Assembly (NCBI RefSeq): GCF_001677435.1
Contig: NZ_CP016268.1
Location: 1,663,001 to 1,727,000 of the forward strand
Direction: 5' to 3'
Source of the DNA: Woeseia oceani
Lineage (GTDB): Bacteria > Pseudomonadota > Gammaproteobacteria > Steroidobacterales > Woeseiaceae
DNA length: 64,000 nucleotides
Position 1 is the first letter of the stretch. Every line of letters starts with the position of its first letter. This document shows positions 1 to 64,000 of this stretch, one piece after another. The translations under genes and the position numbers were made by a program. Under the pieces are notes generated by a model, which had not been told where the DNA came from, made no database searches, and saw only the letters and a list, made by a program, of their open reading frames with translations.

Positions 1-576
1 TTGCGGGTAAACGAGTTTGTCGAAAGTTACAACCAACTCGTGGCGACGTTCGATCAGTTGACCTCGTTCGATGCCGAGTCTGAAATCGCCGGACCGTTGT
101 TGGGTGATTCCTCTTTGCGCGCTGTGCGTGACCAGTTGCGTCGGGAGATGAGTACCAGCATCGGTGATCTGGGCGCGACCTTTAATACCTTACGCGAAAT
201 CGGTATCGAAATTGGCCTGGATGGCACCATGAGTGTTGTCCCGGAAGACCTCGACGCCGCCCTTGCCGACAATTTCAACAACGTTGGCCAGTTGTTTGCC
301 AGCGAGAACGGCTTCGCTGTTCGCCTTTTCGAGCGCGTTGACGGCTTTCTTGATGATGACGGGCCACTGACGACCCGCACTGACGGTCTCAATACCACTA
401 TCGAACAATACAGCGAGCAACGTGATCGTTTGAATGAGCGTTTGGAGTTGCTCGAGACCCGGTTGTTGCGCCAGTTCAATGCGCTTGATGCCTTGGTTGG
501 GCAACTCTCAAACACCAGTAACTTCCTGACCCAACAGTTGGCTTCGTTGCCGAGTATTGGTGGGTCTGGCGACTAA
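1..576 (+). CDS. fliD: Flagellar filament cap protein FliD, C-terminal part (5' truncated by window edge)
   Basis: The frame is open from base 1 and ends in TAA at 574-576, so this is only the last 191 residues; the TTG at base 1 need not be a start. The text matches the FliD C-terminal domain: a helical stretch beginning FVESYNQLVATFDQL, a loop with DGTMSV, and a long terminal coiled coil (about residues 120-185) ending in FLTQQLASL. FliD caps the growing filament and folds flagellin subunits at the tip. The gene is followed 20 bp later by fliS, the usual fliD-fliS order. The function is well supported by context; the missing N-terminus lies upstream of the window. Confidence 0.9.
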   Translation: MRVNEFVESYNQLVATFDQLTSFDAESEIAGPLLGDSSLRAVRDQLRREMSTSIGDLGATFNTLREIGIEIGLDGTMSVVPEDLDAALADNFNNVGQLFASENGFAVRLFERVDGFLDDDGPLTTRTDGLNTTIEQYSEQRDRLNERLELLETRLLRQFNALDALVGQLSNTSNFLTQQLASLPSIGGSGD

Positions 577-596
577 TAAGAATCAGGGACGATGAC

Positions 597-1022
597 ATGA
601 TGCAGAACAGCGGGATGACAGCAATGCGCGAATACCGGCAGGTAGGAACACGGCAGGCCGTGGAAAGTGCGTCACCCTACCGGCTCGTGCAGCTGATGAT
701 GGAGCGTGCGCTGGCGAAAATCGCCATTGCCCGCGGCCATCTGGAGCGCAATGCCATTAGCGAAAAAGGAAGGCACATCGGTGATGCGATCGGCATCATC
801 AGTGGCCTGCAAGCCAGCCTGAATCACAAAGTGGATTCAGATCTGAGCGGCAACTTCGATGCACTGTACGACTATATGTCGCGTCGCCTGCTGGAAGCCA
901 ACCTGAAAAACGATGACCAGATTCTGCAGGAAGTTGCCGGTCTGATGCGCCAGGTGAAAGAAGCCTGGGATGCGATCGGCGATGAAATTGCCGAGCAACC
1001 GGTGGCGGCCGGACTGGCGTAA
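597..1022 (+). CDS. fliS: Flagellin export chaperone FliS
   Basis: 141 residues, the usual FliS size. The family core is visible: YRQVGT near the N-terminus, ASPYRLVQLMMERAL (residues 25-40), then a four-helix-bundle pattern. FliS binds the C-terminus of flagellin in the cytosol, prevents premature polymerisation and delivers it to the export gate. ATG 597 is taken as the start with GGGACGATG just upstream; internal ATGs at residues 2, 7 and 10 are possible alternatives because the conserved block only begins at about residue 11. It lies between fliD and a fliT-like gene. Confidence 0.93.
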   Translation: MMQNSGMTAMREYRQVGTRQAVESASPYRLVQLMMERALAKIAIARGHLERNAISEKGRHIGDAIGIISGLQASLNHKVDSDLSGNFDALYDYMSRRLLEANLKNDDQILQEVAGLMRQVKEAWDAIGDEIAEQPVAAGLA

Positions 1023-1046
1023 GCCGGTGCCGACCAGAACAGACTG

Positions 1047-1343
1047 ATGGCTAATTCCCAACATCCCCCGACGACACTTGCGGCGCTGGCAGAATTGCAC
1101 CGGCGTATCGAAGTGTCGGCGGCGGGCAGCCGCTGGGAGGAGGTCGAGACGTTGATGACCGAACGCAACGCCATGCTCGAGCACATGACCGGCCCGGACC
1201 GCAGGGCGGCACTGCGGGCGGCGCAGAAATCGACGGACCGGTTGCTGGCGCTGGCCAAGAGCGCGCGCCTGGAGCTGGCCGGTGATCTTGCCAAACTGCA
1301 GCGGGGCCGCAAGGCGACAGACATATACCGGGCGAATCGCTGA
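1047..1343 (+). CDS. fliT: FliT-like small helical flagellar protein
   Basis: 98 residues, almost entirely helical and charged, with a long amphipathic pattern (residues 11-35 and 50-85) and no membrane segment or signal peptide. Position decides the call: a roughly 100-residue helical protein directly after fliS is normally FliT or a FliT-like chaperone for the FliD cap protein. The sequence itself is poorly conserved in this family, so the name rests mainly on context. It begins 24 bp after fliS and closes the fliD-fliS-fliT unit. Confidence 0.55.
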   Translation: MANSQHPPTTLAALAELHRRIEVSAAGSRWEEVETLMTERNAMLEHMTGPDRRAALRAAQKSTDRLLALAKSARLELAGDLAKLQRGRKATDIYRANR

Positions 1344-1585
1344 TCCCGCCCTGGTCAATTGGATAATTAGTTGTACCTGAAACCACAGGTATGCAAAAAA
1401 TCGCAGAGGCAGCGTCAAAAATCCAGCGCCGGGCGAAATCTTCGTGGAATGAACCAGATACCGCCAATAATTTGACAATATCTTGATTAACTGTGAGTCC
1501 GGTCACGTTCAGGAGTGGGCGCGGACGACTATGCTTTTCCCCACTGCAGTTGCCACCCGGCATCTGAGAGTTTTGGAAAGGCACG
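1344..1585 (+). promoter_or_regulatory. Intergenic region upstream of fleQ
   Basis: 242 bp without a gene. A GGGCG...CGCCC inverted repeat (1330-1351) spans the fliT stop and could end the upstream unit, though no T-run follows. An exact TTGACA lies at 1472-1477, but no good -10 sits 16-18 bp downstream. No -24/-12 element is present, which fits fleQ being driven by a housekeeping promoter at the top of the flagellar cascade. Confidence 0.35.
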
Positions 1586-2929
1586 ATGAACAACAGCAAG
1601 ACCAGTCAAGCCAGAGTACTCGTCATGGACGAGAACATTGATCGGGCGGCAGAGCTCAGCCACCGCCTGCGTTTCCTGAACTACGAACCCATGGTCGCGG
1701 CAGACCCGCAAGCACTGCAGGACATCGACCTCGACAGCGGCATTGCCGTCATGCTCGGCGACACCATCGTCGGTGGCGAGCTGGAGACTGCGGTCAATGA
1801 CTTGCTGAGTACCCGACCCAACATGCCGGTCTTGCTGGCATCTTCCACGCGCGACAGCGAGCTTGCGAAAAAACACGGCTGGCCGCTCGAATTACCGATT
1901 CGCCGCGCGCAGCTGCAACAACTGCTGAAGCGGGCTGAACGCTACGACGGTCGCGACCAGCGACAACGGCTTACCGGCAGTTCGCGCACCATTCGCAAGG
2001 TCCGCAAGATGATCGAACAGGTTGCGGACTTCGATACCAACGTGCTGGTTACCGGTGAATCCGGCACCGGCAAGGAGCTGGTCGCGCGAACGATTCACGA
2101 CCTTTCCGAACGTGCCGCACGCCCGTTCGTACCCATTAATTGCGGCGCCATACCCCCCGATTTGCTGGAAAGCGAACTGTTTGGCCACGAAAAAGGTGCG
2201 TTCACCGGTGCGGTCAGCACGCGGGTAGGGCGCTTCGAGCTGGCCGAAGGCGGCACGCTGTTTCTGGACGAAATAGGCGATATGAGCCTGCCCATGCAGG
2301 TCAAACTCCTGCGGGTATTGCAGGAGCGCACGTTTGAACGGGTCGGCAGCAATGCGACACAACATTGCAATGTGCGCATCATTGCCGCTACCCATCGCGA
2401 TTTGCCGGCCATGGTTGCCGATGGCACGTTTCGCGAAGACCTTTTTTACCGCCTCAATGTGTTCCCGATCGAAATGCCGCCCTTGTGCAAACGCGCGGCC
2501 GATCTGCCGGCTCTGCTGGACGAATTGCTGACGCAGCACGTGCCCGGGTCGGACAGCACCTTGCGCCTGACACCCGCGGCCATTGCGGCGCTCGCGCGCT
2601 ACCCCTGGCCGGGCAATATTCGTGAACTGAGTAATCTGGTTGAGCGTCTGGCGATCATGTTCCCTAAAGGCGAGATCGATCTTGCGGATCTTCCGCGGAA
2701 GTACCAGACGGCGGAAACGGCAGCGCCGGATGCCGGGCATTCGACGGCTTCGTCGTCTGTCGCCAGTGCGACGACCGCCAATCTGAAGCAATACCTGCAG
2801 GACGTTGAGCGCGATCTCATCGTGCAGGCGTTGGCGGCGACTGACGGTGTCGTTGCCAAAGCTGCGCGGCGACTGCAAATGCAGCGCACGACATTGCTGG
2901 AAAAGATCAACAAATACGGCATCGCCTGA
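1586..2929 (+). CDS. fleQ: Flagellar master regulator FleQ (sigma-54-dependent activator)
   Basis: 447 residues in three parts: an N-terminal FleQ receiver-like domain (about 10-120), an AAA+ sigma-54 interaction domain (about 128-365), and a C-terminal Fis-type helix-turn-helix (about 410-447, ending RTTLLEKINKYG). Visible motifs are Walker A GESGTGKE (157-164), the sigma-54 contact loop GAFTGA (204-209) and Walker [12 protein letters not shown] (222-232). FleQ remodels RpoN holoenzyme at class II flagellar promoters. It sits directly upstream of fleSR, as in Pseudomonas. In P. aeruginosa FleQ, an LFRSL arginine and an Arg-Asn pair after Walker A bind c-di-GMP. Here the first segment reads RQRLTG and the pair reads RT, so binding is uncertain. 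A second FleQ paralogue lies at 28653-30104. Confidence 0.92.
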   Translation: MNNSKTSQARVLVMDENIDRAAELSHRLRFLNYEPMVAADPQALQDIDLDSGIAVMLGDTIVGGELETAVNDLLSTRPNMPVLLASSTRDSELAKKHGWPLELPIRRAQLQQLLKRAERYDGRDQRQRLTGSSRTIRKVRKMIEQVADFDTNVLVTGESGTGKELVARTIHDLSERAARPFVPINCGAIPPDLLESELFGHEKGAFTGAVSTRVGRFELAEGGTLFLDEIGDMSLPMQVKLLRVLQERTFERVGSNATQHCNVRIIAATHRDLPAMVADGTFREDLFYRLNVFPIEMPPLCKRAADLPALLDELLTQHVPGSDSTLRLTPAAIAALARYPWPGNIRELSNLVERLAIMFPKGEIDLADLPRKYQTAETAAPDAGHSTASSSVASATTANLKQYLQDVERDLIVQALAATDGVVAKAARRLQMQRTTLLEKINKYGIA

Positions 2930-2955
2930 CGCACGGCAATCACGGCCGGCCGCAA

Positions 2956-2974
2956 GGCTGTGCATTGCACGGCC
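2956..2974 (+). repeat. Stem-loop just downstream of fleQ
   Basis: GGCTGTGC, a 3-nt ATT loop and GCACGGCC form an 8-bp stem with one G-T pair, 27 bp after the fleQ stop. No T-run follows, so it may protect the transcript end rather than terminate by itself. Confidence 0.4.
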
Positions 2975-3034
2975 CTCATCAAAAACCCACGACCACCGCG
3001 AAGCGGGCTGACCTGGTGCTCGCGTAGTACTCAG

Positions 3035-3055
3035 CGGGCTTGCGCCCGTCATTTT
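3035..3055 (+). terminator. Candidate rho-independent terminator between fleQ and fleS
   Basis: CGGGC-TTGC-GCCCG gives a 5-bp GC stem with a 4-nt loop, followed within 3 nt by ATTTT. It lies upstream of the sigma-54 promoter of fleSR and would separate the two units. Confidence 0.4.
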
Positions 3056-3162
3056 CAGGGCCTGCAGCCGGGATCCGTCAGTTGCCCGCCACGCGTCAGT
3101 TTTCCGACACTGAAAGTGCCTGTCGATCATCGTAACTTATTGATTTGTAATAGAGGTCACAT

Positions 3163-3178
3163 TGGCACATATCTTGCT
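3163..3178 (+). promoter_or_regulatory. Sigma-54 (RpoN) promoter of fleSR
   Basis: TGGCAC-ATATC-TTGCT matches the -24/-12 consensus TGGCAC-N5-TTGCW with the obligatory 10 bp between GG and GC. It lies 36 bp upstream of the fleS start. FleQ is the likely activator, as in the Pseudomonas cascade. Confidence 0.85.
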
Positions 3179-3214
3179 TTTATAGGGCAGGAAGAGGAAT
3201 TTCGGAGTTCATAA

Positions 3215-4393
3215 GTGATCGCCAGCGTTACCAATGCCGCTACGCTAGAGTCCGCGTTCAATGCGTTCAACGAGCAGTCTGCACTGCTCGAGAGTTCGTA
3301 TCGCGAGCTGCAGCAGCAAGTTGCCAGTCTTACGGCGCGACTCGACGAGGCGCAGTCGGCCAGACACCGCGAGTTGCTGGCAAAAGAACGTCTGAGCGAA
3401 CAGCTGGCGAATACTCTTGAAGCGTTGCCCGGTGCGGTTGTCGTTCTGGATTGTCATGGCGTAATCAGTGAATGCAATGCGGAAGCGGCCCGGCTGCTCA
3501 ATCAGCCGTTGCTGGATCGACCCTGGTCGGAAGTTGCAAAACGCGAGTTTGCCCCGGTCGACAATGCCGACGGCGAGCTGCAATTGCACGACGGCCGGGT
3601 GCTGAGCTTGCAACGCCGGCGTCTGGGTCGCGACCTTGGCGAAATCCTGTTGCTGACGGATGTGTCAGAAACCCGGCGGATGACCGAGATGCTGGCGCGC
3701 CAGCAGCGCTTGTCGGCAATCGGTGAAATGACCGCCCGACTGGCCCACCAGATTCGCACACCGCTGGCCTCCGCCTTGTTGTATGCCTCACAGATGTCAC
3801 CGGGCGACTGCTCGGATGCCAGCCCCGGTGGCAAAGTAGTTGCGCGATTGCGCGAACTCGACCGGATGGTTGCTGACATGTTGCAGTTTGCCTCGGGCTC
3901 GAATCAGGACGACGAAGGCATCGACGTTGCATTGCTGCTTGCCGATGTTGCCGAGACGGGCTCATTACCGATGGAGGCTGCGTCACGCGTAGCCGTCAAT
4001 ATTGCCGACAGCAATCTGCGTATCGCGGGTAATCGCGGTGCCCTGAAAGGGGCATTGCTGAACCTGCTGGACAATGCCCTGATCGCATCGGGCGATGAAG
4101 GCCGGGTCGATCTCGGTGCCTGGCGGGATGCAGATCGCATCTGCCTGACCGTGTCTGATAACGGCTGCGGCATTCCTGAGAACGAACTCGGCAGAGTTTT
4201 CGAACCGTTTTTCACGACCCGGCCGCAAGGTACGGGTTTGGGTCTTGCCGTGGTGCGCTCGGTTGTCGATGCCCATCAGGGTGAAGTCGTACTCGAATCC
4301 GGCAGCCAAGGCACCACCGTCTCTTTGTGCTTGCCGGCAGCGGCAATCCCGTCCGCGCAACGCGCACCTGAGCGGGGTTTTTGCCATGCATGA
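3215..4393 (+). CDS. fleS: Flagellar two-component sensor histidine kinase FleS
   Basis: 392 residues and soluble: no membrane segment is visible. It has an N-terminal coiled coil (about 15-68), a PAS-like domain (about 70-150), a HisKA dimerisation helix pair with phospho-acceptor His178 in AHQIRTPL, and a HATPase domain with NLLDNAL, DNGCGIP and GTGLGLAVV. This is the FleS/FlrB architecture, a cytosolic kinase that phosphorylates FleR to switch on later flagellar genes. The start is GTG 3215, preceded by GGAG at 7-nt spacing; the sigma-54 promoter is immediately upstream. Its 3' end overlaps fleR by 8 nt. Confidence 0.93.
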   Translation: MIASVTNAATLESAFNAFNEQSALLESSYRELQQQVASLTARLDEAQSARHRELLAKERLSEQLANTLEALPGAVVVLDCHGVISECNAEAARLLNQPLLDRPWSEVAKREFAPVDNADGELQLHDGRVLSLQRRRLGRDLGEILLLTDVSETRRMTEMLARQQRLSAIGEMTARLAHQIRTPLASALLYASQMSPGDCSDASPGGKVVARLRELDRMVADMLQFASGSNQDDEGIDVALLLADVAETGSLPMEAASRVAVNIADSNLRIAGNRGALKGALLNLLDNALIASGDEGRVDLGAWRDADRICLTVSDNGCGIPENELGRVFEPFFTTRPQGTGLGLAVVRSVVDAHQGEVVLESGSQGTTVSLCLPAAAIPSAQRAPERGFCHA

Positions 4394-5735
4394 TGCTGCC
4401 GTATTAATTGTTGAAGACGACGCCAATCTGCGCGGCGCCTTGTCCGATACCCTGGCCAGCGGCCGCTACCCGGTGCTGTCTGCGGGCAGCGGGGCGGAAG
4501 CCCTGAGCATTCTCGGCCGTGAACGCGTAGGGCTGGTGGTCAGTGATATTCAAATGGAGCCGATGAGCGGCCATCAGCTGCTCAGCGAAATTCGCCGGCA
4601 GCACCCGGCCATGCCCGCGGTCCTGATGACGGCTTACGGCACGATAGAAAACGCGGTTGATGTCATGCGCGACGGGGCATCGGACTACCTCGTGAAACCG
4701 TTTGCTGCCGATGAGCTGATCGCTGTCGTGGACCGGTACATGCATGCGGATGTCGCCGACAGTCAACCAATAGCCGGCGATGCAAAGACCATCGAACTGC
4801 TGCGCATTGCCGAACGTGTCGCACGCAGTGATGCGACGGTGACCATCAGTGGTGAGTCCGGTTGCGGCAAAGAAGTATTTGCCCGATTCATTCACGATCG
4901 TTCCTTGCGCCGAGACAAGCCTTTCGTCGCAATCAACTGTGCGGCCATTCCCGAGAACATGCTCGAGGCCGTCCTGTTCGGCTACGAGAAGGGCGCATTC
5001 ACCGGCGCGACGTCGGCGCATCCCGGTAAATTCGAACAGGCCGAAGGCGGTACCTTGCTGCTCGACGAGATCAGTGAAATGGATCTGTCCTTGCAGGCCA
5101 AACTGCTACGGGTCATCCAGGAACGCGAAGTGGAGCGACTGGCCGGCCGGACCACGATCGCGCTGGACGTACGTGTGCTCGCGACCACTAACCGCAACCT
5201 ACGACAATGCGTTAGTGACGGCGCGTTTCGGGAGGATCTTTACTACCGGCTGAACGTCTTTCCTTTGCGAATCCCGCCATTGCGCGAGCGCCGCGGTGAC
5301 ATTTTGCCGTTGACGGAGCTGGCCATCGCGCGTCATCACAATACCAGCGGACCGCGGCCGATTCTGGCGGAGTGTGCGGTCGAACGCCTGCTGAGCCACG
5401 ACTGGCCCGGCAATGTTCGCGAACTGGATAACCTTGTGCAGCGCAGCCTGATCATGCTGGGTGGTGCGACGGTCCGGGCAGCGGATCTGGCGTTCGAAGA
5501 ATGCGACGCAGCGCCACAAGTCGCTGCCACGCCCGCGGCTGCCAGCCTGCAGGACGAAGTAAAACAGCACGAATACGAGCGTATCCGCAGTGCCCTGGGC
5601 GCCCATCACGGCAAACGTTCTGCTGCGGCGAAAGCACTGGGCATCAGCCCGCGAACGCTGCGTTACAAATTAGCGCGTATGCGCGACGAAGGTGTCGATG
5701 CCGACACCGTCCAATCATCAACGCTGTACGGATGA
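4386..5735 (+). CDS. fleR: Flagellar response regulator FleR (sigma-54-dependent activator)
   Basis: 449 residues: a receiver domain with phospho-acceptor Asp54 (VVSDIQM) and the conserved Lys in VKPF, an AAA+ domain with GAFTGA, and a Fis-type HTH (ISPRTLRYKLARM). The Walker A reads GESGCGKE, with Cys where the paralogous FleQ has Thr; NtrC-family relatives carry this variant. Phosphorylated FleR activates RpoN promoters of basal-body and hook genes. ATG 4386 lies inside the end of fleS (ATGCATGA, 8-nt overlap), so the pair is translationally coupled. A longer in-frame ORF runs upstream through fleS and is not the real start. Probable targets in this window are the fliK and fliL promoters. 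Confidence 0.93.
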   Translation: MHDAAVLIVEDDANLRGALSDTLASGRYPVLSAGSGAEALSILGRERVGLVVSDIQMEPMSGHQLLSEIRRQHPAMPAVLMTAYGTIENAVDVMRDGASDYLVKPFAADELIAVVDRYMHADVADSQPIAGDAKTIELLRIAERVARSDATVTISGESGCGKEVFARFIHDRSLRRDKPFVAINCAAIPENMLEAVLFGYEKGAFTGATSAHPGKFEQAEGGTLLLDEISEMDLSLQAKLLRVIQEREVERLAGRTTIALDVRVLATTNRNLRQCVSDGAFREDLYYRLNVFPLRIPPLRERRGDILPLTELAIARHHNTSGPRPILAECAVERLLSHDWPGNVRELDNLVQRSLIMLGGATVRAADLAFEECDAAPQVAATPAAASLQDEVKQHEYERIRSALGAHHGKRSAAAKALGISPRTLRYKLARMRDEGVDADTVQSSTLYG

Positions 5736-5745
5736 GGATCGACCG

Positions 5746-6060
5746 ATGAGCGAAATCAGCCCACAACAATTGCTTAGCCAAATACGTGCCATGCAGTCGG
5801 AACTGCACGGTCCGCAAGCGGCTCAGCCGGCGGCTGGCAGCGGCTTTGGTGATCTGCTGAAGAACGCGATCACCGAAGTCAACAGCACGCAACAGACTTC
5901 AGCCGCAATGAAACAGGCGTTCGAGACCGGCGCGACCGACGCGAGTCTGGCCGAAGTGATGATCGCCTCGCAGAAAGCGGACTTGTCGTTCCGCGCAATG
6001 ACCGAAGTACGCAACAAGCTCGTTAATGCGTATCAGGAAATCATGAACATGCCCGTTTAA
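5746..6060 (+). CDS. fliE: Flagellar hook-basal body protein FliE
   Basis: 104 residues, a normal FliE length. The conserved C-terminal half is clear: FGDLLKNAITEVN, then a Gln-rich helix and the SFRAMTEVRNKLVNAYQEIMNMPV ending. FliE joins the MS ring to the proximal rod and is the first rod protein exported. ATG 5746 is 10 bp after the fleR stop. I saw no convincing -24/-12 element before it, so it is probably read through from fleSR or from an undetected internal promoter. Confidence 0.93.
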   Translation: MSEISPQQLLSQIRAMQSELHGPQAAQPAAGSGFGDLLKNAITEVNSTQQTSAAMKQAFETGATDASLAEVMIASQKADLSFRAMTEVRNKLVNAYQEIMNMPV

Positions 6061-6077
6061 GGACGTAAACGAAGCAC

Positions 6078-7691
6078 ATGGAAAACTCAGCAATAGTTCA
6101 GTCATCGGGTATGCCGATGAGTCAGATCAATCTCGGTGGTGTCATCCAGATTCCGGCGGTGCGACAGGTTATGTTGCTCGTGGGAGTAGCGGCGGCCGTG
6201 GCGGCGGGATTCACGATTTTCCTGTGGTCGCAGACACCGAGCTATTCGCAGCTGTACGGCAATCTTGATGCCACAGAAGCGGCACAGGTGATCGAGGTCC
6301 TGCAAGGCGCCGAGATCGACTACAAGATGAGCGACAACGGCAGCATCATGGTGCCGGACGCGAAACTGCACGATGCCCGCATGCAGGTTGCCGGCCAGGG
6401 ACTGGCACAAAGCAGTGGCGGTGGCATGAACCTGTTGCAGGATCAGTCCAGTTTCGGCGTCAGTCAGTTCATGGAGAACGCCCGCTACCAGCACGCACTT
6501 GAGGCGGAACTGGCACGCACAATCACCAGTCTTGGTGCGGTACGTGAAGCTCGGGTGCATCTTGCGCTGCCCAAACAGACGGCGTTCCTGCGCGATCAGA
6601 AGAGCGCGAGTGCTTCAGTGCTCCTGCAACTTGGCGCTGGCGGCGCGCTGGAAGCGGATCAGGCAGCGGCGATCGTCAACCTGGTTGCATCCAGTGTGCC
6701 CAACCTGACCGCGAAGAATGTAACCGTGATCGACCAGTACGGTCGGATGTTGAGCTCGGCTGGCGACCAGTGGGGCGACGCGCAGGCGGTTAATCAGTTC
6801 AAGCACGCGCAACGACTTGAGGACATCTACACCCGGCGGATACAGGACTTGCTAACGCCGCTCGTTGGACCTGGCCGCGTACGTGCACAAGTTGTGGCCA
6901 GTCTGGACTTTACGGTCACGGAAGAAACCCGCGAAACGTATGACCCGGCCAGTACTGCGTTGCGCAGCGAACAAATCAGCGAAGAACGCCGCAGCGGCAG
7001 TGGCAGTGCCGCCGAAGGTATTCCCGGCGCATTGAGTAACCAGCCACCGGAAACGGCGGCGGATACCCCGGAAACGAGCACTACACAAACCCAGAGCGCG
7101 ACCAATTCGTCGCGCAGCAGTACCCGTAATTTTGAAGTCGACCGAACAATCAGCCATGTACGGCCGCAAAGCGGCACGATACAGCGGCTGTCAGTTGCGG
7201 TTCTGGTTGACGACAGCCCGCTTGAGGAAGGCGGCGACCCGCAAGCATTTACAACGGAAGACATTGATCGCTTCACGACCCTGGTTAAGGAAGCCGTCGG
7301 TTTCGATGAGTCCCGTGGCGACACTGTGGTCGTAGTGAACGCGGCATTTCGCAGCGCGCCAGCACTCGATGACATAGAAGAGCCTCCGTTCTGGGAAAAC
7401 CCGGCCATGCAGGGCACGTTGAAACAGATCCTCGGTGCGCTGCTGGTTCTGGCGCTGGGCTTCGGTCTGGTTCGACCGCTGCTGGGCAAGCTGCTGGCAG
7501 GCGGCAATGCCGCCGGCAATGCGCCTTACGCCGGAGGTGCCGGTGCCGAACTGATGCCCGCGGGCAGCATGGCGGGCAGTCTTCCGGCTCCCAGCTTTGA
7601 TGACAAGATTTCAGCGGCGCGCAACATAACAGGTGCCGATCCTGCGCGTGTCGCACAAGTGGTCAGGAAGTGGGTAAGTACCGATGAGTGA
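6078..7691 (+). CDS. fliF: Flagellar MS-ring protein FliF
   Basis: 537 residues, the usual size. An N-terminal membrane segment (about 30-50, LLVGVAAAVAAGFTIFLW) is followed by the YscJ-type ring-building domains (SYSQLYGNLD..., VREARVHLALP), a low-complexity Ser/Thr/Glu linker (about 310-350) and a second membrane segment (about 455-475). A cytosolic tail that binds FliG follows. FliF builds the MS ring around the export gate. The last codons overlap fliG by 8 nt (ATGAGTGA). Confidence 0.96.
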   Translation: MENSAIVQSSGMPMSQINLGGVIQIPAVRQVMLLVGVAAAVAAGFTIFLWSQTPSYSQLYGNLDATEAAQVIEVLQGAEIDYKMSDNGSIMVPDAKLHDARMQVAGQGLAQSSGGGMNLLQDQSSFGVSQFMENARYQHALEAELARTITSLGAVREARVHLALPKQTAFLRDQKSASASVLLQLGAGGALEADQAAAIVNLVASSVPNLTAKNVTVIDQYGRMLSSAGDQWGDAQAVNQFKHAQRLEDIYTRRIQDLLTPLVGPGRVRAQVVASLDFTVTEETRETYDPASTALRSEQISEERRSGSGSAAEGIPGALSNQPPETAADTPETSTTQTQSATNSSRSSTRNFEVDRTISHVRPQSGTIQRLSVAVLVDDSPLEEGGDPQAFTTEDIDRFTTLVKEAVGFDESRGDTVVVVNAAFRSAPALDDIEEPPFWENPAMQGTLKQILGALLVLALGFGLVRPLLGKLLAGGNAAGNAPYAGGAGAELMPAGSMAGSLPAPSFDDKISAARNITGADPARVAQVVRKWVSTDE

Positions 7692-8688
7692 AGCGCAGCA
7701 ACTGAAAGGCACTGAACGAGCGGCACTGTTGTTGATGACGCTGGGTGAGGCCGATGCCGCGGAAGTGCTCAAGTACATGGGGCCGCGTGAAGTGCAAAGC
7801 ATTGGTACGGCCATGGCATCGTTAAAGAACATTTCCCGCGATCAGGCGAACGTGGTCCTGGACCGCTTTATTACCGAGGTGGAAGAGCAGACCGCTTTCG
7901 GTGTGGGCACCGAGGACTACGTTCGTAAAGTGCTGACCGGGGCTTTCGGTGCCGGCAAAGCGAACGCGTTTATCGACCGCATCATGATTGGTCAGGATGC
8001 GCGCGGCCTGGACGAACTGAAATGGATGAGCTCCAAGGATGTGGCCGAGATTGTCGACGGCGAACATCCGCAGATCGTCGCGATCATCATTGCCTATCTT
8101 GACAGCGAACAGGCGGCCGAAGTTATCGGCCTGTTGCCCGAGGAATTGCGCACGGAAGTGCTAATCCGTATCGCTCGCCTCAGTGACGTGCAACAGAGCG
8201 CGCTCGCGGAGATTGAGAATCTGATCGCCAACAAATCGAGCAACAAGAAGTCTTCAGGTAGCGAAAAAGTGGGCGGCGACAAAGTCGCGGCGAATATCAT
8301 CAATTCGCTGGGCTCTGCCAAAGGCGAAGAGATCCTGGAGAAAATCAAAGAACGTAACGAAGACCTGTCCAATCGCATTCAGGAAATGATGTTTGTCTTC
8401 GATACATTGCTGAACGTTGATGACCGTGGCATCCAGTCCTTGTTGCGCGAAGTATCGAACGACTTGCTGGTTGTCGCCCTGAAGGGCTGCGACCCGGCGG
8501 TACGAGACAAGATTCTGCGCAACATGTCCAAACGCGCGGCGGCATTGCTGTCGGAGGACATGGAAGCTCGCGGACCGATCAAGCTGAGCGAAGTGGAAAT
8601 TGCGCAGAAGGAAATTCTGGACATAGCCCGTCGGATGGCGGATGCCGGCGATCTCGATCTGGGCCAGGGCGGTGAAGAGTATGTCTGA
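7684..8688 (+). CDS. fliG: Flagellar motor switch protein FliG
   Basis: 334 residues. It contains the EHPQ motif in DGEHPQIVAII and the C-terminal charged torque helix region (KGCDPAVRDKILRNMSKRAA). FliG forms the upper C ring, binds FliF and takes torque from MotA. The start at 7684 lies within the fliF stop and its own stop overlaps fliH by 8 nt. Such coupled junctions recur through this cluster. Confidence 0.97.
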   Translation: MSEAQQLKGTERAALLLMTLGEADAAEVLKYMGPREVQSIGTAMASLKNISRDQANVVLDRFITEVEEQTAFGVGTEDYVRKVLTGAFGAGKANAFIDRIMIGQDARGLDELKWMSSKDVAEIVDGEHPQIVAIIIAYLDSEQAAEVIGLLPEELRTEVLIRIARLSDVQQSALAEIENLIANKSSNKKSSGSEKVGGDKVAANIINSLGSAKGEEILEKIKERNEDLSNRIQEMMFVFDTLLNVDDRGIQSLLREVSNDLLVVALKGCDPAVRDKILRNMSKRAAALLSEDMEARGPIKLSEVEIAQKEILDIARRMADAGDLDLGQGGEEYV

Positions 8689-9268
8689 TTCAAACGCCGC
8701 CGAACGCTGGCAGGTGCCCGCTATTGACGGCTCATCAGGGCAGGGTTACCCGACGGCCAGCCGCTTGCAGGAATTGCAGGAACAGGCGCACGAAGAAGCG
8801 TTCGCGCAAGGCTATGCCGAGGGCCTCAAAGCCGGTGAGCAGGAACTGGCCGAGCGGGTTCGCCGGCTGGATGAATTGCTGCAGGCCCAGGCCCGGCCAC
8901 TCGATGAGCTTGACGAAGTCGTCGAACAGCAACTGCTGGAACTGGCGATGAGTGCCGTTCGGCAGTTGTTTCGTCGCGAGCTCAAAAGCGATCCGAGCCA
9001 CGTGATCGGGGTGGTGCGCGAGGCGATCCGCTTGCTGCCTGTCGCCTGCCGCGATATCAAAGTACACCTGCATCCTGACGATGCCATTCTGGTCCGTGAG
9101 TCCTTGTCCAGTAGTGACAACGAGAGAGCATGGTCGATTGTTGAAGATCCGCTTATTGCACGCGGCGGCTGCCAGGTGAGCACGGAGGCATCGCAAATCG
9201 ATGCTCAAAACGAAACCCGCCTGAACGCGTTGATCGCGTCCATTGCGGGCAACGAGCGGCACACATGA
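8681..9268 (+). CDS. fliH: Flagellar export ATPase regulator FliH
   Basis: 195 residues. The N-terminal part has the GxxxG-type helix (EEAFAQGYAEGLKAGEQELAE, residues about 35-55) characteristic of FliH, followed by a coiled coil and the C-terminal domain that contacts the FliI N-terminus. ATG 8681 overlaps fliG (ATGTCTGA); a longer frame begins upstream inside fliG and is rejected. FliH dimers hold FliI at the C ring and FlhA. The 3' end overlaps fliI by 4 nt. Confidence 0.9.
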   Translation: MSDSNAAERWQVPAIDGSSGQGYPTASRLQELQEQAHEEAFAQGYAEGLKAGEQELAERVRRLDELLQAQARPLDELDEVVEQQLLELAMSAVRQLFRRELKSDPSHVIGVVREAIRLLPVACRDIKVHLHPDDAILVRESLSSSDNERAWSIVEDPLIARGGCQVSTEASQIDAQNETRLNALIASIAGNERHT

Positions 9269-10653
9269 GCTTGCCGGCCGGCCCTGCAACTAACCGCAGT
9301 GAAAAGCGTGCGCGTGGTCTGGCGCGTTACCTCGAGCGGGCAAACAAAGAAGCACCGAAGCTGGTGGTCGAAGGACGCCTGCGGCGCACAGTGGGTATGG
9401 CCATGGAGGCGGAAGGTTGTTTCGCTGCTGTCGGCGGACGTTGTGACGTGGTCGTTGAAGACGGCCATCGGGTCGAAACCGAAGTGGTGGGATTCTCAGG
9501 CGACCGCCTGTTCCTGATGCCGCAAGGTGAAATGCGCGGCATCGTGCCGAATGCGCGGGTTGTGCCGATTCCCGGCGTGCCTGAAGTAACGGTTGGCGAT
9601 GATTTGCTTGGCCGGGTTCTCGACGGCCGTGGTCGTCCGCTGGACGGCGGCAAGCCTATCGAACGCAAACACAGCGTGCCGCTGGTCGGCCAGCCGATTA
9701 ATCCGCTGGCGCGACAACCTATTCGTGAACCGCTGGACGTTGGTGTCCGTTCCATTAACTCTTTGTTGACGATCGGCCGCGGGCAACGTATGGGCCTGTT
9801 TGCCGGTTCGGGCGTCGGCAAGAGCATGTTGCTGAGCATGATGACGCGTAACACCAACGCTGATGTCGTGGTGGTGGGTCTGATCGGGGAACGGGGCCGG
9901 GAGGTCAAAGAATTCATCGACCTGACGCTGGGTAGTGAAACGATGCACAAGGCCGTGGTCGTTGCCACGCCCGCCGATGACACGCCGTTGATGCGTATGC
10001 ACGGAGCCTGGTTGTCGGCAGCGATTGCTGAGCATTTCCGCGATCAGGGAAAGAACGTACTACTGCTCATGGACTCGTTAACGCGCTTCGCCCAGGCTCA
10101 GCGTGAGATCGCGCTGGCAATCGGTGAGCCGCCTGCGACCAAGGGCTATCCGCCGTCAGTGTTTGCCAAATTGCCGCAGCTCGTTGAACGCGCGGGCAAT
10201 GGCGCGGTCGGCGGCGGTTCCATCACCGCCATCTATACGGTGCTGGCCGAAGGCGACGACCAGAATGACCCTATTGTGGATGCCTCGCGAGCGATCCTGG
10301 ATGGTCACATCGTGCTCTCGCGGAAACTGGCCGAAGCAGGGCTGTACCCCGCCGTCGACGTCGAAGCCTCTGTCAGCCGTGCGTTGTCCAACATCACGGG
10401 TGGCGAACAGCAAGCGCTGATCAGTCGCTTCAGGCAGATCTACGCGACGTACCAGGAACACAAGGATCTGATCGCGGTGGGTGCGTACCAGCGCGGCTCC
10501 GACCCACGGGTGGACGAGGCGGTTGCGCTGTGGTCAGCGATGCTGGACTTCTTGCGCCAGGAGCACAAAGGCGCGGTAAGTTTCGGTGACAGCCTGCAAC
10601 AGTTGCGCAAACTGCTGGCACCCGCGGTGAACAAGCCGGGCGAGGCGGCGTGA
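9265..10653 (+). CDS. fliI: Flagellum-specific export ATPase FliI
   Basis: 462 residues, closely resembling F1-beta and type III secretion ATPases. It has Walker A GSGVGKS (about 181-187), Walker B LLLMDSLTR and the QRE and PPSVFAKLP segments typical of FliI. It energises unfolding and export of flagellar substrates together with the proton motive force. ATG 9265 overlaps the fliH stop (ATGA). FliJ follows 1 nt after its stop. Confidence 0.97.
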   Translation: MSLPAGPATNRSEKRARGLARYLERANKEAPKLVVEGRLRRTVGMAMEAEGCFAAVGGRCDVVVEDGHRVETEVVGFSGDRLFLMPQGEMRGIVPNARVVPIPGVPEVTVGDDLLGRVLDGRGRPLDGGKPIERKHSVPLVGQPINPLARQPIREPLDVGVRSINSLLTIGRGQRMGLFAGSGVGKSMLLSMMTRNTNADVVVVGLIGERGREVKEFIDLTLGSETMHKAVVVATPADDTPLMRMHGAWLSAAIAEHFRDQGKNVLLLMDSLTRFAQAQREIALAIGEPPATKGYPPSVFAKLPQLVERAGNGAVGGGSITAIYTVLAEGDDQNDPIVDASRAILDGHIVLSRKLAEAGLYPAVDVEASVSRALSNITGGEQQALISRFRQIYATYQEHKDLIAVGAYQRGSDPRVDEAVALWSAMLDFLRQEHKGAVSFGDSLQQLRKLLAPAVNKPGEAA

Positions 10654-10654
10654 A

Positions 10655-11107
10655 ATGAATGACAAAGCCGATCGCATTCAACGCGTACAGCACCTGGCGG
10701 AAACCGAAGAACGCAAGTTCTGCCGCGCCATGGGCGAGGCGCAACGGCTGCTGGGCGACAATGAGAAACGGCTGCAGGAATTGCAGGAATACCGCCGCGA
10801 ATACGCCAGCCGCCGACCGAATGGCGTCAAGGGCACAATCAGCAGCGTGCAGTGGGCCGACTATCAGAATTTCCTGCACCGCCTGGATGAAGCCGTGCGC
10901 GCCCAGCAGGAACTGGTGATGAACAGCAAGCAGAATCGCGATGCTCACCGTAAACGCTGGATGCTTAAGCGGCAGAAAATGGAATCCCTGCAAAAGGTAG
11001 TCGATCGCTACCGGACCGATGCTGTCCGCGAAGATGAGCGGCAGGAACAAAAGGTGCAGGACGACCTGCCCGCCCGCGCCCACCTTTTCTCCCGGGCAAC
11101 ACGATGA
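10655..11107 (+). CDS. fliJ: Flagellar export chaperone FliJ
   Basis: 150 residues, essentially one long antiparallel coiled coil rich in Arg, Gln and Glu, typical of FliJ (general export chaperone and FliI stalk equivalent). It starts 1 nt after fliI. The gene ends the fliE-to-fliJ unit: a sigma-54 promoter begins 1 nt after its stop codon. Confidence 0.88.
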   Translation: MNDKADRIQRVQHLAETEERKFCRAMGEAQRLLGDNEKRLQELQEYRREYASRRPNGVKGTISSVQWADYQNFLHRLDEAVRAQQELVMNSKQNRDAHRKRWMLKRQKMESLQKVVDRYRTDAVREDERQEQKVQDDLPARAHLFSRATR

Positions 11108-11108
11108 C

Positions 11109-11124
11109 TGGCATGGAACTTGCT
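11109..11124 (+). promoter_or_regulatory. Sigma-54 (RpoN) promoter of fliK
   Basis: TGGCAT-GGAAC-TTGCT matches the -24/-12 consensus with exactly 10 bp between GG and GC. It lies immediately after the fliJ stop and 59 bp upstream of the fliK ATG. The predicted leader contains a GC-rich segment (11141-11162). Confidence 0.85.
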
Positions 11125-11183
11125 CCCCCTACAGTAAGGATGCCGGCGGGCCCGTCGCCCGCGCTCAGCAATAAGGACTTTGC

Positions 11184-12548
11184 ATGCTGCCGTTACCCGA
11201 GTTAACTCAATCAGACTATCGATTGCCTTTCGCCGGAAGTACGACGAAACAAGGCGCGCAGGGCAAGGAGGGCACCGAATTGCCGGTCCGCGGCTTCGCT
11301 GAGATGCTGACGGCTGCCGTGCCGCCGAAAGAGTCGGTTGCGACACGTAGCGGCGAATGGCTGCCGGCCAGCGGCAAAGAATTGCCGCTGCGGGAAGCTG
11401 ACACGACGCTGGAATTGCCGACGCCGAGCCTCGATAGTGCCAGCAGTATGGCGGTGGACAGCGTCGTGCAGGCATTGCCGGAAGCACCGAGTGAGCTGCT
11501 CCAGGGCGGCCTGCCGCGAATTGAATCCGGCGTGAACCCCAAGGCAAGCGCCGACCCGGTCGCTCTTGAACCCGCGACAGAGGCATCGACGGATACCGAA
11601 CTGGCCGCTTTGCAGCGCATGCTGCCCACATTGAACCCGAATACCGAGATGGTCACTGAGGCCGCCGCGGCAGCGCCGGCCACTGACCCTGCACAAGTAG
11701 TGACCGTACCTTTTGCGGCTCCACGGACGGTACTGGCCGGCAATAATTCTGTTGCCGCCACGGATACCCGTTCTGACAGCAATGCGCGGGCATACACCGC
11801 CTTGCCCGGTCTGGTGACGGGCGAGACGGCCGTTGCCACCGTCAATGGGCAGGCCAGTGCGGCACAGCCGCCGCTACCGTCCCTGCCGGCGGAACCGGCG
11901 CCGCTGCTGCGTGATGCGCAGAACCCGGTGCTCTCACCGACGCCGGCGGCGACTGTCGATGTTGCCGCTGGCCCGGGTAAGGAGTTTGCTGAGCTATTGG
12001 CCGGCGGCAAGGAAATTCGGCTCGAGGCACAGGATACGTTGCCGCGAATCCAGCCCATGGCCGCCGCACCGCTGGCCGGTCCGAGCAGTACGGCACCGGC
12101 ATTGCCAGCAGCGGCGGCTACTCTTAACTTGCCGGTTACGGATGCCCGCTGGGGGGAGGCCCTCGGGGAGCGGGTCACCTGGATGGCCGGGCAGAAGCTC
12201 GACAGCGCCGAGATACGCTTGAACCCGGCCGAACTGGGGCCCATCCGTATCAAGATCATTATGGAAGAGAACCAGGCGCAGGTGACGTTCACGGCCCAGC
12301 ATGCCGTGACCCGCGATGCCATCGAACAGGCGTTGCCGCGTTTGCGGGAGCTGTTCAGCGGTGAGGGCCTGAACCTGACCAATGCCGACGTGAACGGCGA
12401 CGGTGTCCGGCACGATCGGGGTGAATCCGGTCGGGACGATGACCGTCTGGGTGGTCACGATTCCTTACTCGGCGACACCGAGGAGGACGAGGCGAGCATC
12501 GTGCCCACAGTGAGCACCAGCAATGGCCTCGTGGACACGTTTGTCTGA
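11184..12548 (+). CDS. fliK: Flagellar hook-length control protein FliK
   Basis: 454 residues. The first 310 or so are Ala/Pro/Thr/Glu-rich low complexity, as expected for the FliK molecular ruler. The conserved C-terminal Flg_hook domain (about 325-405) is clear: SAEIRLNPAELGPIRIKI, then QVTFTAQH and a helical ALPRLRELF. FliK measures hook length and switches FlhB specificity. RBS AAGGA lies 9 nt before ATG. The gene has its own sigma-54 promoter. Confidence 0.92.
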   Translation: MLPLPELTQSDYRLPFAGSTTKQGAQGKEGTELPVRGFAEMLTAAVPPKESVATRSGEWLPASGKELPLREADTTLELPTPSLDSASSMAVDSVVQALPEAPSELLQGGLPRIESGVNPKASADPVALEPATEASTDTELAALQRMLPTLNPNTEMVTEAAAAAPATDPAQVVTVPFAAPRTVLAGNNSVAATDTRSDSNARAYTALPGLVTGETAVATVNGQASAAQPPLPSLPAEPAPLLRDAQNPVLSPTPAATVDVAAGPGKEFAELLAGGKEIRLEAQDTLPRIQPMAAAPLAGPSSTAPALPAAAATLNLPVTDARWGEALGERVTWMAGQKLDSAEIRLNPAELGPIRIKIIMEENQAQVTFTAQHAVTRDAIEQALPRLRELFSGEGLNLTNADVNGDGVRHDRGESGRDDDRLGGHDSLLGDTEEDEASIVPTVSTSNGLVDTFV

Positions 12549-12571
12549 GCGTGTCGGAATTCTGACGGCGC

Positions 12572-12591
12572 TGCCGGTGGGTACCGGCAGG
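12572..12591 (+). repeat. Perfect inverted repeat downstream of fliK
   Basis: CTGCCGGT-GGGT-ACCGGCAG forms an 8-bp perfect stem with a 4-nt loop, 24 bp after the fliK stop and upstream of the fliL promoter. No T-run follows. It may stabilise or partially terminate the fliK transcript. Confidence 0.45.
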
Positions 12592-12693
12592 CGTGCCGGA
12601 TACGCCAATATTCCGACGTAGCATACGCATCAGCTCATTACGTATATGATCTAATTTACTGAAAATTCTACCGAAAATGCTCGGTATCAGTTC

Positions 12694-12709
12694 TGGCATA
12701 AGGCTTGCA
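12694..12709 (+). promoter_or_regulatory. Sigma-54 (RpoN) promoter of fliLMNOPQR-flhB
   Basis: TGGCAT-AAGGC-TTGCA has the consensus -24/-12 elements and exact 10-bp GG-GC spacing, 32 bp before the fliL start. The short downstream distance places the start point about 20 nt before ATG. Confidence 0.85.
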
Positions 12710-12741
12710 TCAGGGTTCGTTAAGAACTACTGGAGCTTGAG

Positions 12742-13290
12742 ATGGCAGACACAGATACAGCGACCGTTGACGGTCAACCGGAAGCTGACGCGGCCCCCGC
12801 GAGCGGCGGACTGATAAAAAAACTCATGATCGGCGGCGGCGCAGTGGCGCTCCTGGCCGCTGGCCTGTTCGCAGGCCCTGTTGTGCAGAACATGCTGGCA
12901 CCGGCAGCGGACGAGCCGCTCGCCGAGGAAGCGGCGGAAGCCGTGGCAAGGCCGGCCAATGCGGGTGGGCCTGAGCTGTACACCGGTTTGCACCCCGCCA
13001 TGGTGGTCAATTTCCGTGACGCGGTTGGTGATCAGCATTTCATGCAAATTGAAATGGAAGTCATGGCCCGCGATCAGGATGTTATCGACGCGGTTAAAGA
13101 CCACACCCCTCTGATTCGGAACAACCTGATCCTGTTGTACGGCGGGGTGTCTTACGAGCACATCACCACCCGCGCCGGCAAGGAACAGATGCTGGCTGAC
13201 GGTCTGAAAGAAATTCAGGACGTGCTCACCGCCCGTATCGGGAAGCCGAACGTCGAAGCCCTGTATTTCACCAGTCTGATCATCCAGTAG
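12742..13290 (+). CDS. fliL: Flagellar basal body-associated protein FliL
   Basis: 182 residues: a short cytosolic acidic N-terminus, one membrane segment (about 28-48, LMIGGGAVALLAAGLFAGPVV) and a periplasmic FliL domain ending in VEALYFTSLIIQ. FliL surrounds the stator and supports torque under load. It is the first gene of the fliL-flhB unit, directly behind a sigma-54 promoter. Confidence 0.94.
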   Translation: MADTDTATVDGQPEADAAPASGGLIKKLMIGGGAVALLAAGLFAGPVVQNMLAPAADEPLAEEAAEAVARPANAGGPELYTGLHPAMVVNFRDAVGDQHFMQIEMEVMARDQDVIDAVKDHTPLIRNNLILLYGGVSYEHITTRAGKEQMLADGLKEIQDVLTARIGKPNVEALYFTSLIIQ

Positions 13291-13302
13291 CCGGAGCCCA
13301 CC

Positions 13303-14295
13303 ATGACTGAACAGGTTCTGTCGGACGATGAAAAGAATGCGCTGCTGGAAGGCGTTTCTTCCGGTGCCATTGAAGTGCAGTCGGCAGACGGCCCGCAATA
13401 CAAGACCGTCAAGCCGTACGTAATTGGCCCACGTGCACGCATCGTCAGTAACAGTTTTCCGCGCCTCGAGAGCATGAATGAACAATTTGCTTCGCGGCTT
13501 GCCGAGAGCACCGCCGGTTTGCTGCAAGTTGAAGTCGATATCTCGGCTCGCGCCATTCGCCAGCAGGTTTTTGCGGATTACAGCGAACTCTGGCCGGCAC
13601 GCTGTGTCGTGGTTGGTTTCACTGCTGCACCGCTGCCCGGTGAAGCATTGATCGTGTTCGACTCCGAGCTCGTCAGTCCGCTGGTCGAAGCGTTCTTCGG
13701 CGGCAATAGTCCGGAGTCCGAGGCCAGCACCGATACCGCGCATTCGGCAGGCGCGCTCAGCATTCTGCAACTGCTGGTTCGCGAAATTTTTACAGCCATG
13801 CACGCGGTCTGGTTGCCGCTGCGCGACCTCAAAACCGAACGCGCTGAAACGCGTATCGGTCTTGATCTGGTCGAGTCCATCGCTCCCGCCGAGAGCATCA
13901 TCGCCAGCGAATTCGAAGTCACGATCGGTGAGGGCAATGAACAGCGCGCCTCATTCAGCGTGGTGTGGCCGGTGAACACAGTAGCGTCCTTGCGCCCGGC
14001 GCTGGAAGGCAAACGTCGGGAACGCGACCACGCCGAAGACCAACGCTGGGAGAAAGTACTGCGTCGCCGAATGATCGACGTCATCGTGGATCTCAGCTCC
14101 AACGTAGGCCACGCACGCATGACTCTCGGTGAACTGGTGAACCTGGCTCCTGGCGATGTAATCGGCATCGACACGCCACGGGTTGCGACAGTCCTTGCAC
14201 ACGGCGTGCCCTTGATAGAAGGGCGTTTTGGTGTACAGGCCGGACGCAATGCCGTTGAAGCGGTCGCGTGGCTGGAGTCACAGAACAGCAACTGA
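13303..14295 (+). CDS. fliM: Flagellar motor switch protein FliM
   Basis: 330 residues. The N-terminal leader (LSDDEKNALLEGVSSG) resembles the CheY-P-binding segment. The middle CheC-like domain (VEAFFGG, about residues 130-225) and the C-terminal SpoA domain (about 245-320) are present. FliM forms the C-ring wall and sets rotation direction on binding phospho-CheY; no cheY is in this window. It starts 12 bp after fliL. Confidence 0.96.
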   Translation: MTEQVLSDDEKNALLEGVSSGAIEVQSADGPQYKTVKPYVIGPRARIVSNSFPRLESMNEQFASRLAESTAGLLQVEVDISARAIRQQVFADYSELWPARCVVVGFTAAPLPGEALIVFDSELVSPLVEAFFGGNSPESEASTDTAHSAGALSILQLLVREIFTAMHAVWLPLRDLKTERAETRIGLDLVESIAPAESIIASEFEVTIGEGNEQRASFSVVWPVNTVASLRPALEGKRRERDHAEDQRWEKVLRRRMIDVIVDLSSNVGHARMTLGELVNLAPGDVIGIDTPRVATVLAHGVPLIEGRFGVQAGRNAVEAVAWLESQNSN

Positions 14296-14316
14296 ACTTT
14301 CTGAGGAACAATTGAG

Positions 14317-14661
14317 ATGAGTGAACAACAGCAAGAGACGAGTGGCGAGCAGTTCGCGCCGGATGAGCTGGGCGCTGGCAAAGCGGCCAACAACGGTGCG
14401 GATGTCAATCTGGACCTGGTACTTGATGTGCCGGTCAACGTGACGCTGCGGGTGGGTTCGACCGAAGTGCCCATACGTGAACTGGTCAAGTTGGTGGAAG
14501 GCTCGGTCATCGCACTTGACCGGGATGCGAGTCAGGCTATGGACGTGCTGGTTAACGGCACACTGATCGCGCACGGCGAAATTGTCGTCGTCGATGACAA
14601 ATTCGGTGTCCGTCTCACTGACGTTGTCAGTCCTGCCGAACGCATCAAGACTATTAACTGA
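14317..14661 (+). CDS. fliN: Flagellar motor switch protein FliN
   Basis: 114 residues. The SpoA domain is clear (LVLDVPVNVTLRVGSTEVPIRELVKL..., then LVNGTLIAHGEIVVVDDKFGVRLTDVVSP). FliN tetramers form the base of the C ring and bind FliH. RBS GAGGA lies upstream. It follows fliM by 21 bp. Confidence 0.96.
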   Translation: MSEQQQETSGEQFAPDELGAGKAANNGADVNLDLVLDVPVNVTLRVGSTEVPIRELVKLVEGSVIALDRDASQAMDVLVNGTLIAHGEIVVVDDKFGVRLTDVVSPAERIKTIN

Positions 14662-14680
14662 GTTCGGGACGATTAACGCA

Positions 14681-15100
14681 ATGATTCGCGTAATTCATAA
14701 CACCGCATTGATCGCGGTGTGCTCGGTACTGCAGACGGTGCCGGCTGTAGCGGCAACCGTTCCGCGTGCAGCACCGGTTGGTGCAGACGACGTGCTGAAC
14801 ATGGGCACGGGCCTGATCCTGGTAATCGGTGCAATCCTGGTTACGGGCTGGTTGTATTCGCGTACCCGGAAAATGCGCGGTGCCAGTGGCGACCTTATTC
14901 GTATCGTTGCCAGCCAGCCGCTCGGTACCCGGGAGCGTGTGTTGTTGCTGCAGGTAGCCGACAAACAGCTGCTGGTCGGCATGACCAGCAGCCAGGTGCA
15001 AACCCTGCACGTCTTCGATGACCCGGTGGCGATAGCAGAGGTACCCGCCAACGGCTTCGCCGAGCGCTTGCGAGCCGCCGTCAAGGGGCAGCAGAAATGA
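14681..15100 (+). CDS. fliO: Flagellar export apparatus protein FliO
   Basis: 139 residues from ATG 14681; a longer frame opening inside fliN is rejected. The N-terminus is hydrophobic (possible cleaved signal, 8-26), a membrane helix follows (about 43-59, [17 protein letters not shown]), and the cytosolic FliO domain contains [18 protein letters not shown]-type text. FliO helps assemble the FliP ring of the export gate. It overlaps fliP by 4 nt. Confidence 0.88.
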
Positions 15101-15822
15101 GCCGCACCGTTTTTGCACTGACGTTATTCCTGCTGCCTGCTCTGTCATTCGCCCAGGTCGAACCGGTAACCGTAACGGGCCCAACCGGCGAGTCGTTTTC
15201 GCTGAGTCTGCAAATTCTGGTTTTGATGACGCTGCTGACTTTGTTGCCAGCGGCCATACTTTCCACCACGGCCTTCGTGCGCATCATTATTGTGCTGTCG
15301 ATACTTCGCCAGGCGCTCGGCACCGCACAAACACCGCCGAATCAGGTCTTGCTCGGAATCGCGCTGTTTCTGACGTTTTTTATCATGACGCCGGTCATCG
15401 ACAGCGTGTACGCCGATGCCGTGAAGCCGTACATGAACGACGAAATATCCACCGAGGTGGCATTCACGCGGGCCGTCGCACCGCTGCGTGGATTTATGCT
15501 CGATCAGACCCGCGAAAGTGATCTGGAGTTGTTTGCCAACATCGGTCAGCGCACCGACATAACGTCAGTGGACGACATACCGCTCTCGATCGTTGTTTCG
15601 GGGTTTATGGTGAGTGAACTCAAGACCGCGTTCCAGATTGGTTTTCTGATTTTCATTCCGTTTCTGGTAATCGACCTGGTCGTCTCGAGCGTGCTGATGT
15701 CCATGGGCATGATGATGTTGTCGCCCATGCTCATCTCGCTGCCGTTCAAGATCATGTTGTTTGTGCTGGTCGATGGCTGGGCGCTGGTGCTCGGTACGCT
15801 CGCTTCCAGTTTCTACACCTGA
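15097..15822 (+). CDS. fliP: Flagellar export gate protein FliP
   Basis: 241 residues with a signal peptide ([10 protein letters not shown]) and four membrane helices, the usual FliP layout. Family signatures are [23 protein letters not shown] and [16 protein letters not shown]. Five FliP subunits form the core of the FliPQR channel. ATG 15097 overlaps fliO (ATGA). Confidence 0.97.
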
Positions 15823-15832
15823 GGCCAACGAC

Positions 15833-16102
15833 ATGACACCAGAAACCGTCACGACGATTGGCCAGGAAGCCCTGTGGGTAACGATGCTCATCGCAGCACC
15901 GCTGTTGCTGTCGGCGCTCGCTGTGGGCTTGCTGGTCGGCATGTTTCAGGCGGCCACACAGATTAACGAGATGACGATGAGCTTCATACCGAAACTGCTG
16001 GTCATCGTTGCCGCACTGATCATCGCCGGTCCGTGGATGCTGGGTGTGATAGTGAACTACACACAACAACTGATGGCGCAAATTCCATCACTTATTTCGT
16101 AG
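15833..16102 (+). CDS. fliQ: Flagellar export gate protein FliQ
   Basis: 89 residues and two membrane helices, the standard FliQ size and topology. The family core GLLVGMFQAATQINEMTMSF is visible. ATG 15833 lies 10 bp after fliP; an in-frame extension into fliP is not used. FliQ subunits wind around FliP/FliR in the export channel. Confidence 0.96.
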   Translation: MTPETVTTIGQEALWVTMLIAAPLLLSALAVGLLVGMFQAATQINEMTMSFIPKLLVIVAALIIAGPWMLGVIVNYTQQLMAQIPSLIS

Positions 16103-16145
16103 GCCCGATTATGCCGCGAGGTTGCCATGAACAAGAGACAGAAGA

Positions 16146-16928
16146 GTGAATCTGAACCTGACCATAGGTCCGTTGTTCGAGTCGATCGCCGTGTATCTAT
16201 GGCCGTTCGTCCGGGTAGCGGCATTCGTTATGGTCATGCCTGTGATTGGTGGCAGCTTTGTGCCGGGTCGCGTACGCCTGATGATCGCGCTGGTGCTGAC
16301 GCTGGTCATCGCGCCGGTTCTGCAGCCAGCGATAACGGTCAATTTTCTGAGCTTCGCCGGGGTCATTATTATCCTTCAGGAACTGGCGATAGGCATTGCG
16401 ATGGGGTTTGCAGTGCAGCTGATATTCGATGCGATTGCGCTGGGCGGCCAGGTTGTAGCAATGAGCATGGGTCTCGGCTTCGCGGTATTTCTGGACCGTC
16501 AGCGCGGCGTCAATATTCCGGTGCTGGGTCAATTTTTCCTGATGCTCGGGATGCTGATTTTTCTGTCGCTCGACGGACACCTGGCACTAATACAACTGAT
16601 TGGCGAGAGCTTCCGTATCTTGCCGATTGCCGGAGCTGGCCTGACTCAAGGGGCCGTTTCGTTTCTGCTGAGCTGGTCGGGTCAGGTCTTCGTGGTGGCC
16701 TTGAAAATCGCGCTGCCGGCGATTACCGCTCTGCTTGTGGTGAACCTGTCATTCGGCGTGATGAGTCGTGCCGCACCGACCTTGAACCTGTTCGCAGTCG
16801 GCTTTCCGGTTGCGATGTTATTGGGCTTCGTGGTCATTTTTCTCAGCATGGGCAGCCTGACGGAGAACGTGTCGCGTTCGACAGCCGACGCGTTGGAAAT
16901 GCTACCCGCGCTGCTTAACAGCCGCTAG
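16146..16928 (+). CDS. fliR: Flagellar export gate protein FliR
   Basis: 260 residues with multiple membrane helices and the FliR hallmarks FVRVAAFVMVMPVIGG, ALGGQVVAMSMGLGFA and AVGFPVAMLLGF. One copy completes the FliP5Q4R1 gate. The start is GTG 16146: no in-frame ATG lies further upstream, and an AAGAGA stretch precedes it. An ATG at 16127 opens an overlapping 263-codon frame that is not FliR and looks like a shadow. FlhB follows 13 bp later. Confidence 0.93.
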   Translation: MNLNLTIGPLFESIAVYLWPFVRVAAFVMVMPVIGGSFVPGRVRLMIALVLTLVIAPVLQPAITVNFLSFAGVIIILQELAIGIAMGFAVQLIFDAIALGGQVVAMSMGLGFAVFLDRQRGVNIPVLGQFFLMLGMLIFLSLDGHLALIQLIGESFRILPIAGAGLTQGAVSFLLSWSGQVFVVALKIALPAITALLVVNLSFGVMSRAAPTLNLFAVGFPVAMLLGFVVIFLSMGSLTENVSRSTADALEMLPALLNSR

Positions 16929-16941
16929 AGAGAACGAGAAA

Positions 16942-18063
16942 ATGGCTGACGAGCAGCTACAGGACCGTACTGAACAAGCGACACCCAAGCGCCGTGAAGA
17001 CGCGCGCAAAAAGGGCGACGTTCCCCGGTCACGCGAATTGACGATGACCGGCGTCATGTTGGCCGGCGCATCGGCCTTGTTGTTTCTTGCGGCGCCATTG
17101 GGCTCGTCAATAGTCGGCGGCTTTGAACGGTCTTTTTCCATTGAACGTGCGGCCATGTTCGATCCCAGTTACTTGCCGCGGGCTTTCGGCGCTGCTGCGG
17201 TAGAAGCCATGCTCGGTCTGGCACCACTGGCGATCGTTTTGTTACTGGCGGTATTCGGCAGTGCAACACTGATCGGCGGTTGGTCATTCAGTATGAAAGC
17301 GGCGGCCTTCAAAGGCAGCCGTATGGACCCGATTAAAGGACTGAAGCGAATTTTCAGCGCGAACAGCCTGAATGAACTGGTCAAGTCGATGGCCAAGTTT
17401 TTTATTGTTGGCCTGATCGCGGTGCTCTGGCTGTGGTGGTCGGTTGACGAGCTGCTGATGCTTGGGCGGCAGCCAGTGAAGGAAGCGGTACTGGCGGCAT
17501 TGCAGCTTTGCGGCGTGTCGCTGTTGGTAATCAGTTGCGGCTTGATACTCATAGCAATGGCGGATGTGCCGTTTCAGCTCTGGAGCTACCAGAAAAAACT
17601 GAAAATGACGCGCACGGAAATTCGCGACGAATTCAAGGAAACCGAAGGCCGACCGGAAGTGAAGGGCCGGATACGCCAGATGCAACAGCAAGCCGCCCAG
17701 CGGCGCATGATGGAGGACGTGCCAACGGCCGACGTTGTCATTACCAACCCAACGCATTTTGCTGTTGCGCTCAAGTACGACCCGAACGGCAGCGGTGCGC
17801 CGCGGGTGGTTGCAAAAGGCAAGGACCTCATCGCCGCACGGATACGCGAGATCGCGACCGACAACCGCGTGCCGTTGTTCTCGGCACCGCCGTTGGCGCG
17901 TTCGCTCTACCGCAGCACCAAGCTGGGCCAGGAAATTCCCGGCGCATTGTACAGCGCGGTGGCGCAGGTGCTTGCTTACATCTTTCAGATTCGCGACGCG
18001 GCTTTGCCGGCGCACAAGTGGCCAGAGCGACCGGATCCCGTGGTCGACGAGAGTCAGTTCTAA
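16942..18063 (+). CDS. flhB: Flagellar export switch protein FlhB
   Basis: 373 residues. The N-terminus EQATPKRREDARKKGDVPRSREL is the standard FlhB opening, followed by four membrane helices (to about 215) and a cytosolic domain with the autocleavage motif Asn269-Pro-Thr-His. Self-cleavage after Asn269 allows the change from rod/hook to filament export, triggered by FliK. It is the last gene of the fliL unit; flhA begins 26 bp later. Confidence 0.97.
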   Translation: MADEQLQDRTEQATPKRREDARKKGDVPRSRELTMTGVMLAGASALLFLAAPLGSSIVGGFERSFSIERAAMFDPSYLPRAFGAAAVEAMLGLAPLAIVLLLAVFGSATLIGGWSFSMKAAAFKGSRMDPIKGLKRIFSANSLNELVKSMAKFFIVGLIAVLWLWWSVDELLMLGRQPVKEAVLAALQLCGVSLLVISCGLILIAMADVPFQLWSYQKKLKMTRTEIRDEFKETEGRPEVKGRIRQMQQQAAQRRMMEDVPTADVVITNPTHFAVALKYDPNGSGAPRVVAKGKDLIAARIREIATDNRVPLFSAPPLARSLYRSTKLGQEIPGALYSAVAQVLAYIFQIRDAALPAHKWPERPDPVVDESQF

Positions 18064-18089
18064 CTTAACTTTTTTGACGGAATAACAGC

Positions 18090-20150
18090 ATGGCAAATTC
18101 GAAGGGTCTGGCAAGCGATATTGTTCGCGGATTGGGTGTACCGCTCATGCTGTTGACGATGTTGGCGATGGTCATGATACCGCTGCCGCCAATGGCGCTC
18201 GACATTCTGTTCACCTTCAACATTGCGTTGGCGGTAGCCATTCTGCTGACGGCTATTTACGTGGGCAGGCCGCTGGATTTCGGCGTCTTCCCAACCATCT
18301 TGCTGGTGGTGACCTTGTTGCGCCTGGTACTGAACGTGGCATCGACCCGGGTCGTCTTGCTGGACGGTCATACCGGCACCGGAGCTGCGGGCAAGGTTAT
18401 TGAGGCATTCGGTGAGTTTGTGGTTGGCGGCAACTATGCAGTCGGTCTGGTGATCTTCGGCATTCTGGTCATTATCAATTTCGTCGTTGTCACCAAAGGT
18501 GCGGGTCGCGTGTCGGAAGTCACCGCCCGGTTTACCCTCGATGCAATGCCCGGCAAGCAAATGGCCATCGACGCGGATCTGAATGCGGGCGTGATCGATC
18601 AGGACGCCGCACGTCTGCGCCGCCAGGAAATCGGCGAAGAGGCGGATTTCTACGGTTCAATGGACGGTGCCAGCAAATTTGTTCGCGGCGACGCAGTGGC
18701 CGGCATACTCATACTGTTCATCAACATCATAGGTGGTCTCATCATTGGTACCGCCCAGCATGATTTGTCGCTCAGCGCGGCCATGCACAATTACACGCTG
18801 CTGACGATCGGTGACGGACTGGTTGCCCAGATTCCGTCACTGCTGCTGTCGACAGCGGTTGCGATCATTGTCACGCGCATGTCCAAGTCGCAGGACATGG
18901 GTACCCAGATGTTCACGCAGCTGTTCGCCGATCACCGCACATTGATCGTGACGGCGACGGTACTGACGGTGCTGGGTTTGATTCCGGGTATGCCGAATTT
19001 TGCCTTCCTGTCACTGGCCGCGGCCTGTGGCTGGGGCGCGTGGCGCATGGCCAAACAGCGCCAGCAGGCGACCCGGCCGCAGGCCGAGCCGGCCGAGCAG
19101 GGCGGCCGCCTGGCCAGTTTGCCGGACCTGAGCTGGCAGGACGTGTCGTCCGTTGACATGGTTGGCCTCGACGTGGGTTATCGACTGATACCGCTGGTTG
19201 ACCGGGCACGGGACGGCGCGCTGGTGAGCCGGATCAAGGGCGTGCGCAAGAAACTGACCGAAGATCTGGGCTTCCTGATTCCGCCGGTACATATCCGCGA
19301 CAACCTCGATCTTGGTCCGAGCTTTTACCGCATTTCCCTGATGGGCGTGCCTATAGGCGAGGCCGAAGTCCACATCGATCGGGATCTGGCGATCAATCCC
19401 GGACAGGTGTTCGGCAAGGTGAACGGTATCGCGACCCGTGACCCGGCGTTCGGCCTGGAAGCCTACTGGATTGATGCCGGGCAGCGTGAGGAGGCACAAA
19501 TGCTGGGTTACACGGTGGTCGACACGGCCACAGTCGTGGCTACGCACCTGAGCCAGCTGTTGCAGAACCATGCACACGAGCTGCTGGGCCACGAGGAAAC
19601 CCAGCAGTTGCTGGATCGGCTGGCTGCCAGCACGCCCAAACTGGTCGAGGAACTGACCCCGAAGACCCTGCCGATGAGTGTGATCGCCCGGGTTCTGCAG
19701 AATCTGCTGGAAGAGGGCATTTCGGTGAAGAATATCCGCCGGATTGCCGAAACCTTGGCGGAAAACGGTGCCAAGAGTCAGGATCCTGACGTTTTGTCGG
19801 CGGCCGTGCGTGTTTCGCTGGGTCGCTCGATTGTCCAGAACGTAGCAGGGACGCGGGCTGAGCTACCTGTTTTGACCCTGGAGCCAGAGTTGGAACGAAT
19901 CTTGAATGAGAGTACTCGAGACGGGTCGAGCATGGGGCTGGAACCCGGTCTGGTGGAGAGGTTGCATGAATCGCTCAACGAGCAGGCACAGAAGCAGGAA
20001 GTCAGCGGGGACCCGGCCGTATTGCTGGTACCGCCCAACCTGCGGCCGTGGCTGGCACGCATGATGCGCGGTATTCGCAACCTGCACGTATTGGCCTACA
20101 ACGAGATTCCGGACGACAAGCGGATTCAGATGGTCGGTGCGGTGAGCTAG
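18090..20150 (+). CDS. flhA: Flagellar export gate protein FlhA
   Basis: 686 residues: an N-terminal block of about eight membrane helices (1-320) and a large cytosolic domain that forms the nonameric docking ring. Family signatures include ADFYGSMDGASKFVRGDAVAGILI (the FHIPEP region) and LGYRLIPLVD-type text at the start of the cytosolic part. FlhA uses the proton motive force and receives chaperone-substrate complexes. No separate sigma-54 promoter is visible in the 26-bp gap before it. Confidence 0.97.
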   Translation: MANSKGLASDIVRGLGVPLMLLTMLAMVMIPLPPMALDILFTFNIALAVAILLTAIYVGRPLDFGVFPTILLVVTLLRLVLNVASTRVVLLDGHTGTGAAGKVIEAFGEFVVGGNYAVGLVIFGILVIINFVVVTKGAGRVSEVTARFTLDAMPGKQMAIDADLNAGVIDQDAARLRRQEIGEEADFYGSMDGASKFVRGDAVAGILILFINIIGGLIIGTAQHDLSLSAAMHNYTLLTIGDGLVAQIPSLLLSTAVAIIVTRMSKSQDMGTQMFTQLFADHRTLIVTATVLTVLGLIPGMPNFAFLSLAAACGWGAWRMAKQRQQATRPQAEPAEQGGRLASLPDLSWQDVSSVDMVGLDVGYRLIPLVDRARDGALVSRIKGVRKKLTEDLGFLIPPVHIRDNLDLGPSFYRISLMGVPIGEAEVHIDRDLAINPGQVFGKVNGIATRDPAFGLEAYWIDAGQREEAQMLGYTVVDTATVVATHLSQLLQNHAHELLGHEETQQLLDRLAASTPKLVEELTPKTLPMSVIARVLQNLLEEGISVKNIRRIAETLAENGAKSQDPDVLSAAVRVSLGRSIVQNVAGTRAELPVLTLEPELERILNESTRDGSSMGLEPGLVERLHESLNEQAQKQEVSGDPAVLLVPPNLRPWLARMMRGIRNLHVLAYNEIPDDKRIQMVGAVS

Positions 20151-20178
20151 GCGCTCTGGCAGCACTTGAGGACTAACA

Positions 20179-21639
20179 GTGAAGATCAAACGATTTGTTG
20201 ACAAGGATATGCGGACGGTACTCCGGCAGGTTCGTGCGGAGCAGGGGCCCGATGCCGTCATACTTTCCAATCGCCGTGTCGATGAAGGCATCGAGGTGAT
20301 TGCCGCGGTCGACTACGACGCAGCCCTGATGCAGCACGCTATGGGCAGCACGCCGGGGGGCCGCGAGGAAGCAGCCGCCAGGCCAGCGGAGATCGAGCCG
20401 GCAGCGGCTGGCGCCGATGTCGATGACCACGACGACTACGTCGAGCTGAGTTCGCAAGTCAAAGCGGACGCCAATGCCGAGCCCGTTGCCATTCCGAATG
20501 CGGTCAGCCCTGCGAAAGCAGCCAGCCAGGTCGCCAAACCGGTCGTTGCTGCCGCGCTGGCTCCGACAGCACCTCCGACAGCACCTCCGACAGCACCTTC
20601 GGCAGCCGTGGCGCCGCCCAGCGTGATTGACTTCGATCTGTCGCGCACGTCTGCCAACGGCAGCAATGACTATACGCTGGACGCTTTGGTCGGCAAGGAA
20701 TCATCCCTGCTGGCCATGCGTTCCGAGATCAGTTCGTTGCGCGGTCTGCTGGAAAACCAGGTGTCCGGTTTGTTGTGGAAGGAAGGCAGCACCCGTTCGC
20801 CGATACTGGCGCAAGTACTGCGCAATATGGCTCGTCTCGGGATCGCCCCCGACGTTGCGAGCATGCTTCTGAACAAGTTGGGTCCCGTGGATGACCTCAA
20901 ACACATCTGGCAGCAACCGCTGGCGACTCTGGCGCAACTGATTCCTGTGACCGGCGACCGTTTGCTGACGGACGGCGGCGTTGCCGCCTTAATCGGTCCG
21001 ACGGGCGTTGGCAAGACCACAACCATCGCCAAACTGGCAGCACGCTACGCGATGCACCATGGCACCGATGACATTGCGCTGGTTTGCGCAGATGCGTACC
21101 GCATAGGTGCCCGCGAGCACCTGACCGCGTTCGCCAATATTCTTGGCGTGAAGGTGGTATCGGTCAGTGACCCGCAGGATCTCGGCCGGGTGCTGGGTAC
21201 CTTGTCGTCCAAAAAATTAGTGCTGATCGACACCGAGGGTGTCAGTCAGCGTGATGCTGACCTGACCCGCCGGCTAGGCGACTGGAAGCAGAACGGTGAA
21301 GGCATCAAGTTCTACCTGACCTTGTCCGCTACTGCGCAGGAAGCGGCACTGGATGAAACCATTGCCAGCTTCAGCCAGGTGCCATTGACCGGTGCGGTTG
21401 TGACCAAAGTGGACGAAGCAGGGCAACTCGGCTGCGTACTGAGCGCATTGATCCGCCGGCAGCTGGCTCTGGCCTGGATCACGGACGGCCAGCATATTCC
21501 CGATGATCTGCACGCTGCGGAACGGCGCAAGCTGTGGCTGCTGAAGCGTGCGGTTGACTGCATTGAAGCGAGTGAACCACAGATAGATGAATTGATGATG
21601 GCTGAACGGTACGGCAAGGTGAGTGCGACCCATGCATAG
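20179..21639 (+). CDS. flhF: Flagellar pole-determining SRP-type GTPase FlhF
   Basis: 486 residues. The N-terminal B domain begins MKIKRFVDKDMRTVLRQVR. A Pro/Ala/Thr-rich linker (about 90-155) follows, then the N and G domains with P-loop GPTGVGKTTT (about 273-282). FlhF recruits the first basal-body parts to the cell pole, so its presence with FlhG indicates polar, number-controlled flagella. The start is GTG 20179 with GAGGA 8 nt upstream. The linker contains three perfect 12-bp repeats (20561-20596). The end overlaps flhG by 8 nt. Confidence 0.95.
   Translation: MKIKRFVDKDMRTVLRQVRAEQGPDAVILSNRRVDEGIEVIAAVDYDAALMQHAMGSTPGGREEAAARPAEIEPAAAGADVDDHDDYVELSSQVKADANAEPVAIPNAVSPAKAASQVAKPVVAAALAPTAPPTAPPTAPSAAVAPPSVIDFDLSRTSANGSNDYTLDALVGKESSLLAMRSEISSLRGLLENQVSGLLWKEGSTRSPILAQVLRNMARLGIAPDVASMLLNKLGPVDDLKHIWQQPLATLAQLIPVTGDRLLTDGGVAALIGPTGVGKTTTIAKLAARYAMHHGTDDIALVCADAYRIGAREHLTAFANILGVKVVSVSDPQDLGRVLGTLSSKKLVLIDTEGVSQRDADLTRRLGDWKQNGEGIKFYLTLSATAQEAALDETIASFSQVPLTGAVVTKVDEAGQLGCVLSALIRRQLALAWITDGQHIPDDLHAAERRKLWLLKRAVDCIEASEPQIDELMMAERYGKVSATHA
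20561..20596 (+). repeat. Three tandem 12-bp repeats in the flhF linker
   Basis: The unit CTCCGACAGCAC occurs three times without change and encodes APPT-type repeats in the disordered linker of FlhF. Copy number could vary between strains without breaking the frame. Confidence 0.85.
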
Positions 21640-22507
21640 TGTTTCTCAAGGCGAAGGAATCAAACAGGCACTTGCACGGCGGCCCGTCAAAGTCGTTGCG
21701 ATAACCAGTGGCAAAGGCGGCGTGGGCAAGACCAACGTCGCAACGAATCTCGCTGTTGCGCTGTCAAACCGGCGTCGCAAGGTCATGTTGCTGGATGCCG
21801 ATCTTGGCCTCGCGAACATAGACGTACTGCTGGGATTGCAGCCTCGCTTTAATCTGTCGCACGTGATCAGTGGCGAGGCCGATCTTGCCAGCACGATCAT
21901 TAACGGTCCGGCCGGTGTGCAAATCGTCCCGGCCGCATCCGGCAATTTTTCAATGACCGATGTGCCACCGGCTTCCCAGGCCGCGATAGTGCAGGCGTTC
22001 TCCGATCTCGGTGAACAGCCCGATGTGCTGATCGTGGACACTGCGGCCGGGATATCAGAGTCGGTCGCTCGTTTTGTACAAGCCGCACAGCAGGCCATCA
22101 TCGTTGTATGTGATGAGCCCTCATCGATTACTGATGCTTATGCGCTCATCAAGGTATTCAGTCGGCACTACGGCATTAGCCGTTTTCAGGTACTGACCAA
22201 CCAGACCCGTGACGCGCGTCATGGTCAGGATCTCTACACCAAGATCCGCAAAGTCGCGGATCGTTACCTGGACGTCGTCTTGCGGCATGTCGGCAATGTG
22301 CCACACGATCAGTACCTGCGCCGGGCGGTGCAGGAACAACGGGCTGTAGTGGATGCATACCCCGCCAGTATTGCCGGAGAAGCCTTTCAGCGCATTGCGC
22401 AAACGGTGGACGAATTGCCGACCGCCCGTGGCCCGCAGGGAGGTATCGAGTTCTTCTTCGAGCAATTGCTGCACGCCGAAACGGCCTGTGTGGGGAGCAT
22501 GGCATGA
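21632..22507 (+). CDS. flhG: Flagellar number regulator FlhG/FleN (MinD-type ATPase)
   Basis: 291 residues from ATG 21632, which overlaps the flhF stop (ATGCATAG) and has AAGGTGAG at good distance; a GTG 9 nt further upstream is too close to that site. Deviant Walker A SGKGGVGKTN, and DADLGLANIDVLLGL (switch/Walker A') are clear, as is the VDTAAGIS Walker B region. FlhG antagonises FlhF and FleQ to limit flagellar number. It is coupled to fliA by a 4-nt overlap. Confidence 0.95.
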   Translation: MHSVSQGEGIKQALARRPVKVVAITSGKGGVGKTNVATNLAVALSNRRRKVMLLDADLGLANIDVLLGLQPRFNLSHVISGEADLASTIINGPAGVQIVPAASGNFSMTDVPPASQAAIVQAFSDLGEQPDVLIVDTAAGISESVARFVQAAQQAIIVVCDEPSSITDAYALIKVFSRHYGISRFQVLTNQTRDARHGQDLYTKIRKVADRYLDVVLRHVGNVPHDQYLRRAVQEQRAVVDAYPASIAGEAFQRIAQTVDELPTARGPQGGIEFFFEQLLHAETACVGSMA

Positions 22508-23226
22508 TTGGCTACGCCAATTATTCGAGCAATCAGTACATCTCACAGGATGAACTGGTTACGTCGCATGTCGATCTTGTCAAACGTATTGCCCATCATT
22601 TGGTCGCACGGCTGCCGGCAAGCGTGGAAATCGATGATCTGCTGCAGGCCGGCATGATCGGATTGCTCGAAGCTTCACGGAACTTCGATGCCAGCAAAGG
22701 TGCCAGTTTCGACACGTATGCCGGTATTCGCATTCGCGGTTCGATGCTGGACGAGGTACGGCGACTGGACTGGACTCCGCGTTCGGTACACCAGAAGCAT
22801 CGACAGGTTTCTGCGGCGGTGCGTGAAATCCAGGCAGAAACCGGCCGACCGGCCGAGTCGCAGGAAATCGCAGCACGACTTGGCATCTCCATCGATGAAT
22901 ACCACGACATTCTTGCGGATTCCGCAGGCAGTCGATTGTTCAGTTTTGAAGAAGCGAATGAAGACTGGCAGGTCGGTCAGGAGCTGCCGGCTTCTGACGT
23001 GGCAACGCCGGACCAGGCCTTTGGCGACGACCAGTTTCGGGAGTTTCTGATCGAGGCGATAGGTGATTTGCCCGAACGTGAGCGCCTGGTGTTGTCGCTG
23101 TACTACGAACGCGAACTTAACCTGAAGGAAATCGGTGCGGTACTCGGCGTCAGCGAGTCTCGTGTTTGTCAGATTCACGGTCAAGCGCTCGTTCGCTTGC
23201 GTGCGATGACCAGCAAAGGAGCCTGA
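22504..23226 (+). CDS. fliA: Flagellar sigma factor FliA (sigma-28)
   Basis: 240 residues. Region 2 (DLVKRIAHHLVARLP..., GASFDTYAGIRIRGSMLDEVRRLDW), region 3 and region 4 (LKEIGAVLGVSESRVCQIHGQAL) are all present. FliA reads class III flagellar and motility promoters once FlgM is exported. Two strong candidate targets are in this window (27079-27105 and 28314-28340). ATG 22504 overlaps the flhG stop. Confidence 0.97.
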   Translation: MIGYANYSSNQYISQDELVTSHVDLVKRIAHHLVARLPASVEIDDLLQAGMIGLLEASRNFDASKGASFDTYAGIRIRGSMLDEVRRLDWTPRSVHQKHRQVSAAVREIQAETGRPAESQEIAARLGISIDEYHDILADSAGSRLFSFEEANEDWQVGQELPASDVATPDQAFGDDQFREFLIEAIGDLPERERLVLSLYYERELNLKEIGAVLGVSESRVCQIHGQALVRLRAMTSKGA

Positions 23227-23230
23227 TGCG

Positions 23231-23431
23231 ATGGCTGATAACGGAATATCGGGTCTCTACCGGATCTTGCCGGCTTATTCGGTCAAGCCGCCACAGCCCG
23301 TGGGCAAGGAAGGCGAGCAGGAACGCCGCGAACAAAGCAAGCGGCCGGACGAGGATGTCACTGACACTCAGGAAGAAAAGCAACGTCCTGAGGACGGTGA
23401 TGACAATTCAGTAATTGATGAGTATGTGTAA
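23231..23431 (+). CDS. Small acidic hypothetical protein downstream of fliA
   Basis: 66 residues, not recognised. A strong RBS AAAGGAG lies 9 nt before ATG 23231, and the stop is shared with the next gene (TAATG), so translation looks real. The first 25 residues (ISGLYRILPAYSVKPPQP) look semi-ordered; the rest is a Glu/Asp/Lys/Arg-rich disordered tail ending in IDEYV. There is no Cys, signal peptide or membrane segment. The location between fliA and a DUF2802 gene suggests a flagellar or chemotaxis accessory role, but no function can be assigned. Confidence 0.65.
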   Translation: MADNGISGLYRILPAYSVKPPQPVGKEGEQERREQSKRPDEDVTDTQEEKQRPEDGDDNSVIDEYV

Positions 23432-23874
23432 TGTATATCGATGATGCTTTCTGGCAGTATTCATTGCTGCTTGCGAACGCCCTGTTGTTGGGTGCTGCAG
23501 CTTTGGTGATTGTGCGCTTGCGCAGGGAACTGCATACGATGCGTGAGTTCTGGACCAGCCCGGCGATGGCCGCGATGCAGCCGGAACCTTACGATGATCG
23601 CGATTTGCGACGTATGTTCGATCGAAGATTGACCATGCTGCAGAAATACGTTGAGCAACAGGTAGCGGCACGCCCGAATATGGTGGCGGAAAGTCCTGCG
23701 GCTGTCGCGCCGCGCAGTAACGAGCTACCGGTTGAGTATGCGACGCGAATGGCACGTGCCGGTGCAAGCGAAGACGACCTGGTTCGCGGCTGCGGTCTGA
23801 ACAAAGGTGAGGCGCAGCTATTAATGAGATTACATGCTGGACGTACGTCAGCAACCCAAGCAATTACACACTAA
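23431..23874 (+). CDS. DUF2802-type membrane-anchored protein
   Basis: 147 residues: an N-terminal membrane helix (about 10-28, LLLANALLLGAAALVIV), a basic/coiled region (30-80), a Pro/Ala linker and a C-terminal helical hairpin (about 105-140, MARAGASEDDLVRGCGLNKGEAQLLMRLH) that resembles a helix-turn-helix. This matches DUF2802 proteins found at the end of flagellar/chemotaxis operons of polar flagellates, by my recollection of that family. Function is unknown. The ATG overlaps the previous stop by one base. Confidence 0.7.
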   Translation: MYIDDAFWQYSLLLANALLLGAAALVIVRLRRELHTMREFWTSPAMAAMQPEPYDDRDLRRMFDRRLTMLQKYVEQQVAARPNMVAESPAAVAPRSNELPVEYATRMARAGASEDDLVRGCGLNKGEAQLLMRLHAGRTSATQAITH

Positions 23875-23887
23875 GGACCACGAGTCG

Positions 23888-24745
23888 ATGAGCAGTAAAG
23901 AGTACTTTCAACTGGTTTCGGATTTCGCCCGCGAATTAACCAAAGGTGATATCAGCCTGCCTTCCTTCCCGGAAGTTGTATTGCGAATTCGCAAGCTGTT
24001 GGAAAAAGACGATGTACTGATTGAACAGGTCAGCGGCGCGGTAAGTACCGACCCTGTATTGGTATCTCGACTGCTGGTTTTTGCCAACTCGTCGCACCAC
24101 AACCCTGCCGGTGTGCGCATCGAATCACTGGACGTCGCTATCAGCCGGCTGGGTTTTGAGCTCGTAAAGAACACAGCTGTGTCACTGGCTATCAAGCAGA
24201 TTGCACTGGCTGAACAGCACAAAGACATAGCGCCGCAAATGCGCGCGGTCTGGCAGCGAAGCATGCAGTTGGCGGCTATGTCGTCTGTGGTCGCGGCGCG
24301 CAAACGGGGCCTGGATAAGGAAACGGCGTTCCTGTGCGGCCTGTTGCATCAAGTGGGCAAGCTCTACATTCTGACCCGCAGCAAGGACTATCCAGCGTTG
24401 CTGGCGGACCCCGAACAGTTCGACGTGCTGGCCGACGACTGGCATCCCAAAGTCGGCAAGAGCATCGTCGAATCGTGGAATTTTCCGGACGAGGTTGTGC
24501 GCACGCTGGAACCCGATGAGCACCTGAGTGACTTCACCCATGAAGACGCTACACTGGTGGACGTTGTGTACGTGGCGGGACAGCTACTGAAATTCGAAGA
24601 TAACGACGACGACGGCGCCGCTGTTGAAGCGTTGTTGTCTGAACCAGCCGCCACCCGGATAGGCATCGCGCCGGAGAATCTTGCCGGGTTACGTACCGCG
24701 TACAATGAGAAGCTCAGCGCGGTCCGCGAAGCTCTGACGACCTGA
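23888..24745 (+). CDS. HDOD-domain signalling protein
   Basis: 285 residues and soluble. The HDOD core covers about 20-215: LPSFPEVVLRIRKLL, then AVSTDPVLVSRLLVFANS, a Ser-rich turn and GLLHQVGKLYIL. The family resembles HD phosphohydrolases but lacks the catalytic HD pair, and here GLLHQVGKL replaces the HD motif, as expected. Such proteins act as scaffolds in motility and c-di-GMP signalling. ATG 23888 is chosen because AAGGACC precedes it; an ATG at 23834 would overlap the upstream gene. The stop is 3 bp from the convergent pilZ stop. Confidence 0.82.
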   Translation: MSSKEYFQLVSDFARELTKGDISLPSFPEVVLRIRKLLEKDDVLIEQVSGAVSTDPVLVSRLLVFANSSHHNPAGVRIESLDVAISRLGFELVKNTAVSLAIKQIALAEQHKDIAPQMRAVWQRSMQLAAMSSVVAARKRGLDKETAFLCGLLHQVGKLYILTRSKDYPALLADPEQFDVLADDWHPKVGKSIVESWNFPDEVVRTLEPDEHLSDFTHEDATLVDVVYVAGQLLKFEDNDDDGAAVEALLSEPAATRIGIAPENLAGLRTAYNEKLSAVREALTT

Positions 24746-24748
24746 GTT

Positions 24749-25363
24749 TCAGTCGTTGTAGCTGTCGAGTTCCAGCCGGCGCATCCGGAGTGTTTCGGAC
24801 TCCCGGCTGAACAGGTGCTGGATCAGTATTTCCTTCTGGGCGGCAGTCATGCCGACGAACTCAACGGCAATGCCGTGCGGCCGGCTGGCATCGCTTTCAG
24901 CCGGCGGTTCGGTGATGCGCACGACCCGGCAGAAGGTTTCTATGTAACGACTGTCTGATTCCAGTAACAGCCGTAATACCAGTTTGGTTTCCGGAGCATA
25001 GGCCTCCGCGGCACCAAATACCATGCCGTCTGCACTGAGTTCGCAAACCTGGGGCATCTGCCGTGCCAACGACGCTTTGCATTCGCGAAACGCGGGCAGT
25101 TGTTCGACGACGATATTCAATTTTTCGTTGAGCAAGGTCAGGATAGCTGCGACTTTTTCGGATTGTGCCTTCATCAGGAACAGCTTTTCGTCGAGGCGTG
25201 CATCCAGATCGATCATGCGTGAGCGCACGCCTTCACTGTTGCCCTCCCGGATTCGCCTTCGTTCGAGCCCGCCATTGAATTCGTCTTCGCTGATCACTTC
25301 GTAGCGCAGGTAGACGGACTCGACGATGCGAAAGGACCGACGATGCTTGCTGCCGTTACTCAT
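24749..25363 (-). CDS. PilZ-domain protein with long helical insertion, co-transcribed with motAB
   Basis: 204 residues. The c-di-GMP-binding RxxxR is visible as R8-x-x-x-R12 (RRSFR). The second PilZ motif appears as E108-x-S-x-x-G113 (ELSADG), with Glu in place of the usual Asp/Asn. Between them is an unusually long charged helical insert (about 30-100, with KLFLMKAQSEKVAAILTLLNEKL). Tetrameric PilZ proteins of xanthomonads have such heptad insertions. The start overlaps motB by 8 nt (ATGAGTAA), so it is the third gene of motA-motB-pilZ. The likely role is a c-di-GMP-dependent brake or stator regulator; this is inference from position. Confidence 0.8.
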   Translation of the reverse strand: MSNGSKHRRSFRIVESVYLRYEVISEDEFNGGLERRRIREGNSEGVRSRMIDLDARLDEKLFLMKAQSEKVAAILTLLNEKLNIVVEQLPAFRECKASLARQMPQVCELSADGMVFGAAEAYAPETKLVLRLLLESDSRYIETFCRVVRITEPPAESDASRPHGIAVEFVGMTAAQKEILIQHLFSRESETLRMRRLELDSYND

Positions 25364-26228
25364 CGTTTGCTACCCCTATAGTTAGTTTGCTCACGACAGG
25401 AGCATCGACGCTTTGTTCGGTCACGTCATCAATATCCCCACCGCGAATAATACTGATATCGACCCGGCGGTTCTTCGCGCGATTCTCGGCGGAGTCGTTG
25501 TCAGCCCGCGGCCGGGTATCGGCATGCCCGGTAACCATGAAGCGTCCTTCATCAGCTGAAGCGGTCTTTAGCAGTTCATGCGTCACGGACACAGCCCGCG
25601 ACGTCGACAGATCCCAGTTCGAACGAAAACGCTCATTGTAAATGGGGATGTTGTCAGTGTGGCCGGACACCGTGATTTCGCCGCTGTTGGTGTCAATCAT
25701 GCTGCCGATCTTGAGCAGCACCGGTGCGAATGCGGGACGGACGTCGGCCTGGCCCGATTCAAACGAGGCTTTTTCAAGAATGCGAATGATGACCTTCATG
25801 CCCTCAGTTTCGACGGCGACACTGCCGTTGGCAATTTCTTCCTGTAATGCAAGTCGCAGGCGTTTGGCATGCTTCTGAGTTTCTTCAACCTCTTTGGACT
25901 TTCGATCCAGCAGGTCAAGCGTGTTTTGATTGGAATCGATCGTAAACTGCTTAACCTGTTTAAGTGCAGTTGGGTCCGGTCGTCCGGGACTGAATTCCCG
26001 GGTAACCACGCTGGTCCCCTTGGGAATGCTCTTGACCTCTATTTCAGCCTGCACGCCGAATGCATTCTTCATTGAGCCGGACAGCTGTTTGAATTTCAGC
26101 ACGTCCATTTCGGAGAATGCCAGCAGCAGGACGAAGAAACACATCAACAGCGTCATCAGGTCTGCGAAGGTCATTACCCATGCAGGTACTCCGCCGCCAC
26201 CGTCCGATTTCTCTTGTGCCTGATCCAC
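25356..26228 (-). CDS. motB: Flagellar stator protein MotB (peptidoglycan-binding)
   Basis: 290 residues: one N-terminal membrane helix with the ion-binding Asp23 (FADLMTLLMCFFVLLLAFSEMD), a plug/linker, and a C-terminal OmpA-like domain (about 140-260, SGHTDNIPI, NWDLSTSRA, GHADTRPRADNDSAENRAKNRRVDI). The start is GTG 26228 with AAGGG 8 nt upstream, 12 bp after motA. It anchors the stator to peptidoglycan. The hydrophobic, Cys-containing helix and the PomA-like partner leave open H+ versus Na+ coupling. Confidence 0.94.
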   Translation of the reverse strand: MDQAQEKSDGGGGVPAWVMTFADLMTLLMCFFVLLLAFSEMDVLKFKQLSGSMKNAFGVQAEIEVKSIPKGTSVVTREFSPGRPDPTALKQVKQFTIDSNQNTLDLLDRKSKEVEETQKHAKRLRLALQEEIANGSVAVETEGMKVIIRILEKASFESGQADVRPAFAPVLLKIGSMIDTNSGEITVSGHTDNIPIYNERFRSNWDLSTSRAVSVTHELLKTASADEGRFMVTGHADTRPRADNDSAENRAKNRRVDISIIRGGDIDDVTEQSVDAPVVSKLTIGVANDE

Positions 26229-26240
26229 CGCGGCGAGCCC

Positions 26241-27002
26241 TTAATCGACGTCGTCGACCGGCCGCTTGGAACGCGGCAGGTAGGTTTGCAGCATGTTCTC
26301 AATGACCCTTGGATTCTGGCCGCCCTGGATCCCGAGCAGCGCGTCAATGATCAGTGATTTGCGAGTGTTTTCTTCGCGACTGCGTACGGACAGTTTGTCA
26401 GCGATGGGCAAGGCGAACATGTTGGCAAGAATGGCGCCGTAAAGCGTGGTGAGCAGCGCGACTGCCATAGCCGGACCGATTTGCTTGGGATCGTCCATAT
26501 TGGCCAGCATTTGCACCAGGCCGATCAGCGTTCCGATCATGCCCATGGCGGGGCCGACATCACCGATGGCCTTGAAAATATCCTGACCGTCGCTGTGCCT
26601 GGCAAGCGTCATATTGAGGTCTTTGGTCAGCATTGAGCGCACGATTTCGGCAGGATGGCCGTCGATCAGCAATCCCAGGCCGGATTTCATGAATTCATCA
26701 GGGACTTCCGCGTCCTCAAGCGCCAGCAGACCACCCTGGCGAGCGGTCTTGGCGAGCTCGACAGCGGTTGCGATCAGTTCTTCAGGTTCGGTTGGCTTGT
26801 GCAGAAACGCTTTTACAGCAATGGATGCCGCACCAAGGAACTTGCCCAGGCTGAACTTCATCATGGTAACAAGTACGGTACCGCCCAGTACCACCAGCAA
26901 GGATGGCATGTTGACGAAGGTACCGGCCGAGCCGCCGAGCATGATTGACGCCAGCACGATGCCGAAAGCGCCTATCAATCCGATAAGTGTTGCAAGATCC
27001 AA
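26241..27002 (-). CDS. motA: Flagellar stator protein MotA/PomA
   Basis: 253 residues with four membrane helices and the MotA/PomA signatures DVGPAMGMIGTLIGLVQML and ALLTTLYGAILANMFALPIADKL. I choose the TTG start at 27002: it gives MDLATLIGLIGAFG, the family N-terminus, and has GGAGG exactly 8 nt upstream. A TTG 30 nt further upstream adds ten atypical residues and places that GGAGG inside the gene. Driven by a consensus sigma-28 promoter at 27079-27105. Forms the stator with MotB. Confidence 0.93.
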   Translation of the reverse strand: MDLATLIGLIGAFGIVLASIMLGGSAGTFVNMPSLLVVLGGTVLVTMMKFSLGKFLGAASIAVKAFLHKPTEPEELIATAVELAKTARQGGLLALEDAEVPDEFMKSGLGLLIDGHPAEIVRSMLTKDLNMTLARHSDGQDIFKAIGDVGPAMGMIGTLIGLVQMLANMDDPKQIGPAMAVALLTTLYGAILANMFALPIADKLSVRSREENTRKSLIIDALLGIQGGQNPRVIENMLQTYLPRSKRPVDDVD

Positions 27003-27078
27003 CGCGATGTCCTCCGTTCCTTCGGAATCCAAGTTGGGCAGAGATCTGCCGGTAATTCAGGGTTGCTGTTACTACAGG

Positions 27079-27105
27079 TTATCGGCAGGAAGCGCGCCGC
27101 CTTTA
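27079..27105 (-). promoter_or_regulatory. Sigma-28 (FliA) promoter of motA-motB-pilZ
   Basis: Read on the - strand: TAAA, 15 bp, GCCGATAA, identical to the E. coli-type FliA core. It lies 76 bp upstream of the chosen motA start and just after the diguanylate cyclase stop, so it gives motAB its own class III start point. Confidence 0.9.
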
Positions 27106-27114
27106 GCTGCCTAC

Positions 27115-28260
27115 TTATGCCGATTTGGCGGCGATGGTTTCGACTTCAGCTTCTGCGTACTTGTAGCAATTCCTGCCAGCGTCCTTGGCTGCGTACAGGG
27201 CACTGTCAACGCGCTTGATGATTGATTCCACGGTGTCACCCGGGATCACTTCCGTGTAGCCCGATGAACAGCCGAGGCGTACGCCGTCGGGGGCGTAGGG
27301 GACAGTGATCTCGCCGACGTATTCGTAGAAACGACTCAGTAGCGTTGCTGAGTTGGCGGCCGTTGTATCCGCGAGAATAACGGCAAATTCGTCCCCCCCG
27401 TAGCGCGCGACGAAATCAGTCTTGCGAATAAACGAACGTGCCAATGCGTCGCCGACCGAACGCAATACTTCGTCGCCGGCGGCATGCCCGTAGGTGTCGT
27501 TGACTGTCTTGAAATGATCAATGTCGAGCAAAATGACCGTGACCGGCTGGTTTAGAATGAAATTGATGTTCAGGCAGTGGATGATCGCCTGATCGAAGGC
27601 GCCGCGATTAAACGCGCCGGTCAGCGAGTCACGTGACATTTTTTCGCGAACCGACAACAGATCCTGGCGCAGGCTGCTCATGCGCTGGTTCATTTCGCTG
27701 ATTCGTTTTTCGTAATCCTGCTTTTGTTGCGCAAGGCTTTCGGCAATATTGCGGATGGTCTGATTCAACGTCGCTTTGATCTCCGGCAGCAAGCCGGTCG
27801 CAACGGCTGCCTCGACTGACTTCAGGTTGCGATTAATGCAAAACTCGGTTTCCCGGTCACGTTGAGCGATTTCCCGCAGTCCGCCAACGAGATCCTCCAC
27901 CACGCCACGGTAATCGGCCATGCGAGAGTTAACGAAGTCGCGTTCGCTTTGCCGTCGATCGATGTAGAAACGGCGAACATGACCCCAGCGGCGTTCTCCA
28001 TCATTCGAACCGGCGATGTCGAGGGACGGTACCGGCGCGCCATTTTCGACGTGGCAGGCCAGTTCGGTGCATTGCGTAGGGAACAGCTCTTCCGGAGCTC
28101 CGTCGTCGATGTCGAAGCTGATCTCACCCATGGTACGAACGATAGTGCCGAGCGTGTCGATAGCACCGTCCGCGGTATTCGTGGCAAAACTGGCAGTGGC
28201 GGAGGGCAGGTCTTCGCCGTTGCCCTTTCGACCACCCATCAATTTGTTTACAAAGCCCAT
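27115..28260 (-). CDS. Diguanylate cyclase (GGDEF) with intact I-site
   Basis: 381 residues from ATG 28260 (AGGA 10 nt upstream); an upstream in-frame extension crosses the promoter and is not used. No membrane segment is present. An N-terminal helical region of unknown fold (about 1-205) ends in a coiled coil (175-207), followed by the GGDEF domain (about 208-370): SRDSLTGAFNRGAFD, DIDHFKTVNDTYGH, active site GGDEF 288-292. The inhibitory site RKTD (279-282) is five residues before it. The enzyme should make c-di-GMP and be product-inhibited. It sits behind a sigma-28 promoter between motAB-pilZ and a fleQ paralogue. Confidence 0.92.
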   Translation of the reverse strand: MGFVNKLMGGRKGNGEDLPSATASFATNTADGAIDTLGTIVRTMGEISFDIDDGAPEELFPTQCTELACHVENGAPVPSLDIAGSNDGERRWGHVRRFYIDRRQSERDFVNSRMADYRGVVEDLVGGLREIAQRDRETEFCINRNLKSVEAAVATGLLPEIKATLNQTIRNIAESLAQQKQDYEKRISEMNQRMSSLRQDLLSVREKMSRDSLTGAFNRGAFDQAIIHCLNINFILNQPVTVILLDIDHFKTVNDTYGHAAGDEVLRSVGDALARSFIRKTDFVARYGGDEFAVILADTTAANSATLLSRFYEYVGEITVPYAPDGVRLGCSSGYTEVIPGDTVESIIKRVDSALYAAKDAGRNCYKYAEAEVETIAAKSA

Positions 28261-28313
28261 AGGAATGATCCTGCGTATTGTGGAGGCCGCATCAATTGCA
28301 GCCGTCAGGCAGG

Positions 28314-28340
28314 ATATCGGGAATGTGGGCCGGAACTTTA
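28314..28340 (-). promoter_or_regulatory. Sigma-28 (FliA) promoter of the diguanylate cyclase gene
   Basis: Read on the - strand: TAAAGTTC, 11 bp, CCCGATAT. This matches the long FliA consensus TAAAGTTT-N11-GCCGATAA at 13 of 16 positions, with the TAAA and CGAT cores intact. It lies 53 bp upstream of the chosen ATG. Confidence 0.8.
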
Positions 28341-28652
28341 GAGTGTGGCTTGCAAACTGTGACCGTGTTCCGTTATTTACGGTGTTCTGTTGAATATGCG
28401 TCATTTAGGCGGGTTGGCGCATACTTGGAAACTGTGACTTCAATGCTTGTTTGCTTGGGGTGGGAAACATATATTCAGAGTCCACACGACGTTCTCGCTG
28501 AAATTGTTCCGAATGAGACAAATCGTGTTGGCACTCTGTACTGGCAATGATGCGGTACGTATTCTGGCGAGCCAGACGGTTGGCTGGACTTGATGACAAA
28601 CAAGGACTGTTTCGCAGCACACTTGCGATGCACATTTGAAGGAACAATAGGC
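28341..28652 (+). promoter_or_regulatory. Divergent intergenic region upstream of the second fleQ
   Basis: About 310 bp with no supported gene. No -24/-12 element with correct spacing is present; the near hit TGGCGCATACTTGG is one base short and lacks the -12 GC. AT-rich stretches around 28465-28475 could hold a housekeeping promoter, but I see no clear -35/-10 pair. Confidence 0.3.
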
Positions 28653-30104
28653 ATGTCCGGCTCAACTCAAGCAATTGCGGCACCGCAAGCGGCAGCAACA
28701 GACCCGTCTGTCAGCGGCGCCTCACTGAGCAGGCATCAGCCCCGGCATTTGATTGTTGTCATACACGAAGCGGCGGACCAGTCGCGGCAAATCAAAGAAC
28801 TCATCGAATTCATGGATGCTCCGCAAGTGCTGACGGCGACAGCCGACAACTGGCGGGCGCAGATTGGCGATAGCCGCCTTGCAGCGGTGTTTGTGAGTGC
28901 CGGTTTGCCGAAGTCCGTTCAAAGCCGGATTTTCGATGGCGTTGCGGCGATCGATTGCAATGTGCCGTTGGTCGTAACGGGCGACGGCGGTTCTTTGTCG
29001 GATAAAGCAGCGCCGTGGGCACGCATCCTCAATCTCCCCAACCCGATGCAGATTGACGAACTCAGCGCCGTGCTCGAAGAAATCTGGGCGGTCAATGTGG
29101 TGCGCCGCAGCGACACGATGGCGCCAGGCACGGAGCTCATCGGCGAAAGCAACGACATGCGCATGATTCGGGCGCTCATTGAGCGGGTTGCACCGTCACA
29201 GGCAACGGTCCTGATCACGGGCGAGTCCGGCACCGGTAAAGAACTGATCGCCCGGCAAATTCATGAGCAGTCGGGGCGCACTGGCGAGTTCGTTGCAATC
29301 AATTGCGGCGCCATTCCCGAGCACCTGCTGGAAAGCGAGTTGTTCGGCCACGAACGTGGTGCCTTCACCGGTGCCCAGGTCGCGCGGGCAGGTCGTTTCG
29401 AACTGGCTGAGGGCGGCACGCTGTTTCTCGACGAGATTGGCGACATGCCGACCGCGATGCAGGTCAAGTTATTGCGCGTGTTGCAGGAACGGGTCATTGA
29501 GCGGATTGGTGGCACCAAGAGTATCCCGGTGGATATTCGGGTGATCGCTGCGACTCATAGAAACCTGCAGCAACGCATTGATGAGGGCACATTTCGCGAA
29601 GATCTTTTCTACCGCCTGAGCGTCTTTCCGATCGAGGCCTCGCCGTTGCGCGAGCGCCCGGACGATGTGCCGGCGCTGGCCAACATGCTGATCGACAAAG
29701 TCGCGGAACGCTACGGTGTGCGCATTTCCCTTAGCGATGCCGCTCTGGCGGCATTGTGTGACTACGAATGGCCGGGCAATGTCCGGGAACTGGCCAACGT
29801 CATTGAACGACTCGCGGTCCTGCGACCGCACGGCGAAGTGCAGCTTGATGAGTTGCCGGGCGCGATTCGTGGCGACGGCGGAGACAGGGGCGAAGATGAC
29901 GCTGATGCCGGCGTTGCGGAGTCGACCCTGCAACTGCCGGACGATGGTCTTGATCTCAAACAGCATCTGGCGACCATCGAGCGGGATATGATCGCTGCCG
30001 CTCTGCGCGAAGCCGATGGCGTTGTGCAAAAAGCGGCGAAGAGTCTGGGGCTCGGCCGGACTACGCTCGTCGAGAAGATTCGTCGCCACGATTTGCGCGA
30101 CTAG
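28653..30104 (+). CDS. Second FleQ-type sigma-54-dependent activator
   Basis: 483 residues from ATG 28653, chosen because AAGGAA lies 9 nt upstream; an in-frame ATG at 28593 and the frame opening at 28590 lack an RBS. An unusual N-terminal region (about 30-145, FleQ-like receiver fold, with no obvious phospho-acceptor Asp) precedes the AAA+ domain with Walker A GESGTGKE (190-197), GAFTGA (236-241) and Walker [12 protein letters not shown] (254-264). It ends in a Fis-type HTH ([12 protein letters not shown]). It shares more with FleQ than with NtrC. It may be a paralogue with its own regulon, e.g. biofilm or c-di-GMP output, because it is divergent from the cyclase. Confidence 0.88.
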
Positions 30105-30128
30105 GCCAATACCGCGGCACTTGGCATA

Positions 30129-30149
30129 GCCGTCCGGAACGGCAATTTT
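30129..30149 (+). terminator. Candidate rho-independent terminator after the second fleQ
   Basis: GCCGT-CCGGA-ACGGC gives a 5-bp stem with a 5-nt loop followed by AATTTT, 25 bp past the stop codon. Confidence 0.45.
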
Positions 30150-30189
30150 CAATCGAGCGTGACGACAGACAGCACGGTATAGTGCCGCT

Positions 30190-32121
30190 GTGACTCATTC
30201 CCTGACAGAGTTTTTTGCGGAGAACAGCCCGCTGGCCCGGCATTTGCCCGGCTTTCAGCCGCGCGCGGGACAGGCGTGGATGGCCGAAGCGGTGGCCGAA
30301 ACCATCGCCGAGCGCAAGCACCTGATCGTCGAAGCCGGAACCGGCACTGGCAAGACGTTCGCGTACCTGTTGCCGGCGTTGCAGTCCGGTTGCCGAACGA
30401 TTATTTCCACCGGTACCCGTGCCTTGCAGGATCAGCTGTATCACCGCGATCTGCCCTTGATCAGCAAGGCGGTTGGCCGGCCGGTCACCACGGCTTTGCT
30501 AAAGGGGCGGTCGAACTACCTTTGTCTGCAGCGCCTGGAAATTGCGGCGCCGGATGCGCCGGAGGCTGTTGAGGATCTGGCGGAAGTATGCAGCTGGCAA
30601 CACCGCACCGTCAGCGGCGATCGCGCGGAGCTGACCGCGGTGCCGGAAGACTCGGTCGTCTGGCCGCTGGTGACCTCAACGGTGGACAACTGCCTCGGCC
30701 AGCAGTGCCCGTTGTACAGCAAGTGCTTCGTGGTCAAGGCGCGACGCAAAGCGCAGGAGGCCGACCTGGTGGTCGTTAACCACCACTTGCTGCTGGCTGA
30801 CCTTGCCATGAAGGAATCCGGGTTCGTCGAGTTCCTGCCAGGCGCTGACGCCATCATTCTTGACGAAGCGCACCAGATTCCGGACCTCGCTGCGCAGTTC
30901 TTCGGGATCAGTCTGGGCAGTCGTGAACTGGAACGTGTATTCGATGAGATAGACGCGGCGACGCTGGCGTACCGCGACAAGGAACTGGTAAAAAGGGTCG
31001 ACCGCAGCCGCACGGCCGTGCGGGTGTTGCGGGTCGCCGCGCCGCGCGATCAGGGGCGCTACGAATTATCCGGTGTGCTTGCCGAACTCCAGACACCGTT
31101 GAATCGATTGCTCGCGGCGCTCATGGATCTTGCACAGGTACTTGAGCAACTGGCACATGCCTCCATGGAAATTGCCAAGCTCGCGGAGCAGGTCGGTAGT
31201 GCGGCCGAACGTTTGTCGCATCTATGCAGCGATGACACCTGGGACGGATTGCGCTGGCTGGATGTCAATCCGCGCAGTATTCGCTTGCACCTTACGCCAC
31301 TCGACGTCTCCGGAACGATGCGCAATCTGTTGAATACAGGGCACCAGGCCTGGATATTTACCTCGGCAACGCTGGCCGTTGGCGAGGATTTCGCTCATTT
31401 TACCAGTCGCCTGGGCCTGGACGATGCACCGGGACTGCGCTTTCCCAGCCCTTATGCGCTGGAGCGCCGCGGTTTGGTTTATTTGCCGCCCGGCATGCCG
31501 GCACCCTCCGACAGCGAGCACACGGACCGCATGATGGAGGCGGTGATGCCACTGCTGGAAATGACGGACGGCGGAGTTTTTTGTCTGTTCACCAGCCACC
31601 GCGCACTGACGGCCGCGCGTCGCTGGAGCAAGTCCCGGCGGCGGCGGTTCCGGGGCCGGCCATTGCTGGCGCAGGGCACGGCACCGCGCGATGATCTGTT
31701 GCAACGCTTTCGTGAACACGGCAATGCAGTACTACTGGGTACCGGCACTTTTTGGGAAGGGGTGGACGTGCGCGGCAGCGCTTTGACCGTGGTCGCCATC
31801 GACAAGCTGCCGTTCGCGTCGCCGGCTGACCCCATGACCATGGCGAGGGTTGAATTCATACGTCGCCAGGGTGGCAATCCGTTTTCCGAACACCAGCTAC
31901 CGCAGGCCGCTCTGACCCTGAAGCAGGGGGCGGGGCGTTTGCTGCGTGACCAGGAAGATTACGGTGTCATCATGCTTTGCGATCCCCGGGTACGTTCCAA
32001 AGCCTATGGGAAATTGTTCCTGGAGTGCCTGCAACCCATGCCGGTGACTGACCAGCTGGATGAAGTCGCACGCTTTCTGACAGCTCATGAACAAACGCAG
32101 GTTGCGAGGGTTGGTTCATGA
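30190..32121 (+). CDS. yoaA: ATP-dependent DNA helicase, YoaA/DinG type (Fe-S, XPD-like)
   Basis: 643 residues. Superfamily 2 motifs: Walker A GTGTGKT (about 50-56), DEAH box (225-228, IILDEAHQIPD) and, near the C-terminus, GTGTFWEGVDVRG and a Q/R-rich motif VI (LKQGAGRLLR). Four cysteines Cys112, Cys168, Cys173 and Cys179 lie between motifs I and II, as required for the 4Fe-4S domain of XPD-like helicases. The length and lack of a nuclease domain favour YoaA over the longer DinG. The start is GTG 30190. It overlaps tsaB by 4 nt. Confidence 0.88.
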   Translation: MTHSLTEFFAENSPLARHLPGFQPRAGQAWMAEAVAETIAERKHLIVEAGTGTGKTFAYLLPALQSGCRTIISTGTRALQDQLYHRDLPLISKAVGRPVTTALLKGRSNYLCLQRLEIAAPDAPEAVEDLAEVCSWQHRTVSGDRAELTAVPEDSVVWPLVTSTVDNCLGQQCPLYSKCFVVKARRKAQEADLVVVNHHLLLADLAMKESGFVEFLPGADAIILDEAHQIPDLAAQFFGISLGSRELERVFDEIDAATLAYRDKELVKRVDRSRTAVRVLRVAAPRDQGRYELSGVLAELQTPLNRLLAALMDLAQVLEQLAHASMEIAKLAEQVGSAAERLSHLCSDDTWDGLRWLDVNPRSIRLHLTPLDVSGTMRNLLNTGHQAWIFTSATLAVGEDFAHFTSRLGLDDAPGLRFPSPYALERRGLVYLPPGMPAPSDSEHTDRMMEAVMPLLEMTDGGVFCLFTSHRALTAARRWSKSRRRRFRGRPLLAQGTAPRDDLLQRFREHGNAVLLGTGTFWEGVDVRGSALTVVAIDKLPFASPADPMTMARVEFIRRQGGNPFSEHQLPQAALTLKQGAGRLLRDQEDYGVIMLCDPRVRSKAYGKLFLECLQPMPVTDQLDEVARFLTAHEQTQVARVGS

Positions 32122-32792
32122 ACGTGCTTGCACTGGATACCTCCACGCTTGCCTGTACTGTTGCGTTACAAAGTGATGACGCGATGCGTTCGCGCCATGC
32201 AGAGCGGCCACGGGAACATACCCGCTTGTTATTGCCAATGATTCAGGAACTGCTTGCTGAGGCTGGAATCAACAGCGCGCAACTGGACGCTGTCGTGCTC
32301 GGCAATGGTCCCGGTTCCTTTATCGGCATGCGCATCGCCGCTTCGGTTGCGCAAGGCATTTGTTTTGCATCCGGTGCCTTGCTGGTGCCGGTTTCGTCAC
32401 TGGCGACGGTAGCCGCCGCCGCATTGCGTGAGTCGGCCGGGCAACCGGTACTGGTGGCGCAGGATGCGCACATGAATGAGGTCTACCTGGCTGCCTACGG
32501 TGGCGATGCGGATGCGCCGGAGGAGCTGTGGCCGGCGAGCTTGCAGTCCGCGGGCGTCCTCGCCGGACAACTACCCGGTGCGCTGCCGGCTGGCGCTGGA
32601 TGGCAGCGATACCCTGACTTGCTCGCCGCGAACAGCGACTGGCTCGGCAGCCCGGGCGGAATCCTGTACCCGCGCGCAGAGGAATTGTTGCGGCTTGGCC
32701 TGCGCGCTTTGGAGAACGGTCAGACCGTCGCGCCCGAGCGGCTGGAGCCTGCCTATTTGCGCGAGCAGGTTGCGACACCGCCCGCTGGCTGA
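32118..32792 (+). CDS. tsaB: tRNA t6A threonylcarbamoyltransferase subunit TsaB
   Basis: 224 residues with the ASKHA-fold opening MNVLALDTSTLACTVAL and the motif VVLGNGPGSFIGMRIAASVAQGIC. TsaB is the inactive partner that dimerises with TsaD to make the t6A37 modification in ANN-decoding tRNAs. ATG 32118 overlaps the helicase stop. In many gammaproteobacteria tsaB neighbours yoaA, so the pair supports both names. Confidence 0.92.
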   Translation: MNVLALDTSTLACTVALQSDDAMRSRHAERPREHTRLLLPMIQELLAEAGINSAQLDAVVLGNGPGSFIGMRIAASVAQGICFASGALLVPVSSLATVAAAALRESAGQPVLVAQDAHMNEVYLAAYGGDADAPEELWPASLQSAGVLAGQLPGALPAGAGWQRYPDLLAANSDWLGSPGGILYPRAEELLRLGLRALENGQTVAPERLEPAYLREQVATPPAG

Positions 32793-32841
32793 CAGCGGCT
32801 TGCTGGTTTTCATTCAGTAACAGAACTGTCATAGAGGCTTG

Positions 32842-32859
32842 ATGTAATACTGCTGTCAT
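32842..32859 (+). promoter_or_regulatory. Pho box of phoBR
   Basis: ATGTAAT-ACTG-CTGTCAT shows two 7-bp PhoB half-sites at the standard 11-bp period (5/7 and 7/7 matches to CTGTCAT). A further exact CTGTCAT lies at 32826-32832. The site is 50 bp upstream of phoB, consistent with autoregulation. Confidence 0.65.
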
Positions 32860-32908
32860 CCACGCAGAGTGTTGTCGCCGGCATTGCCGGGACCGGACCC
32901 AAAAATTT

Positions 32909-33607
32909 ATGACTGCTAGCAAGATACTGATAGTTGAAGACGAACCGCCGATCCGCGAGATGATCGCATTCCATTTGTCGCGTGCCGGGTACGAGACCTT
33001 GCAGGCTGAGGATTGCCGGCAGGCCAGGCAATTGCTGGCCGACGAACGCCCCGTGCTGGCGCTGATTGACTGGATGCTGCCGGACATGAGCGGGCTGGAG
33101 TTAACCCGCCAGTTGAAGCGGGACAGCGACAACGAAGACCTTGCGGTCATCATGCTTACCGCACGGGCGGATGAGCATGACAAGGTGTCCGGCCTGCAGG
33201 GTGGCGCAGACGATTACGTCACCAAGCCATTTTCGCCGCGTGAACTCATCGCCCGTATCGAAGCGATCCTGCGTCGGGTAGGCGTCACGGAAAATGAAGG
33301 CATAGACGCCGGTATTCTGCAGCTCGACGCGGCCGCCCACCGTGTTCGGGCAGCGGGCAAAGAAGTTGTACTTGGCCCGACCGAATACCGTTTGCTGAGC
33401 TTCCTGATGACCCACCCGGATCGGGTTTACAGTCGTGCCCAACTGCTGGATCGGGTATGGGGTGCTAACGTTTACGTCGAGGAACGCACCGTTGACGTGC
33501 ATGTTCGCCGCCTGCGAAAGGCCTTAACCGAGCACTTTGCCGAGCATTATATTCAGACTGTGCGTGGTGCCGGTTACCGCTTCTCCGTACAGGAAAGACA
33601 GGCCTGA
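32909..33607 (+). CDS. phoB: Phosphate regulon response regulator PhoB
   Basis: 232 residues: a receiver domain with phospho-acceptor Asp54 (LIDWMLPDMSG) and Lys in TKPF, and a C-terminal OmpR-type winged helix (GPTEYRLLSFLMTHPDRVYSRAQLLDRVWG; VDVHVRRLRKAL). The LIDWMLPD variant is characteristic of PhoB rather than other OmpR regulators. It binds Pho boxes under phosphate limitation. It is followed 1 nt later by phoR and preceded by its own Pho box. Confidence 0.95.
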   Translation: MTASKILIVEDEPPIREMIAFHLSRAGYETLQAEDCRQARQLLADERPVLALIDWMLPDMSGLELTRQLKRDSDNEDLAVIMLTARADEHDKVSGLQGGADDYVTKPFSPRELIARIEAILRRVGVTENEGIDAGILQLDAAAHRVRAAGKEVVLGPTEYRLLSFLMTHPDRVYSRAQLLDRVWGANVYVEERTVDVHVRRLRKALTEHFAEHYIQTVRGAGYRFSVQERQA

Positions 33608-33608
33608 C

Positions 33609-34934
33609 GTGCCGAACGCACGACGCAAATACCTGACCTCGATAGTGCTGCTGCTGGTGGCCGGGATGGCTATCGGCTGGTTGTACGACGCACCTTTGGT
33701 CGGCTTGCTGGTAGCTTCGTTGCTGGCTCTCGCGCATCAGATCCGGCAGTTGCTCACCTTCGAGCGGGCACTTATGTCGGATCGACTTGATGATGCCCAG
33801 CTAGGCGACGGTATCTGGTCACAGTTGCTGTCGCGGGTCAGCTATTTTCGGCAACGTAGCCGCAAATACAAACGCCGCCATCGTCTCTTGCTGAAAGAGG
33901 TTCGCAATTCAACCAACGCCATGCCGGACGGCGGCATTGTGTTGAATCGCGATTTCGAGATCGTGCTTAGCAATCAGGCGGCAGAGACCATGATCGGCGT
34001 GCGCATGCCGCAGGATCGTGGTCAGCGCATCGACAATATCCTTCGTGATCCGGTGTTTGTTGCCTACCTGAAGTCAGCAAACCGGGCACCCGCAATAGAG
34101 CTGGCGTCGCCGCTGTCAGATGAGGTGTGGTTGTCGTGTCGGCTGGTACCATTTGGCGCCGAACAGCACCTGCTCCTGATCCGCGACGTTACCGAAACTA
34201 TTCGCGTGAACAGAATGCGCCGCGATTTCGTTGCCAACGCCTCGCACGAACTGCGTTCGCCGCTAACCGTTATCAGCGGCTACCTCGACACACTGAGCGA
34301 TGACCCGGACATGCCGAATGACTGGCAGCGACCGCTCGCGCAGATGCGCACACAGGCGGAGCGCATGAACCGTGTGGTGGCCGAGCTGCTGGAGCTGTCG
34401 CGGTTGGAAAACCCGCGATCGATGCGCGATGAACAGGATATCGACGTCGGTGCCGTGCTGGCTTTTGCCCGTCGAGGCTATGCTGGCGAACCGGGGGTCC
34501 CGGAAATCGTGATCGAAGCTCCGTTGACCGCCCGGCTGCACGGTGTCAGTGCGGAAATCGAGACTGTCGTGAGCAATCTGTTGGCCAACGCGATTCGTCA
34601 CACCCCAGCCGAGGGGAGAATCACGTTGAGCTGGATGTCGGCGGCTGACGGCGGTGCCTGTCTGAGCGTGACTGACACTGGCGAAGGCGTCCCGGAAGAG
34701 TATATCCCGCGCCTTACTGAACGCTTTTTTCGCGTGGATTCGGGGCGCAGCCGGGATGCCGGCGGCGTAGGCCTGGGGCTTGCCATCGTCAAGCACGCGT
34801 TGATGCGCCATGACGCGCAACTGGATATCAAGAGCACGCCCGGGGAGGGCAGCCGCTTCAGCTGCAATTTTCCCGCCGCGCGCGTGATAGCAGCAGAACC
34901 GGTACCCATCGATGCCAAGCGGGGCGGGCATTGA
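33609..34934 (+). CDS. phoR: Phosphate regulon sensor kinase PhoR
   Basis: 441 residues from GTG 33609, one base after phoB. Two close N-terminal membrane helices (about 9-26 and 28-46) without a periplasmic sensor domain, a PAS domain (about 95-195), HisKA with His213 in NASHELRSPL, and HATPase with NLLANAIRHTP, DTGEGVPEEY and GLGLAIVKHAL. This is the PhoR architecture, in which signal comes from PstB/PhoU rather than a periplasmic domain. A longer frame that overlaps phoB is rejected. Confidence 0.94.
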   Translation: MPNARRKYLTSIVLLLVAGMAIGWLYDAPLVGLLVASLLALAHQIRQLLTFERALMSDRLDDAQLGDGIWSQLLSRVSYFRQRSRKYKRRHRLLLKEVRNSTNAMPDGGIVLNRDFEIVLSNQAAETMIGVRMPQDRGQRIDNILRDPVFVAYLKSANRAPAIELASPLSDEVWLSCRLVPFGAEQHLLLIRDVTETIRVNRMRRDFVANASHELRSPLTVISGYLDTLSDDPDMPNDWQRPLAQMRTQAERMNRVVAELLELSRLENPRSMRDEQDIDVGAVLAFARRGYAGEPGVPEIVIEAPLTARLHGVSAEIETVVSNLLANAIRHTPAEGRITLSWMSAADGGACLSVTDTGEGVPEEYIPRLTERFFRVDSGRSRDAGGVGLGLAIVKHALMRHDAQLDIKSTPGEGSRFSCNFPAARVIAAEPVPIDAKRGGH

Positions 34935-34976
34935 GCTGCGGCGACTGTTTCAGATAAGGTCCCGCAGACGTCCGGT

Positions 34977-34998
34977 TTTGCCGGTATTGCGCGGCAAA
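34977..34998 (+). terminator. Weak stem-loop after phoR
   Basis: TTTGCCG...CGGCAAA forms a 7-bp stem with an 8-nt loop, 43 bp after phoR and just before the porin Pho box. The following bases (TATTGG) are a poor T-run, so termination is uncertain. Confidence 0.3.
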
Positions 34999-35007
34999 TA
35001 TTGGTCC

Positions 35008-35036
35008 GCGTCATTAAACTGTAATATTCCTGTCAT
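35008..35036 (+). promoter_or_regulatory. Triple Pho box upstream of the porin gene
   Basis: Three half-sites in strict 11-bp phase: GCGTCAT (35008), CTGTAAT (35019) and CTGTCAT (35030), with 4-bp AT-rich spacers TAAA and ATTC. This is a very good PhoB operator, 45 bp upstream of the chosen ATG, and makes the porin a predicted member of the Pho regulon. Confidence 0.8.
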
Positions 35037-35080
35037 CTAATCGTCGCCCAACACGGGTGTTACAGACAGGTGTCAGTTTG

Positions 35081-36163
35081 ATGAATCATGGCTTACGAGC
35101 GAGCTGCGCGGCAATAGTGCTCATCCTGCTTTCGACTTCAGGAGTTTCGGCGGAATTTGCGTCGCAGGACCGGATTACATTCGAAGGCGACTTCCGGCTG
35201 CGCTATGAGAATATCGATGCCGAGGGCAGCCCGCAGGTCGATCGCAGCCGGCTCCGCGCCCGATTCGGGTTTGCGGCCAAGGTGGCTGATGATCTCAAAA
35301 TTGTGCTTGGCGTTGCGACGGGCAATGGCAGTCCTGTGTCCACCAACGTGACTCTGGACGGTGGATTTTCCGCCAAAGACATTACGCTGAACCGCGCTTA
35401 CGTGGACTGGCAGCTCAATGACCAGTGGGCTTTGCACGGTGGCAAAATCAAGAGCCCATGGGTTCGACCTGGCGGTTCTTCATTGATCTGGGATGCCGAC
35501 CTCAATCCGGAAGGCCTGGCCGGTCATTTCAGGAGCGGTGAATACTTTGCGTCATTTGCTGCCTTGTCTGTCGATGCGCGGTCAGCTGCTGACGATTCCC
35601 TGTTGTTTACCGCGCAGGCCGGCCGCAAGTTTCTGCTGTCCGAAAAGCAAACACTGACCGCCGGATTGGGCTACTACGCCTACACCAATACCGTCGGCAG
35701 TACACCGTTTTATGATGGCGCCGCCGCCGGCAACAGCGTTGATCTTGCGGGCAATTACCTGAACGATTACCGGCTGCTTGAATTGTTTGCCGAATACAAG
35801 ACCATGCTGAATGACTTGCCAGTAACCGTGTACGCGGATGTTGTGCAGAACACGGCCGTCAGTGTTGAAGATACGGGCTATGCAATCGGCGTGGCCTTCG
35901 GTAGCGCCAATGCGCCTGGCAAATCACAGTTCGCGTACGCATGGCATGACACCGAGGCTGATGCGGTCGTGGGAACGTATAACGATTCGGACTTTGCCAA
36001 TGGCGTTACGGATGCCGCTGGCCATTTCATCAAAGCGAAATACGCGATACGCGACAATGTGAAGCTGGGCGGTACGTTAATCATTGCCCGGCACGGTGGA
36101 TATACGGGTGATGAACGCGACTACGACCGGATCATGATTGATCTGGAGTTTGAATTCGAATAA
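35081..36163 (+). CDS. Outer-membrane porin, predicted phosphate-regulated
   Basis: 360 residues. A signal peptide (about 1-24, cleavage near VSA-EFA) is followed by alternating amphipathic strands typical of a beta-barrel: RLRYENIDAEG, RLRARFGFAAKVADDLKIVLGVATG, AYVDWQLNDQWALHGGKI, and a C-terminal strand DRIMIDLEFEFE. It resembles the 'putative porin' family (Porin_5) more than OprP/PhoE; substrate is not determined by sequence. The triple Pho box and position between phoR and phoU point to phosphate or phosphate-ester uptake. ATG 35081 is chosen; an upstream GTG/CTG extension would lengthen the signal peptide. Confidence 0.82.
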   Translation: MNHGLRASCAAIVLILLSTSGVSAEFASQDRITFEGDFRLRYENIDAEGSPQVDRSRLRARFGFAAKVADDLKIVLGVATGNGSPVSTNVTLDGGFSAKDITLNRAYVDWQLNDQWALHGGKIKSPWVRPGGSSLIWDADLNPEGLAGHFRSGEYFASFAALSVDARSAADDSLLFTAQAGRKFLLSEKQTLTAGLGYYAYTNTVGSTPFYDGAAAGNSVDLAGNYLNDYRLLELFAEYKTMLNDLPVTVYADVVQNTAVSVEDTGYAIGVAFGSANAPGKSQFAYAWHDTEADAVVGTYNDSDFANGVTDAAGHFIKAKYAIRDNVKLGGTLIIARHGGYTGDERDYDRIMIDLEFEFE

Positions 36164-36228
36164 GCCGAGGCTTGCCAAGTCGTTCGTGATCCGTCATCGT
36201 CCGACATTATTAAAAGGGTTAATCAGTG

Positions 36229-36930
36229 ATGCAGACGTCAGACCTTAGCGATCATATTTCTCAGCGTTATAACAAAGACCTGGAAGACCTGCGCAACAAT
36301 GTGTTGCAAATGGGTGGACTGGTTGAGACACAATTGTCGCTGGCGATAACCGCGATAGTGACTGGCGATAGTGAGCTGGGATTGCAGGTTGCGAACGACG
36401 ACTACAAAGTCAACAAGCTGGAAGTGCTCATCGATGAGGAATGCAATCGACTTCTCGCTACACGTTCACCCGCAGCGGGCGATCTGCGGCTTATCGTCGC
36501 CATCATCAAGACCATAACGGACCTGGAACGTATCGGTGACGAGGCCGAGAAGATCGGTTACCTCGCGTCCAAGCTGGCGGAGATGGATAGGCCGGCCGAT
36601 TCCTACCGTGAGTTGAAGAGCCTCGGCAATCACGTGCTGCAGATGGTACGGGATGCAATGAACGCGTTCGCCAGGCTGGATGTCGCAGCGAGCTATGCCG
36701 TGGTTCGCGAGGATGAAGATGTTGACGAAGAGTACGACGCCATTACCCGGCAAGCGATTACCTTCATGATGGAAGACGCCCGCAGTATCAGGCGGGTCAT
36801 GAATGTCACCTGGTCGGCGAGAGCGCTTGAGCGCATCGGCGATCATGCCAAGAATATCTGTGAGTACGTCATATACATGGTTGAGGGCCGCGACGTACGT
36901 CATACCGAGATCGCGCAGGACGCCGAATGA
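36229..36930 (+). CDS. phoU: Phosphate signalling protein PhoU
   Basis: 233 residues of all-helical PhoU repeats: RYNKDLEDLRNNVLQMGGLVETQL, then two E/DxxxD metal-type motifs (TDLERIGDEAEKI and ARALERIGDHAKNICEYVIYM). PhoU links the Pst transporter to PhoR and represses the Pho regulon when phosphate is plentiful. GTG 36226 directly precedes ATG 36229; AAAAGGG upstream serves either. Unlike in E. coli, it is not downstream of pstB but of the porin. Its stop overlaps dsbB by 4 nt. Confidence 0.95.
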   Translation: MQTSDLSDHISQRYNKDLEDLRNNVLQMGGLVETQLSLAITAIVTGDSELGLQVANDDYKVNKLEVLIDEECNRLLATRSPAAGDLRLIVAIIKTITDLERIGDEAEKIGYLASKLAEMDRPADSYRELKSLGNHVLQMVRDAMNAFARLDVAASYAVVREDEDVDEEYDAITRQAITFMMEDARSIRRVMNVTWSARALERIGDHAKNICEYVIYMVEGRDVRHTEIAQDAE

Positions 36931-37442
36931 TGGGCAAGTTGGGCAGCCGATACTTGAATCTCGCCGGTGCACTGGCTTGTACCGCGATGATGGCGTACGC
37001 CTTGTACGCGGAACACAAGCTGCTGCTGACGCCGTGCCCGATGTGTGTGTTCCAGCGTTTGGCGACCGTCGCGCTGGGCATCGTCTTTCTGGTCGCCGCG
37101 ATTCAGAATCCGTCAGGGTGGGGGCGTCGCGTGTCTGCCGCCGGCATATTGCTCGCGGCGGGCGCAGGAATCAGCGTCGCCGGCTGGCATGTCTGGTTGC
37201 AAAACCTGCCCGCGGACGAGGTACCTGCCTGCGGCCCGGGCTTCGACTACATTATTGATTCGTTCCCGCTGCTCGATGCCCTGAAAGTCATATTCTCCGG
37301 TTCCGGGGAATGCGCCGAGATCGACTGGTTGTTTCTTGGCCTGACCATGCCTGCCTGGGTTGCGATCTGTTTCGTTTGCCTGTTGACTTACGGGCTCTGG
37401 GTCAACCTGCGCCGCACCGGGCCGGACAACGCACTGGCGTAA
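36927..37442 (+). CDS. dsbB: Disulfide bond oxidoreductase DsbB
   Basis: 171 residues with four membrane helices and both redox pairs: Cys37-x-x-Cys40 (CPMCVFQR) in the first periplasmic loop and Cys102/Cys129 in the second. It passes electrons from DsbA to quinone. The overlap ATGATGG with the phoU stop makes translation coupled, an unexpected pairing. It converges with dapE, whose stop is 13 bp away. Confidence 0.93.
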   Translation: MMGKLGSRYLNLAGALACTAMMAYALYAEHKLLLTPCPMCVFQRLATVALGIVFLVAAIQNPSGWGRRVSAAGILLAAGAGISVAGWHVWLQNLPADEVPACGPGFDYIIDSFPLLDALKVIFSGSGECAEIDWLFLGLTMPAWVAICFVCLLTYGLWVNLRRTGPDNALA

Positions 37443-37455
37443 GCGGCGGCCGGTC

Positions 37456-38628
37456 TCAGGCCTCCGGCAGCAACAGTCGTTCGATCACCCGGCGGTAGAT
37501 TGCGGTAAGTTCTGGCAGGTCGGCGAGGCGTACATGTTCGTTGACCTTGTGAATGGAATCGTTGACGACGCCGAGTTCGACGACGTCCGCGCCCGCGGGC
37601 GAAATGAAACGACCGTCCGATGTGCCACCACCGGTAGACAGTTCGGTCACGGTTCCTGTCACTTCCTCGATGGCTGCTGATACCGCGTCGGTAAGTTTGC
37701 CCGGCGCTGTCAGGAACGGTTCCCCGGACAAATGCCACTTCAGATCGTAATCAATGTCGTAGCGGCTGAAAATTTCCTCGACGCGGTCTTGCAGAGATTG
37801 AAAGGTCCATTCTGTCGAGTAGCGAAAATTAAAGCGGGCCGAAAGTGACGATGGCGTGACGTTAACAGCGCCGGCACCGGCTTCAAGTTTCACCACCTGA
37901 AAACTGGTCGGCGGAAAATGCGCATTCCCTTCGTCCCAGACCGTGTTGTGAAGTTCGGCGAGTACTGGCGCAAACCGGCGTATCGGGTTGTCGGCAAGTT
38001 GCGGATAGGCCACGTGGCCTTGCACGCCGTGCACTGTAAGAATGCCGCTCAGTGATCCGCGCCGACCGTTGCGGACGGTGTCACCCAGGGTGTTCAGGCT
38101 GGAGGGTTCGCCAAGCACGCACCAGTCGATGGACTCACCCCGGGCGCTCAGGGTTTCGACCACTTTCAACGTGCCATTGCGCGCCGGGCCTTCTTCGTCG
38201 CTGGTGATGAGCATGGCTATGCTACCCGCGTGCTCCGGGTGCGCGGCAACGAATTGTTCGATGGCGACGATCATCGCTGCAAGCCCGCACTTCATATCGG
38301 CTGCACCACGGGCATAGAGATTGCCATCGCGGATTTCGGGTACGAATGGGTCGGACAGCCATTGGCTGTCATCGCCGGGCGGGACGACATCGGTATGCCC
38401 GGCAAAGCACAGCAGTGGCCCCGAATCACCGCGGCGCGCCCAGAGGTTGCTCACTTCCGCGAATGGCATGGATTCACAGCTGAAACCGGCGGCGCTGAGG
38501 CGGGCGGCCAGCAGTTCCTGACAGCCGGCGTCGTCAGGGGTTACGGACGCTCGTTGCAGCAGGTCCCACAGTAATGTGACAGTCGGGTCGCTTGCGGGGC
38601 AAGGGGTGTGCGGCTGGGCGGGATTCAT
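37456..38628 (-). CDS. dapE: Succinyl-diaminopimelate desuccinylase DapE
   Basis: 390 residues, an M20 metallopeptidase. Metal ligands are visible in [12 protein letters not shown] and [12 protein letters not shown], with the general base in [13 protein letters not shown]. The dimerisation domain follows (about 190-300). It hydrolyses N-succinyl-LL-diaminopimelate in lysine and peptidoglycan precursor synthesis. It lies on the - strand inside the Pho locus. In E. coli the ArsC-like yffB precedes dapE, whereas here the ArsC-like gene follows dapD. Confidence 0.94.
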
Positions 38629-38664
38629 CGTCTTATTGCTAACCTTTATGTGTCAAAAAATGTC

Positions 38665-38682
38665 TTAAATATCAATATTTAA
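38665..38682. repeat. AT-rich perfect palindrome between dapE and pstS
   Basis: TTAAATAT-CA-ATATTTAA is an 8+2+8 perfect inverted repeat in the 170-bp divergent region. It is 37 bp from dapE and about 117 bp from pstS, and has operator-like symmetry. Confidence 0.5.
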
Positions 38683-38717
38683 TGGGGGTCGGGCCGATCT
38701 CTGGAGTCCCGCAGGCG

Positions 38718-38739
38718 GTTGCAACAAATTCGTAACAAA
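38718..38739 (+). promoter_or_regulatory. Candidate Pho box of pstS
   Basis: Two consecutive 11-bp units, GTTGCAACAAA and TTCGTAACAAA (8/11 identical), carry the 11-bp phase and A-rich spacer of PhoB sites, but the half-sites diverge from CTGTCAT. They lie 60 bp upstream of the pstS start, the position where a Pho box is expected. Confidence 0.4.
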
Positions 38740-38798
38740 CGGCGTTTAAGCTGTGCGCCACAAGTATGACTGTTCCTGAATGTGTCCGGAGGTTGACC

Positions 38799-39863
38799 GT
38801 GGCAAAGAGAAGCACAGCGCTGGCATTGCTGGCAAGCGCAACACTGATTTCGACGTGGGTACCCGATGTGAATGCGCAGTCCGCCAGGGACTACGTTTAT
38901 ATCGTCGGCTCCAGCACGGTTTATCCGTTTTCTACTGTAGTTGCCGAACGATTCGGTCGCGGCGGCAGTTTCAAAACGCCGAAAGTAGAGTCGACCGGCA
39001 CTGGCGGTGGTATGAAGTTGTTTTGTGATGGTGTCGGTGTTGCCTATCCGGATATCAGCAATGCATCGCGCGCGATTAAACAGTCAGAAATTGACCGTTG
39101 CGCGGCGAACGGTGTCGATGAAATCGTCGAGGTCAGGATTGGCTACGATGGAATTGTGATAGCCAATTCGGTCAATGCAGAAGCTGCCGAGTTTACCCGC
39201 CGAGTGATATATCTGGCACTCGCGAAGGAAGTACCGGGCGATGTGGAGGGGCAGTTGATCCCGAACCCTTACACGCGTTGGAACGAGATCGATCCGAACA
39301 TGCCGAACAGCAAGATCGAAGTGCTGGGTCCGCCGCCGACCTCAGGTACGCGTGATGCGTTCGTGGAGCTGGGGATGGAAGGCGGTTGCAAGACTGTTCC
39401 CTGGATTGCCGCACTCGCTAAGACGGACAGCAATCGATTCAAGGCTATTTGCCACACGGTTCGCGAAGATGGAGCCTACGTCGAGGCTGGCGAGAATGAC
39501 AACCTGATTGTCCAGAAACTGGAAGCAAACCCGGCAGCATTCGGTGTGTTCGGTTTCAGTTTTCTGGATCAGAACGCCGAGAAAGTGCAGGGCGCCACCG
39601 TCGACGGCGCGGAACCGACGTTCGAGGCTATTGCGGACGGCCGTTATCCCGTTTCACGGCCGCTGTACTTTTACGCGAAAAAAGCACATGTCGATGTAAT
39701 CCCGGGTCTGCGCGGCTTCTTGCGGGAATTCACCAGTGAGCGCGCCTGGGGTGATGACGGCTATTTGTCCTATCGCGGTCTGATACCGATGCCGGAAGAA
39801 GAGCGCAGTGATATTGCGGCGGCGGTACATGCGTTGACGCCATTGTCCGTAGCCAGTCATTAG
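38799..39863 (+). CDS. pstS: Phosphate ABC transporter substrate-binding protein PstS
   Basis: 354 residues from GTG 38799, preceded by GGAGG at 6-nt spacing; the upstream ATG 38766 has no RBS and would bury the signal peptide. Signal sequence about 1-26 (ALALLASATLISTWVPDVNAQS). Phosphate-loop motifs: GSSTVYPFS, STGTGGGMKLFCDG, ISNASRAIKQSE and TSGTRDAF. It is the periplasmic high-affinity phosphate binder feeding PstCAB. It is followed by a 100-bp gap with a strong hairpin. Confidence 0.92.
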   Translation: MAKRSTALALLASATLISTWVPDVNAQSARDYVYIVGSSTVYPFSTVVAERFGRGGSFKTPKVESTGTGGGMKLFCDGVGVAYPDISNASRAIKQSEIDRCAANGVDEIVEVRIGYDGIVIANSVNAEAAEFTRRVIYLALAKEVPGDVEGQLIPNPYTRWNEIDPNMPNSKIEVLGPPPTSGTRDAFVELGMEGGCKTVPWIAALAKTDSNRFKAICHTVREDGAYVEAGENDNLIVQKLEANPAAFGVFGFSFLDQNAEKVQGATVDGAEPTFEAIADGRYPVSRPLYFYAKKAHVDVIPGLRGFLREFTSERAWGDDGYLSYRGLIPMPEEERSDIAAAVHALTPLSVASH

Positions 39864-39885
39864 CGACTAGAATGCTGCAATCAAT

Positions 39886-39905
39886 AGCCCGGCCGTTGCC
39901 GGGCT
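39886..39905 (+). repeat. Stem-loop between pstS and pstC
   Basis: AGCCCGGC-CGTT-GCCGGGCT is a perfect 8-bp GC-rich stem with a 4-nt loop, 23 bp after pstS. There is no T-run, so it likely stabilises the pstS message and lets the binding protein be made in excess over the membrane parts. Confidence 0.6.
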
Positions 39906-39964
39906 GATTCCACCGGCCAAGGCCATCCTGATCGACCTGACCGACGAACGTGTGTAGCTGAATA

Positions 39965-41353
39965 ATGCAGATGACAACATTGATACTGGTTCTGTCAGGA
40001 ATGGCGTTGCTTGCTTACAGTGCCGGACGTAGCCGCGCATTGGCTTCGGTCGGTGGCCAATCGCGTGTGTTCGATCTGCATTCTTTGCCGGGCTACTACG
40101 GCTATTACACCGCCATGTGGTGTTTGTTACCGGCGCTGGCGGTGATTTTGCTGTGGTTGTTTCTTGAGCCTCGGGTGGTTATGGCGCTGCTCGTGGGGCG
40201 ATTGCCCGAAGTACAACAAAACCTGCCCGCCGGTCAGCTCAGTCTGTTGCTAAACAACATCCAGAACCTCGCCACCGGTGACGTCGTATCGGGTACTGTG
40301 GATGCGGCGCTGGCGGATGCTGCTGAAAAATACCGATCGTACGGCGTGCAGAGCAGGCGTTGGCTCAGCGTGCTGTCACTGGCACTGGCGGCGCTGGGCG
40401 GCTTGTACGCATGGCGGCGCGTACAGCCCAGGTTCAGGGCTCGAAATCGCGTAGAGACCTTGATGGAAGCGCTGCTGATCGCGGCGTCGAGCATTGCGAT
40501 TCTGACGACCCTGGGCATTGTGATGTCGGTGTTGTTCGAGGCTTTGCGCTTTTTCGGTGAAGTTCCCGTCAGCGAATTCCTGTTCGGTACCAACTGGAGT
40601 CCGCAAATGGCCATTCGTGCCGATCAGGTCGGCTCCTCCGGCAGTTTCGGTGCAGTTCCGTTGTTCACTGGCACCTTGCTAATTACCGCGATAGCCATGT
40701 TCGTGGCGGTTCCAATCGGCTTGATGACCGCAATCTACCTCGCTGAGTACGCCAATTCCCGGGTTCGCAATATTGCCAAGCCCTTGCTGGAAATACTGGC
40801 GGGTATTCCGACCGTGGTGTACGGCTTTTTTGCCGCCTTGACAGTGGCACCGGCCATACGGAGTTTTGGCGAGAGTCTGGGATTCAATGTCGCATCGGAA
40901 AGTGCGCTGGCCGCCGGACTCGTTATGGGCATCATGATCATTCCGCTGGTCTCCTCGCTGTCCGATGATGCGATCAACGCGGTGCCGCGCGCCATGCGTG
41001 ACGGAGCACTGGGATTGGGTGCGACGCAGTCGGAAATGATACTGCAGGTCATCTTGCCTGCCGCGTTACCCGGCATCGTTGGCGGCATCTTGCTGGCCGT
41101 CTCGCGCGCGATAGGCGAAACGATGATCGTGGTCATGGCAGCTGGACTGGCTGCCAATCTGACCGCGAATCCTTTTGAAGCGGTGACTACCGTTACCGTG
41201 CAAATCGTCACGTTGCTGGTCGGTGATCAGGAGTTCGACAGCGCCAAGACACTCGCGGCATTTGCGCTGGGACTGATGTTGTTCGTGGTGACGCTGGCGT
41301 TAAACGTCATCGGACTGAAAGTGGTTCGCAAATACCGGGAGGAGTACGACTGA
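39965..41353 (+). CDS. pstC: Phosphate ABC transporter permease PstC
   Basis: 462 residues, longer than the roughly 320 of E. coli PstC because of an N-terminal half with two or three extra membrane helices and a periplasmic loop (about 1-165). The permease domain follows with the EAA-type loop DAINAVPRAMRDGALGLGATQSEMI. Long PstC forms of this type exist in several proteobacteria. ATG 39965 or 39971 may be used. Its stop shares one base with pstA (TGATG). Confidence 0.93.
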   Translation: MQMTTLILVLSGMALLAYSAGRSRALASVGGQSRVFDLHSLPGYYGYYTAMWCLLPALAVILLWLFLEPRVVMALLVGRLPEVQQNLPAGQLSLLLNNIQNLATGDVVSGTVDAALADAAEKYRSYGVQSRRWLSVLSLALAALGGLYAWRRVQPRFRARNRVETLMEALLIAASSIAILTTLGIVMSVLFEALRFFGEVPVSEFLFGTNWSPQMAIRADQVGSSGSFGAVPLFTGTLLITAIAMFVAVPIGLMTAIYLAEYANSRVRNIAKPLLEILAGIPTVVYGFFAALTVAPAIRSFGESLGFNVASESALAAGLVMGIMIIPLVSSLSDDAINAVPRAMRDGALGLGATQSEMILQVILPAALPGIVGGILLAVSRAIGETMIVVMAAGLAANLTANPFEAVTTVTVQIVTLLVGDQEFDSAKTLAAFALGLMLFVVTLALNVIGLKVVRKYREEYD

Positions 41354-42630
41354 TGGGTGACTGGAGCGACTCCCGCAAGAAAGTGGAGGCTGGCCTCGCG
41401 CGCCGCTATCGCAAGAACCGCCTGCTGCATTTTGGCGGATTGCTGGCAACGTTTTTCGGCGTGGCCTTCTTGCTGGTGTTCTTTGCCTCGGTCGGTCTCA
41501 AAGGCGCCTCTGCGTTTCAACAGAGCTACGCCTCTCTCGACATTGAGTTTTCCCGCGACGATCTGGCACCGGCAGGCGAACTGGACCTCGAGTTCGCGGA
41601 TTTTGACGCCGTTGTGCGTAAAGCGTTGCAAGAGCAGTTTCCGGACGTGAAGGACCGGCGCGCCCGGCGGGACCTTAATCGGCTGATCAGCGTCGGTGCG
41701 GCCTACGAATTGCGTGACTTGCTGGAAGCACATCCGGAATATCTCGGCACCCGGCGAACGGTGTGGCTGCCGGTTACAGCCGATGTGGACATGGTCGTTA
41801 AAGGCAGTATCGACCGCGACCTCGATGAAGCGCAACGGCAAGTCAATGATCGGCAACTGGCGTGGATTGATTTCCTGCTCGCGGAAGAACGCATAGAAAA
41901 GCGCTTTAATACTGCGCTGTTTTCGAATGGCGATTCGCGTGAACCGGAGCTGGCTGGCATAAAAGGCGCACTGATGGGGACCTTCTACATGCTGGTCGTG
42001 ACCATCGTGCTGGCATTCCCGATTGGCGCCGCGGCCGCTGTCTATCTCGAGGAATTTGCGCCCAGGAATCGCTGGTCCGATCTTATTGAGGTCAATATCA
42101 ATAACCTTGCTGCCGTGCCGTCTATTGTATTCGGTTTGCTCGGTTTGGCCGTGTTCATAAACTGGCTGTCATTGCCGCGCTCGGCGCCCCTGGTCGGTGG
42201 TCTCGTGCTGGCTTTGCTCACATTGCCGGTCATCATTATTGCGGCCCGCGCCGCGATCAAGTCGGTGCCACCTTCGATACGCGAAGCGGCGCTGGGTTTG
42301 GGTGCATCGCGGATGCAGGTCGTGACCCATCACGTCTTGCCGTTGGCTATGCCCGGCATGCTAACCGGCGCTATTATCGGCATGAGTCGTGCGCTGGGTG
42401 AGTCAGCGCCGCTGTTGATGATCGGCATGATTGCTTTCATAGTTGACGTGCCGGCCGGGTTTACCGATCCCGCTACGGCATTGCCGGTACAGATTTACTT
42501 GTGGGCGGACAGCCCGGAGCGGGCATTTGCAGAACGCACGTCCGCCGCAATTATAGTGTTGCTCGGCTTTTTGCTGGTGATGAACCTGACGGCGGTCATC
42601 ATGCGCAAGCGGGTGGAGCGACAGTGGTGA
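41353..42630 (+). CDS. pstA: Phosphate ABC transporter permease PstA (with DUF3333-type N-terminus)
   Basis: 425 residues: one N-terminal membrane helix (about 28-48), a long periplasmic region (about 50-195, matching the DUF3333 extension found on large PstA proteins), then the permease with the EAA loop [24 protein letters not shown]. It pairs with PstC to form the channel. The start overlaps pstC by one base and its stop overlaps the pstB GTG by 4 nt. Confidence 0.93.
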
Positions 42631-43592
42631 AGGCCGGACAAAACGGGAACAAGCCGATGGTGGGCAACGCAGTGAAGAGAGTTCAGTTTGATGACGACCG
42701 ACAGGTGGACGATTTGCCCGTAAAGGATCAGGACGCGAACAACAGTTCAGCAGCGGCGGAAACAGACGACGCGGCTTATGCCAAAGAGCGGTTCGCCGCG
42801 CCGGATGCCGCGACTGTCGGCACAGTTGAAAGTGCGGACTCGAACATGTCCGCACGGGACGTTAACGTCTGGTACGGCGACATCCATGCGATTCAGGGCG
42901 TCACGCTGGAGATTGGTCGTAACGAGGTTATCGCGCTGATTGGGCCTTCAGGGTGTGGCAAATCCACCTTCCTTCGTTGTCTTAATCGCATGAATGATAC
43001 GATCGAGTCAGCGCGTGTGACCGGCCAGATTCTACTGGACGGTCAGGACATCTACAGTAAAGATATTGATCCGGTAGCGTTGCGCGCACGCGTAGGCATG
43101 GTTTTTCAGAAGCCGAACCCGTTCCCGAAGAGCATTTACGACAATGTTGCCTACGGTCCGCGAATTCACGGGCTGGCTGCGAGTCGTGCGGAACTGGATG
43201 ACATCGTCCACGGCAGTCTGGAACGAGCGGGATTGTTAAAGGAAGTGCGCGACAGAATTGATGAGCCGGGAACCAGTTTGTCCGGCGGTCAGCAACAGCG
43301 ATTGTGTATCGCGCGCACCATTGCGGTTAACCCGGAAGTCATCCTGATGGACGAGCCCTGTTCAGCGCTTGATCCTATCGCGACAGCCCGTATTGAGGAC
43401 CTGATCGATGAGTTGTCGCAAAACTATGCCATCGTCATCGTTACGCATTCGATGCAACAAGCGGCGCGGGTTTCGCAACGTGTCGCGTATTTTCATCTGG
43501 GTCGGCTCGTGGAAGTGGACGAGACGGACCGGGTTTTCACCAATCCGCGCCACAAGCTGACCGAAGACTACATTACGGGCCGCTTCGGCTAG
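42627..43592 (+). CDS. pstB: Phosphate ABC transporter ATPase PstB, with acidic N-terminal extension
   Basis: 321 residues from GTG 42627, overlapping pstA. The ATPase core begins near residue 75 ([18 protein letters not shown]) with Walker A GPSGCGKS, signature [15 protein letters not shown] and Walker [14 protein letters not shown], all as in PstB. The first 73 residues are acidic and low complexity ([20 protein letters not shown]...), absent from E. coli PstB. Alternative starts are ATG 42657 and ATG 42846; the last would give a standard-length PstB but leave 215 bp unexplained. It converges with the ArsC-like gene, stops overlapping by 4 nt. Confidence 0.9.
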
Positions 43593-43966
43593 CGACCGTC
43601 CTTCTTGAACACGCGGGCATAGCCGTCGGCTGAAAAGCCGACACCTGTGAATTTGCCACGCTCAAGCACCGGTCGTTTGACCAGCGTGGAGTTCTCGAGC
43701 ATCAGGGCAATTGCCCGCGCCTTGGTCAGGTTTTCCCGGTCCATTTCCGGGATTCGTCGCCAGGTCAAACTGCGCTTGTTCAGCAATTTTTCCCAGCCAA
43801 GGTTATCGCTCCAGCGTTCGAGCATTTGTACCTCGAGTCCGTCCTGACGCAGATCGTGGAACTGGTATTCGATGTCATGTTCTTCGAGCCATCGTTGTGC
43901 TGATTTGCACGAATCGCAACTCGTGATTCCGAATAACTTGAGTACTTTCATGTCTTGTCCGGTCAT
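43589..43966 (-). CDS. ArsC/Spx-family (YffB-like) protein
   Basis: 125 residues with the thioredoxin-like ArsC/Spx fold: [20 protein letters not shown] (CDSC redox-type pair at residues 17-20), FHDLRQDG and a C-terminal [20 protein letters not shown], where the family often has an Arg that binds oxyanion. Most resembles YffB; true arsenate reductase activity is not implied. The ATG overlaps dapD by 4 nt. ATG at residue 6 is a possible alternative start. Confidence 0.85.
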
Positions 43967-44793
43967 TCCTGGCTGGCTAATCTGAGTAACTCGTTCAGGC
44001 CTGTGCGAGCACGTGTCTTGGCGTCAACCTGCTTGACGATGACGGCGCAGTATAACGAATGTGAGCCGTCCGCTGCAGGCAGGTTGCCCGGCACGACGAC
44101 AGAACCGGCGGGTACTCTGCCGTAACTGACAGTGCCCGTTTGCCGATTGTAAATGCGGGTGCTTTGTCCGAGGAATACGCCCATGGATATGACTGAGCCT
44201 TCTTCCACGATAACGCCTTCGACCACTTCGGAACGAGCACCGATAAAGCAGTTGTCCTCAATTATGGTTGGTGTCGCTTGTAGCGGTTCCAGTACGCCAC
44301 CGATACCAACGCCGCCGGAAAGGTGCACGTGTTTGCCAATTTGCGCACAACTGCCAACAGTAGCCCACGTATCCACCATAGTGCCACTGTCGACGTATGC
44401 GCCAATATTGACGTAGCTGGGCATCAGCACGACATCGCGTGCGATGTGGGCACCGTGTCGAACGGTGGCATTCGGCACCACACGAACACCGGCCTCGCGA
44501 AATTGCTCTTCACTGAAATTGTCGTACTTGAGTCCGACCTTGTCGTAATAATTGCCAAGGCTGGTGGGCATGACCCGGTTTTCGTTGAATCGAAAGCTGA
44601 GTAACACGGCTTTTTTCAGCCAATCGTTAACTTGCCACTGCCCATCGCGCTTTTCGGCCACGCGCGCTGCGCCGTTGTCGAGCATGGCAAGTGCATCGCC
44701 CACGGCGGCGCGCAGTTCGGGCGTGTCAAAACCCGCTTCGTCGCGTTGTTCAAAGCCGGTGTTGATGAGGTCTATCAGGGTCTTTTCGGTCAT
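43963..44793 (-). CDS. dapD: Tetrahydrodipicolinate N-succinyltransferase DapD
   Basis: 276 residues, the usual length. An N-terminal helical domain is followed by left-handed beta-helix hexapeptide repeats (about 105-235) with the family text [49 protein letters not shown]. It acylates tetrahydrodipicolinate with succinyl-CoA, two steps before DapE (also in this window) on the lysine/DAP route. It follows glnD by 13 bp. Confidence 0.97.
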
Positions 44794-44806
44794 GCTACTT
44801 CCATGT

Positions 44807-47464
44807 TCAGGATTGTCGTTTGAGTTTTTCTATCAGGTGATCGCCCAGAGCATCGCAGGTTTTCTGCGACAATGGTTTGCCATTCTCATCCATGATGTAG
44901 AAGACGTCTTCAGCGCGTTCGCCGATAGTCAGTATTTTTGCGGTATCGATATTGATGCCGTATTCGATAAAAGCCTGGCCGATTGTACTGAGCAAGCCGG
45001 GCCGGTCACCAGCAATAATCTCCAGGATGGTTCGGCGGCTGGCGATATCTTCGTCGAAATGAATTGCGATTTCTGTTGAGAACATCCGCACCTGGCGCGG
45101 CGGCGGGCGCGTTACCGGTTTGGCGGAATCGTCAGTCGTGTTCATGACCTGCCGGATGGCATTGCGTATTCGTTCCAGGCGCGCTTCGTCCACGTCATTG
45201 CGCATGTCGAGTTCCATGAACACGAATGTATCCATGCTGTAGCCGTTCTTGAGCGGCACGATGCGCGCATCGACGATAGTCATACCAAGTTCGGCGAGCA
45301 ACGACGTGGTTTGCGCGAAAGTACGTTTCGTTCGCGGCGTATACAACACCGCTTCGAGGCCGTCACCACTGGTCTGGCGCCGTACGTCAAAGAACCCCTT
45401 CGGCGAGTTCAGATCTGAACGCAGCATTACCTGGGTATGCCAGGCGATCTCCGCGCCTCGATAGCGAAGATAATAATCATCCGTTAACAATGACCACGCC
45501 TCACTGATGCTCGATTCAGACACACCGTCGTCAAGCAATGATTGCATTGCGGTTTCTTGCTTGTCCTGGATCAACTCCGCGCGATCGACCGGGTTCTCAA
45601 GACCATTGCGCAGGGCGCGTACCGTGAGATTGTAGAGGTCGCGAAACAGGGTGGCTTTCCACGAATTCCACAGCTTCGGGTTGGTGCCACGTACGTCCGC
45701 GATGGTTAACAGGTAGAGATAGTTGAGCCGCATCTTGTCGCCAACCAGACCGGCGAATTCGTTGATGACGTCCGGGTCGCCGATGTCTTTTTTCTGGGCC
45801 GTCATTGACAGCAACAAGTGATGCCGCACCAACCACGCTACAGTCTTCGCGTCATATTCGCTCATGCCGTGTTCGAGGCAAAAGGCTTGTGCGTCCGTTG
45901 CACCGAGCTCCGAGTGATCGCCGCCGCGGCCTTTCGCGATATCGTGAAAGAGGCCGGCGAGATACACGATCTCGGCTTTGTCGAGCGATTGCATGATCTG
46001 GCTGCAATGCGGAAATTCGTGATCGAATCGATTAAGTGCGAAACGCCGTAGATTGCTGACCACAAACAAGGTGTGTTCATCGACCGTGTAGGCATGAAAA
46101 AGGTCGTACTGCATGCGCCCAACTATGCGACCGAATGCCGGAATATAGAGTCCCAGGACGCCGTACAGGTTCATGCGTCGCAGCTGGTGAGTAACGCCTT
46201 CCTCGGCGCGCAGTATTTGCAGGAACAAGCGGTGATTGCGCGGGTCCTGGCGAAACGATTCATCGATCAGGTACAAGTGTCGTTTGATCAGGCCGACTGT
46301 CCATGCACTCACACCGCGAATTTCCGGCCGTTGTTGCAAGATCAGAAACACTTCCAGCAGGGCGGACGGGTCGCGCGAGAAGACCTGGTCATTCGCGGTT
46401 TGCAGGTAATCGTTCTTGACCTGGAATCGTTCGTTTAATGGTTCCGGTGTCGCGTCGGGGTCAAGGAGTATGGCCTCCTCGAACAACTGCAGCAGCATTT
46501 CGTTCAAACGGCTTAGATCCATGACCGTGCGGTAGTACCGCTGCATCATCTGCTCTACGGCAAGCGTGTACGCGGCATCTTCATAACCGAGCAGTTCGGC
46601 GAGGTTGGTTTGGTGATCGAACAGCAGGCGGTCTTCACGGCGGCCGGTCAGAATGTGCAGGGCGAATCGCACCCGCCACAAATACGCCTGACCTTCGCGC
46701 AGTCGTCGCAATTGTCCTTGTGACAGAAAGTGGTGCGCGATCAGTTCATCGAGTGTTGCGGCACCGAAGTGACGTTTTGCCACCCAGCCGATCATTTGAA
46801 TGTCGCGGAGTCCGCCCGGGCTGCCTTTGACGTTCGGTTCGAGCTTGTAAGCGGTGTCGTCGTAACGGTGATGACGGGCGCGCTGCTCTTCAACTTTGGC
46901 CTCGAAAAAGCGGTCAGACGGCCAAATGTCAGGTGCGGCCACCGCGCTGACCATCTCGGCGAACAGATTTTCCGGACCGCGCAGGAGTCTGGCTTCCATC
47001 AGTGTGGTCGCGACGGTCAGATCCGCGCGGGCTTCGTCACGGCATTGCTCTACCGTGCGCACGCTGTGGCCGAGATCGAAGCCGAGGTCCCACAACTCGG
47101 TCACCAGCGCGGCGATCAATTGTTGCTGAGACTCGTCCGGGGAACTGGAAGTCAGCAACATGATGTCGATATCGGAACAAGGGTGCAGCTCGCCGCGCCC
47201 GTAGCCACCGACCGCAACCAGCGCGATGCCGATTCCATTTAGCGGGCCATGGCGGTCCCACAGCCAGCCCAGTAACTTGTCTACGAGGGTGGCGCGCAGG
47301 TGCACGAGCTCCGTAATGTCCGCGCCTTCACGAAAGCGGTCGGCGAGGGCCGCGTCAGCCTCGCGCATGGCTGCCCGGGCAGCCGCCACGTTGCCGCAAT
47401 CAGCGAGGGCCGCCAGCAGCAGCTCTGGCAGTCTGTCTTGCGTCGCGTCCTGCAGCGTGCTCAC
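44807..47464 (-). CDS. glnD: Bifunctional PII uridylyltransferase/uridylyl-removing enzyme GlnD
   Basis: 885 residues from GTG 47464, which overlaps the map stop (GTGA). Nucleotidyltransferase motif [19 protein letters not shown] (about 75-95), HD hydrolase [16 protein letters not shown] (about 500-515), and two ACT domains at the C-terminus (about 690-770 and 800-880, [20 protein letters not shown]). It senses glutamine and (de)uridylylates PII. A longer frame starting at 47530 lies inside map and is rejected. Confidence 0.96.
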
Positions 47465-48225
47465 CGGTCCGCCGCGCCCAGCGTCAGGACCTCGTAGCCA
47501 TCCTCGGTAATGAGTACCGTGTGTTCCCATTGTGCCGACAGCTTGTGGTCTTTCGTGACCACGGTCCAGCCGTCCGGTAGCAGGCGAACGTGACGTTTGC
47601 CGGCGTTAACCATAGGCTCCACGGTCATGGTCATGCCGGCCTGCAGCGTCAGGCCGGTACCGCGTTGGCCGTAGTGCAACACCTGCGGATCTTCGTGAAA
47701 GACCCGGCCGATGCCGTGGCCACAGTATTCACGTACGACGGAAAACCGTTTGTCCTCGACGTAGCCCTGGATGGCGGCGCCGATATCGCCCAGGTGCTTG
47801 CCGGGCGCCAGTTCTGCAATACCGAGCCACATGGCGTCGAAGGCGACCTTGGCCAGCCGCTCCGCCTGTACGCTGGGCTTGCCGACAAAAAACATGCGGC
47901 TGGTATCTCCGTGGAAACCGTCCTTGATCACCGTGATGTCGATATTGATGGCATCGCCGGCCTTCAGTACCCGGTCGCCGGGAATACCGTGGCACACCAC
48001 GTGATTGACCGAGGTGCAGATCGATTTCGGAAATCCGCGGTAATTCAGCGGCGCCGGTATGGCCTGCTGGGTTTCCGTAATGTAGCGGTGGCAAATGGCG
48101 TCGAGCTCACCGGTTGTGACGCCTGGCACCACGTGGGGACCAATCATGTCGAGGACATCGGCCGCCAAGCGCCCGGCAATGCGCATCTTGTCCTGCTCTT
48201 CAGCTGTCTTGATAGTTACTGTCAT
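47461..48225 (-). CDS. map: Methionine aminopeptidase type I
   Basis: 254 residues from ATG 48225. Metal-binding residues fall in the expected blocks: ICTSVNHVVCHGIPGD, INIDITVIKDGFHGDTSRMF, YCGHGIGRVFHEDPQV and QWEHTVLITEDGYEVLT. It removes N-terminal Met. Divergent from rpsB, as in E. coli. A frame extending 51 nt upstream lacks family similarity. The - strand order map-glnD-dapD is the conserved arrangement. Confidence 0.96.
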   Translation of the reverse strand: MTVTIKTAEEQDKMRIAGRLAADVLDMIGPHVVPGVTTGELDAICHRYITETQQAIPAPLNYRGFPKSICTSVNHVVCHGIPGDRVLKAGDAINIDITVIKDGFHGDTSRMFFVGKPSVQAERLAKVAFDAMWLGIAELAPGKHLGDIGAAIQGYVEDKRFSVVREYCGHGIGRVFHEDPQVLHYGQRGTGLTLQAGMTMTVEPMVNAGKRHVRLLPDGWTVVTKDHKLSAQWEHTVLITEDGYEVLTLGAADR

Positions 48226-48347
48226 AAGTCTGCAAATAGCCGGGTGGAAACACCTTTTCCCACGTCTCGCCGGCAACCTGAGCAGGCTGCCAGCGCTGAT
48301 TCGTGGAAATCGGCAGTTCGACCCCTAATTTTCCTTGGGAAACTGCG

Positions 48348-48376
48348 TTGTTGAGAGTAGCGGGGTATGGTATAAA
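48348..48376 (+). promoter_or_regulatory. Housekeeping promoter of rpsB
   Basis: TTGTTG, 17 bp, TATAAA, with TGG just before the -10 (extended -10). The predicted start point near 48383 gives a leader of about 108 nt. Confidence 0.65.
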
Positions 48377-48382
48377 GCGCGC

Positions 48383-48490
48383 GCCCTTGAGGCAATTAAT
48401 CCACACGTACATCGACACATCGCGCTGGGTGCCCCACCTGAAAAGGGGTTGCGGGATGGGATGTACGGAGGCCAAACCCGGAGAAATCAC
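48383..48490 (+). promoter_or_regulatory. rpsB mRNA leader, candidate S2-binding autoregulatory region
   Basis: The leader contains a CCCC...GGGG pairing (around 48433-48447) and a GGGATGGGATGTACGG stretch shortly before the rpsB RBS (GGAG, 48480-48483). In E. coli and relatives, S2 binds the rpsB leader and represses its own operon; whether this leader has the same fold was not computed. Confidence 0.35.
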
Positions 48491-49420
48491 ATGGCAGACG
48501 TAACTATGCGCCAGATGCTAGAGGCTGGCGTGCATTTTGGTCATCAGACCCGTTACTGGAACCCAAAGATGGCACCCTACATCTTTGGCGAACGTAACAA
48601 GATTCATATCATCAATCTCGAGAAGAGCTTGCCTCTGGCGCGCGAGGCTTATGCTTTCGTCAAGTCATTGGCGGCGGACGGCGGCAAGATCCTGTTTGTA
48701 GGCACCAAACGTGCCGGCCGCGAGGCGATTCGCGAACAGGCCGCTCGTTGTGAAATGCCATTCGTCAGCTACCGCTGGCTCGGCGGCATGCTCACCAACT
48801 TCAAAACCATTCGCAATTCTGTAAAGCGCCTGAAAGTGCTTGAGCAGATGGCTGCCGATGGCGCCTACGACGGGCTGACCAAGAAGGAAATTCTGGGTCT
48901 GTCTCGTGAGCAGGAAAAGCTCGACCGCTCGCTGGGCGGCATCAAGGAAATGAACTCCTTGCCGGATGCCCTGTTCGTTGTTGACGTTGATCACGAAGAC
49001 ATTGCGGTTCGTGAAGCCCGCAAACTGGGTATCCCGGTTGTGGCTGTCGTCGATACGAATTGTTCACCGGATGCGGTCGATTACGTTATCCCGGGCAACG
49101 ATGACGCCATGCGTGCCATCAGCCTGTATGCCACTCTGATTGCTGATGCGGCCCTTGATGGCAAGTCATCACTGCCGGAGGTAGCGCTGGGTGACGATGA
49201 TTTCGTTGAGCTTGATGAAGATGGCAAGCCGAAGAAATCCAGCAAGAAGAAGGCGGCCCGCAAAGCGCCAGCCCGAGCCAAAGTAGCCAAGAAAACGGCG
49301 GCGAAGAAAGCGGCACCGGCGGCAGACGCAGAAGCGGCGGATGCCGAGCCTGCCAAGGAAGTTGTTGCTGACAAGACTGAAGCAGCGAAAGACGCAGAGC
49401 CGGCCAAGCCGGCTGAATAG
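48491..49420 (+). CDS. rpsB: Ribosomal protein S2 with extended Lys/Ala-rich C-terminal tail
   Basis: 309 residues. The S2 core is clear ([65 protein letters not shown]). The core ends near residue 230; the rest is a 70-odd-residue Lys/Ala/Glu/Asp-rich low-complexity tail ([21 protein letters not shown]...) compared with E. coli S2 of 241. ATG 48491 has GGAG 7 nt before it; an upstream frame through the leader is rejected. First gene of the rpsB-tsf unit. Confidence 0.97.
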
Positions 49421-49424
49421 GCGG

Positions 49425-49445
49425 ACGGCCGCTTGCGGCCGTTTT
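49425..49445 (+). terminator. Attenuating terminator between rpsB and tsf
   Basis: ACGGCCG-CTTG-CGGCCGT forms a perfect 7-bp GC-rich stem with a 4-nt loop followed by TTT. A leaky terminator between rpsB and tsf is known in E. coli, where it sets the S2:EF-Ts ratio; the position here agrees. Confidence 0.7.
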
Positions 49446-49476
49446 CGCGATACAGAACAGAGATAGAGGTTTAGTG

Positions 49477-50358
49477 ATGTCGATAAGTGCATCGATGGTA
49501 AAAGAGCTGCGCGAGCGTACTGGCGCCGGCATGATGGAATGCAAGAAGGCCCTGGTAGAGACCGGTGGCAATATTGATGAGGCGATTGAGAGCCTGCGCA
49601 TGTCCGGCCAGGCCAAGGCTGTCAAAAAGTCGGGTCGAATCGCGGCAGAAGGGCGCATTGAAATCGCCGAAGAAGGTAACAAGGCACTGTTGCTGGAAGT
49701 CAATTCCGAAACGGATTTCGTGGCAAAAGACGAAAACTTCACCGCCTTCGCAGTGGCTGTAGCGCAGACCGCGCTCAGCAGCGGCATAGCTGATGTGGCG
49801 GAGCTTAATTCGGCCACGCTGGCTGACGGTCGCACGGTGGAAACAGCGCGCACGGAACTGGTTGCCAAAGTGGGCGAGAACATTGCTGTTCGGCGTCTGG
49901 TTGAGGTTGAGTCGGCCGGTGCGATTGGCTGCTATACCCATGGCGCACGGATCGGCGCTGTTGTTGCTCTGGAAGGTGGTGACGCCGAACTGGCGCGCGA
50001 TATCGCCATGCACGTTGCGGCGACCAAGCCGACCTGCATAGATGAAGACGGAGTCCCGGCCGAATTGCTGGAAAGCGAGCGGCGTATTTTCACCGAGCAG
50101 GCTGCCGAGTCCGGCAAGCCGGCAGACATCGTTGAAAAAATGGTGACCGGTCGGATCGCGAAGTTCCTCAAGGAAATCACGCTCGTTGGCCAGCCGTTCG
50201 TGAAGGACCCGGACATCACTGTTGGCAAGCTGCTGAGCAAGGCGGATGCCAAAGTGACGGCCATGGTTCGTTTCGAAGTGGGCGAAGGTATTGAGAAGAA
50301 GCAGGAAAACTTCGCTGAAGAAGTGATGAAGCAAATCAAGGACAACGCCAGCGCCTGA
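49477..50358 (+). CDS. tsf: Translation elongation factor Ts
   Basis: 293 residues. The N-terminal TDxVAK-type UBA helix ([32 protein letters not shown]) and the core [15 protein letters not shown] are unmistakable. EF-Ts recycles EF-Tu-GDP. ATG 49477 is chosen with AGAGG upstream; the GTG at 49474 immediately before it is equally in frame. A strong hairpin precedes and another follows. Confidence 0.97.
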
Positions 50359-50373
50359 TTGCTGGTGTGACTG

Positions 50374-50405
50374 TTACGCCGCGTTCGGCTACGGATGCGG
50401 CGTAA
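50374..50405 (+). terminator. Hairpin between tsf and pyrH
   Basis: TTACGCCGC, a 14-nt loop, then GCGGCGTAA: a perfect 9-bp stem, followed by TATTGATT. The T content after it is moderate, so it may be a partial terminator. No strong promoter could be recognised between it and pyrH. Confidence 0.5.
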
Positions 50406-50450
50406 TATTGATTCTTGGATAGTTTTGTAAAATATTGAAAAGGCAAGAAA

Positions 50451-51173
50451 ATGAGCGATAGTCCAGTGCTTTACCGTCGCGTTATGCTGAAGCTGAGTGG
50501 CGAAGCGTTGATGGGCGATCTGGACTACGGCATCGAGCCCAAGGTGATCAAGCGCATTGCCCACGAGATCGCCGAGGTGCAAAAGCTGGGCATCGAAGTC
50601 GCACTCGTTATAGGCGGCGGCAATATCTTTCGCGGTGCCGGCCTTGCCGGTGCCGGCATGGACCGGGTCACCGGTGATCACATGGGCATGCTGGCCACGG
50701 TCATGAATTCACTGGCGATTCAGGATGCGCTCGAACAAATGAACGTCTACGCCCGGGTTATGTCCGCGCTGAAGATTCACGAAGTTTGCGAGGACTACAT
50801 CCGGCGACGCGCGATTCGGCACCTTGAAAAGGGCCGGGTTGTCATTCTGGCGGCCGGCACGGGCAATCCGTTTTTTACCACCGATACGGCGGCAAGTCTG
50901 CGCGCCATTGAGATCGGCGCCGACGTGCTCATGAAAGCAACCATGGTAGGCGGTGTCTACGACATGGACCCGAAGACCAACGCGAATGCGTCATTGTTTG
51001 ATACTGTCTCGTTCGACAAAGTACTGATAGACAAACTGCAGGTTATGGATGCGACTGCGGTTGTGATGTGTCGTGATAACAACCTGCCGCTGCGTGTGTT
51101 CAGCATGAATGAAGACAATGCGCTGGTTCGGGCCATGACCGACAAAGAGGTTGGTACGCTCGTCACAGCATGA
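50451..51173 (+). CDS. pyrH: UMP kinase
   Basis: 240 residues of the amino-acid-kinase fold: [45 protein letters not shown] and [18 protein letters not shown]. It phosphorylates UMP to UDP and is allosterically controlled by UTP/GTP. RBS AAAAGG at 9 nt. It stands between tsf and frr as in most gammaproteobacteria. Confidence 0.97.
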
Positions 51174-51212
51174 TTGCGTAGTAAATTTGCACAGACTGAC
51201 AAGGGCCGAAAC

Positions 51213-51770
51213 GTGATTAACGACCTGAAAAAAGACGCTGCAGAGCGCATGGATAAAAGTGTGCACGCGCTGAAGCAGGAATTGACCAAGCTCCGAACCG
51301 GGCGGGCGCATACCAGTCTCCTCGACCACATTACCGTTGAGTACTACGGCAGCGAAGTGCCGCTAAGCCAGGTCGCTAACATCAACGTCGAAGATTCGCG
51401 CACGCTGACCGTTACGCCATGGGAGAAGCCCATGGTGCAGGCGATCGAGAAAGCGATCATGAACTCCAATCTGGGTCTGAACCCGATGTCTGCCGGCACC
51501 GTTATACGCGTGCCATTGCCGGCGCTGACGGAAGAACGCCGCAAGGACATGATCCGGGTGGTCCGCCAGGAGGCCGAGGGCGGCCGGGTTGCCATTCGCA
51601 ATATTCGCCGCGATGTGCTCGGCGACATCAAAGACCTGCAAAAAGAAAAGCTGATTAGTGAGGACGACGAACGCCGTGCTCAGGATGAGATTCAGGGCAT
51701 TACGGACAAGTACATCGCCCGCGTGGACGAGGTTCTTGCCGAGAAAGAAAAAGACTTGATGGAAATCTGA
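51213..51770 (+). CDS. frr: Ribosome recycling factor
   Basis: 185 residues from GTG 51213, exactly the RRF length; AAGGG precedes it at 8 nt. A frame opening at 51174 would add 13 odd residues. Family text: [32 protein letters not shown], and [22 protein letters not shown]. With EF-G it splits post-termination ribosomes. UppS follows 5 bp later, so no dxr lies here, unlike E. coli. Confidence 0.97.
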
Positions 51771-51775
51771 TCGCG

Positions 51776-52546
51776 GTGACTGTGGCTATCGAGCAAGCAT
51801 CGTCGAAAGGGAGTGAGGCTGCGGAGAATGTTCTGCCGCAGCACGTTGCCGTGATCATGGACGGCAACGGCCGCTGGGCGAAAGCGCGTTCGAAGCCCCG
51901 TACGCTGGGACACCGCTCTGGCGTCAAGGCAGTGCGCGCATTGGTTGAAGCTGCCGCTGAAAGGGGCATTAGCTACCTTACGCTGTTCGCGTTCAGCAGC
52001 GAGAACTGGCGGCGCCCGCGGGAAGAGGTCAGCACGTTGATGAACCTTTTCCTCGAAGCCTTGCAGCGCGAAGTCGATGACTTGCATCGCAATAATATTT
52101 GCGTTCGGTTCGTTGGTGAGCGTGATGGTCTGGCCGCCCCGCTGCGCACCAAGATTGAAGCCGCTGAACAGCAAACCCGCGATAACGATGGTTTGACCCT
52201 GATCGTCGCTGTTGCGTACGGCGGCCGCTGGGATATCGTCAATGCCACTCGTCGGCTGGCAGCAAAAGTCGCCGCCGGCACGCTGGACAGTGACGCGATA
52301 ACCGAAGAGCATTTTGCGAATTCATTGGCCCTGGCCGGCGTGCCAGATCCCGATTTATTGATCAGAACCGGCGGCGAACAGCGCATCAGCAATTTCCTGC
52401 TCTGGAACCTTGCTTACGCTGAATTGTTTTTCTGTGACTGTTACTGGCCGGATTTTGATGCCGTTCGTTTTGATGAGGCGCTTGCCCATTTTGCGCAACG
52501 GCAACGGCGATACGGCTGCACGGGCGAGCAGGTCGCAGCGGTTTAA
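51776..52546 (+). CDS. uppS: Undecaprenyl diphosphate synthase (cis-prenyltransferase)
   Basis: 256 residues with the family core HVAVIMDGNGRWAKARSK (catalytic Asp29), then YLTLFAFSSENWRRP and LIRTGGEQRISNFLLWNLAYAELFF. It makes the lipid carrier precursor for peptidoglycan and O-antigen. GTG 51776 (or GTG 51782) starts 5 bp after frr. CdsA follows 1 nt later. Confidence 0.96.
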   Translation: MTVAIEQASSKGSEAAENVLPQHVAVIMDGNGRWAKARSKPRTLGHRSGVKAVRALVEAAAERGISYLTLFAFSSENWRRPREEVSTLMNLFLEALQREVDDLHRNNICVRFVGERDGLAAPLRTKIEAAEQQTRDNDGLTLIVAVAYGGRWDIVNATRRLAAKVAAGTLDSDAITEEHFANSLALAGVPDPDLLIRTGGEQRISNFLLWNLAYAELFFCDCYWPDFDAVRFDEALAHFAQRQRRYGCTGEQVAAV

Positions 52547-52547
52547 T

Positions 52548-53339
52548 ATGTTGAAGCAGCGAATCTTCACAGCGGTACTTGCAGTGTTGTTGCTGTTCGT
52601 CGTGCTGTTCGTGTTGCCGGCGACGATCGCCCGCTCGGTTATCGCGGCCGTTATTTTGGTCGGTGCGTGGGAATGGGCACCGTTTGTAGGTCTTTCGCGA
52701 CCCGCTCAGCGCTTGCTGTTTGTATCCATAGTCGCGGGTTCGCTGGCGGTATTGCAGTTTCAATTGTTGTACGGGCTGGTGACAGTCAATGCGGTCTTCG
52801 TGATCGCCGTTGTCTGGTGGTTCGCAGCCTTTGTCTGGATCCTTCTGTACCCGACGCCCGTGCCGAAAGTGTTGGCCTGGATTGCGGGCTTTGCAGTTTT
52901 GCTGCCCGCCTGGCTGGCACTGGATCTGGTTTATCGCCATTCGTCAGCGTTATTGCTGTTCATGCTTGTCATCGTCTGGGCGGCCGACGTCGGTGCGTAT
53001 TTCGCCGGCAAGCGGTTCGGCAACGTCAAGCTGGCGCCGCACATCAGTCCGGGCAAGACCTGGGAGGGCGTGGTCGGCGGCTTGCTGCTGGTTACGTTGC
53101 TGGGCGCCTTTGGTGCCTCTTATTTCGACCGCCCTCTGGCGATGATGCTGCCGTTCTGTATGGCGATCGGATTGGTTTCGGTGGTCGGTGACCTCACGGT
53201 CAGCCTGTTCAAGCGCTCTGCGGGCATTAAAGACAGCGGACGGATTTTCCCCGGGCACGGTGGGCTCCTCGACCGTATCGACAGTGTTGCTGCCGCAGCG
53301 CCGTTATTTGCGCTGGGTACGCATTGGGCAGGTTTGTAA
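52548..53339 (+). CDS. cdsA: Phosphatidate cytidylyltransferase CdsA
   Basis: 263 residues, about eight membrane helices. The CdsA signature is present near the C-terminus (SLFKRSAGIKDSGRIFPGHGGLLDRIDS), with SPGKTWEGVVGG upstream. It makes CDP-diacylglycerol, the entry to all phospholipids. ATG 52548 is one base after uppS; a frame opening inside uppS is rejected. Its stop shares a base with the ATG of the next small ORF (TAATG). Confidence 0.96.
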   Translation: MLKQRIFTAVLAVLLLFVVLFVLPATIARSVIAAVILVGAWEWAPFVGLSRPAQRLLFVSIVAGSLAVLQFQLLYGLVTVNAVFVIAVVWWFAAFVWILLYPTPVPKVLAWIAGFAVLLPAWLALDLVYRHSSALLLFMLVIVWAADVGAYFAGKRFGNVKLAPHISPGKTWEGVVGGLLLVTLLGAFGASYFDRPLAMMLPFCMAIGLVSVVGDLTVSLFKRSAGIKDSGRIFPGHGGLLDRIDSVAAAAPLFALGTHWAGL

Positions 53340-53488
53340 TGAAGGTTGTTCAGTTGGTATTCATGTTGCCAGCGGCAGGCTGGGCGGGAACTGCGGATGC
53401 GATTCTCAGTCATATGCAGGCAATAACCGGCCGATTGGCAAAACAGCGGTCGGTCCCGAATGCAAGACCTGGAGGGCTTCGCCCATGA
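53339..53488 (+). CDS. 49-codon ORF occupying the usual dxr position
   Basis: ATG overlaps the cdsA stop by one base (TAATG) and its stop overlaps the rseP start by four (ATGA), so the frame fits the gap exactly. The 49-residue product starts MKVVQLVFMLPAAGWAG and is otherwise unremarkable; it has no recognisable domain, no RBS beyond the coupling, and no clear homology to Dxr. It may be a deletion scar of dxr, a genuine small coupled gene, or spacer with a chance frame. A second frame through the same DNA reads on into rseP. Confidence 0.4.
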   Translation: MKVVQLVFMLPAAGWAGTADAILSHMQAITGRLAKQRSVPNARPGGLRP

Positions 53489-54837
53489 TCGAGGCTCTGA
53501 CGAGTCTGGCAGCTTTCATTGTTGCTATCAGCGTGCTGGTGGCTGTGCACGAGTTCGGTCACTACATTGTTGGCCGCTGGTGTGGAATGAAGGTGCTGCG
53601 CTACTCCATCGGCTTTGGTAAACCATTGCTGACCAAGGTGGCTGGCAAGGACAACACTGAGTATTGCCTGTCGGCGATACCTCTAGGCGGTTACGTCAAG
53701 TTCCTGGACGAGAGGGAAGGCCCGGTTGACCCCAGTGATCAGGGGCGGGCATTCACCCATAAGCCGGTGCCAGCCCGGATAGCGGTGTTGCTGGCAGGGC
53801 CCGCGTTCAATTTCCTGTTTGCCATATTGGCGTACTGGGCTCTCTTCATTAACGGTGTACCGACAGTGCGCCCGGCGGTCGGTGAAGTGACGCCGGCCTC
53901 CTACGCGAGCGAGGCCGGGCTGCGTTACGGCGATCGCATACTCGCAGTCGATGGCCGCGAGGCAGCGGATTGGGAGGCGGTTCTGGTTACCGTACTCGAT
54001 CGTCTGGTCAGCGATGGGCAGGTTGAACTGGAACTGGAAGGTGACGACGGATGGCAACGTTCGGCTACACTGATCGTTGGCGAGAACCGCAGTCATCTCA
54101 CCGAGCCCGGTACGCTGTTCGAGGGCCTCGGATTCCTGCCCTGGCAGCCGCCGGCAATTATCGGTTCGGTTAGCGATGATGGCGCTGCACGTGCGGCGGG
54201 ATTACTGCCCGGTGACCGGATTACCGGCATCGACAATCAATCCGTTGCCACCTTCGCGGATTTACAGACGGTAGTTGCGGCCCGACCCGGTGCAACCGTG
54301 CCCGTCGTTTATCTGCGTGGCGGAGAACAACGATCAGTTGAAGTTACTCTTGGCAGTGTCGACGAAAACGGCGTAGCACGTGGTCTGCTGGGTGTTGGCA
54401 TTGATAGCGGCGCAGGTGATCACTGGTACATACGCAAATACGATGCATTGACCGCCGTATCAGAGGCTACTGCCCAGACCTGGGCGTCAACGGCTTTCAC
54501 GGTAAGAATGCTGGGCCGCATGTTTACCGGTGATGTATCGGTCAAGAACATCAGCGGCCCCATCAATATTGCACAATACGCGGGCGATTCCGCTCAAGCC
54601 GGTTTAAACTCGTTTCTGCGCTTCCTGGCTCTGGTCAGTATCAGTCTAGGTGTGCTTAATTTGTTGCCGGTACCCGTACTGGACGGCGGCCAGATTGTAT
54701 TCCAGACAATAGAAGGCCTGAAAGGCAGTCCATTGTCAGAGCGCTCCCAGTTGCTGAGTCAACAGGCAGGCATTTTTGCCCTGCTGTTGTTGATGACCTT
54801 TGCTTTTTACAATGACATTGCCCGACTTATAGGATGA
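53485..54837 (+). CDS. rseP: Site-2 zinc metalloprotease RseP
   Basis: 450 residues from ATG 53485. First membrane helix with the zinc site His22-Glu-x-x-His26 (VHEFGH), two PDZ domains (about 125-200 and 215-300) and the C-terminal NLLPVPVLDGG motif that supplies the third zinc ligand. It cleaves the anti-sigma factor RseA to release sigma-E. A longer frame from 53188 overlaps cdsA and is not used. It overlaps bamA by 4 nt. Confidence 0.96.
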   Translation: MIEALTSLAAFIVAISVLVAVHEFGHYIVGRWCGMKVLRYSIGFGKPLLTKVAGKDNTEYCLSAIPLGGYVKFLDEREGPVDPSDQGRAFTHKPVPARIAVLLAGPAFNFLFAILAYWALFINGVPTVRPAVGEVTPASYASEAGLRYGDRILAVDGREAADWEAVLVTVLDRLVSDGQVELELEGDDGWQRSATLIVGENRSHLTEPGTLFEGLGFLPWQPPAIIGSVSDDGAARAAGLLPGDRITGIDNQSVATFADLQTVVAARPGATVPVVYLRGGEQRSVEVTLGSVDENGVARGLLGVGIDSGAGDHWYIRKYDALTAVSEATAQTWASTAFTVRMLGRMFTGDVSVKNISGPINIAQYAGDSAQAGLNSFLRFLALVSISLGVLNLLPVPVLDGGQIVFQTIEGLKGSPLSERSQLLSQQAGIFALLLLMTFAFYNDIARLIG

Positions 54838-57290
54838 AGTTTGTCCTGCCAAGACAAGCCCGGAACCCGTTTATGAATTCAATTGCACGATCACATGCTC
54901 GCCGCCACACAGCGACCACCTTCATTGGTTTCCTGATGCTAATGCTTGGGTCGTGGTCCATGTCGGTGCAGGCGGCAGAGTTCAAAGTAGGTGATATGCG
55001 GGTGGAGGGCCTGCAACGCATTGCTGAGGGCACGGTCTTCAACTACTTGCCGATCAACGTCGGTGACACAGTTGATGATCTGCGAATACAGGAAGCGATT
55101 CGCACGTTGTACGAGCAAGAGTTGTTTGACGATATCGAAATGCGCCGCGACGGTACAACGCTGGTTATCGCCGTTCGCGAGCGTCCGTCGATCGAAGATT
55201 TCACGATTGAAGGAAACAAGGACATCAAGACGGAAGACTTGATGGACTCCCTGCGCGGCGTAGGTCTGGCACGAGGCCGTACCTTCGACCGATCAGTTCT
55301 CGACAATGTGCAGTTGTTCTTGCGTGAACAGTATTACGATCGTGGCAAATATGCCGTGGTCGTCGACTCGGAAGTGGAAGACCGGCCGAACAACACCGTC
55401 CGCATCAAAGTGACGGTGAAAGAGGGGGATCGCGCGCGAATCCGGCAAGTGAATATCGTCGGCAATGAGAATTTCACCGAGGAAGAAGTCCGGGCAGGCT
55501 TTACGCTCGACACCGCCAACTGGTTATCCTGGCTGCGTCAGGATGATCGCTATGCCAAAGAATCGCTCGAAGGCGATCTTGAGATACTGCGCTCTTTTTA
55601 CATGGACCGTGGATTCGCCGATTTTCGGGTTGAGTCGACCCAGGTCGCCATCTCTCCCAACCGCAAGGATATCTACGTTACGTTGAATATCCACGAAGGC
55701 GAACGGTACACGATCTCCAACGTCAAACTGGTTGGTGACATGGTGGTTCCGGAAGAGCAATTGCGGGCATTTGTGCTGGCGCAACCGGGCTCGATTTTCA
55801 ATCTGCGATTGCTGACGCAATCCAGCGAGCTGATGTCCTTCCGATTGGGTGAGGAAGGTTATGCGAACGCCGAAATCGAACCTGTACCGGAACTCGACAA
55901 CGAGAACAAAGAAGTGTCCGTTACCTTCTTTATTAATCCGTTCAGCCGGGTCTACGTTCGGCGCATCAACTTCAACGGTATCGACGAAGTTGATGATGAA
56001 GTGTTGCGACGGGAAATGCGCCAGGCGGAAGGCGCGTATTTGTCAAACCGGCTGATCGATCGGTCCAAGGTTCGCCTGCAACGTTTGCCGTATATCGAGA
56101 ACGTTGAAGTCGACAATTCTCCGGTGCCGGGCAGCCCCGACCTGGTTGATGTGAATTTCGACCTCGAATACCGCATGCCGGGTCAGTTCAGCGGCGGTGT
56201 TGGCTATTCGGAGTCGCAAAAGCTGATTCTCAACGGCAGCGTTGTGCACACTAATTTCCTCGGCTCCGGTGACCGGGTGGCGCTGCAGCTCAATTCGGGT
56301 CGTTACTCAAAGTTGTACAGCCTGTCGCATACGGACCCGTACCGAGGGCGCAATGGTTACCGACGCACGGTTGGTGTCAATTACCGCGATATCACGCAAT
56401 TTACCTCCGGTTCGTCGGACTTCTCGACCACCAGTTCGGGTTTGACGCTGGACTATGGTTATCCCATAACCGAATTCCAGTCGCTTAGCTTCGGCTTCAA
56501 TTATCAGCACGCGGAATTGTTGTCGTCATCGTCAAGTACCCAGCAGGCACAGGACTGGGTATTGAACAACGGTGATACCTTTTACGGCGATACCGGCACC
56601 GGCATTAACTTCTTCGGCACCAGCTTCGATACTCTGGAGCTGATAGCGGGCTGGACTTTTGATAGCAGGAACCGCAGTCTGTTCGCTAATCGCGGTAGCC
56701 GCCATCAATTGGTTCTGGGTATGGCGGTCCCGGGCAGTGAGGTCGAGTATTTCACGGCACGTTACAATTTTACCAAGTACATACCGCTGTTCGGGCGCTG
56801 GACTATGCGCTTTAACTCGGAGCTCGGCTACGGCGAAGCCCTGAATTCAACAACGGCACTGCCGCCGTTCAAGCAGTTCTATGGCGGTGGTCCGGAGTCG
56901 ATTCGAGGCTATAAAGAGTCGTGGATGGGGCCGCGCGACAGTTTTGGCAACCCTTACGGCGGTAACGTGTTGGTTGCGAATCAACTTGAGCTTATAATTC
57001 CCCTCCCGGAAAAGTGGAGTGGCAAGACCAGGGCCAGCTTCTTCTACGATATCGGCAATGTATTCAATACTGGCGAGGTCGCTTTCACGGATCGTTTGGG
57101 GTCGCCTGTTAGTTACGAACCTGATTTTGATGAATTAAAGACCTCGGTCGGCGTAGCCGTGGAATGGTTGGCACCACTGGGCTTTTTCCGCTTCAGCTAC
57201 GCGTTGCCACTGAATGAAACGGCTGGCAATGACCGATTTTTCGGAGACGAAATCGAGCGGTTTCAGTTCTCCATTGGCCAGGCATTTTAG
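54834..57290 (+). CDS. bamA: Outer-membrane beta-barrel assembly protein BamA
   Basis: 818 residues: signal peptide, five POTRA domains (about 48-445) and a C-terminal 16-strand barrel with the conserved IRGY lid motif (about residue 692, ESIRGYKESWMGPRD) and a terminal Phe (FQFSIGQAF). Essential core of the BAM machine. ATG 54834 overlaps rseP (ATGA), but ATG 54873 gives a more usual signal peptide (34 rather than 47 residues) and may be the true start. A terminator-like hairpin overlaps the stop. Confidence 0.96.
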   Translation: MKFVLPRQARNPFMNSIARSHARRHTATTFIGFLMLMLGSWSMSVQAAEFKVGDMRVEGLQRIAEGTVFNYLPINVGDTVDDLRIQEAIRTLYEQELFDDIEMRRDGTTLVIAVRERPSIEDFTIEGNKDIKTEDLMDSLRGVGLARGRTFDRSVLDNVQLFLREQYYDRGKYAVVVDSEVEDRPNNTVRIKVTVKEGDRARIRQVNIVGNENFTEEEVRAGFTLDTANWLSWLRQDDRYAKESLEGDLEILRSFYMDRGFADFRVESTQVAISPNRKDIYVTLNIHEGERYTISNVKLVGDMVVPEEQLRAFVLAQPGSIFNLRLLTQSSELMSFRLGEEGYANAEIEPVPELDNENKEVSVTFFINPFSRVYVRRINFNGIDEVDDEVLRREMRQAEGAYLSNRLIDRSKVRLQRLPYIENVEVDNSPVPGSPDLVDVNFDLEYRMPGQFSGGVGYSESQKLILNGSVVHTNFLGSGDRVALQLNSGRYSKLYSLSHTDPYRGRNGYRRTVGVNYRDITQFTSGSSDFSTTSSGLTLDYGYPITEFQSLSFGFNYQHAELLSSSSSTQQAQDWVLNNGDTFYGDTGTGINFFGTSFDTLELIAGWTFDSRNRSLFANRGSRHQLVLGMAVPGSEVEYFTARYNFTKYIPLFGRWTMRFNSELGYGEALNSTTALPPFKQFYGGGPESIRGYKESWMGPRDSFGNPYGGNVLVANQLELIIPLPEKWSGKTRASFFYDIGNVFNTGEVAFTDRLGSPVSYEPDFDELKTSVGVAVEWLAPLGFFRFSYALPLNETAGNDRFFGDEIERFQFSIGQAF

Positions 57291-57306
57291 GCCTGCTGAT
57301 TTTTTT
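57279..57306 (+). terminator. Terminator-like hairpin at the bamA stop
   Basis: CAGGC-ATTTTAG-GCCTG (5-bp stem, 7-nt loop) is followed after 4 nt by seven consecutive T residues. It overlaps the bamA stop codon and precedes skp by 27 bp, so it would reduce but perhaps not abolish read-through. Confidence 0.55.
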
Positions 57307-57332
57307 GAATGTCTTACGGAATGGATTGATAT

Positions 57333-57866
57333 ATGAGTTTTTTAAAGCAACATTTCACCAAAGCGCTGGCTGTTTGTGCGCTGCTGTGTGTCGTCGTCGT
57401 CCCGGCACAGTCACAGGAACAGAAAATTGGCTTCGTCAATGTGCCGCTGCTAATGGATCGTGCACCTCAGACGAAAGCGGCAATGGATGCTTTGGAAGAA
57501 GAGTTTGCACCGCGCCAGCGTGAGATTCTCGCCAAGCAGAAGGAATACCAGGACCTCACCGAGAAAGTGCAGCGTGACGTAGCTGTAATGGGCGAGTCTG
57601 AGCGTCGCAACGCGGAGAAAGACCTGCGTGATTTGCAGCGTGAAGTAGTTCGGCTGCAAAACGAATACCGTGAAGACGTTAACCTGCGCCGCAACGAGGA
57701 ACTGGGAAATTTGCAGCGCTCGTTGTTGAAAGAAGTACAGGACTACGCACAAGCGTCCGGGTTTGATCTGGTCGTGGGTGACGGCGTACTTTTTGCCAGC
57801 AATGCAGTCAATATCACCGAGATGGTTTTGCGTGCGGTTGAAGCGAACTATCAAGCTGCCAATTAG
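57333..57866 (+). CDS. skp: Periplasmic chaperone Skp/OmpH
   Basis: 177 residues: signal peptide (about 1-28, ending VVPAQSQ), then the short IGFVNVPLLMDRAPQ strand and a long charged helical hairpin (about 55-135), the jellyfish-like Skp tentacles, and a C-terminal strand DLVVGDGVLFASNAVNITE. It carries unfolded outer-membrane proteins to BAM and is adjacent to bamA as usual. Confidence 0.94.
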   Translation: MSFLKQHFTKALAVCALLCVVVVPAQSQEQKIGFVNVPLLMDRAPQTKAAMDALEEEFAPRQREILAKQKEYQDLTEKVQRDVAVMGESERRNAEKDLRDLQREVVRLQNEYREDVNLRRNEELGNLQRSLLKEVQDYAQASGFDLVVGDGVLFASNAVNITEMVLRAVEANYQAAN

Positions 57867-57878
57867 GGACGGACAATA

Positions 57879-57913
57879 CGTAAACCGGGCCAGCGTGGCT
57901 GGCGCGGTTTACG
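57879..57913 (+). repeat. Strong long hairpin between skp and lpxD
   Basis: CGTAAACCG and CGGTTTACG pair (9 bp); after one G/G mismatch GCCAGC and GCTGGC pair (6 bp) round a GTG loop. The 35-nt hairpin has no T-run after it and ends 2 nt before the lpxD RBS (GGGAG, 57916-57920), so it could affect translation or stabilise upstream mRNA. Confidence 0.75.
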
Positions 57914-57923
57914 GCGGGAGATA

Positions 57924-58949
57924 GTGTTGGCAGTCAGCCTCGGAGAACTGGCGGCACAATTCGGTTGCGAGTTGAAAGGTGATCCTGCTGCGACTGTCGA
58001 TCGGGTAGCGACATTGTCGGATGCTACGGCGGGAAGTATCAGTTTTCTCGCCAACCAGGTTTATCGCAGCGTGCTTGCGACTACGCGTGCTACGGCAGTC
58101 ATTGTGCGCCGTGATGACGCTACTGAATTCGCCGGCAACGCGCTGCTCACCGACGACCCGTATCTGTGCTACGCCCGTATTGCGGCAGTCCTGCACCCGC
58201 TGCCAGCCTACCCGGAAGCAGTGCATGCCAGCGCAATTGTGGATGACTCTGCTGTCATCGGTGCAGGTACTCACATTGGGCCAAATACCTGTATAGCGGC
58301 GAACTGTGTACTTGGCGAACGTGTCTACGTCGGCGCCGGTTGCGTCGTTGAGGCTGGCGTACATCTCGGTGACGACACGCGTCTGCTGCCTAACTCCACG
58401 ATTATGCACGGCGTACAAATTGGCGCGCGCTGTATTGTGCACCCGGGTGCGGTTATCGGGGCAGACGGTTTCGGTAATGCGATGAGCCGGGACGGTTGGG
58501 TCAAAGTGCCGCAGGTTGGCAGCGTTGTTATCGGCGACGATGTGGAGATTGGCGCAAACACGACCATCGACAGGGGCTCCATCGAAAATACCGTTATTGC
58601 CGATGGCGTGCGCCTGGATAATCAGATTCAGATCGGGCACAACGTTCGGATCGGCGAACACACGGCGCTCGCGGCCATGGTCGGCATTGCTGGCAGTTCG
58701 GTTATAGGCAAGCGCTGCATGCTGGCAGGTATGGCCGGCCTCGTGGGTCACATTACGTTGTGCGACGATGTCGTTATCGGGGGTGCTACGATGGTCACCA
58801 AGGACATAACGTCCCCCGGCGTTTACGTCGCCAGCTTCCCGGCTGAACCTGACGGCGACTGGAAACGTCAGGTGGCAAGATTCCGCCGCCTCGGTGAGCT
58901 GACGAAACGCGTCAGGCAACTCGAAAAAGGGAAATCCGACAATGAGTAA
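57924..58949 (+). CDS. lpxD: UDP-3-O-acylglucosamine N-acyltransferase LpxD
   Basis: 341 residues. N-terminal uridine-binding domain (SLGELAAQFGCELKGDPAATVDRV...), left-handed beta-helix of hexapeptide repeats (about 100-285) with catalytic His in IQIGHNVRIGEH, and a C-terminal helix. Third step of lipid A synthesis. GTG 57924 is annotated; TTG 57927 gives better RBS spacing and may be used. The stop overlaps fabZ by 8 nt (ATGAGTAA). Confidence 0.96.
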   Translation: MLAVSLGELAAQFGCELKGDPAATVDRVATLSDATAGSISFLANQVYRSVLATTRATAVIVRRDDATEFAGNALLTDDPYLCYARIAAVLHPLPAYPEAVHASAIVDDSAVIGAGTHIGPNTCIAANCVLGERVYVGAGCVVEAGVHLGDDTRLLPNSTIMHGVQIGARCIVHPGAVIGADGFGNAMSRDGWVKVPQVGSVVIGDDVEIGANTTIDRGSIENTVIADGVRLDNQIQIGHNVRIGEHTALAAMVGIAGSSVIGKRCMLAGMAGLVGHITLCDDVVIGGATMVTKDITSPGVYVASFPAEPDGDWKRQVARFRRLGELTKRVRQLEKGKSDNE

Positions 58950-59391
58950 TGACGCAGCGGTTCTGGAAGCGGCAGGTATCATGAAATACTTGCCGCACCG
59001 TTACCCGTTCCTGTTAATCGATCGCATTGTGGCCTGTACTCCGGGCGAATCGATTACTGCAATCAAGAACGTAAGCATCAACGAGCCGTTCTTCCAGGGG
59101 CATTTTCCTGGCAACCCGGTTATGCCCGGGGTATTGATAATCGAAGCGATGGCGCAGGCGGGCGGTGTGTTGTCGCACTTGTCGGATGCCGGCCTGAGCC
59201 CGCGACCACTGTATTTTCTGGCCAGTGTCGATGACGCTCGCTTTCGCCGCCCGGTTGTACCTGGCGATCAACTGGAGTTCGTTGTCCGTACGGACAAGGT
59301 ACGACGTGGCATGTGGCGCTACGATTGCACGGCGACAGTTGACGGGCAGATTGCCGTCAGCGCCAAAATACTGTGCGCGCCCGGCAAATGA
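58942..59391 (+). CDS. fabZ: 3-hydroxyacyl-ACP dehydratase FabZ
   Basis: 149 residues, hotdog fold. Catalytic His54 in [20 protein letters not shown] with Glu68. It dehydrates 3-hydroxyacyl-ACP for fatty acid synthesis and competes with LpxA for 3-hydroxyacyl-ACP. Coupled at both ends: 8-nt overlap with lpxD and 4-nt overlap with lpxA. Confidence 0.97.
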
Positions 59392-60158
59392 TTCATCCGA
59401 CTGCCATCATCTCCGCAAATGCGCTCATCGCTGACGATGTGCAGGTCGGTCCTTACTCGATCATCGGTGACCAGGTCGAAATTGGCGCGGGTTGCCGGAT
59501 AGGCAGTCACGTCGTTGTCAATGGCCCAACCCGGATCGGCAGCAATAACCGTATTTATCAATTTGCTTCCATTGGCGATGATCCGCAGGACAAAAAATAC
59601 GCCGGCGAGGAGACTCGCCTGGAAATTGGCAACGGCAACACGATTCGCGAGTTTTGCACGATTAGTCGCGGCACAGTGCAAGACGAGGGTGTGACCAGTA
59701 TTGGCGACGATAACTGGATCATGGCTTATGTGCACATTGCGCACGATTGCCGGGTAGGCAGCCATACAATATTTGCCAACAATGCAACGCTGGCCGGACA
59801 TGTGCACGTTGGCGACTGGGTGATCATGGGTGGCTTTTCTGGCATCCATCAGTTTTGCCGAGTGGGCGCCCACGCCTTCCTGGGCATGTACAGCGGAGCC
59901 AACCGCGATGTACCGGCGTACACCATGATTTCCGGCCAACCAGCGCTACCGCGTGGCATCAACAGCGAAGGATTGCGTCGACGTGGGTTTTCCTCCGCGC
60001 AAATCAGCAACATCAAAAAGGCTTACCGGCTGCTCTACCGTCAGGGTTTGAAGCTTGTTGATGCGATTGCCGAAATTGAGAAGCTTGCAGAAGGGCAGCC
60101 AGAAATCGTCGTCTTGCTCGATTCGCTGCAGAAGTCGGATCGCGGCATCGTCCGCTAG
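59388..60158 (+). CDS. lpxA: UDP-N-acetylglucosamine acyltransferase LpxA
   Basis: 256 residues, the usual length. Hexapeptide beta-helix (about 1-190) with catalytic His in AYVHIAHDCRVG, and a C-terminal helical domain (ISNIKKAYRLLYRQG). It performs the first lipid A acylation. ATG 59388 overlaps the fabZ stop (ATGA); an in-frame upstream ATG inside fabZ is rejected. Confidence 0.97.
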   Translation: MIHPTAIISANALIADDVQVGPYSIIGDQVEIGAGCRIGSHVVVNGPTRIGSNNRIYQFASIGDDPQDKKYAGEETRLEIGNGNTIREFCTISRGTVQDEGVTSIGDDNWIMAYVHIAHDCRVGSHTIFANNATLAGHVHVGDWVIMGGFSGIHQFCRVGAHAFLGMYSGANRDVPAYTMISGQPALPRGINSEGLRRRGFSSAQISNIKKAYRLLYRQGLKLVDAIAEIEKLAEGQPEIVVLLDSLQKSDRGIVR

Positions 60159-60168
60159 GGCCAAGAGT

Positions 60169-61320
60169 TTGCGCATTGGACTCGTAGCCGGCGAAGCATC
60201 AGGCGATCTTCTAGGCGCCGGGCTGATTGAGGCTTTGCGTCAACACGTGCCGGACATTCAGTGTGAGGGGGTTGCCGGCACCGCAATGCAGATGGCGGGT
60301 TGCAACGCGTTCGGGGAATCGGACGCGCTCGCGGTAATGGGCTTGATCGAACCGATCCGTCACATCCCCCGATTGTTGCGACTGCGTCGAAATTTGGTTC
60401 GCCACTGGACCGCCAATCCCCCGGATGTTTTCGTAGGCATTGATGCGCCGGATTTCAACCTGGGACTCGAGAAGCAACTCAAGGATCTTGGCGTGCCCAC
60501 GGTGCACTACGTCAGCCCGTCGGTTTGGGCCTGGCGACAACGCAGGGTGCACAAGATAGGTCGGGCAACGAATAATGTGCTTTGCGTCTTACCGTTCGAA
60601 CCCGATTTCTATGCGCAGCATGGAATTGCGGCGACCTTTGTGGGGCATCCACTGGCCGATCGTTTGCCGCGTGAAACCGATGCTAAAGCTGTGCGACAGG
60701 AACTGGGCATACGGGCAACGCGAGTCGTCACCATCATGCCGGGAAGCCGCATGTCGGAAGTTACCCGGCTCGGACCTGTGTTCTTGCAGGCCTGTCAGCG
60801 CTTGCTGGCACGTTATGACGATATTGCGTTCGTTACGCCAATGGCCAGTGAGGCAACCCGCGCCATGTTCACTGAGCAGTTGACTGCCATGGGCCTGAAT
60901 GCGCATTTCACTCTGCTGGACCAGGGGTCAGAATCGGCGATCATTGCCGGTGATGTGGTGTTGCTGGCATCTGGCACGGCGGCGCTGGAGTCAGCGCTGC
61001 TTTGTCGCCCGACAATAGCTGCTTATCGACTTGCTCCATTGAGCTATTTTCTGGCGAAAGTCCTGCGGCTCGTGAAGGTGAAGTATTTTACGCTGCCAAA
61101 TCACTTGACGGATGAGCCGTTGGTGCCCGAATTCCTGCAGGGTGGCGCGACACCGCAGGCACTGGGCGATGCGGTGTCGTCGTTGCTCGATAATGATGCT
61201 GAACGCGTGCGCATTCAGCAGGTATTTGCCGGTTTGCGTGACCAGTTGGCCTGCGGTGCGAGTGAACAGGCTGCGGAAGCAGTATTGACGCTTGCCAAAC
61301 AAAGCGCCGCAACTGCATGA
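60169..61320 (+). CDS. lpxB: Lipid-A-disaccharide synthase LpxB
   Basis: 383 residues from TTG 60169, 10 bp after lpxA; AGGG lies 8 nt upstream. GT19 family text: [40 protein letters not shown] and the GSR stretch of the nucleotide site (MPGSRMSEV). It joins UDP-diacylglucosamine and lipid X. The in-frame ORF extends back to 60055 but would overlap lpxA by more than 100 bp. It overlaps rnhB by 4 nt. Confidence 0.95.
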
Positions 61321-61904
61321 GCAAGCGCGCGTTGCTCGTCGCGGGAATAGACGAAGCCGGCCGTGGCCCGCTAGCAGGTCCTGTTGTTGCCGCGGCGGTA
61401 ATACTGCCGCCCGATTATGATATCGACGGACTAACGGATTCGAAAAAGCTGACAGCGCGGCGGCGGGAAGAACTGGCGCCGGCCATCAAGCAGTGCGCTG
61501 TGGCTTGGGCGATTGCGCGTGCCGATGCCGCCGAGATCGACCGTCTGAACATATTTCAGGCGACCTTTCTTGCGATGCGCAGAGCCGTATTCGGTCTGCG
61601 CATCATGCCGGATACGGTCGAAGTGGATGGCAAGCACTTGCCGAACCTGAATTTCAATGGGAAGCAGATTCAGGGGCTGGCCATCATTGGCGGCGATGCG
61701 ACGGTAGCAGCGATCAGTGCAGCGTCGGTCCTCGCGAAGGTCGAGCGCGACCGGATGATGTGCCAGCTTGACAGCGCGTTCCCGCAGTACGGTTTCTCAC
61801 GACACAAGGGCTACGGCACGCGTGAGCACCGAGCCAGTCTCGTGGAGTTTGGTCCATGCCCGCAACATCGGCGCAGTTTCCGGCCATTGTCGGAGATGTT
61901 GTAA
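61317..61904 (+). CDS. rnhB: Ribonuclease HII
   Basis: 195 residues. Catalytic motif [19 protein letters not shown] (Asp12-Glu13), then DSKKL and a later KVERDRMM helix with the remaining acidic residues. It removes RNA-DNA junction ribonucleotides. ATG 61317 overlaps lpxB (ATGA). DnaE follows after 101 bp. Confidence 0.97.
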
Positions 61905-61924
61905 GCATTCCGGCATTCGATTCA

Positions 61925-61953
61925 CAATCGCCTGCCTAAGGCTGATAAAATCA
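61925..61953 (+). promoter_or_regulatory. Weak candidate promoter upstream of dnaE
   Basis: In the 101-bp rnhB-dnaE gap an AT-rich GATAAAAT follows a TTCACA by about 17 bp, a plausible but unproven housekeeping promoter. No other structure is seen in the gap. Confidence 0.25.
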
Positions 61954-62005
61954 CCGACCGCCCAACACAGGACTGTCCACGGCCGCGGTGCGGCACGAAT
62001 ACCGG

Positions 62006-64000
62006 ATGAGCAAGCCTTTCGTACATTTGCACTTGCACACTGAGTACTCGATTGTTGACGGTACTGTGCGCATCCCTGCGCTGATGCAACGCTGTGAAGA
62101 TACCGGCATGCCGGCGGTGGCGTTGACGGATCAGAACAATATTTTTGCGCTGGTCAAGTTTTATCGCAAAGCGCTGGCACACGGTATCAAACCCATCATT
62201 GGTGCTGATCTGCGGATTCGCCGCGACGAGGAAGGTGGGCTGTACGACGGCCTCGTACTGCTGTGCCAAAACCAGCAGGGATATCAAAACCTGACAACAC
62301 TGGTCAGTCGCTGTTACCTGGAAGGGCAGTACCGCGGCGTGCCGATGGCTCACCGCGACTGGCTTGATGCCGACAATTGCAAAGGCCTGATCGCTTTGTC
62401 CGGGGGAATGCACGGAGACGTAGGTCGTGCGCTGACCAACGGGCATGAAGATGAAGCCGAGGCCATGCTCGAGCGTTGGCAGGGTGTATTCGGCGATCGT
62501 TATTATCTGGAGTTGACCCGTACCGGACGGAGTGGCGAAGCGAGCTGTATGCAGCGCAGCCTGCAGCTTGCCAGCAGGCGCGGTGTCGCCGTTGTTGCGT
62601 CCAATGACGTGCGCTTCCTGGATGCCAGTGATTTTAATGCGCACGAGGCCAGGGTCTGCATTCACGATGGCCGCACACTGGACGATGCCAGTCGTACCCG
62701 CAAATACAGTGCCGAACAGTATTTGCGCAACGGCGATGAGATGGCGGCGTTGTTCGCTGACGTTCCGGAGGCTATCAGCAATTCGCTGGAAATCGCGCGC
62801 CGTTGCAACCTGAACCTGACCCTGGGGCAATCCGTGCTGCCGGCCTTTCCGGTACCGGAAGGGCAGACTACGGAGGAGTTCCTGCGCGCCGAATCGGAGC
62901 GCGGCCTGGAGCAAATGCTCAGGCGCAAAGCGCTGGCGGACAAAATCCCGCAGGAACGCCTCGAAGCGATAGCGACGCCATACCGGCAACGACTGGTTTC
63001 AGAGCTGGACGTTATTTGCGAGATGGGTTTTCCGGGCTACTTCCTCATCGTTGCTGATTTTATTCGGTGGGCCAAGGAACAGGAAATTCCGGTCGGTCCC
63101 GGACGTGGTTCCGGTGCGGGCTCTCTCGTTGCGTATGTACTCGGCATTACCGACATTGACCCGCTGCAGTACGACTTGCTGTTCGAGCGTTTCCTGAATC
63201 CGGAGCGCGTGTCCATGCCTGACTTTGACGTTGACTTCTGTATGGAAGGGCGTGACCGGGTCATCGATTACGTGGCGGAACGGTACGGCCGGGAACGGGT
63301 TTCTCAGATCATTACCTATGGCACGATGGCTGCCAAAGCCGTCGTACGCGATACAGGACGAGTGCTGGGACATCCCTACGGATTCGTTGATCGTATCGCA
63401 AAGCAGATTCCGTTCGAGATCGGCATGACGCTGGACAAAGCGTTGGAGCAGGAAGCCGAACTGGCGGCAATGTACAAAGACGACGACGAAGTTCGCGGCC
63501 TGATCGATCTGGCGCGTTCACTCGAGGGTCTGGCCAGAAACGCGGGCAAACATGCCGGCGGTGTTGTCATTGCGCCGGGCAAGTTAACGGATTTCACGCC
63601 GCTCTATTGTGAAGAGGGCGGCATCAATGTCGTCACGCAACTCGACAAGGACGACGTAGAGGCAGCAGGGCTGGTCAAGTTCGACTTTCTTGGCCTGAAG
63701 ACGCTCACCATCATCGATTGGGCAGTGCGCATCGTCAATGCTGACCGTGCCGACAACCCGCTGGACATCGCGAGCTTGCCGATGGACGACGCACTGACGT
63801 TCGAGCAGCTGCGTGCCTGCAATACGACCGCGGTCTTCCAGCTTGAATCGCGCGGCATGCGCGACCTGATCAAGCGCTTGAAGCCCGACCAGTTCGAGGA
63901 TTTGATCGCCCTGGTCGCACTGTTCCGCCCGGGTCCCCTGCAGTCGGGCATGGTTGATGATTTCATCACCCGCAAGCATGACCTGAACAAAGCCGACATC
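62006..64000 (+). CDS. dnaE: DNA polymerase III alpha subunit, N-terminal part (3' truncated by window edge)
   Basis: 665 codons to the end of the window with no stop. PHP domain at the start (FVHLHLHTEYSIVDGTVRIPAL), then the polymerase palm with the catalytic PDFDVDF (about 405) and GPGRGSGAGSLVAY, and later GGVVIAP and FDFLGLKTLTII. These are hallmarks of the replicative C-family polymerase. ATG 62006 is the natural start. Usual total length is about 1160 residues, so about 57% is present. Confidence 0.97.
   Translation, partial: MSKPFVHLHLHTEYSIVDGTVRIPALMQRCEDTGMPAVALTDQNNIFALVKFYRKALAHGIKPIIGADLRIRRDEEGGLYDGLVLLCQNQQGYQNLTTLVSRCYLEGQYRGVPMAHRDWLDADNCKGLIALSGGMHGDVGRALTNGHEDEAEAMLERWQGVFGDRYYLELTRTGRSGEASCMQRSLQLASRRGVAVVASNDVRFLDASDFNAHEARVCIHDGRTLDDASRTRKYSAEQYLRNGDEMAALFADVPEAISNSLEIARRCNLNLTLGQSVLPAFPVPEGQTTEEFLRAESERGLEQMLRRKALADKIPQERLEAIATPYRQRLVSELDVICEMGFPGYFLIVADFIRWAKEQEIPVGPGRGSGAGSLVAYVLGITDIDPLQYDLLFERFLNPERVSMPDFDVDFCMEGRDRVIDYVAERYGRERVSQIITYGTMAAKAVVRDTGRVLGHPYGFVDRIAKQIPFEIGMTLDKALEQEAELAAMYKDDDEVRGLIDLARSLEGLARNAGKHAGGVVIAPGKLTDFTPLYCEEGGINVVTQLDKDDVEAAGLVKFDFLGLKTLTIIDWAVRIVNADRADNPLDIASLPMDDALTFEQLRACNTTAVFQLESRGMRDLIKRLKPDQFEDLIALVALFRPGPLQSGMVDDFITRKHDLNKADI

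Follow-up and report, generated by a model that had tools for sequence, protein, structure and literature searches.

In Escherichia coli, the class III c-di-GMP genes pdeH (yhjH) and ycgR depend on FliA, and an enzyme and a PilZ effector are thereby made together with the motor. This textbook class III enzyme, PdeH, clears c-di-GMP and thereby lets the completed motor run. FliA-dependent c-di-GMP enzymes are known in kind from Legionella, E. coli and Pseudomonas: FliA-affected enzymes have been described in the latter two (PMC4866697, which covers yhjH; PMC5300878), and the available excerpt of a Legionella study places the gene of a GGDEF protein, lpp0952, in the FliA regulon, describing a GGDEF-EAL-PAS protein and mentioning no stator linkage (PMC5655016). 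At the motor itself, the diguanylate cyclase DgcB of Caulobacter crescentus physically associates with the MotAB stator (PMC7885107), and in Pseudomonas a stator, a cyclase and a PilZ protein (MotCD, SadC and FlgZ) form one functional circuit (PMC9303241). Two PilZ proteins are also relevant here. According to the accessible part of its description, MotL of Shewanella putrefaciens is a functioning stand-alone PilZ protein whose gene lies just after motB and which acts on its own motor; no linked cyclase is mentioned there (PMC8203827). The tetrameric PilZ protein XCC6012 of Xanthomonas gave no reliable binding of c-di-GMP, and its knock-out is reported to reduce motility (PMC3131395).

The locus described here combines a cyclase gene, the stator genes and a PilZ gene in Woeseia oceani. 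It lies in a window of 64,000 nt, the whole stretch of DNA that was analysed, with the following features:

1586..2929, (+) strand: canonical FleQ (Pfam FleQ domain, 1.5e-12)
22504..23226, (+) strand: fliA, gene of the sigma factor that would act on the two promoters (NCBIfam FliA, 5.5e-90)
24749..25363, (-) strand: stand-alone PilZ protein, XCC6012-like (Pfam PilZ, 3.7e-6)
25356..26228, (-) strand: motB, stator, with MotB plug and OmpA domains (domain matches)
26241..27002, (-) strand: motA of the PomA type (NCBIfam PomA, 387 bits, cut-off 341)
27079..27105, (-) strand: predicted sigma-28 (FliA) promoter of motA-motB-pilZ, TAAA-N15-GCCGATAA (full site TAAAGGCGGCGCGCTTCCTGCCGATAA)
27115..28260, (-) strand: predicted diguanylate cyclase (DGC), 381 aa, soluble (Pfam GGDEF, 5.9e-39)
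28314..28340, (-) strand: predicted sigma-28 (FliA) promoter of the DGC gene, TAAAGTTC-N11-CCCGATAT (full site TAAAGTTCCGGCCCACATTCCCGATAT)
28653..30104, (+) strand: sigma-54 activator, a FleQ paralogue, in divergent orientation to the DGC gene (FleQ-domain match below the Pfam cut-off)

The start of the DGC was placed at ATG 28260 rather than at the longer ORF start, 28404, which leaves the promoter upstream of the coding region; the predicted transcript start lies at about 28306, giving a leader of about 46 nt. For motA, the most likely start is TTG 27002, which follows GGAGG, although the listed ORF begins at TTG 27032; the chosen start fits the ORF of a relative beginning MDLATLIGLIG. Both sigma-28 sites are present exactly as an earlier note on this DNA had described them. 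A search for the pattern TAAA-N15-SCCGATAW, scored out of 12, returned just these two sites in the window when up to one mismatch was allowed, with 0.41 expected. In the 4.06 Mb genome, five exact matches occur, four of which fall within the flagellar region (preceding flgM at 1648885, flgK at 1657078, and the DGC and motA genes), and the fifth, at 569512, is located inside a coding ORF. The flagellin gene has an 11/12 site at 1660380. Since exact matches are few and belong mostly to late flagellar genes, the pattern likely represents a specific late-flagellar promoter in W. oceani and, judged by its site, the DGC gene belongs to this promoter set. No sigma-70 promoter was found for the DGC gene, and sigma-54 control was rejected, the best TGGCAC-N5-TTGCW matches scoring at about shuffle level. 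No terminator was found on the (-) strand in the stretch that separates the DGC gene from motA, and transcription from the DGC promoter is therefore likely to run on into motA-motB-pilZ.

Conservation of the promoters was assessed in 29 loci with readable DNA upstream of the DGC gene, the window's own included, with the site sought within 150 nt. A site of at least 10/12 is found in all 29, a score reached by 2.3% of dinucleotide shuffles of these regions (0.19% reach 11 and 0.017% reach 12) and, on the opposite strand, by one of the same 29 regions. The upstream regions are otherwise saturated (pairwise identity 40% on average, 67% at most), and the position, spacer and flanks of the site have drifted between orthologues, TxAAG at -35 and CGAT at -10 being retained around a free spacer. 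Its presence in every readable orthologue despite flanking regions which are about 40% identical argues that the site is under selection. In seven of the 29 orthologues, the site ends 3-8 nt upstream of the assumed DGC start codon, which would require a later start or a leaderless message. The orthologous motA regions carry a site of at least 11/12 in 27 of 28 cases. This comparative evidence strongly supports the proposal that the DGC gene and motA-motB-pilZ share FliA control, and transcription of both promoters by FliA is a well supported prediction.

Of 20 larger regions compared across Woeseiaceae, nearly all keep the order flhA-flhF-fleN-fliA-DUF2802-(HDOD)<>pilZ-motB-motA-dgc<>fleQ-like; two divergent members depart from it outside the dgc-motA-motB-pilZ core. 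The HDOD-domain gene (23834-24745 in the window) lies between fliA and pilZ in most relatives and was not found in some (for example L067, L070, L074). Searching with the N-terminal part identified the DGC in 33 of 101 Woeseiaceae genomes, comprising 32 of the 36 with FliA above the curated cut-off and one of the 65 without such a FliA, where it is a fragment on a contig edge. Among the 34 genomes with fliA in a flagellar locus, 32 have the DGC, and in the two exceptions the contig breaks off, just upstream of motA in one and inside the HDOD gene, ahead of the locus, in the other. The two other FliA-bearing genomes without the DGC (G026 and G057) have no FlhA; here an orphan FliA is followed by a different GAF-GGDEF gene (L195:7712-9644 in G026, L197:5632-7564 in G057), and signalling genes may be its targets in these genomes, which have no flagellum.

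Sigma-28-like sites were also observed at two histidine kinase genes of the W. oceani genome. One, encoding a CHASE4 hybrid kinase (L034; genome position 462497-465688), has the site about 110 nt upstream, and its counterpart in the flagellum-less G026 (L195:799-4393; proteins 41% identical) likewise has a sigma-28-like site at about that distance. The other, encoding an MHYT-PAS kinase (L032; genome position 993392), has a site with one mismatch just upstream.

Outside the family, the N-terminal region of the DGC gave one weak match in the rest of the order. The best N-terminal match, in Nitrospirales (L096; 32%), was rejected, having neither nearby stator genes nor a sigma-28 site, and a profile search of genome contigs with the DGC alignment was discarded because the common GGDEF motif drew mostly unrelated cyclases. 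The window's PilZ protein, on the other hand, has homologues in 72 of the 369 genomes that were drawn from the whole of Gammaproteobacteria, and motA-motB directly precedes pilZ in 19 of 20 loci outside Woeseiaceae, that is, wherever the contig reaches. The succession of motA-motB and an XCC6012-like PilZ gene (L212-L231) thus appears to be a widespread gammaproteobacterial stator operon. In these loci the sigma-28 site before motA is variable, and the search found no GGDEF gene upstream of motA in any of the 20. Judged by gene order, motA-motB-pilZ is an old stator operon of many gammaproteobacterial families to which Woeseiaceae have added the DGC and its promoter. The module of DGC and motAB-pilZ proposed in the earlier note is strongly supported as regards the FliA link; just the DGC, and not the class-wide operon itself, is specific to the family.

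The DGC combines an N-terminal helical and coiled-coil region with a C-terminal GGDEF domain, and no transmembrane helix is expected, as it contains no strongly hydrophobic stretch of 19 residues. Its I-site, RKTD, lies five residues before GGDEF. All 21 aligned orthologues keep GG[D/E]EF (GGEEF in L084) and the I-site RxxD, as RKxD or RRxD, and residues D246, D248, N254 and D255 are invariant in a 13-sequence alignment; the catalytic and inhibitory residues are thus unchanged in orthologues that are only about 50% identical. On these motifs, which had been noted before, the enzyme looks intact and is predicted to be an active cyclase. The structure model consists of N-terminal helices, two long helices and the GGDEF domain, in an arrangement which is uncertain (pTM 0.47). 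Its best Foldseek match is Caulobacter DgcB (6ttr), borne by the GGDEF domain and the coil. Like DgcB, the protein is a predicted soluble coiled-coil GGDEF enzyme with the coiled coil at its N-terminus; unlike dgcB, its gene adjoins motAB and is predicted to be under FliA control, and it has an extra conserved helical region. No homologue is known for this region, which spans about residues 30-155. Two of its residues, C64 and H70, are invariant and possibly form a metal or redox site. SadC differs in being a membrane protein, while the Woeseia DGC is predicted to be soluble and is encoded with the stator. The conserved N-terminal helical and coiled-coil region suggests regulated dimerisation rather than constitutive activity.

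In the PilZ protein, beta-1 starts at residue 12 and PilZ is the sole domain; an identity as YcgR/FlgZ was rejected, the N-terminal YcgR domain being missing. Modelled as a monomer, the protein has helices inserted after beta-1, and its best fold match is XCC6012 (3ph1/3rqa; Foldseek, E 5.7e-6), which was reached only by the fold search, a PDB sequence search with this PilZ, profile included, returning nothing relevant. Both the Woeseia protein and XCC6012/XC2249 of Xanthomonas thus have a PilZ fold with helices inserted after beta-1; XCC6012, however, has no complete RxxxR and is encoded between fliCDS and rpoN/fleQ, whereas the Woeseia protein keeps RxxxR and its gene follows motB. MotL differs from it, according to the available part of its description, in having 144 aa, no helical insertion and fully conserved binding motifs (PMC8203827). 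The first motif, RxxxR, is present in all 21 orthologues as RRSFR (RRAFR in L084). The second motif reads ELSADG in the window, compared with the canonical [DN]xSxxG, and in relatives DVSADG (two cases) or mostly DVGADG or EVGADG. Homologues outside Woeseiaceae mostly have an R[R/x]xFR-type first motif and often the canonical second one. The role as c-di-GMP receptor assigned to this protein earlier is therefore plausible given the invariant RxxxR, and not secure given the degenerate second motif and the precedent of XCC6012; binding of c-di-GMP stays a prediction.

We favour, as a reasonably probable explanation by analogy with DgcB, a FliA-timed, stator-associated cyclase which acts via PilZ. 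Here, dgc-motA-motB-pilZ would form a single late (class III) unit under the control of FliA, which would use two sigma-28 promoters: once hook export removes FlgM, FliA would transcribe cyclase, stator and PilZ together. The soluble DGC would dimerise via its coiled coil, be product-limited by the I-site and most likely supply c-di-GMP locally, at the stator or close to it; PilZ would read this signal and adjust the stator, probably slowing or disengaging it. The association with the stator, and likewise the way in which swimming would be affected, is suggested by the neighbouring genes and by the precedents DgcB, SadC-MotCD-FlgZ and MotL. The W. oceani genome encodes 26 GGDEF domains, 25 besides that of the DGC, and 15 EAL domains, for which reason local production tied to the stator is a better fit than a global rise.

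Such a rise is the core of another explanation, in line with the earlier note, which we regard as unlikely and in which the cyclase needs no motor contact and is always active. The finished flagellum would then raise cellular c-di-GMP, which would act on PilZ and on the flagellar master regulator and bring construction to a halt, while the I-site would set an upper limit to the level. The FliA timing and the conserved I-site are consistent with this, and the exact site at flgM indicates that the checkpoint gene exists. The conserved N-terminal region, however, suggests regulated activity, whereas the claim that finishing the motor raises c-di-GMP assumes a constitutive enzyme; the many other GGDEF and EAL domains would buffer the pool, so that a global rise from the DGC is not implied. 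No link to FleQ was found either: the adjacent activator at 28653-30104 is a paralogue, the canonical FleQ being encoded at 1586-2929 and followed by a kinase that resembles FleS (3215) and a regulator that resembles FleR (4245), and the suggested feedback on FleQ is accordingly unsupported. As for the opposing activity, none of the exact sigma-28 matches in the genome is closely followed by an EAL domain, which rules out a late flagellar EAL gene among these matches.

The genome contains no flagellar chemotaxis system. Its one MCP and three CheW-domain matches all fall in one cluster with the order pilG-pilH-pilI-pilJ-chpA-chpC; this pil-chp-like cluster (L200; genome position 745393-754957) encodes a ChpA-like protein of 1901 aa. 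A scan of 25 genomes that carry the DGC counted a single MCP in 17 of them and as many as seven in others, and the DGC is therefore not a simple substitute for chemotaxis. The usual CheY-binding peptide of FliM is LSQDEIDALL. In the window, FliM (13303-14295) begins with LSDDEKNALLEGV, an N-terminus that looks altered and would fit absent chemotaxis.

Still less likely than a global rise is an output in surface attachment, where a motor that stalls would trigger adhesion (type IV pili, exopolysaccharide) by way of a DGC produced along with it, PilZ serving the stator independently. DgcB and SadC provide precedents (PMC7885107; PMC9303241), and the pil-chp cluster and the single chemoreceptor in most Woeseiaceae members scanned would agree with it; against this, the DGC locus showed no linked adhesion gene, and pilZ lies inside the unit with dgc, motA and motB. 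That the DGC promoter merely boosts the stator operon, the enzyme being incidental or catalytically dead, is compatible with the missing terminator upstream of motA but highly improbable, given the invariant catalytic and inhibitory residues and the strong promoter which motA itself retains.

No unit that joins a dedicated late cyclase to a stator and a PilZ protein came up in the literature searched, which lay outside most subscription journals, and searches on flagellar or SigD-dependent cyclases returned nothing or background only. If the stator-associated, FliA-timed cyclase is the correct reading, the logic of PdeH would be reversed: the E. coli enzyme breaks c-di-GMP down, whereas the conserved late gene of Woeseia would make the signal instead of removing it. 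As just four genes of a single unit encode the cyclase, the stator and PilZ, stator-gated c-di-GMP synthesis becomes directly testable in a small system, and the class-wide order motA-motB-pilZ suggests that many gammaproteobacterial stators carry their own c-di-GMP reader. More speculatively, and in our view doubtfully, such a cyclase may replace chemotaxis as the main control of the motor in Woeseiaceae, with motor load or state gating the enzyme and its product acting via PilZ on the same stator. With the late-flagellar promoter conserved before the cyclase gene, cells of this family probably produce the motor and a signal source linked to it at the same time.
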